Below, piece after piece: positions 1-34,819 of a DNA stretch of 34,819 nucleotides. The notes under the pieces are model-generated. The model made no database searches, was not told where the DNA came from, and worked only from the letters and a program-made list of their open reading frames with translations. Location of the stretch: contig CAIZWN010000053.1 in the NCBI GenBank assembly GCA_903936705.1, positions 1 to 34,819 of the forward strand. The letters run 5' to 3'. The stretch comes from an uncultured Myxococcales bacterium. Its GTDB lineage: Bacteria; Myxococcota_A; UBA9042; DTJE01. The translations under genes were made by a program, and so were the position numbers. Position 1 is the stretch's first letter. Every line of letters begins with the position of its first letter.

Positions 1-256
1 CTTGAGGATGACACGGTGGTCCTCCGCCCTCGTAGCCCACGTCCGATCCCCCCCTGCCGGGGGCCTATGACCGTCGCTTCGCTCCGAGGGACTCGTACAC
101 CACGTCCATGGACTCTACTTCGGGCCTCGCAAGGCTCAGGCCTTGCTGGACGCGCGTGCTCGACGGCCATTCAAGCGACCGTCGGATCTCAGGCGTGTGA
201 AGGGTTTCGGGGCCAAGACTGTGCAGAGGCTGGCACCCAGTCTGGTATTTGACTGA
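1..256 (+). pseudogene. ComEA-like helix-hairpin-helix protein, 5'-truncated and frameshifted
   Basis: From about 71 to 253 one plus frame encodes a typical C-terminal helix-hairpin-helix (HhH) DNA-binding domain. It contains FGPRKAQALLDARARRPF, then DLRRVKGFGAKTVQRLAP, and stops with TGA at 254-256. These are the ALLxAR-PF and RVKGxGxKTxxRL signatures of ComEA-type proteins, which bind incoming DNA in the periplasm in characterised competence systems. This frame is closed upstream by TGA at 68-70 and has no start codon before the domain. The neighbouring frame, open from base 1, reads PIPPCRGPMTVASLRG just before it. A one-base shift between about 75 and 92 would join them into one protein running off the left edge. 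Whether the shift is a real mutation or an assembly error cannot be told here. The stop lies 5 bp from the convergent lipoprotein gene's end. Confidence 0.55.
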
Positions 257-261
257 CGCAT

Positions 262-2919
262 TCAAGGAACGGGCCCGCGGCCAAGAACGACCAGCCGTAG
301 GTTCACGCTGTCGACTACAAGCAGTCGTCCGCGCGTGTCGAATTCCATGCCCAGAGGATATGCAAACTCGGCTGGACCGCTGCCATAGGCGCCATAGCGA
401 TCATCGACGCGCCCGGTCAGGTCCATTACAACCAGTCGGTGGTTATAGGTGTCTGAAACGAAGAAGCGATCCCCGCCCATGACGGCAGCACCGTAGGGCT
501 GGGCAAGCGCGATCCCATCGTCGGGGACAATTGTGGCGAGGTGAACACCTGTCTTCGAGAACGCCTGCAGTCGACCGTTCTGGGTGTCGCAGACCAGTAC
601 GCCTCCGTCGGGAAGGGCAACCGCGCAGGAGGGGCTGCGAAACTGGCCGTCAAGCCTGCCGTAGGATCCGATGACTACCTGGACAGTTCCAAAGGGCGAA
701 ATTCCCTGGACCCTATGGTTTCCAGTATCGGCAACCCACAACACGTCGCCGTCAGCGGATAAGCCCAGTCCTTTAGGATCGTTGAAGCTTCCAGGTCCCT
801 CTCCCTTCGACCCCACCGTCCAAAGGAAGACTCCGGCTGGCGAAAAGGTCTGAATCCGATGGTTCAACGAATCGGCCACGTACACGTGGTCAGTGTCGGC
901 AGCAAGACCGCGAGGAAACTGGAAGAGCCCTGGGGCAGTCCCCTGCCCACCGAATGAACCAGCATCCTTCGCGGCGCCATCGGTCAGGATCAACACCCGA
1001 TGGGCATCGCGATCACTGACGAATATCCGGGAACCGTCAGGAGCCACTGCCACGTCGGAGGGGCCCTTCAACGAGATCCCCGAGCCTGTAGCGCCGGGCG
1101 TTGACTGCACCGATAATACCGACAGGTAGCTGCAAGATCCCTGCAGGCATTCGGCATGCCAACCCAGCGACGTGCAATCGGAACTTCGGTTGCACGAGGA
1201 TGGCTGGCATGGGCTGGTGATCGAGACATCGTCCACCACCACTCCCTGGCCATCGTTGGCAATACCGTCGAGGGTGTCGAAGCGGAACCGCAAGCGGATC
1301 GTTTTGCCGGTCATTGCTGACAAGTCCAAGGTCACGTTCTGCCACGATCGCATTGGGAAGTTCGCGGGTCTTGTCCAGGCGACGGATGCTAAATCTTGTT
1401 GTTCTATTACTTCCACGAAAAACTGATCCTGGCCAGGGGCCATCTCGACGTCCTGCCATGTTCGAAATTCAAGTGTCAGTCGGACGCCAGCCGGCAGCGT
1501 CACTGGCGGCGAGGTAGCCGATCCACTGGCGCGTTCCCCGTTGTCATAGGTCGTGCCAAGGGTGTTCCCGAATACCAGCGCGTTGCCAACTGCCGCCTGG
1601 GCAGGGATCACGTGCCAGCCGATGCCGTCCTTGCCAGGCGCATCCAGTTCGAACGGGACCGAAGAGCCATCATCGAAACCGGTCTGAAAGGGCTGCGGGG
1701 TGCAGCAAATCGGGTTCGGGGCTGGAGCTTGCACGCACCGCGCTTCGTGGCACCTGTTGATGGTGCAGTTGTCGCCGTCGTTGCATTCGATGTCCTGGCC
1801 GCAGCAGCCTGGCTGGTTGGCCGTCGAATGGCTGCAATGGCCGGCAGCACAAGTGTCCAGCGTGCAGGAATTCCCGTCGTCACAGTCAAGGAAGGTTTCG
1901 CAGGCGCACGCGGGGACCGGGTCGTTTACGCACGATCCGTCCAGGCAGGTGTCCTGCGTGCAAATGTCACCGTCACTACAGTCGATCGGGAGGCCGATGC
2001 AGGTGCCCTCGAAACATTCTCCTGACGCCAGGCAAGGGTCGTCGGCAGGCAGGCAGCTTCCGGCGACCGGCACGTGCACGCATCCCAGCAGCAGGTTGCA
2101 ATGGTCGTCAGTGCATGGGTTGGAGTCGGAACAGGACGCATCACCTCCGGAAACGCATTTTCCGGCATCGCAGTGATCCTTGATGGTGCAGGGGTTATTG
2201 TCATTGCAGGCCGTTCCATCGGCCGGGAGGAATTCGCACTCACCTGTAGCTGGCATGCACGAGTCGATCGTGCACGGGTTGTTGTCGTCGCACGCCATTG
2301 AGGTTCGCGGAAGGCATCGCCCAGCTTCGCAGCCATCGCCCAGCGTGCATGGGTCGCCGTCGTCGCAGTCCTCGATCACCTTGATTCCGCTGCCCTCCAT
2401 CAGACACAAGGCGAGGGTGGAGTCATGACAGAATTTCGAGTCCGGGATGCAAACCCATGGACGACAAACGGTAGCATCGCACCAGGAGCCCTCAAGGCAG
2501 TCGTCCGGGCCAATGCAAGGGCAGGGCGCCGTCTCGGGATCGCATGCTTGGCCTGAATCCGACCTTTCTTCGGATGGCGAATCCGCGGAGAATCCATCGA
2601 GGAGGACCGAAACTTCATCGGCGTCGTCGATCTTGTCCAGGTCGTTGCCGCAAGGCCCAACCTTGCAGTCCCGAATTTCTGACGGCATGTTCTGGTCTTC
2701 ACCGACCAAGCCGTCTGCAGCATTGTCGCTCCATTCATCCTGGAACGAAGAAGGGACATCGACTGGTTCTACTGGCAGCGCATTCCCGCAACCCGACAAC
2801 AGCACCAGCACTGCGACTGCCAGGAACGCCTTGTCTCGCAAGCAAAGCCCAACGGTAGTTGAACCGGGAATCGCAGACGGACGATCGACAAATCGCTGAT
2901 CCCTGACTGCTTCCAGCAC
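262..2919 (-). CDS. Secreted lipoprotein with Cys-rich repeats, MAM/jelly-roll-like domain and NHL beta-propeller
   Basis: A predicted 885-residue surface or periplasmic lipoprotein. The GTG start at 2919 has GGAGG nine bases upstream. A hydrophobic stretch ends in the lipobox LLSGC (Cys44), after an unusually long, charged 25-residue leader; a TTG start nearer the hydrophobic core is possible. Residues about 125-405 carry at least seven Cys-rich units of the form CxDxNPCTxDxC, such as CDDNNPCTIDSC and CNDNNPCTIKDHC, common in secreted proteins of Myxococcota. Residues about 410-570 look like a MAM/galactose-binding-type beta-sandwich, with TGFDDGS at the start and VVVDDVSI at the end. Residues about 620-880 contain NHL repeats such as VYVADSLNHRIQTFSPAG, consistent with a six-bladed propeller. 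The fold suggests ligand or protein binding outside the cell. No catalytic residues are evident. It is divergent from the PEGA gene and stands alone. Confidence 0.85.
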   Translation of the reverse strand: MLEAVRDQRFVDRPSAIPGSTTVGLCLRDKAFLAVAVLVLLSGCGNALPVEPVDVPSSFQDEWSDNAADGLVGEDQNMPSEIRDCKVGPCGNDLDKIDDADEVSVLLDGFSADSPSEERSDSGQACDPETAPCPCIGPDDCLEGSWCDATVCRPWVCIPDSKFCHDSTLALCLMEGSGIKVIEDCDDGDPCTLGDGCEAGRCLPRTSMACDDNNPCTIDSCMPATGECEFLPADGTACNDNNPCTIKDHCDAGKCVSGGDASCSDSNPCTDDHCNLLLGCVHVPVAGSCLPADDPCLASGECFEGTCIGLPIDCSDGDICTQDTCLDGSCVNDPVPACACETFLDCDDGNSCTLDTCAAGHCSHSTANQPGCCGQDIECNDGDNCTINRCHEARCVQAPAPNPICCTPQPFQTGFDDGSSVPFELDAPGKDGIGWHVIPAQAAVGNALVFGNTLGTTYDNGERASGSATSPPVTLPAGVRLTLEFRTWQDVEMAPGQDQFFVEVIEQQDLASVAWTRPANFPMRSWQNVTLDLSAMTGKTIRLRFRFDTLDGIANDGQGVVVDDVSITSPCQPSSCNRSSDCTSLGWHAECLQGSCSYLSVLSVQSTPGATGSGISLKGPSDVAVAPDGSRIFVSDRDAHRVLILTDGAAKDAGSFGGQGTAPGLFQFPRGLAADTDHVYVADSLNHRIQTFSPAGVFLWTVGSKGEGPGSFNDPKGLGLSADGDVLWVADTGNHRVQGISPFGTVQVVIGSYGRLDGQFRSPSCAVALPDGGVLVCDTQNGRLQAFSKTGVHLATIVPDDGIALAQPYGAAVMGGDRFFVSDTYNHRLVVMDLTGRVDDRYGAYGSGPAEFAYPLGMEFDTRGRLLVVDSVNLRLVVLGRGPVP

Positions 2920-2997
2920 CGAGGTTTGCCTCCGTCAGCTAGTCTACCCAAATTGGTCCAAACTCGCGATGAAGGCCGTTCCAGCGGGATAAGGTCG

Positions 2998-3026
2998 TTG
3001 ACACCCTCCGAGGCCTCTGCAAGAAT
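2998..3026 (+). promoter_or_regulatory. Candidate sigma-70 type promoter for the PEGA protein gene
   Basis: A perfect -35 TTGACA (2998-3003) is followed after 17 bp by AAGAAT (3021-3026, four of six matches to TATAAT). Transcription would start near 3033, giving a leader of about 80 nt before the ATG at 3112. Assigned by eye only. Confidence 0.4.
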
Positions 3027-3111
3027 CATCGGCGTTCCCGGAGCGTACTTGGTTGTATCTGTTGGATATTATTCTGGTTGGTGTCCAGTTTTGTTATCAC
3101 GGAGGCTTCCA

Positions 3112-4182
3112 ATGAATGGTATTGCGGGGTGTTTCAGCAGGACCTTGATGTTTGGATCCGCCGTCCTGGTCTGCTGTGTTACTGCATCGGCGGCAGCCAA
3201 GTCCAGAAACACCCCCGAGCCGACCGCGGCGGCGCAGGCTGTGGAACCCGAATCGTCCAGGCTCGCCCCAGGCGAGTTCTCCGGTCCCGAAATACTTGTT
3301 CCACCTGCCGAGGGACGTGCGCGTGCCAGGAAGCCGTCGCCGTTGAAATCTCCGGCATACCTTTTTGTGGAGACAGTTCCCGAGACTGCCGACATCCGGA
3401 TTGATGGCAGTTCCGAGGGACGCGGACGTGTCTCTTTGCGCCTTCGCGGGGATCGTCTTGTTGCCCTGGCGGTTTCTGCCGGCGGGTACGAGAACGCCGA
3501 GGGTTACGTCGAATTGAGGGAGGGCGAGGTAACAAAACTGCGCCTGATCCTGCGGACGGCAAGTTCGGGCCCAGAGGGCCTCCTGACGGTCCTGACCGAA
3601 CCATCCGGGGCGGAAGTCACGGTGGACAACAGCTTTGCGGGAACGACGCCTATCACGGTCCGTCGTTTGTCCGAGGGCAGGCATGAAGTCAGCTTGAGGT
3701 CCGGTTCCTGGTACTACAACGAATCCGCAGAGATACGGTCGGGCCAGCCGACCCTGGTGTCGGTGCCGGTTGGTGCTTCTGCCCCGGTGGCAAGCGCCCC
3801 TGCGCCTCAGCCTGCTTACGTTCCTGCGCCCCAGCCTGCGTATGCTCCTGTCCAGCCGGTGCCGGCCTACGTGCCACCGCCTGCCCAGCCGGCTCCTGTG
3901 GCCAAGGCGGCGGTTGCTCCACAGCCCGCGCCGGTTGCGGTGGCTGCGCCTCAGACTGCGCCTGCTCCTCAGCCGGCAGCAAACGCTGGTGGAGGCAAGC
4001 CGAACTGCGGCAAGATTTGTGAGAAGTTTATCCAACCGGTGTCTGACGGTGCTCGCGAACCGATTCGTAATCTGTGCTCCCGTCGGTGCGATGCGGGAGA
4101 CATGGCTTTCTCGGTCTGCGCGTGGAAGGTCAAATCGATGTCCGACGTCCTGGCATGTGGCAATATCCCCGACGGCAAATAG
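3112..4182 (+). CDS. Secreted protein with two PEGA domains, Pro/Ala-rich linker and twin-CX3C C-terminus
   Basis: The start is ATG 3112, with GGAGG six bases upstream and a good signal peptide (charged N-terminus, hydrophobic core, cleavage near TASAAA). The open frame extends upstream, but the leader there is not signal-like. The 356-residue protein has two PEGA-type beta-sandwich domains: residues about 82-150 (YLFVETVPETADIRIDG) and about 156-221 (LTVLTEPSGAEVTVDN, with the usual GTTPITV). A flexible Pro/Ala/Gln-rich linker (about 222-290, repeated APQPAY) follows. A 60-residue tail has six cysteines at 299, 303, 322, 326, 336 and 349, arranged CX3C-x18-CX3C-x9-C-x12-C, suggesting a disulfide-bonded helical hairpin. 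PEGA domains are usually structural or cell-envelope binding modules. The linker could span the cell wall. Exact function is unknown. Confidence 0.85.
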   Translation: MNGIAGCFSRTLMFGSAVLVCCVTASAAAKSRNTPEPTAAAQAVEPESSRLAPGEFSGPEILVPPAEGRARARKPSPLKSPAYLFVETVPETADIRIDGSSEGRGRVSLRLRGDRLVALAVSAGGYENAEGYVELREGEVTKLRLILRTASSGPEGLLTVLTEPSGAEVTVDNSFAGTTPITVRRLSEGRHEVSLRSGSWYYNESAEIRSGQPTLVSVPVGASAPVASAPAPQPAYVPAPQPAYAPVQPVPAYVPPPAQPAPVAKAAVAPQPAPVAVAAPQTAPAPQPAANAGGGKPNCGKICEKFIQPVSDGAREPIRNLCSRRCDAGDMAFSVCAWKVKSMSDVLACGNIPDGK

Positions 4183-4247
4183 ACGCAACTGTCCTTTCCA
4201 TACAATGTTCCTAGTTGATTAACTGGTTGGACAAGGCCTGGGCCGGG

Positions 4248-5042
4248 CTACTCGGCACACTTCGGGCGGCAATCCAGCGGGTTCAGTGCCACGTACGGGC
4301 AGACAACGGCGTCCACCGGTTCCTCCTGGCCGATCAAACATGGGATGTCGGTGACCTCAGACGAACAGAACGGCCTTACAAGACATCCCCAGCAGAGCTG
4401 AATCGGGAATGAAAATTCGTTCGAGGTGATGACGTTCCTGTCCTGGGTCTCGGCCACAAGCGAAGCGTACACGGTGATCCAGATGGCCGGGTATTTGTTA
4501 CTTAGCGCGTCACCTTTCAGTGCCTTCATTTTCTTCATGAAGTAGGCGCCCAGTTCGGGCGTGATCAGTTGAACGCTGATTGTGGCGTCAGCCTGCGGCT
4601 CGGCCCAACTGTTCGCGAAGGACTCGACGCCCGTAAACTGGTACTTGTACGCAAGTTGGGCGTCGGTTTTCGAGTCCGATTTTCCGGGGGAGAATTCGCC
4701 TACGTTCACGAAGATTTTCGCACGCTGCACTGACATGTAGTGGACTTCGTTTACCAGCGAAGCAGGACTCTCGCCAGTCAATGTGCCAATTGGAAGCAGC
4801 ATGTTCCGGAAGTGCAGACGCGCCCAATACTGGTTGGTCAGCAGCAGGTCCATCGTACCAAAGGACAAAAATTCCCCACCAGCAGCACTAGCCGCGCAGC
4901 CGTTCTGTCGCGTGACAGGCTGCACATCCAGAACCAGCAAGGATTCGGCAGAGGTGTGATCGCAGGTGACGATCCCTGGCACGACGGCCAGCACCGCAAT
5001 CAGTGCCAGCGCACGCCAGGCGTTGAGGATTCGACTTCTCAC
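4248..5042 (-). CDS. Secreted protein coupled to the PilQ-like secretin
   Basis: A 264-residue protein with an N-terminal export signal (ALALIAVLAVVPGIVTC). The Cys could be a lipidation site, but Thr at -1 is a poor lipobox, so secreted versus lipoprotein is undecided. The mature part looks beta-rich and has clustered cysteines near the C-terminus (FPIQLCWGCLVRPFC, then two more pairs), suggesting disulfides. From memory, similar proteins with an xFPIxLCxGCLV signature occur as uncharacterised secreted proteins in Myxococcota; this was not verified. Its ATG overlaps the stop codon of the upstream secretin gene (ATGA, 5039-5042), so the two should be translated together. The context suggests a secretin-associated role, such as a pilotin-like or accessory envelope protein. 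That is inference, and no known pilotin motif (TPR, PilP or Tgl type) is seen. Confidence 0.8.
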   Translation of the reverse strand: MRSRILNAWRALALIAVLAVVPGIVTCDHTSAESLLVLDVQPVTRQNGCAASAAGGEFLSFGTMDLLLTNQYWARLHFRNMLLPIGTLTGESPASLVNEVHYMSVQRAKIFVNVGEFSPGKSDSKTDAQLAYKYQFTGVESFANSWAEPQADATISVQLITPELGAYFMKKMKALKGDALSNKYPAIWITVYASLVAETQDRNVITSNEFSFPIQLCWGCLVRPFCSSEVTDIPCLIGQEEPVDAVVCPYVALNPLDCRPKCAE

Positions 5043-8000
5043 AGTGCCACCTCCCGGTTCACCACCTTCGGCGTGATGAATATCAGCAACTCCGAGCGGT
5101 TATCCTGCTGGGAGCGTGACTTGAACAGCCATCCAAGAATCGGAATGTCCCCCAGGAGAGGAATCTTCTTGTATGACTTTGAAGTCGTGCGAGTGTAGAT
5201 GCCGCCTATGACCGTAGTGTCGCCATCCCTGATCATCAACTCGGTGTGTGCTTCCTTCTTCTGGATGGTCGGGTTGCCGTTCGCGCCGGTGTTTCCGAAG
5301 TCGGGTTCGTTCTTGGTGATGTCCAGCTTCAGCTTGATATGCCCGTCGCGGGTAACGTGAGGCGTAACGTCCAGGCTGAGGTCAGCCGAGAAAAACTGCG
5401 TGTTCACGCCGGCTGCAGACACGACGCTGATGGGAATCGAAACGCCCTGCTGGATTCGAGCTTTCCTGTTATCAAGAGTCGAAATACGCGGCGAGGAGAT
5501 TATCTTTACGTCGCCGGTAGACTCGGCAGCCGACAGGCGCAGGGTAAGATTTCCAGCGCCACCTATCGAGCCAAGCTGGAGGCCGATGGCGCCGCCCGCG
5601 CCCTGACCGACCGCCGCCGGGAGGTTTACCGCCCAGTTCGGGTTGGCTACCGATAGACCACCGGTGTTGCCGGCAGGCGTAGCTCCACCAGCCAGACCGA
5701 TGCTGCTGGGGAAGGCCAGTCCGGTCTCGTTGCCGTATGCAGAAGCCATCGCAAACTTGCCGCCCCACTGGATACCGATATCCTCGGTGAATGTCGTCCG
5801 TGCCTCGACGATACGGGCCTCGATCAGGATCTGGGCAGTCTGCTGGTCAAGCCTACGAACCAGATCCTCGGCCGCCTCAAGGTAGTCTTCGGTGTCCTTG
5901 ATGATCAGTGTGTTTGTTCGCGAATCGATGCTGACTGAACCCTTCGGCGACAGCACCGTCTGAAGGCGCGTTACCATCTCGTCGCCTTCGCTGTAGTTGA
6001 CAGGCAGCAGGCGAACTATGACGGGCTTCAGTTCCTGGACCTTCTTTTGCTTGTCGACCTGCGCTTCGTACTCCTTGCGGATCGCATCAATCGGCGCGAC
6101 GCGGTAGATGCCCTGCTCGATGACGTAGTCCAGCCCCTTGGCCTTGAGAACGGTGTCCAGGGCCAGATCCCACGGCACGTCTTCAAGGTGGAATGTCACC
6201 TTGCCGCTGACGTTCTCGGATGTCACCACGTTCACCTTGCCCTCGCGGGCCAGGAACGTGAGCACGTTGTGAATTTCCGCATCCTTCACGGTCAGATTGA
6301 TGCGTTTGCCTCGGTATTTCTTCTTTTTGGGCACCATTGCCGGCTTCAGGTATTCCCGCTGGTTCTCGCCGGTTCCGGCCACAATGGTCCCGGCAGTGGC
6401 CGATCCCATGGGCGAGGCAGCAACTGCCGGGGCGAACGCAGGCGCGAAGTTCGGTGGAGGTGCCGTCGGCAAGGCGCGGGCAACCATCCTGGCCGGAGGT
6501 GTCTCGCGCTGGGTCGCCGGGGTCACGGCATTGCCGGCCATGAAACTTTCTGACGTTTGGCCCGAGAAGGTCCACGAAAGGCGGCCGTCCGCCACCTGGA
6601 CCTCCTGGCCCACCGGCCGAGCAAGTTCAGCGATAATCTTGACCAAACCATCTGGTGTCGCAAACGCGCTGACCATTGATACCCTGGATTCGAACGCGGT
6701 CACGTCCATCCGTCGTTCCAGATCCTTGGGCAGCGTAGCGTTGCTGATCGTCATGATCCACTGGTTCTTGCCAGCGGAAACCTCGTACCGAGGGTCGCCA
6801 TCGACGCCCAGCACCAGGGTCGGACCCGTTCGTGTCGACTTGAAGTCGATCGTTCTGATCACGGATTTTGGAGTCGGAGTTGGTGCCTGAGCGGTCGCCT
6901 GGACGGCAGAGACCTTCTGCTGGCTGCGGGCAAGGCTGTCCTCAAGTTCGTGCTGCAGGCGGGTAACCTCGGCCTCGCGTGAAGTCAGCTGTCTGGCCAG
7001 TTCTGATGCCTCGGCACGGGCACCCAGGAGGTCCTTGTCGGACCTGGCTTGCGCAGAAACCAACTCGTCGATTCGGGACGCTGCTTTCGCCTCGCGATCC
7101 AGTGCCTCGCGCTCCTTTGCGCGTGCCGTCGTCATGTCCGCGCGAGCACGGTCTGCCAAGACTTGCGCCGACTCAAGATCCGACTTCAGCTTCTTCTGAT
7201 CCTCGGCAACTATGCCAGCCTTGCGAGCTGCGGCCTCGCGTTCGCTGGCCTTGGCCAGCTCGGTTTCGCGCAGGGATACAAGGCTCTTCAGGCGAGCGAC
7301 TTCCTCGGATTCTCTTGCCGAGCCTGACGCCTTCAGGCCATCAAGCTCACGGGCCAGTTCGACGATCCTGACGTCCCTCTGGGATATGCCGGTCTTCGAG
7401 GAGGCAACTTCCTTCTGGTACTCGCCGCGCAATGCCTTCAGTTCAATCTGCTGGGCCTCAACCTTTCGTTTCAGCAGGGCGGCGCGAGTCTCTTCCTGCT
7501 TGTTCGTGCGCCCTGCCTTGCGGGCATCGTCGTATGCCTTTCGCAGTACCTGCATCTCGGCTTCGCGGCTGCTAAGGCGATCTTTCAGGCGCGCGACCTC
7601 CGTCGATTCCCCGCGTGAACGGTCGCTCTTCAGTCGCTGCAGTTCCTCGCCAAGGCGGCTGACTTCCTTGGTTCTGCGGTTCGCAAGAGCATCGGCACGA
7701 GCCAGCCGATCGGCAAGATCCGCCTGGACTTCCTTCAGCGAACGCTCCTTGGCGGCAAGACTTGCCTGAAGCCTCTCGACCTCGGCCCGATCCGCCCTGC
7801 CGGCCTTTTCTGCCTGCAGCGCCGAACGCAGCGCGGCAACTTCCTTCTCCTTGGTTGCCGCAGAATCCTGCGCGCCGGCCACCTCGTTCCTGGCCTTGGC
7901 CATCTCCGAGGTAAGTTCTCGAATCGTTGCATCCTTGGATGCCGATTCAGCGCGGGCGGCCTGAACGTCGGCCCGCAACTCGTTCAGCTCGCGGTCTCTC

Positions 8001-11000
8001 GCGGCGACCTCGCGTTCGCGCTGGGACACCTGTTGTGCCAGCGAGGCGATCTTGGCGTTGTCGATTCCCTGCGTCTGAGCCCTTGCTGCCGCCAGCTCCT
8101 GGCGCAATGCCGCCAGTTCGGCCTCGCGGCGAACCTGCAGTTCCTGGATCTGCTGGCGGGCCTCGGCCACCGCGCGTTCAGCTTCCAGACGCTGGCTGGA
8201 AATCAGGGCCAGTTGCCCTTCCTCCACGGCCAGGCGTCGGGTTGTCTCGCCATACGCGGCATTCACCTGGGCACCAGCAGCCTCGGCTGAGGCCAGGCTC
8301 TCGCTTGTCTTTTGTTCGCGCGCGGCGGCTTTGCGGGCCTCTTCCTCGGCGATCCGGGTTCGTTCCGCAAGCTCCGCGCTTGTCTTCTGTTCACGGCCAA
8401 CTGCCTTGCGGGCCTCTTCCTCGGCGATTCGAGTGCGCTCAGCAAGCTCCGCGTTTGTCTTCTGTTCGCGTGCGGCTGCCTTGCGTGCTTCCGCCTCGGC
8501 GGTCCTGGTGAGTTCTGCAAGAGCGGCGATTGTCTTTTGTTCGCGTGCAGCTGCCTTGCTGGCTTCTTCCTCTGCGATCCGGGTGCGTTCGACGAGCTCC
8601 GCGTTTGTCTTCTGTTCGCGTGCGGCTGCCTTGCGTGCTTCCGCCTCGGCGGTCCTGGTGAGTTCTGCAAGAGCGGCGCTTGTCTTTTGTTCGCGCGCAG
8701 CTGCCTTGATGGCTTCTTCCTCTGCGATCCGGGTGCGTTCGACAAGCTCGGCGTTTGTCTTTTTTTCACGTTCCGCTGCCACTCGAGCCTTGTCCTCGGC
8801 GACCCGTGCTCGTTCGGCGAGTTCGACGCTGTTCTTCTGTTCGCGTGCGGCTGCCTTGCGGGCCTCGTCCTCAGCAATTCGCGCCCGTGTGGCAAGCTCG
8901 GCGCTGTTCTTCTGTTCGCGTGCGGCTGCCTTGCGGGCCTCGTCCTCGGCAATCCGTGTGCGTTCTACAAGTTCCGCGCTTGTCTTACGGTCCCGTTCTG
9001 CTGCCTTGCGGGCCTCGTCCTCGGCAATTCGCGCCCGCGTGGCAAGCTCGGCGCTGTTCTTCTGTTCGCGTGCGGCTGCCTTGCGGGCCTCGTCCTCGGC
9101 AATCCTTGTGCGTTCTACGAGTTCCGCGCTTGTCTTACGGTCCCGTTCTGCTGCCTTGCGGGCCTCGCCCTCGGCAATGCGCGCCCGTGTGGCCAACTCG
9201 GAGCTGTTCTTCTGTTCGCGGTCGGCTGCCTTGCGGGCCTCGTCCTCGGCAATTTGCGCCTGTGCGGCAAGCTCTGAACTTGCCTTCTGTTCGCGTTCTG
9301 CCGACTTTCTCGCCTCTGCCTCGGCGATTCCTGTTCTGGCGGCCAGACTCTCGCGGGTTTTCTCTTCGCGCACCTGGGCTTGTTGCGCCTGGTTCTCGGC
9401 GGTTCGGGCGCGAGCGGCCAGCGCCTCATGTTCGGCCTGGACCTCGGCAAGACGTTTTTCCAGCATGCCCGAGCGTGCTTTCGCCGCCGCCAGTTCAGTG
9501 GCAGCATTTCTGGCGGAAATTTCGGCCGCGCGACGACTTTCGTCCCTGGAAGATGCCTCGGATGCAGCCTTCGCTCGCTGGGCTGCCAGGGTCTCTTCCA
9601 GCTCTCGGACCTTCTGTTCAACCCTGGCAAGCGCCAGATTCTCGGCCTCGGTACGAGACTGTGCGGCCTTGGTTCGGGTCGATACCTCCAGCTTTCTGGC
9701 GGCGTTCAGCTCGGCAAGAAGTTTTTCCTCGTTCTGGCGAGAGGTCCGTGCCTGTGCCAGTCCGTCACTTTCCTGCTTCGCCAGTTCCTTCTGCGCAGTG
9801 CGATTGGCATCCTCGGCGTCACGGGCCGCCCGAACGGCCACCAGTCGGTCCTGTTCCGTCTTCACGGCAATTTGCGTCTGTGCAGCAAGATCGGCGCCTG
9901 CCCTCTTTTCACGTTCGGCCGCCTTTCTGGCGTCAGCCTCGGCGACTCCTGTCCGAGCGGCCAGATCCTCGCGGGCTTTCTGCTCTCGCGCCACGGCCTG
10001 GCGCGCCTGGTCCTCGGCGGTCCGGGCACGAACGGCCAATGCCTCACGTTCGGCCTGGACCTCGGCAAGACGCTTCTCCAGCGAGACGGAACGTGCCTTC
10101 GCTGCCGCCAGTTCCGTTGCAGTGCTTCTGGCGGAAACCTCGGCTGCGCGACGATTGTCGTCCCTGGAAGATGCCTCGGCGGCAGCCGTCGTTCGCTGGG
10201 CCGCAAGGGTTGCTTCAAGTTCACGGACTTTCTGATCAGCCTTGGCAAGCGCCAGGTTCTCGGCTTCGGTCCGAGTCTGAGCCGCCTTGCTTCGGGCAGC
10301 AGCCTCCTGTTTCCTGGCCGCGGTCAGCTCGGCAAGAAGCTTTTCCTCGCGCTGGCGAGAGCTGCGAGCTTGTTCCAGTCCGATCCGTTCCTGTTTCGTA
10401 AGTTCGCTCTGCGCAGCGCGATTGGCCTCCTCAGCCTCTCGCGCCACACGTACGGCCGCCAATCGGTCCTGCTCCGTCCTGACCGCAGCCTCACTCTGTG
10501 CCTTCAGTGCCTGAAGTTGGCGCTCGCTGGCGGCGGTCCGTTCGGCGGCAACCCTGGCAGCCTCGTCAGCCTTCAGCCTCATCTCTTCGGCTCGCCTGGT
10601 GTCGGCGTCGGCACGGCCTCGTGCTTCGGCAGCATCGCGCTGGGCCTGAGCCTGAAGCCGTGTTGCCTCCAGGCGCAGGCGCTCGGCCTCGATGCGGCTG
10701 GCATCCTCTCTAATCTTCAATGCCTGATCGCGCTCCCGCGCTTCGCGCAGCTGGCGCAGCAATTCCTGTTCGTGCTTCAGTTCCTCTCGAACGGTCGAAA
10801 CTTGTCGTGCTAGTGCCCCGGCCTCGGCGGTCGATGCACGCCGTCCCGCGGCGTCGATGTGGACGACAATCCCGTTTCCCACGGTTTTCACATCATAGGG
10901 AACGTCCTGTCTGAGGCCGATTATTATCCGGCCCATCGGCACACCGGACGACTTGAACTGCAGCGTGCCAACCTGGTCGAGAATCCCGTTGTCTACAACA

Positions 11001-11245
11001 ATTGGTTCCGCAACCTTGGACACTTCTCCCTGGTTGACATCGACGAACAGGCGCACCGGATCGTCCAGCTTGAAGACGCTGAAGGTCGGTGTTCTAGAGG
11101 CCGTGATCGTGACAACGGTTTCGGTTGCCTCTTCACTGACCTTGATTCCGGTAATCGAGTTGGACCCTGCGTCCTGACTCGTCACCACGGCGGGAACGAC
11201 AAGCACCAGCAACACTAGCGGTCCCGCAAAGCGAGAGCGTGACAT
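5039..11245 (-). CDS. pilQ: Giant PilQ-like secretin with a ~1300-residue coiled-coil insert
   Basis: Type IV pilus-type outer-membrane secretin, the channel through which the pilus leaves the cell. The chosen ATG (11245) has GGAGG five to six bases upstream, starts a clear signal peptide (FAGPLVLLVLVVPAVV) and sits downstream of a good promoter; the in-frame extension to 11305 lacks these. Domain order over 2068 residues: signal peptide 1-23; AMIN domain about 31-132 (peptidoglycan-binding type); nearly uninterrupted Ala/Arg/Glu-rich coiled coil about 135-1445; second AMIN domain about 1458-1560; secretin N0/STN domain from about 1640 (LTVKDAEIHNVLTFLAREG); N1 domain (IDSRTNTLIIKDTEDYL); secretin core to the end (SSPRISTLDNRKARI, GDTTVIGGIY, KKIPLLGDIPILGWLF). 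Typical PilQ is about 450-900 residues, so the insert is exceptional. No pilMNOP genes lie upstream. It could serve another secretin system, but the AMIN-STN-secretin order favours PilQ. Confidence 0.9.
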   Translation of the reverse strand: MSRSRFAGPLVLLVLVVPAVVTSQDAGSNSITGIKVSEEATETVVTITASRTPTFSVFKLDDPVRLFVDVNQGEVSKVAEPIVVDNGILDQVGTLQFKSSGVPMGRIIIGLRQDVPYDVKTVGNGIVVHIDAAGRRASTAEAGALARQVSTVREELKHEQELLRQLREARERDQALKIREDASRIEAERLRLEATRLQAQAQRDAAEARGRADADTRRAEEMRLKADEAARVAAERTAASERQLQALKAQSEAAVRTEQDRLAAVRVAREAEEANRAAQSELTKQERIGLEQARSSRQREEKLLAELTAARKQEAAARSKAAQTRTEAENLALAKADQKVRELEATLAAQRTTAAAEASSRDDNRRAAEVSARSTATELAAAKARSVSLEKRLAEVQAEREALAVRARTAEDQARQAVAREQKAREDLAARTGVAEADARKAAEREKRAGADLAAQTQIAVKTEQDRLVAVRAARDAEDANRTAQKELAKQESDGLAQARTSRQNEEKLLAELNAARKLEVSTRTKAAQSRTEAENLALARVEQKVRELEETLAAQRAKAASEASSRDESRRAAEISARNAATELAAAKARSGMLEKRLAEVQAEHEALAARARTAENQAQQAQVREEKTRESLAARTGIAEAEARKSAEREQKASSELAAQAQIAEDEARKAADREQKNSSELATRARIAEGEARKAAERDRKTSAELVERTRIAEDEARKAAAREQKNSAELATRARIAEDEARKAAERDRKTSAELVERTRIAEDEARKAAAREQKNSAELATRARIAEDEARKAAAREQKNSVELAERARVAEDKARVAAEREKKTNAELVERTRIAEEEAIKAAAREQKTSAALAELTRTAEAEARKAAAREQKTNAELVERTRIAEEEASKAAAREQKTIAALAELTRTAEAEARKAAAREQKTNAELAERTRIAEEEARKAVGREQKTSAELAERTRIAEEEARKAAAREQKTSESLASAEAAGAQVNAAYGETTRRLAVEEGQLALISSQRLEAERAVAEARQQIQELQVRREAELAALRQELAAARAQTQGIDNAKIASLAQQVSQREREVAARDRELNELRADVQAARAESASKDATIRELTSEMAKARNEVAGAQDSAATKEKEVAALRSALQAEKAGRADRAEVERLQASLAAKERSLKEVQADLADRLARADALANRRTKEVSRLGEELQRLKSDRSRGESTEVARLKDRLSSREAEMQVLRKAYDDARKAGRTNKQEETRAALLKRKVEAQQIELKALRGEYQKEVASSKTGISQRDVRIVELARELDGLKASGSARESEEVARLKSLVSLRETELAKASEREAAARKAGIVAEDQKKLKSDLESAQVLADRARADMTTARAKEREALDREAKAASRIDELVSAQARSDKDLLGARAEASELARQLTSREAEVTRLQHELEDSLARSQQKVSAVQATAQAPTPTPKSVIRTIDFKSTRTGPTLVLGVDGDPRYEVSAGKNQWIMTISNATLPKDLERRMDVTAFESRVSMVSAFATPDGLVKIIAELARPVGQEVQVADGRLSWTFSGQTSESFMAGNAVTPATQRETPPARMVARALPTAPPPNFAPAFAPAVAASPMGSATAGTIVAGTGENQREYLKPAMVPKKKKYRGKRINLTVKDAEIHNVLTFLAREGKVNVVTSENVSGKVTFHLEDVPWDLALDTVLKAKGLDYVIEQGIYRVAPIDAIRKEYEAQVDKQKKVQELKPVIVRLLPVNYSEGDEMVTRLQTVLSPKGSVSIDSRTNTLIIKDTEDYLEAAEDLVRRLDQQTAQILIEARIVEARTTFTEDIGIQWGGKFAMASAYGNETGLAFPSSIGLAGGATPAGNTGGLSVANPNWAVNLPAAVGQGAGGAIGLQLGSIGGAGNLTLRLSAAESTGDVKIISSPRISTLDNRKARIQQGVSIPISVVSAAGVNTQFFSADLSLDVTPHVTRDGHIKLKLDITKNEPDFGNTGANGNPTIQKKEAHTELMIRDGDTTVIGGIYTRTTSKSYKKIPLLGDIPILGWLFKSRSQQDNRSELLIFITPKVVNREVAL
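8321..9370 (-). repeat. Fourteen tandem 75-bp (25-residue) coiled-coil repeats within pilQ
   Basis: Exactly fourteen 75-bp units run from 9370 down to 8321; a degenerate fifteenth begins at 8320. The consensus unit reads R-E-Q-K-x-S-A-E-L-A-x-R-x-R-I-A-E-x-E-A-R-K-A-A-A. Units alternate in pairs, giving 150-bp dimers. For example, the blocks beginning at 8461 and 8611 are almost identical, and so are those around 8911 and 9061. The length is always a multiple of three, so unit gain or loss keeps the frame. Confidence 0.9.
9242..10477 (-). repeat. Direct duplication of a 206-residue (618-bp) coiled-coil block in pilQ
   Basis: Two copies sit head to tail: 10477-9860 and 9859-9242 on the minus strand. 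Each begins TEQDRLxAVRxAR and shares the landmarks EEKLLAEL, TEAENLALA, KVRELE, ATELAAAKARS and LEKRLAEVQAE in the same order and spacing. The second copy runs into the 25-residue tandem array. Coiled-coil growth therefore came from at least two duplication scales. Confidence 0.85.
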
Positions 11246-11283
11246 CACGACCTCCGGGCGAAAGGAACCATTTTCTCGCTGCA

Positions 11284-11312
11284 ATCGTAAACGCGCCTGT
11301 CGCACAGGTCAA
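11284..11312 (-). promoter_or_regulatory. Sigma-70 type promoter of the pilQ operon
   Basis: On the minus strand, TTGACC (11312-11307) and TACGAT (11289-11284) are separated by 17 bp. Transcription would begin near 11277, about 30 nt before the ATG at 11245. This supports that start over the upstream in-frame alternative at 11305, which lies inside the promoter. Confidence 0.55.
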
Positions 11313-11558
11313 AGAAACAGTCAGTTCGGTGAGACATCTGTGGTTCGATCATAAGCAAGCCGATCGTTATGTCCAGTCAAAAAGCGTTTGATTGACGTGT
11401 CCTGGAAGACCAGGCGATTCTTTCGTTCGCGGATGAGAAATTGTCCCTTGAGTGGAGTAGACGTCATCCAGTTTCAAACCAGCGGGGGGGGCCTGGTGGA
11501 TCTGTCAGATGCCGGCAACGCCACGACAAGCAACGAAATTGACAGTATATCCATAGTA

Positions 11559-11574
11559 TGGCACTAGGCTTGCA
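11559..11574 (+). promoter_or_regulatory. Sigma-54 (-24/-12) promoter for the HisC-like aminotransferase
   Basis: TGGCAC (11559-11564) and TTGCA (11570-11574) are separated by five bases. GG (11560-11561) and GC (11572-11573) are exactly 10 bp apart, as required for sigma-54 RNA polymerase. The predicted transcription start is about 11585, upstream of the GTG at 11637 but downstream of the alternative ATG at 11577. A perfect small dyad CCATA-G-TATGG (11551-11561) overlaps the -24 element. The rest of the 11313-11636 gap holds a short CCTGG-AAGA-CCAGG hairpin (11401-11414). I see nothing else there. Confidence 0.6.
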
Positions 11575-11636
11575 AGATGTACTGCTGCGGATCATGCCGC
11601 GAATACGTCTTCCAGGGTGAAGTCGGAGGAGATACG

Positions 11637-12800
11637 GTGATTCAGGAGGCTCTGCGAGCTAGGTCGCGCAAGCTGGAATCTGAGGTTCCGCGTCCCTCGA
11701 AGAACGTTGAGGCCTTGGCGCCGTACGATGCGGTTTCGTCGCTTGCCGCCATCAAGTCGCTTCCCAAAGGCGTGGTGCCCTTGAAGCTGGATTGGAACGA
11801 GTCCGCAATTCCTCCGTCCCCCAGGGTCATCGAGGCTATCACCGGTTTCTTGTCCAATGGCCACCATCTGAACTGGTATCCGGAACTGAACGCCCCACGT
11901 GTGCGGGCGGCTTTGTCCAACTACACGGGAGTGCGGCCGGACTCGATACTTGTGTCGAACGGGTCGGATGATGCGTTGGACCTGGTGTGCCGCACTTACC
12001 TTGAACCCGGTGACGACGTGATCGTTGCGTGGCCGACGTACGGTCACTTCCTGATCTACGTGAAGGCGCGCGGGGTACAGCCGCGGCTGGCCTTGTCCGA
12101 GGACCCGTTTTCCGTGCCGACCTCGACGATTCTTGAAATGATTCGGCCGGAGACCAAACTGGTCTACCTGCCCAGTCCCAACAACCCGACCGGAACTGTG
12201 ACTTCACCTGGCGATATTGCGTCCCTTTGCAGGGCGTTTCCTGGAACGATGTTTCTGGTGGACGAGGCCTACTACGAGTTCTGCGGGGTTACTTCGGCGT
12301 CCCTGGTGGCCTCGTTCCCGAACCTGGTGGTGGTGCGTACGTTTTCGAAGTGTTTTGGCATCGCGGGGCTTCGTGTGGGCTACCTGATGACCGGTCCTGT
12401 CGTCATGCAGAACCTGCGCAAGCTGTACAACCCGAAGAGCGTCAATGCCCTGGCCCAGATAGGTGCGGTGGCTGCCCTGGAAGACGTCGATAGTCGCGAG
12501 GCTTATGTCGCCCAGGTGCGTGCTTCCCGCGAGCAGTTTGCAACTGCGTTGAGGCGACGTGGCGCCGAGGTCCATGTGACCCAGGCCAACTTCATCCTGG
12601 TGCGCGTACGCGATCCCCAGCGTCTTGTCATGGCACTGGAATCAGCTGGCGTATTTGTCAGGGATCGCAGTCGCATGGAGGGCTTCGAGGGTTGGGTGCG
12701 TTTCACGGTTGGCACTGTGTCGCAGATGCACGATCTCGTCGAGCGCATCGACGTTCTGCTTGAAACCTGTCCCGGGCTTCTTGAGCCGATGGCCTCCTGA
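11637..12800 (+). CDS. hisC: Histidinol-phosphate aminotransferase-like PLP enzyme
   Basis: Fold-type I PLP aminotransferase of the HisC group, which converts imidazole-acetol phosphate and glutamate to histidinol phosphate in histidine synthesis. The GTG start (387 residues) is chosen because GGAGGAG lies five bases upstream and the predicted sigma-54 transcription start is downstream of the earlier ATG. Visible landmarks: LDWNESAIPPSP (substrate-binding N-terminus), NWYPE (HisC-type YP motif), SNGSDDALDLV (cofactor phosphate region), PSPNNPTGT, FLVDEAYYEF, and TFSKCFGIAGLRVGY with Lys238 as the Schiff-base lysine. Length fits the family, with an N-terminal extension of some 30 residues. No other his gene is nearby and the promoter is specialised, so the substrate may be another amino acid or phosphate ester. 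A second class I aminotransferase lies at 20.2-21.5 kb. Confidence 0.85.
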   Translation: MIQEALRARSRKLESEVPRPSKNVEALAPYDAVSSLAAIKSLPKGVVPLKLDWNESAIPPSPRVIEAITGFLSNGHHLNWYPELNAPRVRAALSNYTGVRPDSILVSNGSDDALDLVCRTYLEPGDDVIVAWPTYGHFLIYVKARGVQPRLALSEDPFSVPTSTILEMIRPETKLVYLPSPNNPTGTVTSPGDIASLCRAFPGTMFLVDEAYYEFCGVTSASLVASFPNLVVVRTFSKCFGIAGLRVGYLMTGPVVMQNLRKLYNPKSVNALAQIGAVAALEDVDSREAYVAQVRASREQFATALRRRGAEVHVTQANFILVRVRDPQRLVMALESAGVFVRDRSRMEGFEGWVRFTVGTVSQMHDLVERIDVLLETCPGLLEPMAS

Positions 12801-12855
12801 CATTTTCCTCCAGAATTTCGGTCCCGCGGACATGGCGAACGTTTTGTTCTTCAGG

Positions 12856-12885
12856 TTGACCTGGAACAGCAGGCTCCCCTACCAT
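12856..12885 (+). promoter_or_regulatory. Candidate sigma-70 type promoter for the 183-residue protein
   Basis: TTGACC (12856-12861) and TACCAT (12880-12885) are 18 bp apart. The predicted start near 12892 leaves a leader of about 22 nt before the ATG at 12914, so this gene need not depend on the upstream sigma-54 type promoter. Confidence 0.4.
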
Positions 12886-12913
12886 CAATCCTTCGGAAGC
12901 AGCGGGGAACTCG

Positions 12914-13465
12914 ATGTTCATCGAGAAGAAGCCGAATGCGGCAGTGGAGTCGAAAAAGGCGAAGGTTGTTGCAGAAAGGGAGCCTCCGGTGGAATCCACG
13001 CGGAAGAAGGACCTGCAGGGTCTGGCTTTCGACGACCAGAGCCGCAGGCTTTCGGCTCGGCAGCCCGCGGATTCGACCAGATTGCCCCAGGGTGAGGCGT
13101 CGTACGGTGCCGAACCTTTGGGCGAGGTTCGACGAATCTTCCGCGAAGCAGACCTGCCTGATCGTTTGGTGCCGACAAACCTGGTGGCATTCACGCATGA
13201 CCCCGGATCAGGTGCCCTGACCATGACCCTGCGGTCATCCTTCACCCGGAAGTTCAACGATCAGAACACCATTCGTTTCGAGCAGGTGATTTCCGGAATT
13301 CTGCGCCCCGGTTCATTCTCGGGAATCCGCGGGATTCGGCGGGGAATGGCCGAGATCGATGCGATGTCCAGGGCAAGATCCGGGGTTGTTTCGATTCACG
13401 GCCGGCTTGGGCCTGTAGGAAAATCAGTGGAGTTCCAGGACGATACGCTCCCTTCGCTGCCCTGA
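12914..13465 (+). CDS. Hypothetical cytoplasmic protein
   Basis: I do not recognise this 183-residue protein. ATG 12914 is preceded by GGGGAA at a suitable distance and by a candidate promoter. There is no signal peptide or membrane helix. The first 60 residues are charged and low in complexity (Lys, Glu, Arg), probably disordered. Residues about 65-165 look like a compact alpha/beta domain, with LPDRLVPTNLVAFTHDPGSG, then LTMTLRSSFTRKF and FEQVISGIL. It ends 24 bp before the convergent kinase gene. It lies on the same strand as hisC, 113 bp downstream, with no convincing terminator between. No function is proposed. Confidence 0.65.
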   Translation: MFIEKKPNAAVESKKAKVVAEREPPVESTRKKDLQGLAFDDQSRRLSARQPADSTRLPQGEASYGAEPLGEVRRIFREADLPDRLVPTNLVAFTHDPGSGALTMTLRSSFTRKFNDQNTIRFEQVISGILRPGSFSGIRGIRRGMAEIDAMSRARSGVVSIHGRLGPVGKSVEFQDDTLPSLP

Positions 13466-13489
13466 TATCATCGTTCGAACTGGACTGGA

Positions 13490-15637
13490 TTATTGCCAGA
13501 TATCGGCATCATCGGCAGGGGTCAGACCTGCATAGGCCTCATCGAAAAGGTTTTCCTGTCCTGGTTCGGGGGCGACGGTTGGCAACTGACCTCGGATTCC
13601 TGCCACGGTGCGCCGGAGTACCGATGCCACGTCCAGCGCGGAAGTCGGTCGTGCCGTGATGTCCAAATCCAGGCATGCCCGCAATATCTGGCTGACTTCG
13701 GCTGGCAAGGTTGCCTGGTCAAGACGTCTCACCCTGGCAGCTCTTGCCGTGGCCGAGGATGGCCCGGATGGCAGAGGTCCCAGAAGGCTTTCCAGTAGCA
13801 GCAGACCGAACGAGTAGATGTCCGTCGCAGCAGTCAGGTCGTAGCCGGCCTCCTGTTCGGGCGACATGTAGTCGGGGGTGCCACAGATGTACAAGGACCG
13901 GTCCCGGTGGATCTCCAGCGCCTTGGCCATTCCGAAATCCATCAGTTTGAACTGGCCGTCGGGCAGGACCATGACGTTGCCAGGCTTGATATCCCGATGG
14001 ATTACCTTGCGGGCATGGGCGAATGCCAGTGCTTCTGCCAATGTCGTAGCCATCGCCGCCACGCGCTCGAGAGGCATTACCCGGTCGGGGCTTTGCTCCA
14101 GGAAACGATCCAGGGGATCCCCGGCCACGAACTCCATCACCATATAATGGCGTCCCGAGACGTTGCCGACGTCGAAGACCTGGACGATTGATGGGTGGGC
14201 CAGGCCGGCAACGATCCGGGCCTCGCGCATGAAATATTCCTCGGCAATGTCGTCCGGAAGGTTCGGGTTCGACAGGAATTTCAGGACGACATCCCTTTGC
14301 AGCAGGGAATCTCGGGCCAGATAGACAATCGCGGTACCGCCCTCTCCCAGGCGCTGGGTCACGGTGTACCTGTCTGGTAATCCAGGTGGGATGATGTCGG
14401 CGCGAGGAGCGCCCGGTGCCGGTTGCTGCTGGTTGGAGGTGGAAATCAGCCGGGCATCCTCCAGGCGCTGCATCTCGAAACGCATCGGGTCCGACAGGAT
14501 CTTCTCGGCCTCCAGTCGCTTGATGGCCCGCAGCGCCGGTTCCAAAGCCTGTTCTCGGACGAAGAAGCCGACCAGATGCTCGAATGCCTGGCGAGTCTGT
14601 TCAGTGGGGACAACCCTGTCGATGAACTGGGTGAAATACCGTACCGCCTCCTGGCCGCGTCCCTGGTTGGTCATGATTCTGCCCAGGAGATAGCACGCCT
14701 TCGCGTATCCGCGGTCGGCGGCGGTGGCCATCTTCAGGATATCTTCCGCCTGGTCCAGGCGTCCCAGTTGGTGTGCCAGCCTGCCGGCCTCGAGGATGTG
14801 ACCCGCTGCCGTCAGCGCCTGGATTTCCTTGTCGGGATTCTGGATCAGGGCGTACAGCTGGGCTGCGCGGCTGTGGTCCCCCGCCTCCTCGTACATTGCT
14901 GCGGCTTCGCTACCCAGGCCTGCCTTTTCCAGGATTGCGGCCCCCAGGTCGGATCTGCCGGCATGTTGGTATGCCTGGGCGGCCTCGCGCTGCATGCCGG
15001 CCTGTGCCCAGCACTCGGCGGCGCTCAGCGGGTCGCGTGCAGCCTCGAATGCCTCGGCTGCTTGCGGGAATCGTCCGTCCTTCCTCATGGATCTTGCCGA
15101 CAGTCGATGGGCTTCCGAGTCGTGCCCCAGCAGACGGTAGATCCGCGCGGCCTGGTCCAGCCGTCCTGCCGCTACCATCTCCTCGGCGGCGCCCCACATG
15201 TCTCCGACTTGCGTCAGCAACTCGGCAGCCCGCTCGTGGTTACCTGACCTGGCAAACGCCTCGGCAGCACGACGCATGTCCGGGACCCGCAGCAGGGCAT
15301 TGGCGGCCGATTCCAGGTCGCCCGAGCGATCGAACAACTCGGCAGCGCGGGCGTACTTCTGCATTCGCATGGCTACGCGGGCGGCGCCCTTGTGATCCCC
15401 CTGTTTCATTAGGAGGTCCATCGCTTCCTGCAGGCGTCCCGCACTGACGAGGCCCGCGACGTTCGGCAGTGTCCCAGTTTCGCCGGCTGCGGCCATGCCG
15501 CCTTTTGGCGCTTTGGATGCGGCGCCGGCACTGTCTTGCTGCCGAGAGCGTCGTCGCAAAATCGCGTAGCCGACACCAAGTGCTGCTGCCACTAGAAACA
15601 GTGCGATCAGTAGCGAGGAGATATCCAAGGCGTGCAA
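13490..15637 (-). CDS. Membrane-anchored alpha-solenoid Ser/Thr protein kinase
   Basis: Eukaryotic-type protein kinase. Start uncertain: the frame is open to 15793, but TTG 15637 is preferred because it follows an AGGATGGA-type ribosome site and a promoter at 15662-15691, and places the membrane helix near the N-terminus. Order over about 715 residues: one transmembrane helix about 4-27 (LLIALFLVAAALGVGYAI) followed by RRRSR; a long solenoid about 55-400 of short helical hairpins (A-G-D-x-x-x-A-A-E-L type, TPR-like); kinase domain about 425-690. Kinase landmarks are intact: LGEGGTAIVYLARD (P-loop), VVLKFL (ATP-binding Lys), HRDIKPGN (catalytic loop), DFG, and GTPDYMSPEQ (activation segment end). 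Positive residues after the helix place the kinase in the cytoplasm. The usual PknB order (kinase, then TM, then sensor) is reversed. It is divergent from ribH. Confidence 0.88.
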   Translation of the reverse strand: MHALDISSLLIALFLVAAALGVGYAILRRRSRQQDSAGAASKAPKGGMAAAGETGTLPNVAGLVSAGRLQEAMDLLMKQGDHKGAARVAMRMQKYARAAELFDRSGDLESAANALLRVPDMRRAAEAFARSGNHERAAELLTQVGDMWGAAEEMVAAGRLDQAARIYRLLGHDSEAHRLSARSMRKDGRFPQAAEAFEAARDPLSAAECWAQAGMQREAAQAYQHAGRSDLGAAILEKAGLGSEAAAMYEEAGDHSRAAQLYALIQNPDKEIQALTAAGHILEAGRLAHQLGRLDQAEDILKMATAADRGYAKACYLLGRIMTNQGRGQEAVRYFTQFIDRVVPTEQTRQAFEHLVGFFVREQALEPALRAIKRLEAEKILSDPMRFEMQRLEDARLISTSNQQQPAPGAPRADIIPPGLPDRYTVTQRLGEGGTAIVYLARDSLLQRDVVLKFLSNPNLPDDIAEEYFMREARIVAGLAHPSIVQVFDVGNVSGRHYMVMEFVAGDPLDRFLEQSPDRVMPLERVAAMATTLAEALAFAHARKVIHRDIKPGNVMVLPDGQFKLMDFGMAKALEIHRDRSLYICGTPDYMSPEQEAGYDLTAATDIYSFGLLLLESLLGPLPSGPSSATARAARVRRLDQATLPAEVSQILRACLDLDITARPTSALDVASVLRRTVAGIRGQLPTVAPEPGQENLFDEAYAGLTPADDADIWQ

Positions 15638-15661
15638 CCGTCCATCCTGAACAGCGGCATC

Positions 15662-15691
15662 ATTATCGGTTGTGCGAGCTCGTGGGGCCAA
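15662..15691 (-). promoter_or_regulatory. Candidate promoter for the kinase gene
   Basis: On the minus strand, TTGGCC (15691-15686) and GATAAT (15667-15662) are 18 bp apart. The predicted start near 15655 lies just upstream of the TTG at 15637, which favours that start codon. Confidence 0.45.
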
Positions 15692-15719
15692 GTAGACGTC
15701 ATGGCGGTGCTGGCGCGGC

Positions 15720-15748
15720 TTGCGATTACCTGTCGCGTGGGTTATCTT
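15720..15748 (+). promoter_or_regulatory. Candidate promoter for the ribH operon
   Basis: TTGCGA (15720-15725) and TATCTT (15743-15748) are 17 bp apart. The predicted start near 15755 gives a leader of about 37 nt before the ribH ATG (15792), with GGAGA in between. It is divergent from, and within 30 bp of, the kinase promoter. No FMN riboswitch-like sequence is visible in so short a leader. Confidence 0.4.
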
Positions 15749-15791
15749 CGGTGCCGCCTTTCGGGACGAGTCCCGCACGGAGATTGGCACC

Positions 15792-16256
15792 ATGGGACGT
15801 GTGGTCGAAGGTCAGATGAACGCCGCCGGTTTGCGTTTCGCTCTGGTGGTCAGCCGGTTCAACCATTTCATTACGGCTCGCCTGGAGGAAGGTGCCATCG
15901 ATGCGCTGACGCGCCATGGCGCGGATCCGGCCGTGATCGATGTGTACAGGGTCCCTGGGGCCTTCGAGATGCCGCTGGCGGCCCGAAAGGTTGCTGCATC
16001 CGGTAACTATGATGCGGTGATTGCCATCGGGTGCGTGGTTCGGGGCTCTACACCGCATTTCGATTACGTGGCGGGGGAAGCGGCCAAGGGCCTTGCGATT
16101 GCCGGCATGGAGACCGGGGTTCCCGTGTCGTTCGGTGTGCTTACTACAGACAACCTGGAACAGGCCATCGAGCGTGCCGGCACCAAGTCGGGCAACAAGG
16201 GCTGGGATGCCGCCATGGGTGCAATAGAAATGGCCAACTTGTTGAAGGCCATGTGA
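15792..16256 (+). CDS. ribH: 6,7-dimethyl-8-ribityllumazine synthase
   Basis: RibH condenses 5-amino-6-ribitylamino-uracil with 3,4-dihydroxy-2-butanone 4-phosphate, the penultimate step of riboflavin synthesis, in the cytoplasm. ATG 15792 gives 154 residues, the usual length, and begins with the family's N-terminal pattern ([21 protein letters not shown]); the open frame extends upstream without similarity. Conserved blocks visible: [28 protein letters not shown] (containing the catalytic His), [19 protein letters not shown] and NKGWDAA. It is followed after 46 bp by nusB, a very common ribH-nusB pairing. No ribA/B, ribD or ribE gene is in the window. Confidence 0.96.
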
Positions 16257-16265
16257 TCTCCCCTT

Positions 16266-16289
16266 CCGGACCCAGCTTCATGGGTCGGG
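16266..16289. other. Hairpin in the ribH-nusB gap
   Basis: CCGGACCCA (16266-16274) can pair with TGGGTCGGG (16281-16289) across a GCTTCA loop, with one mismatch. The 3' arm runs into the GGGGGAG ribosome-binding stretch of nusB (to about 16294), so the fold could modulate nusB translation or act in RNA processing. There is no T-tract, so it is not a classical terminator. Confidence 0.3.
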
Positions 16290-16302
16290 GGGAGTAGGTG
16301 CA

Positions 16303-16728
16303 ATGATGGGGACCCGGCGGCGGGCGCGGGAATGCGCGCTTCAGCTTTTGTACATGTGGGAGTTCCAGCGAACGACCGATCATTCGGGCGCCGTTGCCTT
16401 CTGGGTCGATCGTCCCCAGGATGAACCCGCCACGCGGGAGTTTGCGATGTCCCTGGTTGATGGAGTTGTGCTGCGCATTGAGGAGGTCGACGATCTGATC
16501 CGCAAGGCGTCGCTGAACTGGCGGATCGATCGTATGGCGACTGTCGATAGGAACATTTTGCGTCTGGCGACGTTCGAACTGATGGAAGTAGCCGACACCC
16601 CGTTGAAGGTGGTACTGAACGAGGCGATCGAACTTTCGAAACGGTATGGTTCCGAGGACTCCGGCGCGTTCGTCAACGGCGTGCTGGACAAGATCGGATC
16701 GACCCTGCGACCAGGGCAGAAGAAGTAG
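16303..16728 (+). CDS. nusB: Transcription antitermination factor NusB
   Basis: NusB binds boxA RNA with NusE (S10) and supports rRNA transcription antitermination. The 141-residue all-helical protein has the family's signatures: RRRARECALQLLYMWEF at the N-terminus, then NWRIDRMATVDRNILRLATFELM, TPLKVVLNEAIELSKRYGSEDSGAFVNGVLDKI. ATG 16303 lies eight bases after GGAG; the adjacent ATG at 16306 would also work. It is in the ribH-nusB order seen in many bacteria. Confidence 0.96.
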   Translation: MMGTRRRARECALQLLYMWEFQRTTDHSGAVAFWVDRPQDEPATREFAMSLVDGVVLRIEEVDDLIRKASLNWRIDRMATVDRNILRLATFELMEVADTPLKVVLNEAIELSKRYGSEDSGAFVNGVLDKIGSTLRPGQKK

Positions 16729-16784
16729 GCACGCGCGACGTCCCGGAAAACGGGGCCAGCGCCGGCAACGAGGCGAATCGGGGA

Positions 16785-17327
16785 ATGAAGATCCAGTTCG
16801 TCAAGCCCGACCTTCACCAGATCGACCATGTGGCAGCCGAGACGTTCGTCGTCACGGTCTTCGAGGACGAACGTCCTCCCCGCGGGTTGGCCGGACTGCT
16901 GGATTGGCGGCTGTCAGGTCGGCTGTCCCAGATGATGCTGTCGAATCAGATGGCCGGGCGCTTTCGCGAGGCCGTCCTGTTTCCCGCGTATGGCCGTATT
17001 CCATCGGCGCGTGTTTGTGCCTACGGGCTTGGTCGTATCGCCGATTTTTCGCCGGCGCGGGCCCGGGAGGCCTCCTGGTTCATTGCGGACTCGCTGCACA
17101 AGCTGAGGGCTGGATCGTTCGTGACCGCCCTCCCGGGTTCGCCATCGGCCTTGGTGCCGGTGCGGGCCAGGATGGAACTGTTTCTGGAGGAAATGGTGCG
17201 CGTCTTCGGCACGGACGACGCGTCGGCCGCCGTGGACGTGATCCTGGTCGAACCCCAGGAAGTCCACCGGGAACTGACCGAGGTTGTTGCGACTGCCATG
17301 CGCAAGTTGCGGGGGCTGTGGAAGTGA
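16785..17327 (+). CDS. Stand-alone M17 peptidase N-terminal-like domain protein
   Basis: A 180-residue protein resembling only the N-terminal (macro-like) domain of M17 leucyl aminopeptidases: FVVTVFEDERPPRGLAGLLD, then GRFREAVLFPAYGRIPSARV and AYGLGRI. The C-terminal catalytic domain with its two-metal site and the NTDAEGR-type motif is absent, and no such domain follows in any frame. It therefore cannot be an aminopeptidase by itself. In intact enzymes this domain mediates hexamer contacts and, in PepA, DNA binding, so a regulatory or binding role is possible. The ATG follows CGGGGA. The stop codon overlaps the pyrF GTG (GTGA at 17324-17327), so it is translationally coupled to pyrF. Confidence 0.75.
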   Translation: MKIQFVKPDLHQIDHVAAETFVVTVFEDERPPRGLAGLLDWRLSGRLSQMMLSNQMAGRFREAVLFPAYGRIPSARVCAYGLGRIADFSPARAREASWFIADSLHKLRAGSFVTALPGSPSALVPVRARMELFLEEMVRVFGTDDASAAVDVILVEPQEVHRELTEVVATAMRKLRGLWK

Positions 17328-18034
17328 CACCTACCGCGCGCCTGCCGATACCGGCCGATCGAATTTGCATCGCGCTTGATACGTCAGACCTGGACGACGC
17401 GACGGCGCTGGTTCGTCTTCTGGCGCCGTTCGCAGGCTGGTTCAAGGTGGGGCTGACGCTTTTTGGCAGCGAGGGGCCGCGGGCGGTGGCGGCCGTTGCA
17501 GCTGCTGGCGGGCGGGTTTTTCTGGATCTGAAGTTGCACGATATTCCGGCGCAGGTGCGGGGGGCGGTTTCGGCGGCCTCCGATCTTGGGGTCGGCCTTT
17601 TGACTGTGCATGCTGCCGGCGGGCCCTCGATGCTCGAGGCGGCAGCTGCGGGTCGCAGGAACGGGCTGGCAGTGGTCGCCGTGACTGTATTGACGTCGCT
17701 GTCGGACCAGGAATGGGAACGGGTCTGCCCGGGATCGTCGCCTGCGGAATCGGTCTGTCGGTTGACGGATTTGGCGGTTGCTGCCGGGCTTGATGGCGTC
17801 GTTCTTTCGCCCCGCGAGGTGGCCGCCACGCGGGCGCGGGTGCCGCGGGACTTTCGCCTGGTCACACCCGGTATTCGGCCGGCGGACGGCGGACTGGACG
17901 ATCAGGCGCGCACCGGGACGCCGCTAGGGGCACTGGCTGACGGGGCCGACCTGCTGGTTATCGGGCGTCCGGTCACCCAGGCCAGTGACCCTGTTGCTGC
18001 GCTGCGATTACTTCGTGGGCTTGATCCGATCTAG
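17324..18034 (+). CDS. pyrF: Orotidine 5'-phosphate decarboxylase
   Basis: PyrF converts OMP to UMP, the last step of de novo pyrimidine synthesis. GTG 17324 gives 236 residues; the frame is open far upstream over nusB and the M17-N gene but without similarity. The family's active-site block FLDLKLHDIPAQV is present, together with ICIALDT at the N-terminus (first beta-strand aspartate), GWFKVGLTLF (lysine), LTVHAAGG, VVAVTVLTSL, and the phosphate-binding end TPGIRP and LLVIGRPVT. The TIM-barrel is complete. It overlaps the preceding gene by 4 bp; 77 bp separates it from rlmB. Confidence 0.95.
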   Translation: MTPTARLPIPADRICIALDTSDLDDATALVRLLAPFAGWFKVGLTLFGSEGPRAVAAVAAAGGRVFLDLKLHDIPAQVRGAVSAASDLGVGLLTVHAAGGPSMLEAAAAGRRNGLAVVAVTVLTSLSDQEWERVCPGSSPAESVCRLTDLAVAAGLDGVVLSPREVAATRARVPRDFRLVTPGIRPADGGLDDQARTGTPLGALADGADLLVIGRPVTQASDPVAALRLLRGLDPI

Positions 18035-18111
18035 GGTTCCCGGTTGTCGGGCGGCCTGATGGCAGTCGCCCGGGCCTGGGCGATGGATCGGGATTCAACC
18101 GGGGATTCCAG

Positions 18112-18954
18112 ATGCGCGAACCTCGAAGGGATGCTCGTCCCCCCTCCCGCGGGCCTGCCGATTTCCATCGACGGGACGATTCACCCCGGCAGGGTCGGAT
18201 GGAGGCTCGAACCTCGGACGAGGACCTCGTGTACGGTCTGCACCCCGTGGCATCTTATGTCGCGGAGGCCGCGGGGCGCATCCGCGAAGTGCTGGTTGAT
18301 GCTGGCGCCGGCGGCGGGCCACGGGACGTTGCGGAAGCGGCGCGGGTGGCTGGTGTGGCGGTACGCGTGCTGCCAGCGGAGGCCTTTCGGGAACTGGCTC
18401 GCGGCCGTCCGTTCCAGGGGATAGCGGCTCGCGTAAAGCCCTTCGAATATGCAGATGCAGACGACATGGCGCGTGATTACGTCCAGGACCCAGGTTCGGT
18501 CCTGATAGCGCTTGATTCCGTCCAGGATCCCCATAATCTCGGGTCGATTCTCAGGTCGGCGGCCTTTTTCGGGGCGCGTGGAATAGTCCTGCCGCGCGAC
18601 AGATCGGTCGAGGTGACGCCAGTCGTGGTCAAGGTATCTGCCGGAGCGGCGGCCCGGGTTCCCGTGGCGCAGGTCACGAATTTGGCTCGCTGGCTGCGGT
18701 CGTCGGCGGATGCTGGCTGGACCGTGGTCGGCGCCGTCGCGCGTGGCGGGATTCTGCCATCGGCCCTGCCAGCCAGCCGCCCGCTGATACTGGTGCTGGG
18801 GTCGGAAGGAGAGGGTCTCAGGAGGCTCGTGACCGAGGCCTGTTCGGTCCACGTCACGATACTGTCTCCGGGGGGGTTCGAGTCGCTGAACGTCGGGGTC
18901 GCAGCGGGCATCCTGCTGGCGGCTGCATCCGAGGATCAGGGAAGGATTCAATGA
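18112..18954 (+). CDS. rlmB: 23S rRNA (guanosine-2'-O)-methyltransferase, RlmB/TrmH family
   Basis: SPOUT-class methyltransferase that 2'-O-methylates rRNA (G2251 for E. coli RlmB) using S-adenosylmethionine. An Arg/Pro-rich N-terminal tail of about 30 residues precedes the substrate-recognition domain (VYGLHPVASYV, with GRPFQGIAARV at its end). The knotted catalytic domain follows: motif 1 LDSVQDPHNLGSILRSA, motif 2 LILVLGSEGEGLRRL, motif 3 SPGGFESLNVGVAAGILL. ATG 18112 follows GGGGA; ATG 18199, directly before the recognition domain, is a plausible alternative. The stop overlaps the next gene's ATG (ATGA). Assignment to RlmB rather than another TrmH-family enzyme is by architecture only. 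Confidence 0.9.
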   Translation: MREPRRDARPPSRGPADFHRRDDSPRQGRMEARTSDEDLVYGLHPVASYVAEAAGRIREVLVDAGAGGGPRDVAEAARVAGVAVRVLPAEAFRELARGRPFQGIAARVKPFEYADADDMARDYVQDPGSVLIALDSVQDPHNLGSILRSAAFFGARGIVLPRDRSVEVTPVVVKVSAGAAARVPVAQVTNLARWLRSSADAGWTVVGAVARGGILPSALPASRPLILVLGSEGEGLRRLVTEACSVHVTILSPGGFESLNVGVAAGILLAAASEDQGRIQ

Positions 18955-20228
18955 ATTCGGCGAAAATGGTGTATTGCGACGATCGCGGCGAACTGTACGA
19001 CCATCCCTTCTACGAAATGACCGTCTTCGACGGTGTCGGCGTTCGGCCTCCGCGACCGGAGGAACTTGTCGAATTGCCCCCCGGCAGCGACGTTTGGATG
19101 CTGCCGGGAAGGGCGCCCTACGGCTGGAACCCCGAGACCGGCGGACCCGAGGTTGTCAGGACGGTGAACGGGGCCTCGGCATTCGCCAGCCCGGCCTGGC
19201 TGCGGCTGGCACTGCCTGCCTTCGTCAAGGAGGAAGGAGCCCCGGTGCTGCCGCTGTTCGCGTACGCCCCGCTGGGCTTCAGACGCGGTCGGCTGGTGAC
19301 TACGGCCCTTCGCGTTGACCGGTCGAACCGCCAGGACCCGCGGCAGTTCCAGTTGCCCGAAATCCGGCGTGCCGCTCGCGCCCTGCGGCGTTCAATGCCG
19401 ACCAACCGCCTGGCAGAGCATCTTGAACACTGCGCGCTTGTTTACGGCTGCAGGGCGGCCCAGAATTTCTTCCTGGCGCGCGAGGAGTGTCCGTTACCGA
19501 CGGCTCCCACTTGCAACTGTGCCTGCGCGGGATGCCTGTCACTGGACCCTGACCAGGGGGTCACGGCGCCGCATCAGCGCATCGTCTTCGTGCCTACCCC
19601 CGAGGAGATCGCCGAAGTTGCGTGCCTGCACATCGGGCGCGTGCCCAGGGCCGTGGTCTCGTTCGGCCAGGGTTGCGAGGGTGAACCGCTTACCGTTGCC
19701 GACACTCTTGTCGAGGCCGTCCGCCAGATCCGGCGGCACACCGATGCCGGCACAATCAACCTGAACACCAATGGCAGCAGGCCGGGGGCGGTCGCCGAAC
19801 TGTGCGAGGCCGGTCTTGATGCCATCCGTCTGTCCTTGAACTCCTTTCGTCGTCCGGCCTACGATGCCTATTTCCGTCCCCGTGGTTTCGAGTTGGCCGA
19901 CGTGCTTGAAAGCGGCCGGATCGTTCGCGAGTCGGGAGGCTTCGTTTCGGTCAACCTCCTGGTGTTTCCGGGGGTCTCCGATATCCCCGGCGATGTCGAT
20001 GCGACGATCGCAGGTCTCGTGGCTTGCCAGGCCGACTTCGTGCAGATGCGCAACCTCAACATCGATCCGGACGTGTACTATGGGGCGGTCGGCAAGCCGG
20101 ACGGCCAGCCGATCGGCCTTGCGGCCACGATGGAGCGCATCCGGACGGCAATTCCCGCCATGCGCTTCGGGTACTTCAATCCGCCGGTCCGGAGTCTGGT
20201 CCGGCAGCGAAGGAGGGGCTCTCGATGA
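18951..20228 (+). CDS. Orphan radical SAM protein
   Basis: A 425-residue radical SAM enzyme of unknown substrate. The 4Fe-4S/SAM motif CX3CX2C is formed by Cys188, Cys192 and Cys195 (in PTCNCACAGC), with an extra Cys190. It is followed by a GGE-like SAM motif (FGQGCEGEP) and by INLNTNGS and IRLSLNS strands typical of the partial TIM barrel. The first about 180 residues form an extra domain I do not recognise, with VYCDDRGELYDHP at its start. No C-terminal SPASM-type cysteine cluster is seen. The ATG overlaps the rlmB stop and its own stop overlaps the aminotransferase ATG. Coupling on both sides suggests stable co-production, but the pathway is unknown. A methylthiolation or rRNA role is not supported by motifs. 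Confidence 0.85.
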   Translation: MNSAKMVYCDDRGELYDHPFYEMTVFDGVGVRPPRPEELVELPPGSDVWMLPGRAPYGWNPETGGPEVVRTVNGASAFASPAWLRLALPAFVKEEGAPVLPLFAYAPLGFRRGRLVTTALRVDRSNRQDPRQFQLPEIRRAARALRRSMPTNRLAEHLEHCALVYGCRAAQNFFLAREECPLPTAPTCNCACAGCLSLDPDQGVTAPHQRIVFVPTPEEIAEVACLHIGRVPRAVVSFGQGCEGEPLTVADTLVEAVRQIRRHTDAGTINLNTNGSRPGAVAELCEAGLDAIRLSLNSFRRPAYDAYFRPRGFELADVLESGRIVRESGGFVSVNLLVFPGVSDIPGDVDATIAGLVACQADFVQMRNLNIDPDVYYGAVGKPDGQPIGLAATMERIRTAIPAMRFGYFNPPVRSLVRQRRRGSR

Positions 20229-21451
20229 GGCTTGCTAAACTGGCAGAATCACTGGCTGATTCGGCGACATTACGGCTGAATGCAACGGCTGCGCGTTTGA
20301 AGGCGGAAGGCGAACCCGTGATCCATCTGGGTGGCGGCGAGCCCGAGTCGCCGGCACCGGCGGCTGCCGTTCGGGCGGCTCGTGAACTGCTGGACAAGGG
20401 CACCGTCAAGTACACGGCCACTCCGGGTATTCCGATGCTCAGGCAGACAATTGCCTCGCAGGTGGAACAGGAATTTGGCCGGCCGACGAAGCAGGCGGAG
20501 GTGCTGGTCACGGCCGGCGCCAAGCCCGCAATCTACGCGGCCCTGGTTGCTGTGCTGGACCCTGGCGACGAGGTCGTGTTTCCGTCGCCGTTCTGGGTGT
20601 CGTACCCCGAGATGGTACGGCTTGCGGGCGGCGTTCCCGTCCCAGTGACGGCCGTCGACGGAGGTTTCGAGCCGCGCATAGAGGACATCGAGGCCGCCCT
20701 GACCGACCGTACCCGCATGATGATCTTGAACAGCCCGAACAATCCGTCGGGGGCGGTCTACTCGGAGGGCCTTGTCGCCGCGGTCGTCGAACTGTGCGAG
20801 CGCCGGGGGCTGTTCCTGCTGGCAGACGAGATATACAGGCGTCTGGTGTTCGATGGCCGGACTGCACCAGGGGCCCTTTGTTATTCCCGTGAAAGCGGCG
20901 ACGAGGGGCGCGTGATTCTGGTCGATGGCGTGTCGAAGATGTTTGGCATGACCGGGTTTCGTGTGGGTTGGGCAGTGGCTTCCCGTCGGGTGATCGAGGT
21001 GATGGGTAACATCATCGGCCAGACGATGTCTTGCGCGTCCGCGGTGGGCCAGGTTGCGGCGCTGGCGGCGTTGCGGGAAGAGTCGTCGTACGTCGAGGAA
21101 CTGCGGCGCGATCTGCAGGGACGCCGGGATCTGCTGGTGCGCGAACTGGCAACCATCCCGGGCGTACGCCTGACCCCACCTGCAGGGACCTTCTATTCCA
21201 TGCCGGATTTCAGTGCCATCGCGCCAGCCAGCGAGCCGCTGTCGGCCTTTCTTCTGCAGCATACCCGTGTCGTAACCGTGCCCGGCAAGGACTTCGGGTG
21301 CGAGGGACACCTGCGAATATCCTACTGCGGCCCTGCGGCTGACGTCGTCGAAGGAATTCGTCGTATTCGATGGGCGCTGGACCAGTCATCGCCCCAGGAG
21401 ATCGAGTTCGGCGGCAGAGTTCATGTTCGCGACTGGGACGCACCCGTCTGA
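20225..21451 (+). CDS. Aspartate-type aminotransferase (class I, PLP)
   Basis: Fold-type I aminotransferase, subgroup I-gamma like thermophile and Rhizobium AspC/AatA, exchanging amino groups between an amino acid (probably aspartate) and 2-oxoglutarate. ATG 20225 follows AGGAGGGG and overlaps the radical SAM stop (ATGA). Length is 408 residues. Landmarks: LGGGEPESPAPAAA, KYTATPGIPMLRQ, TAGAKPAIY, PSPFWVSYPEM, LNSPNNPSGAVY, LLADEIYRRLVFDG, and DGVSKMFGMTGFRVGW with Lys238 binding PLP, then the substrate-carboxylate Arg in HLRISYC. The usual about 390-400 residues are exceeded only by a short C-terminal tail. Substrate beyond the family cannot be fixed by eye; aspartate or prephenate are both known for this subgroup. 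Confidence 0.9.
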   Translation: MRLAKLAESLADSATLRLNATAARLKAEGEPVIHLGGGEPESPAPAAAVRAARELLDKGTVKYTATPGIPMLRQTIASQVEQEFGRPTKQAEVLVTAGAKPAIYAALVAVLDPGDEVVFPSPFWVSYPEMVRLAGGVPVPVTAVDGGFEPRIEDIEAALTDRTRMMILNSPNNPSGAVYSEGLVAAVVELCERRGLFLLADEIYRRLVFDGRTAPGALCYSRESGDEGRVILVDGVSKMFGMTGFRVGWAVASRRVIEVMGNIIGQTMSCASAVGQVAALAALREESSYVEELRRDLQGRRDLLVRELATIPGVRLTPPAGTFYSMPDFSAIAPASEPLSAFLLQHTRVVTVPGKDFGCEGHLRISYCGPAADVVEGIRRIRWALDQSSPQEIEFGGRVHVRDWDAPV

Positions 21452-21511
21452 CTGCCCAATCGTCTTGAAAGGCCGGCTTGTTCCCCAGGTACTTGATTAC
21501 CGATGTCCATG

Positions 21512-22504
21512 CTATTCGCGGAACTCGATGCAGCGTGATGGCTGGTAACCCAGGATTTCCCTGGCTCGCGTCGTGTCCAGCAGGCAGGGGTAACGCATGC
21601 GATCGCGGTCAACCGAGTAGTAGTACTCAGTCATCCGCAGCTTGCGCATCGCCCAGTTCATCATCATCAGTCCGGTCTCGGGCAATGCTACGCACCGCCT
21701 CCCATTCAGTTCGGCGAACGAGGAAATCGTGGCGGTGTCGATGCCGGCGATGTTGAAGATGCCGCTGCCGGCGTCCTTCTGGATCGCCAGTCGAATGGCC
21801 TCGATGACGTCCTTCATATGGACCAGATTAAGCAGCGGATCAAACCCCAGCGCCTTGAACACCAGCCCCGAGTCGAAATACGAGTTCAGTTGGCCGCCCA
21901 CGTTACGTCCGACGATGCTGGCAAAACGCAGGATTACGACGTCCATGCCGGCTGTGTCCATTCTGGACCGGCAGATCATCTCGGCTGCCACGCGGTCCTG
22001 GATCCACTGGTCCGCCTCGGGGTCGTGGTTCAGATCGGCGTTCTCGTTCAGGTACACGGGCGTCGTTGGGTCCAGCCGGTAGACGACGTCCGACGACTTG
22101 AAGATGAATTTGCGCACCTGGCCGCCTTCGATGCATCGGTCCAGGAGGCCCTTGGTGCCCTGCACGTTCAGGCGGTGGATCTTGGGCCCTCGAAGATTCG
22201 GATGGCTGACGAAGGCCAGGTGGATGACGGTGTCGATGCCGCCGTCCGTGAACTCCGGGCCGTGGAAAAGGTCGCGTACCTGCCTGGGACGCAGGATGTC
22301 CGACGGGATGTACCGGAAGCGCGACGGATCCAGTGCGGCAAGGAAGCGGGGTCGTGGGCCAGGGGCCGTTCCCAGGACAAAACCGATCCTCGGATCCGAG
22401 GCCAGGTGCATGGCAAGGTGGCGTCCCACCGTGCTGGAGACACCCGTGATAAGAACATTGTGCTTACGTCCAGGTGATTTCGCGGTGTTACGCGTTCGTG
22501 CCAT
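21512..22504 (-). CDS. NAD-dependent epimerase/dehydratase-like SDR with altered active site
   Basis: A 330-residue extended short-chain dehydrogenase/reductase-like protein. The Rossmann motif near the N-terminus reads TGVSSTVGRHL, where the central Gly of GxxGxxG is Ser. Further landmarks: SDILRP, VIHLAF, LNVQGTKGLLD and KSSDVVY (catalytic Ser region). The expected YxxxK active-site pair is replaced by Trp167 and Arg171 (QWIQDRVAAE). Classical NAD-dependent redox chemistry by the Tyr/Lys mechanism is therefore unlikely; it may be a binding or regulatory protein, or use another mechanism. It overlaps the upstream acyltransferase gene by 17 bp, so the two are probably co-translated and act in one lipid-related process. 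It is convergent with the aminotransferase (60 bp gap, no terminator seen). Confidence 0.82.
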   Translation of the reverse strand: MARTRNTAKSPGRKHNVLITGVSSTVGRHLAMHLASDPRIGFVLGTAPGPRPRFLAALDPSRFRYIPSDILRPRQVRDLFHGPEFTDGGIDTVIHLAFVSHPNLRGPKIHRLNVQGTKGLLDRCIEGGQVRKFIFKSSDVVYRLDPTTPVYLNENADLNHDPEADQWIQDRVAAEMICRSRMDTAGMDVVILRFASIVGRNVGGQLNSYFDSGLVFKALGFDPLLNLVHMKDVIEAIRLAIQKDAGSGIFNIAGIDTATISSFAELNGRRCVALPETGLMMMNWAMRKLRMTEYYYSVDRDRMRYPCLLDTTRAREILGYQPSRCIEFRE

Positions 22505-23417
22505 GACTGTTCACTCCGGTTCGTAACTCGGTGGACCATGGGAGATTGAATACCGACTCGCGCTGGGACAGGCCCTCGTCCAGCATCTCCTGAACGCGAA
22601 CCTGAACCTTGTCGGCCAGCATCCGGACAATGGTCGGGTCGTCTGCCGCCTTGGGGGGATACTCCTCGTAGAACCGAAAGGGTTTTTCATACAGGATGTG
22701 GTAGCACGTTGGCAGGGGCACCAGGCCCAGCAGTCCAAGATGCGGGAACGTAGGCGTCACAGGGAAGTACGGGACGCCCAGCAGCCGGGCAACCGGGGCC
22801 AGGTTTGCCAGCATCGGGGCCTGTTCCTCGGAACCGATGATCGAAACCGGGACAATGGGAACGCGGTGACGCAGCGCAATCTCGATGAATCCGACGTTGA
22901 AGCGCCGCAGCCGGTATCTTTCGCCGAATGCCTTGCCGGTTCCCTTGGCGCCTTCTGGGAACAGTCCGACCAGTTCGCCCCGGCTGATCAGATCCTCGAC
23001 GTTCTTGCGCTCGCCGAAGACCTGACCTCCTCGGGACATGAAGGTGTTGACCCAGGGCATCCCAGCCGCAAAGTTGTCGACTACGCAGCGGACGACCCTG
23101 GGAGAAGCTGCCTGCCGGAAGGCGTCCACCGCCAGCATCGCGCCGTCCAGAGGCACAACTCCTCCGTGGTTCGGCACCAGCAGCGCAGCTCCTTCGGCCG
23201 GCACGTTCTGGATGCCGCGGCTTTCGACGTGGAACCAGTAGCGGTACATGAAGACCAGCGCAACATAGGCCAGCGCTGCGCTCTCGCGCTCCATGCCGAA
23301 GGGGTCGTATCCGTAACCGAGGTCCTGGAACGGGAAATTGCGCAGGCGGTCCAGTTCGTCCGCCGGCAGCAGACTTTCCGCAAGGCTCCATGCCCGGCGG
23401 CGCCATGAAAGCGTCAT
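22488..23417 (-). CDS. Lysophospholipid acyltransferase-family protein
   Basis: A 309-residue PlsC-superfamily acyltransferase. The catalytic region reads VPNHGGVVPLDG, where His and Asp are separated by six residues instead of the four in PlsC (HX4D). This matches the hemolysin/DAGAT-like branch with NHxGGxPxDG. The acceptor block FPEGAKGTGK and IVPVSIIGSEEQAP are also present. The ATG follows AGGAGG by six to seven bases. There is no clear membrane helix except a hydrophobic stretch at about 50-65 (LAYVALVFMYRYWF). It likely transfers an acyl chain to a lipid acceptor at the inner face of the cytoplasmic membrane. It overlaps the SDR-like gene; the acceptor is unknown. Confidence 0.85.
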   Translation of the reverse strand: MTLSWRRRAWSLAESLLPADELDRLRNFPFQDLGYGYDPFGMERESAALAYVALVFMYRYWFHVESRGIQNVPAEGAALLVPNHGGVVPLDGAMLAVDAFRQAASPRVVRCVVDNFAAGMPWVNTFMSRGGQVFGERKNVEDLISRGELVGLFPEGAKGTGKAFGERYRLRRFNVGFIEIALRHRVPIVPVSIIGSEEQAPMLANLAPVARLLGVPYFPVTPTFPHLGLLGLVPLPTCYHILYEKPFRFYEEYPPKAADDPTIVRMLADKVQVRVQEMLDEGLSQRESVFNLPWSTELRTGVNSHGTNA

Positions 23418-23483
23418 TGCAGTCCTCCTGCCAACGCGGGATCAGGCCCGCGATAGTTCGTGGATTCGCGTCCAGGAATGCTA

Positions 23484-23513
23484 ATGCTAATCACAGCTTC
23501 AGCGCGATGTCCA
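23484..23513 (-). promoter_or_regulatory. Candidate promoter of the acyltransferase-SDR pair
   Basis: In the 177-bp gap after priA, the minus strand has TGGACA (23513-23508) and TAGCAT (23489-23484), 18 bp apart. A short direct repeat TTAGCA-TTAGCA overlaps the -10. Weak by itself. Confidence 0.3.
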
Positions 23514-23594
23514 TAGTCGGGCTGCCTTGGCCTTTTACCGCAGGCACGGGATCGCGGGATTGAAAAAGCCGGTCAGATATCTATTCACTGACGA

Positions 23595-25835
23595 TCACAG
23601 CAGGCTGACGGGATCGATATCCAGCAGGATTCTGGTGTCGCCGTGCCCATTCCCGAACATGCGGTGCAGGCGCCAAAGGGCCTCGTTCAGGGTGCTGCGT
23701 CGCCGGCCCTTCAGCAGGATTTGCAGGCGCGTTCGCCCACGCAGCCGTTCGATCGCCGCCGCTGCGGGCCCCAGAACGATTACCTCGCGCCCTTCCCGAC
23801 CCGCCGCCATCAGAAACTGGGAAAGCGCCTCGCGAACCGCGTCCGCGTCGGTCATGGCTTGGCGCGAGTCCGGCGAGGATATCTCGATCGAAGCAAGGTG
23901 CGAATGCGGGGGATAGCCGCGCTCGCGGCGCATGCGGTTCTCGGCAACTGCAAAGCCAAGGTAGTCGTGGGTAGATGCGTACTGCAGGGCGTACTGCGAC
24001 GGGTCGTAGGTTTGAACGATTACCTGCCCGGGAATGTCGCCCCGACCTGCTCGGCCGGCAACCTGCGTCAACAACTGGAAGGTTCTTTCGGGCGCCCTGA
24101 AATCCGGGAAGGCCAGCGACTGTTCGGCCAGCAGGACCCCCACCAGCGTCACCCTGGGAAAATCGTGCCCCTTGGCAACGATTTGTGTTCCCACCAGCAC
24201 GTTGATTGCGCCGGACCTGAAATCCTCGAGGATCCTGTCCAGCCCACCCTTTGGCGCCGTGTCCGAGTCCAGTCGTCCGCACCTGGCACCGGGAACGATG
24301 CGCCCCACTTCCTCCTCGACCCGCTCGGTGCCGAATCCAAGAACCTCGACGTCCTGACTGTTGCAGGTCGGGCACGCGCCTGGCACCTGCGTCGAATGGT
24401 CGCAGTAGTGGCAGCACAAGCGTTCGGGTTTCGCGTGGTGCGTAAGCGTGATGCTGCAATTCGGACAGCGAATGGTCGTGCCGCATGTCCTGCACAGGAC
24501 GAAACGTCCGAAGCCCCGCCTGTTCAAAAACAGGATGGCCGATTCCCCGCGCTGGATGGTCGTGGCCAGGGCATCCCTCAGCGGCGGTGAAAACAGCTTC
24601 TCCCCGCCTTGTGCCGGCTGGTAGCGCAAGTCCACCAGGGTGACCCGCGGCATCGGTCGCGAAAGCACGCGGTCTGGCAGCGACAGGTAGGTCAGTTTCT
24701 TGTCGTGTGCGTTCTGGAACGTTTCCAGCGAGGGGGTTGCCGATCCCAGGATGACGGGGCAGCGCGCCAGGGTTCCACGGACCAGCGCCAGATCCCGGGC
24801 GTTATAGCGCAGTCCGTCCTGCTGCTTGTACGATGTCTCGTGTTCCTCGTCCACGACGATCATGCCCAGGTTCGGCAGGGGGGCCCACACGGCCGACCGC
24901 GGCCCCACGACAACACGCACTCGACCGGCAAGGACGTCGTCCCAGACATTCGCACGCAGGGCTTCGGGCATGGCGCTATGCAGCACGGCGGCCAGTTTGC
25001 CGAATCGGGACTCGAATCGACGGCGCAGTTCGATCGTCAGTGCTATCTCGGGCACCAGGACGATCGCCCCCTTACCGGTTTCCAGGGTCGTCTCGATTGC
25101 CCGCAGGTAGACCTCGGTCTTGCCGGAACCTGTGACGCCGTGCAGCAGGAAGCCCGTATAGCCGGCTTGCCGTATTGTCGGCAGGATTTTTTCCAGCACG
25201 GCCGTCTGGTCGGCGGTTGGAACCGGGCGCTCGACGCCGGATGGCAGTTCGGGTTGAACTGGCATCTCGGGTGCGCGCTGGTCAATTACGAGGCATCCGC
25301 GCGCCAGCAGGCGGCGTATTGAAACGGCGCCATCCGTTACCAGGCGCTTGGCCTGCTGGATGTCCATCGGGCCGGCGGCTTCAAGTGCATCAAGGACGGC
25401 GTTGTCCTTTGCCGATCGGAATGGCACATCGGGTCGCTCGACGAATCGAATGAACGACTCGGTGCGCGGGGTCCTTCTTGCGAACAGGGACGGCATTGCG
25501 GTGCGAGCGACCACACCCGCGGGCGCCACGTAGTATCGGGCCGTCCAATCGATCAGGTCCATCAGGTCCGGTGGCCACGGTGCGCGTGTTGTAGCTAGGC
25601 CGGTCAGCGGCGACAGCCTGGGCGGATCGTCATCACCGGGTGCCCGCACGGCGACAACCAGGCCGGTCACCTCGCGTCGACGCACCGGACATGTCACCTG
25701 TGCGCCGCGATGCACCTGTCCCAGCAGTCCCACCGGGATCGAGTAGGTGTAGGTGCGAGCCAGCGGCAACAGCAGCAGCACATCGGCCACGGCAGTTGTG
25801 CCAGATGATGCCCGTGCTGAATTGACCTGATCCAT
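23595..25835 (-). CDS. priA: Primosomal replication protein N' (PriA helicase)
   Basis: PriA recognises stalled or recombined forks, unwinds with 3'-5' polarity and reloads DnaB. ATG 25835 is chosen (746 residues) because GAGG precedes it and the open frame further up lacks a ribosome site. Order: DNA-binding N-domain about 15-115 (ADVLLLLPLARTYTYSIP), winged-helix region, helicase core with Walker A GVTGSGKTEVYL (about residue 237), Walker B VVDEEHETSYKQQDG (DEEH about 329), motif III LGSATPSLET, the zinc region with four CxxC pairs (CRTCG, CPNC, CHYC, CPTC, about 448-490), GTERVEEEV, GTQIVAKGHDFP and QVAGRAGRG. All key residues are intact. It lies 49 bp downstream of the Sm-like gene on the same strand and is probably co-transcribed with it. 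Confidence 0.96.
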   Translation of the reverse strand: MDQVNSARASSGTTAVADVLLLLPLARTYTYSIPVGLLGQVHRGAQVTCPVRRREVTGLVVAVRAPGDDDPPRLSPLTGLATTRAPWPPDLMDLIDWTARYYVAPAGVVARTAMPSLFARRTPRTESFIRFVERPDVPFRSAKDNAVLDALEAAGPMDIQQAKRLVTDGAVSIRRLLARGCLVIDQRAPEMPVQPELPSGVERPVPTADQTAVLEKILPTIRQAGYTGFLLHGVTGSGKTEVYLRAIETTLETGKGAIVLVPEIALTIELRRRFESRFGKLAAVLHSAMPEALRANVWDDVLAGRVRVVVGPRSAVWAPLPNLGMIVVDEEHETSYKQQDGLRYNARDLALVRGTLARCPVILGSATPSLETFQNAHDKKLTYLSLPDRVLSRPMPRVTLVDLRYQPAQGGEKLFSPPLRDALATTIQRGESAILFLNRRGFGRFVLCRTCGTTIRCPNCSITLTHHAKPERLCCHYCDHSTQVPGACPTCNSQDVEVLGFGTERVEEEVGRIVPGARCGRLDSDTAPKGGLDRILEDFRSGAINVLVGTQIVAKGHDFPRVTLVGVLLAEQSLAFPDFRAPERTFQLLTQVAGRAGRGDIPGQVIVQTYDPSQYALQYASTHDYLGFAVAENRMRRERGYPPHSHLASIEISSPDSRQAMTDADAVREALSQFLMAAGREGREVIVLGPAAAAIERLRGRTRLQILLKGRRRSTLNEALWRLHRMFGNGHGDTRILLDIDPVSLL

Positions 25836-25884
25836 CGGAGCCTCGGAGCTTGCGATTCCATACCGGACTGCAGGTACCAAACCG

Positions 25885-26760
25885 TCAGGCGACGTCGAAG
25901 GGGCGTTCCTTCACCAGCGCATGTGTCAAGACGCCGATCGTTGTCTCGCCGCAACCGAGTTCGATCTCATATATGGCGACACGGACGGGACGACCCTGAA
26001 TCGTCTGGCCGTCCCGAAACCTGAATGACACCATTGGCTGTTCACGCGCCCACTTCAGGGCAAGTTCCTCGTCGGGTCTCCAGCGTTCGGCCAGGACCGT
26101 CGAGAACCCCGGCGAGGCGGAAGCTGCATCCGGGGCGCCCTGTACAACTTCCGTGAGGGAGTCAAGGCTTTCGGCCTTGGAGTAGAACTTGATCTGGTGC
26201 TTCTTGAAGGTTTCAACAATGTCCGAATCCCTGCGATGCAGGGCAATGTCATAGCGTCCGACCCGGGTCAGGCGCCCGACCACGATGCCGTGCTCGAAGA
26301 GGCCAATGGCGACCATCGTTCCTTGCAGGGCACCTAGACGATCCGAGTGGAACGAGGCGTTTTGCGCCTTCCAGACAGACTGGATCCTTTGTGCACGGTC
26401 CAGCGGAAGCCTGTCGTTCGCCACCTGGCCGGCAAGACTGGGTTCCAGGCCATCGCGCACAAATTTGTCTCGACGTTGCTTGATGAAAAGGTCCTTCAGG
26501 ACGTGATCCAGCGTCTCCTGGCCACGCAATACGGTGACAGCACGTGAAAACGGAATGCCGGATCGCTTGGCGATATCCATTGCATGTGCGCGTTCTTCGG
26601 GACTGAGGCCTGGCGACTGGTCGTCGGGCTTCTTGCGCCCGCGTCCGCCGGATTTCGGTGAGCGGCCACGTGACGTCAATGTGCCGGATCGCGAATCGCC
26701 GCTGCCAGCGGCCTGTCTGCGGGGAGCATCCGAGGATCCAGTGGGGCGGCCGGCTGCCAT
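25885..26760 (-). CDS. Putative RNA-binding protein with two tandem Sm/Hfq-like domains
   Basis: A 291-residue protein; ATG 26760 follows GGAGG by four bases. Residues 1-50 are Arg/Gly/Ser-rich and basic, probably disordered and able to contact nucleic acid. Residues about 51-103 are helical (SPEERAHAMDIAKRSGIPF). Two segments each align by eye with the whole Hfq fold. Segment one, about 142-193: LGALQGTMVAIGLF, then HGIVVGRLTRVGRYDIAL and TFKKHQIKF, matching Hfq NALRRERVPVSIY, NGIKLQGQIESFDQFVILL and VYKHAIST. Segment two, about 235-287: MVSFRFRDGQTIQGRPV, YEIEL, GVLTHALVKE. The lysine-histidine of the Hfq YKH motif is kept in segment one (KKH); segment two keeps only the His. Being covalently paired, it might form a trimer-of-dimers ring. 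Function is inferred from fold similarity only. It lies upstream of priA and is divergent from slyD. Confidence 0.75.
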   Translation of the reverse strand: MAAGRPTGSSDAPRRQAAGSGDSRSGTLTSRGRSPKSGGRGRKKPDDQSPGLSPEERAHAMDIAKRSGIPFSRAVTVLRGQETLDHVLKDLFIKQRRDKFVRDGLEPSLAGQVANDRLPLDRAQRIQSVWKAQNASFHSDRLGALQGTMVAIGLFEHGIVVGRLTRVGRYDIALHRRDSDIVETFKKHQIKFYSKAESLDSLTEVVQGAPDAASASPGFSTVLAERWRPDEELALKWAREQPMVSFRFRDGQTIQGRPVRVAIYEIELGCGETTIGVLTHALVKERPFDVA

Positions 26761-26778
26761 GGCGCCTCCAGTTTCCAG

Positions 26779-26796
26779 CGCTACCCTAGCGTAGCG
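26779..26796. promoter_or_regulatory. Perfect dyad over the Sm-like gene promoter
   Basis: CGCTAC-CCTAGC-GTAGCG is a perfect 6+6-bp inverted repeat with a 6-bp centre. It lies 19 bp upstream of the ATG and covers the proposed -10 element of the minus-strand promoter, so it could be an operator. No regulator is identified. Confidence 0.4.
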
Positions 26797-26811
26797 AAGG
26801 GTGTGATGCAA
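26783..26811 (-). promoter_or_regulatory. Candidate promoter for the Sm-like protein and priA
   Basis: On the minus strand, TTGCAT (26811-26806) and TAGGGT (26788-26783) are 17 bp apart. The predicted start near 26776 gives a very short leader before ATG 26760. The -10 match is weak. Confidence 0.3.
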
Positions 26812-26833
26812 GCGCCCCCGATGGACGTGAGGC

Positions 26834-26862
26834 TTGCGTTCGCGACGATGAAAAGGTAAACG
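26834..26862 (+). promoter_or_regulatory. Weak candidate promoter for slyD
   Basis: TTGCGT (26834-26839) and TAAACG (26857-26862) are 17 bp apart, with a leader of about 80 nt to ATG 26952. The -10 match is poor. The 26863-26951 leader shows nothing else clear apart from the GGAGG ribosome site. Confidence 0.25.
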
Positions 26863-26951
26863 TGCGCAGTCGTGCCTGCCGACGGGAGCGCACCGAGGGC
26901 TCGGGATGACGCGAGGCGGGCGGACGATTCATCGAGTCAAGGAGGTTCCCT

Positions 26952-27461
26952 ATGAAGGGAGCACCGCACAAGGTTCTGGTTCTGGACTATATCCTGCGCA
27001 GTCCCGACGGTGAGATCGTCGATCGCAGTGAGCCCGGCGACCCGATGTCCCTGCACCTTGGGAAAGGGCTTGTGGTGGACGGGTTCGAGGAAGGGGTCAA
27101 GGATCTCGGCGAGGGGCAGTCTGTTCGATTCACCGTTCCGGCTGACCAGGGATACGGCGTCCGGGACGAGGGCCTGCTGCAGAGTCTGCCGCGCAGCATG
27201 TTTCCGGAGGATTTCGACGGCGAGCCAGGAACCACGATCTCGTTCGAGACCGATATGGGAGAAGGCATGCTGACCGTTATCGAGTCCGACGGCGACATGG
27301 TCTCGTGCGATTTCAACCACCCGTTGGCTGGTATCGATCTGGACTTCGAGGTCACGGTCCTGAAGGTCGAGGAGCACGACGAGGCCGATTGCGATTGCGA
27401 TTGTGATGGCGATTGCGACGATGACAAGAGCGACAAAGGCTGCGCCTGCGGACATCATTGA
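26952..27461 (+). CDS. slyD: SlyD-like FKBP-type peptidyl-prolyl isomerase / metallochaperone
   Basis: A 169-residue cytoplasmic folding helper with an FKBP domain (YILRSPDGEIVDRSE, then MSLHLGKGLVVDGFEEGVKDL), interrupted by the IF chaperone flap (about 72-125, with VPADQGYGVRDEGLLQSLPR) and closed by MVSCDFNHPLAGIDLDFEVTVL. The NHPLAG motif is diagnostic for SlyD. The C-terminal tail is Asp/Cys/His-rich (repeated DCDCDC, then CACGHH), suiting nickel or other metal binding, but shorter than in E. coli (196 residues). ATG 26952 follows GGAGG. It is convergent with hemH (24 bp gap). Confidence 0.95.
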   Translation: MKGAPHKVLVLDYILRSPDGEIVDRSEPGDPMSLHLGKGLVVDGFEEGVKDLGEGQSVRFTVPADQGYGVRDEGLLQSLPRSMFPEDFDGEPGTTISFETDMGEGMLTVIESDGDMVSCDFNHPLAGIDLDFEVTVLKVEEHDEADCDCDCDGDCDDDKSDKGCACGHH

Positions 27462-27485
27462 TCAGCGATCCGGCCTTCAGCCCTG

Positions 27486-28460
27486 TCACAACGCGCTGAT
27501 GACGATTTCAGCCAGCGCAGCCGCGAACTCGGGGCTGTCGTTCAGGGCAGGAACCCGCACGAATGTTTCTATTCCGGCTTCCCTGGCCTGTTCCCGATAG
27601 GTCACCTCGATCTCGTACAGCGTCTCGATGTGGTCCGACACAAAGGCCACAGGCACCACGACAAGGGCTGCGATATGCTCGGCGGCGGCGGTTCGAATCG
27701 CCTGCTCGGTCGATGGAGTCAGCCATTTTACAGGTCCTACGCGACTCTGATAGCACGTGACCGCCGATGGCGCATCGCTGCCAAGCCTGGACATCACGGC
27801 TGCCACCGTTTGCGCCACTTGCGATGGATATGGGTCGCCCGCCTCCACGTACCGCAAGGGGAGGCCATGGGCCGAAAACAGGATGCGGGTGCGTTCGCGG
27901 ATGTTCGCTGGCACCTGGGCAAGCGCCTGTTCAACGGTCCTTGCAAGGGCCGCGACATAGCCCGGGTGGTCGGCCCAGTCTGTAACTTCAACCGGCTGTA
28001 TCTGCGGGTGAAACCTGGCCAGAAGATCGCGGACCTCGTCCAGTGACGAGTCGGTGGTGGTTCTTGAATGTTGCGGGTACAGCGGCAACAGCACCAGACG
28101 CTCGACACCATCGGCTGCAATCTTTTGCAGGACCGATGCGGCGCGCGGCTTTACGTATCTCATCGCAACGTGCACCGGCATGGGCCTCCCGGCGGCCGCC
28201 AGCGAGGCACGCAGCGCAATCGCCTGCCGGGCGGTGTGTGGGCCGATAGGCGATCCGCCGCCGATGGCCGCGTATTGCAAGGCCACGTGCGGTGCCCTGC
28301 GCCAGGCAATGAAACGGGCAAGCGGCAGGCGAACGAATGCGGGAACGGCCAGGATGGCCGGGTCCGACAGCAGGTTTCGAAGGAACGGGCGAATGTCATC
28401 CAGGGTCGCCGGACCACCCATCTGCAAGAGGATTACGGCTGTGCGCTGGGCGTTGCTCAC
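27486..28460 (-). CDS. hemH: Ferrochelatase
   Basis: HemH inserts iron into a porphyrin to make heme; depending on the lineage the substrate is protoporphyrin IX or a coproporphyrin. GTG 28460 (324 residues) is chosen: GGAG lies seven bases upstream and the N-terminus then begins with the family strand TAVILLQMGGP. The open frame upstream overlaps hemE and is not homologous. Landmarks: PHVALQYAAIGGGSPI, LLPLYPQHSRTTT, LFSAHGLPLRYVEAGDPY (the metal-ligand His), CYQSRVGPVKWLTPS and NDSPEF (Glu). There is no membrane segment. It sits 34 bp downstream of hemE and is probably co-transcribed. No hemG, hemY or hemQ is in the window, so the exact late branch cannot be told. Confidence 0.94.
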   Translation of the reverse strand: MSNAQRTAVILLQMGGPATLDDIRPFLRNLLSDPAILAVPAFVRLPLARFIAWRRAPHVALQYAAIGGGSPIGPHTARQAIALRASLAAAGRPMPVHVAMRYVKPRAASVLQKIAADGVERLVLLPLYPQHSRTTTDSSLDEVRDLLARFHPQIQPVEVTDWADHPGYVAALARTVEQALAQVPANIRERTRILFSAHGLPLRYVEAGDPYPSQVAQTVAAVMSRLGSDAPSAVTCYQSRVGPVKWLTPSTEQAIRTAAAEHIAALVVVPVAFVSDHIETLYEIEVTYREQAREAGIETFVRVPALNDSPEFAAALAEIVISAL

Positions 28461-28494
28461 GGGTTGCTCCGGAAGGGCCCCCCAACAAACCGGT

Positions 28495-29511
28495 CTACCT
28501 GCGCCCTGCTTCGTGCACGGCATCCACCAGCGTGGAAACGCTTTCGGGCGGGGTTTCCTTGTTGATTCCGTGGCCCAGGTTGAACACGTGTCCGAAGGCC
28601 GCGCGACCCTCCTGCACCACTTCGGCTGCTCGCTGGCGCAGCAGTTCTGCCGGGCCCAGAAGCAGCGACGGGTCCAGGTTTCCCTGGACTGCCACGTTCC
28701 CTCCCAGGCGGCCGATGACGTTCGACAGCCGGACGCGGAAATCAACGCCCAGAACGTCGGCTTCGCTGGTCTGGGCAACCTCGACCAGCGGGGCGATGCC
28801 ATTGACGAAGTAGATTACTGGCACGCCATTCCGTTTCACACGCCTGATTATGGCCCTGGCCGCCGGCAGCGCGAATGCCTCGAAATCCGCTGGCGACAAC
28901 AGGCCGGCCCAGGTGTCAAACAACTGGACCGCGTTCGCGCCGGCGTCGATCTGCGCCTGGAGGTACGGCGCGATGGTATCGGCCAGGCGGTCGAGGAGGT
29001 CGCGAAATGCAACCGGGTCGTTGAACATCAGCGACTTGGCATGGATGAAATCGCGCGATCCACCACCCTCGATCATGTACGTCGCAAGCGTGAACGGCGC
29101 GCCGGCAAACCCGATCAGCGCCTTGTCCGCGGGAATAGCGGCACGGATCTTGGACACGGTTTCCATCACGAACCCGGTATCTGTCGCCGGATCAGGCACC
29201 CGCAGGGCGCGGACGTCAGCCGCCGATCGCACCGGGCGTGGCAGGCGTGGTTCCGGCACGAATTCCACAGGGACGCCCATTGCCTCGACGGGCACCAGGA
29301 TGTCGCTGAAGAGGATGGCTGCATCAAGGTCGTACCGCCGCAGGGGTTGCAGCGTCGCTTCGGTGCACATGGTTGGGCTTTTGCAGAAGTCCATGAATTC
29401 GGTGCCCTTCCGCAACTGTCGATATTCGGGCAGATAGCGTCCCGCCTGCCGCATGATCCACACTGGTGTAGTATCGACCTGGCGGCCAAGGCAGGCATCT
29501 ATGAAACGCAT
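28495..29511 (-). CDS. hemE: Uroporphyrinogen decarboxylase
   Basis: HemE decarboxylates uroporphyrinogen III to coproporphyrinogen III. ATG 29511 (338 residues) follows GGAG and the mature family start FIDACLGRQ; the frame is open upstream to 29922 without similarity and overlaps the divergent plus-strand genes. The signature PVWIMRQAGRYLPEYR carries the substrate-binding Arg residues. ILFSDILVPVEAMG has the essential Asp; FAGAPFTLATYMIEGG, DTWAGLLSP (Tyr/Asp region) and FNLGHGI also fit. Length is normal. It is first gene of the hemE-hemH pair. Confidence 0.96.
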   Translation of the reverse strand: MRFIDACLGRQVDTTPVWIMRQAGRYLPEYRQLRKGTEFMDFCKSPTMCTEATLQPLRRYDLDAAILFSDILVPVEAMGVPVEFVPEPRLPRPVRSAADVRALRVPDPATDTGFVMETVSKIRAAIPADKALIGFAGAPFTLATYMIEGGGSRDFIHAKSLMFNDPVAFRDLLDRLADTIAPYLQAQIDAGANAVQLFDTWAGLLSPADFEAFALPAARAIIRRVKRNGVPVIYFVNGIAPLVEVAQTSEADVLGVDFRVRLSNVIGRLGGNVAVQGNLDPSLLLGPAELLRQRAAEVVQEGRAAFGHVFNLGHGINKETPPESVSTLVDAVHEAGRR

Positions 29512-29591
29512 GGGGTTCTCCGGTGTACGGGTAACGCGGGATCCTGTACCACGGGCGAAGGGAGAACACCAATCGATTCCCGCGGCACACC

Positions 29592-29622
29592 TTGACTTTT
29601 CAGGCGTTGTCGGCAATAGAAC
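29592..29622 (+). promoter_or_regulatory. Candidate promoter for the 82-residue ORF/TPR operon
   Basis: TTGACT (29592-29597) is followed by TAGAAC (29617-29622) after 19 bp, longer than ideal. The leader to ATG 29653 would be about 23 nt. Confidence 0.3.
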
Positions 29623-29652
29623 ACCGGGGATCGCACCCGGGAAGGGGGGTCG

Positions 29653-29901
29653 ATGCGGCCGACGCCTACGCTGGTTCGATTGCACATCCAGCAGGGATAT
29701 CTTGGCAGCGCCAGGGTGCTGCTGGATGCAATGGCGAAGCTGCGTGGCGGGGTGCCTGACGACCTGGAGGCAAGCTGGGCACAGGCGGCCCGGCAGGCTC
29801 GTCGGCAGGCCAGGGTCGACACCCTGAAACGCCTGCTGTCCAGGGTGCGGCGGGTGCGTTCCAGGAACGAATCGGGAAGAGGTGCGATTTGGGCAAGGTG
29901 A
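29653..29901 (+). CDS. Small TPR-like hypothetical protein
   Basis: An 82-residue basic protein. ATG 29653 is preceded by GGGGGG. The N-terminal part is a short helical hairpin, LVRLHIQQGYLGSARVLLDAMAKL, resembling a single TPR unit and also the C-terminus of the next gene product (LEFLVDAGLYDEAGTLLQDI). The rest is Arg-rich. It overlaps the downstream TPR gene by 13 bp, in a different frame, so it may serve to couple translation. I do not recognise a family, and it could be spurious, but the start signals are good. Confidence 0.5.
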   Translation: MRPTPTLVRLHIQQGYLGSARVLLDAMAKLRGGVPDDLEASWAQAARQARRQARVDTLKRLLSRVRRVRSRNESGRGAIWAR

Positions 29902-31289
29902 ATCGGGCGAAGGTAATCGCATCGGCCCACAAGTTTCTCGCGAAGGGCAACCTGAAGCGGGCCGTCAAGGAATACGAGAAGGTCCTGAAGGACGACCCGT
30001 CCGACATCCGCACCAAGCTGAAGGTGGCGGACCTGCTGTTCCGACTGGGCGAGAAGGACCTGGCCACCTCGACGTTCGAGGAGGTGGCCCAGTTCTACGC
30101 CAGTCAGGGCTTCCTGCTGAAGGCCGTTGCTGTCTACAAGCAAGTCCAGAAGCTGAAGCCGGACGACGTCGAGGTTCATCAGGCTCTGGCCGCGCTGTAC
30201 CAGCAGATCGGGTTGGTTGGTGACGCCGTTGCCCAGTATCGGGAATCCATCGCCCTGCTTGGCCGGACCGGCCGGACGCTGGATCGGCTGAAGACCGCCC
30301 AGAAGATGCTGGAACTGGACCCGGAAAATTCGAAGCTGCGTATTGAACTGGCCGAGGACTTCTCGAAGGAAGGCATGATCGAGGAGGCCGTCCACGAGTT
30401 CCGTTCCGCCTACGAAGGGTTGCGGCGCAACGGGCTTGACGAGGAGGCGGTCATCATCGCCGAGCGGCTGCTGTACCACCAGCCCGACGACTGGGAGGTC
30501 AGCAAGGCCGTTGCCGCGCACTATATCGTCCTGAAGGACGGCCTGCGCGCCCTTTCCAGGCTGCAGGCCTGCTATCGCGCCCGCCCGAACGACCCGGAAG
30601 TGCTGGAATTGCTTGGGCAGGTCTTCGAATTCCTGGGCCAGCCGCAGAAGGCGGCAGCGGTCCTGAAGGCCCTGGCGCGCCAGTACGACCGTACGGGACT
30701 GATCCGTGATCGTGACGAGATATACCAGCGGGTTCTGAGGCTGGTTCCCGAGGATCGTTCCGCCGCCGAAGCGTTGCGATATACCCCGGCGGCGGCGGTT
30801 CATTCTGGAGAAGAACTGGAATTCGAGTCCAGTCCGGCCCGTCCCGAGGAGATCCTGGTCCCCGACGAGGAGGAGATCGGTATCGACGAGCTGGTTGAAG
30901 ACACCAGTCCCGAGGCGGCGGCCGGCGGGTCGGCGCCCGCTGACGATCATCCTGATGTGCAGGCCGGATCCGATTCCGGCAGCCGTCGAAACGTGTCGGC
31001 TGCGCGTGAACCATCGCAGATGTCGGCCGAGATATCGCTGGACAACCTGGACCAGGCTACCGTGGTCGAGGCGGTTCCATCGTTCGTTCCCGATGGGTCG
31101 TCGGGCACCGGAGCGCTGGACTTGACCCAGGTGCCTCTGGAGTTGCAGGACGATCTTCAGAGTTTGGAATTTCTGGTCGATGCCGGACTTTATGACGAGG
31201 CGGGGACCCTGCTGCAGGACATTCAGCGCAAGGCAGGCTCGTTGCCTGTCCTGGAACGCTACCGCATCCTGATCGAGGCCGGCGCCTAG
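29889..31289 (+). CDS. Tetratricopeptide repeat protein
   Basis: A 466-residue cytoplasmic TPR protein starting at TTG 29889 (AGAGGTG upstream). Residues about 10-300 form a TPR solenoid: NLKRAVKEYEKVLKDDPSDI, KDLATSTFEEVAQFYASQGF, LLKAVAVYKQVQKLKPDDVE, DAVAQYRESIALLGRTG, then YEGLRRNGLDEEAVIIAERLL, and others. From about 300 to 410 there is an acidic, low-complexity linker (DEEEIGIDELVED). A last helical hairpin ends the protein (LEFLVDAGLYDEAGTLLQDIQRKAG). No signal peptide or catalytic motif is present. Similar proteins in related bacteria act as protein-interaction scaffolds; partners are unknown. It is 15 bp upstream of rsmD. Confidence 0.85.
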   Translation: MGKVNRAKVIASAHKFLAKGNLKRAVKEYEKVLKDDPSDIRTKLKVADLLFRLGEKDLATSTFEEVAQFYASQGFLLKAVAVYKQVQKLKPDDVEVHQALAALYQQIGLVGDAVAQYRESIALLGRTGRTLDRLKTAQKMLELDPENSKLRIELAEDFSKEGMIEEAVHEFRSAYEGLRRNGLDEEAVIIAERLLYHQPDDWEVSKAVAAHYIVLKDGLRALSRLQACYRARPNDPEVLELLGQVFEFLGQPQKAAAVLKALARQYDRTGLIRDRDEIYQRVLRLVPEDRSAAEALRYTPAAAVHSGEELEFESSPARPEEILVPDEEEIGIDELVEDTSPEAAAGGSAPADDHPDVQAGSDSGSRRNVSAAREPSQMSAEISLDNLDQATVVEAVPSFVPDGSSGTGALDLTQVPLELQDDLQSLEFLVDAGLYDEAGTLLQDIQRKAGSLPVLERYRILIEAGA

Positions 31290-31304
31290 ATCGGAGGCTG
31301 ATTC

Positions 31305-31946
31305 ATGCGCATTGTTGCCGGTCAGTGGAGGGGGCGCCATCTCGCCGTCCCCAAGGGGCGCGGGGTTCGTCCGACGCTCGAGCGCGTTCGCGAGGCGATG
31401 TTCGACGTCCTGCAGGGCGACATTCCGGGCGCCAGGGTGCTGGACCTGTTTGCGGGCTCGGGTGCGCTGGGCTTCGAGGCTTTGTCGCGCGGTGCGGCGC
31501 GGGTCAGGTGGTGCGAAGTCGACCCCCGCAGTATCGAAGCGATTCGCGAGAATGCCGGACGTCTGGGCGTCGTACTGAAGCCGAAGACCATCCAGGCGGT
31601 CCCGGCTTTGGATGCGATCCGCCGGCTGACCAGGGATGGTGAGACGTTCGACGTGGTGTTCCTGGATCCTCCCTACGAATCTGGGGCTTACGACGAGACC
31701 ATGCTGGCGTTGTCGCTGTCGTCGTGCGTGGCGCCCGGAGGCGTGGTTGCGGTCGAGCATGCCAAGAAGATCGATCTGTCGCCATCGTACGGCCACCTGT
31801 TCCTTGACAGGGTGCGCCAGTACGGTGATACCTACGTGTCCTATTTCCGGCGTGCCGCCGCACCTGCGGCAGTCGTCAGGCCTGGCCAGGCCGGGGCAGC
31901 GCCGGTCACGGGCACCGAGGTCGGTCAACAGGAGGATTGCCAGTGA
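31305..31946 (+). CDS. rsmD: 16S rRNA (guanine-966-N2)-methyltransferase
   Basis: RsmD methylates G966 of 16S rRNA using S-adenosylmethionine. It has the class I methyltransferase order: MRIVAGQWRGRHL, then RPTLERVREAMFDVL, SAM-binding LDLFAGSGALGFEALSRGA, and the N6/N2-type catalytic DPPY in VVFLDPPYESG. The 213 residues exceed the usual about 185-200 by a Pro/Ala/Gln tail. ATG 31305 follows GGAGGC. The stop overlaps the coaD GTG (GTGA). The rsmD-coaD order is widely conserved. Confidence 0.95.
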   Translation: MRIVAGQWRGRHLAVPKGRGVRPTLERVREAMFDVLQGDIPGARVLDLFAGSGALGFEALSRGAARVRWCEVDPRSIEAIRENAGRLGVVLKPKTIQAVPALDAIRRLTRDGETFDVVFLDPPYESGAYDETMLALSLSSCVAPGGVVAVEHAKKIDLSPSYGHLFLDRVRQYGDTYVSYFRRAAAPAAVVRPGQAGAAPVTGTEVGQQEDCQ

Positions 31947-32425
31947 CGCCAGTCGTATACCCGGGCTCGTTTGATCCGGTGACAATCGGTCACGTCGATG
32001 TCGTTCGACGGGCGGCATCAGCGTTCGGCAAGGTCATCGTCGCGGTTGCCAGCAACGTCCGGAAATCGTCAGCCTTCACGGTTCCCGAGCGGGTCGAGAT
32101 GCTTAAGGACGCCCTGGCCAGCATCCCGGGTGTCGAGGTGGATTCGTTCGAGGGACTGCTGGTCGACTACCTGGACACCATCGAGGCAAAGGTGGTGATT
32201 CGAGGGGTTCGGGCCGTGTCCGACTACGAGTTCGAGTTCCAGATGGCGCACATGAACCGGCAGTTGCGGCCCGGGATCGAGACCGTCTTCCTGGTTGCCG
32301 GTCCCGAGGAGTTCTTCATCAGTTCATCCGCGGTCAAGGAGGTTGCCTGCTTCGGGGGCGACGTTTCAGGATTTGTGCCGGCCGTGGTGGCCGATCGGCT
32401 GCGCGAGAGGATGAAAAACTCCTAG
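31943..32425 (+). CDS. coaD: Phosphopantetheine adenylyltransferase
   Basis: CoaD transfers AMP from ATP to 4'-phosphopantetheine in coenzyme A synthesis. GTG 31943 (160 residues) is chosen: GGAGG (31931-31935) lies seven bases upstream, whereas the TTG at 31937 is one base away from it. Landmarks: YPGSFDPVTIGHVDVV (nucleotide-binding TxGH, a variant of HxGH), IRGVRAVSDYEFEFQMA and the C-terminal ISSSAVKEVA. It overlaps the rsmD stop and ends in CTAG shared with the convergent outer-membrane gene. Confidence 0.95.
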   Translation: MTPVVYPGSFDPVTIGHVDVVRRAASAFGKVIVAVASNVRKSSAFTVPERVEMLKDALASIPGVEVDSFEGLLVDYLDTIEAKVVIRGVRAVSDYEFEFQMAHMNRQLRPGIETVFLVAGPEEFFISSSAVKEVACFGGDVSGFVPAVVADRLRERMKNS

Positions 32426-33753
32426 ATTCGCCCGGACAGCATCAACATCACGCCGAACAGGTTTGCCCCCTCGGACATGAATCGGTTGCCAGGGTCGTCG
32501 AGATCGCGGTTGTAGACGGGGTTGAATTCGTTCTTGCCCTTGGTGGGATTTGCCAATTCGATGGTGGAGTTGCCTGGATCCGAGTTCTCGCCCGTCTTGG
32601 CGTTGGTCAGCAGGTGGGACGTTTCGCGAGTGTAGGAAAAGCGCAGCGACAGCGAAACCCACTTGATCGGCTGAACCGTGACTCCCAGCCACGTCCCTAC
32701 CGTGCCGTACGCGCCGACCGTGGTCAGCCCGTCGGCCGTGGAAATGGCCTGGGCCTTGCCATCCATGGTCCGGTCGTATGCCAGCAGGTTCTTGGTGCTG
32801 CCCGAACCCGTGCACAGCGGGTCCCTGGCGCACTGTGATGTGCCAAGCGCCTCGAAAAGATCGGTCTGTTCGCGTCCGGCAAACGTGTAGTTGGCCGACA
32901 GCCCGACATCCAGCGACACGAAGCGTTCCGGCTTGCCGTCGGCCCGCGTCTTCAGCCACGGGTAGAATTCGGTGCCTGCGGTCAGGCCGACGACCGGACC
33001 TGGCGCGGCATAGTCCTGGGTCGTCGAGTCGTAGTTGCGAAAAAGCGTGGTGCCAGAGGTGTTGGCCAGCCGGAATGCGCCTGACAAGCCGAAGTATGGT
33101 TCCGCAAAACGGATGCGACGGCTGGCGGCGACGTCGACTCGCAGCGTGTGCAAGCCCATGCCAACCGAGGCGTTGGTGGCCTGCCGCGTCTTGCCGGTAG
33201 GTGCGGTGTAGGAAAAACCAAGGAGAACCGTCGGCATGGTGTCGTCCCGCCACTGGCATACCGGCGCCCAGCGCAGGCCGATCGTCAGGTCGCCCAGGCC
33301 GCTGCGGGAGGTTCCTCCCTGCCCGGCCTTGAACAGACTGGGGCCGAACGACGGGTTGACGGTGGAGTTAGCCCCGCTGACCCCCGGGGCAAAGTCCAGA
33401 CCGGTCCGATCACCGGCAACATACGGAAGGGACAGGAACAGTTCGAAGTCGTGGTACAGGCCGATGCGAGCGTCGAACGTCATCGTGTTCTGGACGCGGG
33501 ATGACTTGAGTTCGGCACGCCGTACCGTCCCTGGCCTGGCAGGACATCCAGGCAGGCCGGGCGAACAAACGAATTCCCGGCTGATGCTGGAGTTGCGCTG
33601 GATCCAGTCGTACCTGATCGTCAGGACCCCGTCGAACGGGTCCCCCTTGTCAGCCGAGGAACTGACGAATGTGTAGTCCGCCGCCAGTGCCGTTGCAGGC
33701 ATCAGGGCCGACAGTGCAGCAAGGAACGCAAGTCGTCGGACATGCACCATCAA
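32422..33753 (-). CDS. Predicted outer-membrane beta-barrel protein
   Basis: A 443-residue exported protein. The signal peptide (FLAALSALMPATALA) is cleaved near residue 24. The rest is made of alternating amphipathic strands typical of a barrel: LTIRYDWIQRNSSISREF, MTFDARIGLYHDFELFLSLPYV, LGDLTIGLRWAPV, VLLGFSYTAPTG, FVSLDVGLSANYTF, VSLSLRFSYTRET. The C-terminus MLMLSGRI does not end in Phe/Trp as is usual for barrels recognised by BAM. Two small Cys pairs occur (C-x5-C near residue 63 and about 320). Function is unknown; it resembles transporter or OmpA-like barrels only in style. ATG 33753 follows GGGAGA and a strong promoter. It is convergent with coaD, sharing the CTAG at 32422-32425. 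Confidence 0.85.
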   Translation of the reverse strand: MMVHVRRLAFLAALSALMPATALAADYTFVSSSADKGDPFDGVLTIRYDWIQRNSSISREFVCSPGLPGCPARPGTVRRAELKSSRVQNTMTFDARIGLYHDFELFLSLPYVAGDRTGLDFAPGVSGANSTVNPSFGPSLFKAGQGGTSRSGLGDLTIGLRWAPVCQWRDDTMPTVLLGFSYTAPTGKTRQATNASVGMGLHTLRVDVAASRRIRFAEPYFGLSGAFRLANTSGTTLFRNYDSTTQDYAAPGPVVGLTAGTEFYPWLKTRADGKPERFVSLDVGLSANYTFAGREQTDLFEALGTSQCARDPLCTGSGSTKNLLAYDRTMDGKAQAISTADGLTTVGAYGTVGTWLGVTVQPIKWVSLSLRFSYTRETSHLLTNAKTGENSDPGNSTIELANPTKGKNEFNPVYNRDLDDPGNRFMSEGANLFGVMLMLSGRI

Positions 33754-33782
33754 GTCTCCCGTGATCTTCGGGACGTCTGCAG

Positions 33783-33810
33783 ATTATCCCCCTCCCGGGC
33801 CGCGTGTCAA
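33783..33810 (-). promoter_or_regulatory. Sigma-70 type promoter of the outer-membrane protein gene
   Basis: On the minus strand, TTGACA (33810-33805) and GATAAT (33788-33783) are 16 bp apart, the best consensus match in the window. Transcription would start near 33776, about 23 nt before the ATG. Confidence 0.6.
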
Positions 33811-33961
33811 AAGATAGCGGTCAGCGGTGGGCCGATGCATGGGGCCAAACGGAAGTTGCAGAGGGGTGAAGCTGGTTCGGCCACGACCTACCTCGACGAA
33901 GCCTGTCTCAAAGACATGCTTGCTCAACACCACCCGATAGGTTGTTCCCGGTCTTCCGACC

Positions 33962-33990
33962 TCGCCACAGGCGGAGGTATCGGCTACAAT
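33962..33990 (+). promoter_or_regulatory. Candidate promoter of the toxin-like/DUF2283 pair
   Basis: TCGCCA (33962-33967) and TACAAT (33985-33990) are 17 bp apart. The predicted start near 33997 gives a leader of about 32 nt to ATG 34029. Confidence 0.45.
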
Positions 33991-34028
33991 CTTTTCGGGT
34001 TGACGCAAGGTGCGGTTTGCAAGTTCTG

Positions 34029-34331
34029 ATGGATCTTCAGGGGCGTAGCGTCCGACTGACGGACGAACGACTGGCCCATATCCTGGAGCATCCTGAGATG
34101 GCCGGCATGCTTGCGGACATCGCTAGTGCTCTCGTCGATCCAGATCTGGTTATCCAATCCAGGCTGGACCCGGAGGTTCAACTGGCGTACCGGTTTCTCC
34201 CGACAACTTGTGTCGGGCCGAAGTTCATTGCAATTGTCGTCAAGACCAAGGCTGAGGATGCGTTCGTCGTGACCGCATACCTGACGGACAAGCCCAAGGC
34301 GGGGAGGGAGCTGTGGAGCAGAAAGCGCTGA
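34029..34331 (+). CDS. Putative RelE/BECR-fold nuclease-like protein (toxin candidate)
   Basis: A 100-residue protein, LTDERLAHILEHPEM followed by a beta-rich half: VDPDLVIQSRLDPEVQLAYRFL, PKFIAIVVKTKAEDAFVVTAYLTDK. This pattern (helix with H-I-x-E-H-P, DP-x-x-V, R, then the TAY strand) recalls small RelE-fold/BECR families such as PBECR-type or DUF4258-type proteins, several of which are toxin-like RNases; the exact family is not certain by eye. ATG 34029 is preceded by weak ribosome signals; TTG 34017, four codons earlier and after AAGGTG, may be used. It overlaps the DUF2283-like gene by 19 bp, as toxin-antitoxin pairs often do. Activity is not shown. Confidence 0.6.
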   Translation: MDLQGRSVRLTDERLAHILEHPEMAGMLADIASALVDPDLVIQSRLDPEVQLAYRFLPTTCVGPKFIAIVVKTKAEDAFVVTAYLTDKPKAGRELWSRKR

Positions 34332-34531
34332 AGGTGTGGTACGACCACGAGGCCGACTTCCTGGAGGTTTCCTTCGAGACACGGGAGGGCTACTTCCGGG
34401 AAACCGCCAATGAACATGTTATGGAGAAGGTCGACGCCGATGGTGTTGTGATCGGTTTCTCGGTCCTTCGCATCAGCGCCCTTTCCGATAATCCGCTTTC
34501 CCTTGTCCTGCCTGGTCGGAAGGCCGCGTAG
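34313..34531 (+). CDS. DUF2283-like protein (antitoxin candidate)
   Basis: A 72-residue protein beginning with the DUF2283 signature: LKVWYDHEADFLEVSF (usually K-x-x-Y-D-x-E-A-D), then a Glu-rich turn and DADGVVIGFSVLRIS. DUF2283 proteins are small beta-rich proteins of unknown function that often sit beside small nuclease-like genes. GTG 34313 follows GGGAGGGAG. The start lies inside the preceding gene (19-bp overlap), so translation is likely coupled. The role as an antitoxin is inferred from the arrangement only. Confidence 0.7.
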   Translation: MEQKALKVWYDHEADFLEVSFETREGYFRETANEHVMEKVDADGVVIGFSVLRISALSDNPLSLVLPGRKAA

Positions 34532-34819
34532 ACCTCGCCGTATAGACTCGATATTCGCCCCGGTATGTCCATGACTCGCCGTAAAATTTCGTTACCTCAA
34601 GGAATCGTTGAGAAGCGGGAGTAGGGACACGCGGGTATCTGGTGAAGGGGTCCGGGCCGAGGGGGGGGCGGGGCCGCACCGGTGCCCCCGCACCCGACTG
34701 GGGGCCGGCGGCCTTCGCGGCCCAAACTCGGCCCCCTGTGTGGGCCTCAAACAGTGGGCCGCGTCGCGCTGCGCGCGAACAGGCCGCCGTCACCCCGTCG
34801 GGTCCCGCTGGTCCTCCAA
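34532..34819. other. Non-coding, GC-rich palindromic right end
   Basis: No gene is supported here. From about 34660 the sequence becomes extremely G/C-rich and palindromic. A perfect 8-bp arm pair GGGGGCCG (34700-34707) / CGGCCCCC (34729-34736) encloses GGCC-TTCGC-GGCC. A second perfect stem is TCGCGC-TGC-GCGCGA (34764-34778). A third, imperfect one lies near 34674-34690 (GCACC/GGTGC). Clustered hairpins at a contig edge suggest an extragenic palindromic repeat, present elsewhere, that broke the assembly. Confidence 0.45.

Follow-up and report, generated by a model that had tools for sequence, protein, structure and literature searches.

A PilQ secretin with a long helical insert between its AMIN domains, recurrent among Myxococcota

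Few bacterial secretins have been studied as thoroughly as PilQ, that of the type IVa pilus. The PilQ proteins of Pseudomonas aeruginosa, Vibrio cholerae and Neisseria (PDB 6VE2, 6W6M and 4AV2) are 571 to 761 aa long in total and lack the insert described below. Myxococcus xanthus PilQ (901 aa; PDB 3JC8) has three AMIN domains and flexible linkers; as far as consulted, a 2023 survey of PilQ AMIN architectures reports no long helical insert in this protein and mentions none in others (PMC10653833). AMIN domains are required for the recruitment of PilQ to the septum and poles in M. xanthus (PMC10653833) and to midcell in P. aeruginosa (PMC5285504), requirements ascribed in both cases to peptidoglycan binding. 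Outside the secretins, SlpA of Deinococcus radiodurans and the OmpM-like connectors combine an outer-membrane pore, a coiled coil and an N-terminal peptidoglycan-binding domain, but SlpA uses SLH instead of AMIN, a trimeric porin-like barrel instead of a secretin and a stalk of ~28 nm, and is unrelated by descent (PMC9388160).

The DNA analysed here, called the window, is a stretch of 34,819 nucleotides from an uncultured Myxococcales bacterium. On its minus strand, frame 5039..11305 is free of stops and encodes 2,088 aa, with GTG at 11305 as its outer limit. The start is more likely the ATG at 11245 (residue 21 of the open frame), because a good signal-peptide-like stretch, MSRSRFAGPLVLLVLVVPAVVTSQ, comes right after it (Table 1). 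The original prediction had proposed that this gene encodes a PilQ-like secretin in which a coiled coil separates two AMIN domains. Both the identity and the domain order were confirmed: the NCBIfam PilQ model TIGR02515 matched with 426.7 bits against a cut-off of 284.35 (E 1e-127), and the Pfam scan of the window found two AMIN stretches in the long protein, with STN, Secretin_N and Secretin on the C-terminal side. Both AMIN domains exceeded the Pfam cut-off, and a whole-genome search returned them as the only ones in this genome; the SLH family was absent from the Pfam scan of the window. M. xanthus PilQ, which likewise carries AMIN, N0, Secretin_N and secretin domains, was the best PDB match, and the core was about 21-34% identical to the P. 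aeruginosa, V. cholerae and Neisseria proteins in aligned structures. Judged by these matches, the long protein is a type IVa pilus secretin PilQ with AMIN1, a helix, AMIN2 and a normal STN-secretin part. The low-complexity helical stretch covers residues 151-1479 (1,329 aa), i.e. 64% of the protein, close to the 63% first estimated. Long open frames on the plus strand (8312-10813), antisense to the insert, look like by-products of codon make-up and not like genes.

Table 1. Features of the pilQ locus (window coordinates; residues numbered in the long PilQ)
Feature	Position	Strand	Basis
264-aa predicted lipoprotein gene overlapping the pilQ stop, no Pfam family	4248..5042	-	Conserved downstream neighbour
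pilQ coding region from the likely ATG, 2,068 aa	5039..11245	-	Pfam, NCBIfam, signal-peptide-like stretch
PilQ core: STN/N0, Secretin_N, secretin gate and barrel	5057..6310	-	TIGR02515; PDB PilQ matches
AMIN2	6608..6850	-	Pfam AMIN over cut-off; AF2 pLDDT about 93; AmiC match
Helical insert, residues 151-1472	6890..10855	-	Composition, proline absence, periodicity
Canonical heptad coiled coil by periodicity, residues 1008-1472 (~465)	6890..8284	-	LIVMF periodicity; family-alignable from about residue 1051
Predicted antiparallel pair of 95-residue helices before AMIN2, turn at Gly1364	6923..7501	-	AF2, hairpin match, glycine peak
~14-copy array of a charged, Ala-rich 25-residue unit (7+7+11), residues ~658-1007	8302..9328	-	Tandem-repeat search and composition
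200-residue duplication, copy 2 (residues 482-681)	9263..9862	-	74.5% aa identity to copy 1
200-residue duplication, copy 1 (residues 276-475)	9881..10480	-	74.5% aa identity, dN/dS 0.26 between copies
AMIN1	10862..11146	-	Pfam AMIN over cut-off; AF2 model like E. coli AmiC AMIN and M. xanthus PilQ AMIN1

Between the two AMIN domains, about 1,320 residues are made up of 24% Ala, 15% Glu and 14% Arg, with a nearly balanced charge; proline is absent until residue 1475 and glycines are few. A tandem array counted at 13.7 copies of a 75-bp unit and a 200-residue duplication lie within it, and in the array Ala and Lys/Arg recur every 3.57-3.575 residues. The insert had been described as a coiled coil over its whole length. 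This stood for residues ~1008-1472, which contain 18.9% LIVMF with a power of 14.7 at period 3.52, compared to a maximum of 7.6 among 100 shuffles; on this periodicity, the segment is a canonical coiled coil. A strict coiled coil throughout was rejected for residues 151-1007, where LIVMF (10.6-14.3% of residues) showed no periodicity above shuffles (power 3.3-3.9, against shuffle means of 2.7-3.5). Opposite charges at positions i and i+4 were strongly paired there, with z values against shuffles of 5.9 for residues 151-500 and 5.7 for residues 658-1007, and by composition the first two thirds of the insert look like a charged, weakly hydrophobic helix of the charged single helix kind. TolA domain II is a similar charged periplasmic helix, rich in Ala, Glu and Lys, but it has about 230 residues, is anchored in the inner membrane and comes without AMIN or secretin. 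In relatives, most hydrophobic periods fell at 3.47-3.60, along stretches of up to 1,900 residues, and the inserts held 70 prolines in 63,340 residues, a count to be read with the bias of the detection itself towards low proline. Since periodicity and charge pairing exceed those of shuffles, and the domain order recurs in more than 70 relatives, the insert is more than a product of chance.

The original prediction, which knew of no PilQ with such an insert, had recommended a search for other secretins of AMIN-coil-AMIN order. The insert is not unique: PilQ matches in relatives lie in very long open frames, and their translation showed the AMIN-helix-AMIN order across the window's class. All 36 PilQ proteins examined from this class carry the insert, at lengths of 319-2,014 residues, and in a phylum-wide Myxococcota sample inserts of 226-1,019 residues were found in 22 further families (f14-f19, f23-f36, f38 and f39); in f16 and in f23, a single sampled genome lacks it. 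Sampling of f13, f20, f21, f40-f44, f47-f52, f54-f61 and f63-f67 yielded no insert. Pfam scans of five insert-bearing and two insert-less relatives were consistent with this distribution. The length is variable even within a genus, with 1,329 residues in the window and 1,178 in a relative. When insert presence was mapped on a maximum likelihood tree with 114 rows, built from the secretin part, 6 changes sufficed, compared to 32.5 with shuffled labels. A single gain, at the base of a clade of 92 rows, and about five losses would account for this, the f40-f49 clade showing the largest loss, but the number of gains is not settled, because the tree comes from a short search and its midpoint root serves for drawing only. 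In the open-access literature searched on PilQ with AMIN, coiled coil, Bradymonadales and Myxococcota, no description of such an insert architecture turned up; the PilQ family is known, and its long-insert form appears to be undescribed there.

Some genomes departed from the general picture. Six genomes of the same class (G001, G021, G024, G028, G043 and G046), including all three of family f10, had no strong PilQ match; the type IVa pilus may have been lost in them, or the gene broken across contigs. One locus (L081, genome G020, contig C37) has one in-frame TAA in the PilQ frame, which cuts the secretin-bearing open frame to 400 residues. Another (L131, genome G086 of f23) encodes a PilQ of 644 aa without coil or recognisable AMIN and with a Gly/Ala/Pro/Ser-rich stretch instead; its sister genomes in f23 have coils of 294-681 residues.

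An assembly artefact or fused frames might be suspected behind the long PilQ, given the fragmented draft genome from which the window comes and the tandem array inside the gene. We regard this as improbable in the extreme, because no exact internal repeat exceeds 84 bp and independent genomes of many families have the same domain order, including the single-contig chromosomes G053, G054 and G062 (inserts of 284-381 residues). Mis-assembly and a frameshift between coil and secretin, either of which the original prediction had named as fatal to it, were thus ruled out, as one stop-free frame also runs across both parts. On this comparison of sequences, the artefact is refuted for the family, while the copy number of the window's own array could be wrong.

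Selection on the insert was estimated in several ways. A comparison of the window with its relative of the same genus gave dN/dS values of 0.08 for the secretin part, 0.10 for AMIN1, 0.14 for AMIN2 and 0.19 for the alignable coil, which are rough because synonymous sites are near saturation; the two 200-residue duplicates gave 0.26. Among the well-flanked coil indels of up to 60 residues collected from 20 pairs of close relatives, 12 of 28 were multiples of 7 (expected 4, p = 2e-4), not every indel being independent, because pairs share some lineages. Next in frequency came length 1, with six indels, and length 4, with four, the classical skip and stutter sizes. The stronger arrays of relatives have units such as 14, 21, 25, 28, 32, 36, 42 and 49 residues, lengths that would fit heptads and hendecads, and the 25-residue unit is shared by four families. 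Periods of 21 bp in the TRF output were left out of the duplication counts, as heptads by themselves can yield such a spacing. All 28 complete class members had AMIN1, at a mean pairwise identity of 46%; for AMIN2, the same search gave 22 members and 33%. AMIN1 is therefore better kept than AMIN2, which means that the far end is under constraint. Within the family both ends of the coil are alignable, and the middle varies in length and does not align. In family f6, a motif [DN]DYLxRQQxRIAxLE following a helix break lies 724-753 residues from the C-terminus in 11 of 12 proteins, and total coil length ranges from 1,480 to 2,014 among intact members. We conclude that the helix and its register are under selection, because of the heptad-multiple indels, the conservation of AMIN1 and dN/dS values well below 1.

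The same data bear on a mostly neutral expansion, in which replication slippage would have lengthened a tolerated repetitive linker with no function of its own beyond solubility. Recent tandem arrays, unalignable middle segments and large variation in length are what it would leave behind, but the presence of the insert in every class member examined, the heptad-preserving indels, the dN/dS of coil and duplicates, the conserved coil ends with the f6 motif, and the near absence of proline in relatives (favoured in part by the detection) make it quite improbable.

Structures were then predicted with AlphaFold2, as monomers only, and such models tend toward back-folded helices. For the C-terminal 1,049 residues (42-row alignment), AMIN2 and N0 were modelled with pLDDT about 90, and the proximal coil was split into helices 1041-1077, 1083-1169, 1173-1230, 1235-1265, 1269-1363 and 1367-1461, i.e. 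31-95 residues long. Model region 1329-1401, in which the last of these breaks lies, matched an antiparallel hairpin in chain D of 9j3d (TMexCD1-TOprJ1 efflux pump) at 0.9 Å over 72 residues; wider stretches matched SMC-arm and F-BAR bundles, and these long-helix matches show arrangement only. The AMIN2 model matched AmiC (Z 13.5, 2.2 Å over 103), and that of AMIN1 the AMIN domain of E. coli AmiC (Z 11.0, 2.0 Å over 89) and AMIN1 of M. xanthus PilQ (Z 10.9). The N-terminal model (10 rows, mean pLDDT 60) gave AMIN1 and, beyond it, low-confidence helices 86-218 residues long. Among 73 relatives, glycine was enriched 121-140 residues before AMIN2, and a helix break about 125-145 residues before AMIN2 is conserved in two families; most glycine breaks in the coil are not conserved across the family. 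The proximal coil is thus predicted to fold into helical hairpins. The idea that the insert folds back, one of the options first considered, found agreement for this pore-proximal part, and for the N-terminal part the models gave the longer, low-confidence helices.

If back-folding extended to the whole insert, hairpins stacked around each subunit would form a massive ring between outer membrane and wall, AMIN1 would return near the pore, and length variation would alter only the width of the ring. We consider such a giant collar rather unlikely: the short proximal helices with their antiparallel hairpin and the break conserved in two families speak for it, against which stand the absence of proline and scarcity of glycine in 1,320 residues, the longer N-terminal helices, though modelled at low confidence, and the lack of family-wide conservation of most glycine breaks.

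At 0.15 nm per residue, a rod made of the window's insert would measure at most about 200 nm, and one made of the longest insert about 300 nm. The original argument that a rod of 200 nm cannot stand across a periplasm is supported. The models break the proximal part into short helices; a straight rod was therefore demoted to an upper bound. A cross-periplasm spacer, in which parallel coil bundles would set the distance between outer membrane and wall in a wide periplasm, would be the counterpart of SlpA and OmpM, with which the insert-bearing PilQ shares its plan of outer-membrane pore, coiled coil and wall-binding N-terminal domain (PMC9388160). It has little probability in our eyes, as a spacer should be more constant than rods of up to about 200-300 nm with several-fold length differences among related species, and no sign of an unusual periplasm was seen.

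The reading that we favour, tentatively and at somewhat less than an even chance, is that of a length-tunable helical tether and collar with a distal peptidoglycan anchor, carried by the type IVa PilQ of a Myxococcota lineage. What was a short linker between AMIN1 and AMIN2 would have expanded into a long periplasmic helix, and the secretin ring and AMIN2 would keep the place at the pore that they have in other PilQs. The ~100-450 residues nearest the pore, which are conserved and of canonical heptad type, would fold back into a hairpin collar around the pilus exit, and the distal charged, Ala-rich helix, variable in length, would be an extended tether running sideways along the cell wall. At the end of the tether, AMIN1 would bind peptidoglycan away from the pore; such anchoring is plausible by analogy with the published work on PilQ AMIN domains (PMC5285504, PMC10653833). 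A ring of at least 12 subunits might then distribute the pull of retraction across a wide area of wall and help to hold the machine. We favour this tether and collar because AMIN2 sits beside the ring as usual and the insert leaves AMIN1 on a long leash. The domain order, the AmiC-like fold of both AMIN models, the conservation of AMIN1, the alignable coil ends with the f6 motif, the heptad-multiple indels, the dN/dS of the coil and the likely retractile machine speak for it. By working principle its nearest analogue is SlpA, a precedent for linking an outer-membrane pore to a wall-binding domain through a long coiled coil (PMC9388160). Against it count the low confidence of the N-terminal model, the tendency of monomer models towards back-folding, and the large differences in length, even between species of the same genus, which argue against one precise span.

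In its strongest form, which we judge unlikely, the pore would be the hub of a radial net, in which at least 12 helical arms of up to 100-200 nm lie on the wall as a peptidoglycan-anchored, load-spreading foundation that the ancestor of a large Myxococcota branch already had and that several lineages later lost. Such a foundation, if it exists, would be new among retracting pili.

A PilQ up to about three times longer than usual is in use in a large part of one phylum. How a hard-pulling pilus is anchored, and how it is kept at a pole, are open questions, for which nature here provides arms of graded length, about 200 to 2,000 residues, on a single conserved machine. A laboratory test is feasible, because shorter inserts occur in single-contig genomes of family f14, which is probably Bradymonadaceae, a family with cultured, piliated predators.

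The rest of the pilus machinery was searched for in the window's genome. PilO and PilP are encoded on contig C57, apart from pilQ, which they adjoin in many relatives, and four PilT-family ATPases were over the cut-off, with further PilB/GspE-like ones below it. Because of these components, a retractile pilus machine is likely, on gene content, in this genome. Two of the PilT-family ATPases are adjacent (G000:C38:38421-40552) and two more lie elsewhere. A replacement of PilP by the coil was rejected for the window, as its genome encodes PilP, and so do several other coil-bearing genomes; in others the PilP profile was weak or unmatched. Directly downstream of pilQ, the lipoprotein family of Table 1 was found in 37 of 75 coil-bearing loci and in 3 of 38 coil-less loci, so that this neighbour is conserved across many Myxococcota families. 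It could be a pilotin or secretin partner; a partner exclusive to the coil is unsupported, since the lipoprotein follows pilQ in the three coil-less loci and is absent beside many coil-bearing ones. The remaining genes of the window are mostly unrelated. One of them (262-2919, minus strand) encodes a protein of 885 aa that looks secreted and otherwise ordinary; it has Dictyostelium-type Cys repeats as well as NHL repeats and matches choice-of-anchor J weakly.
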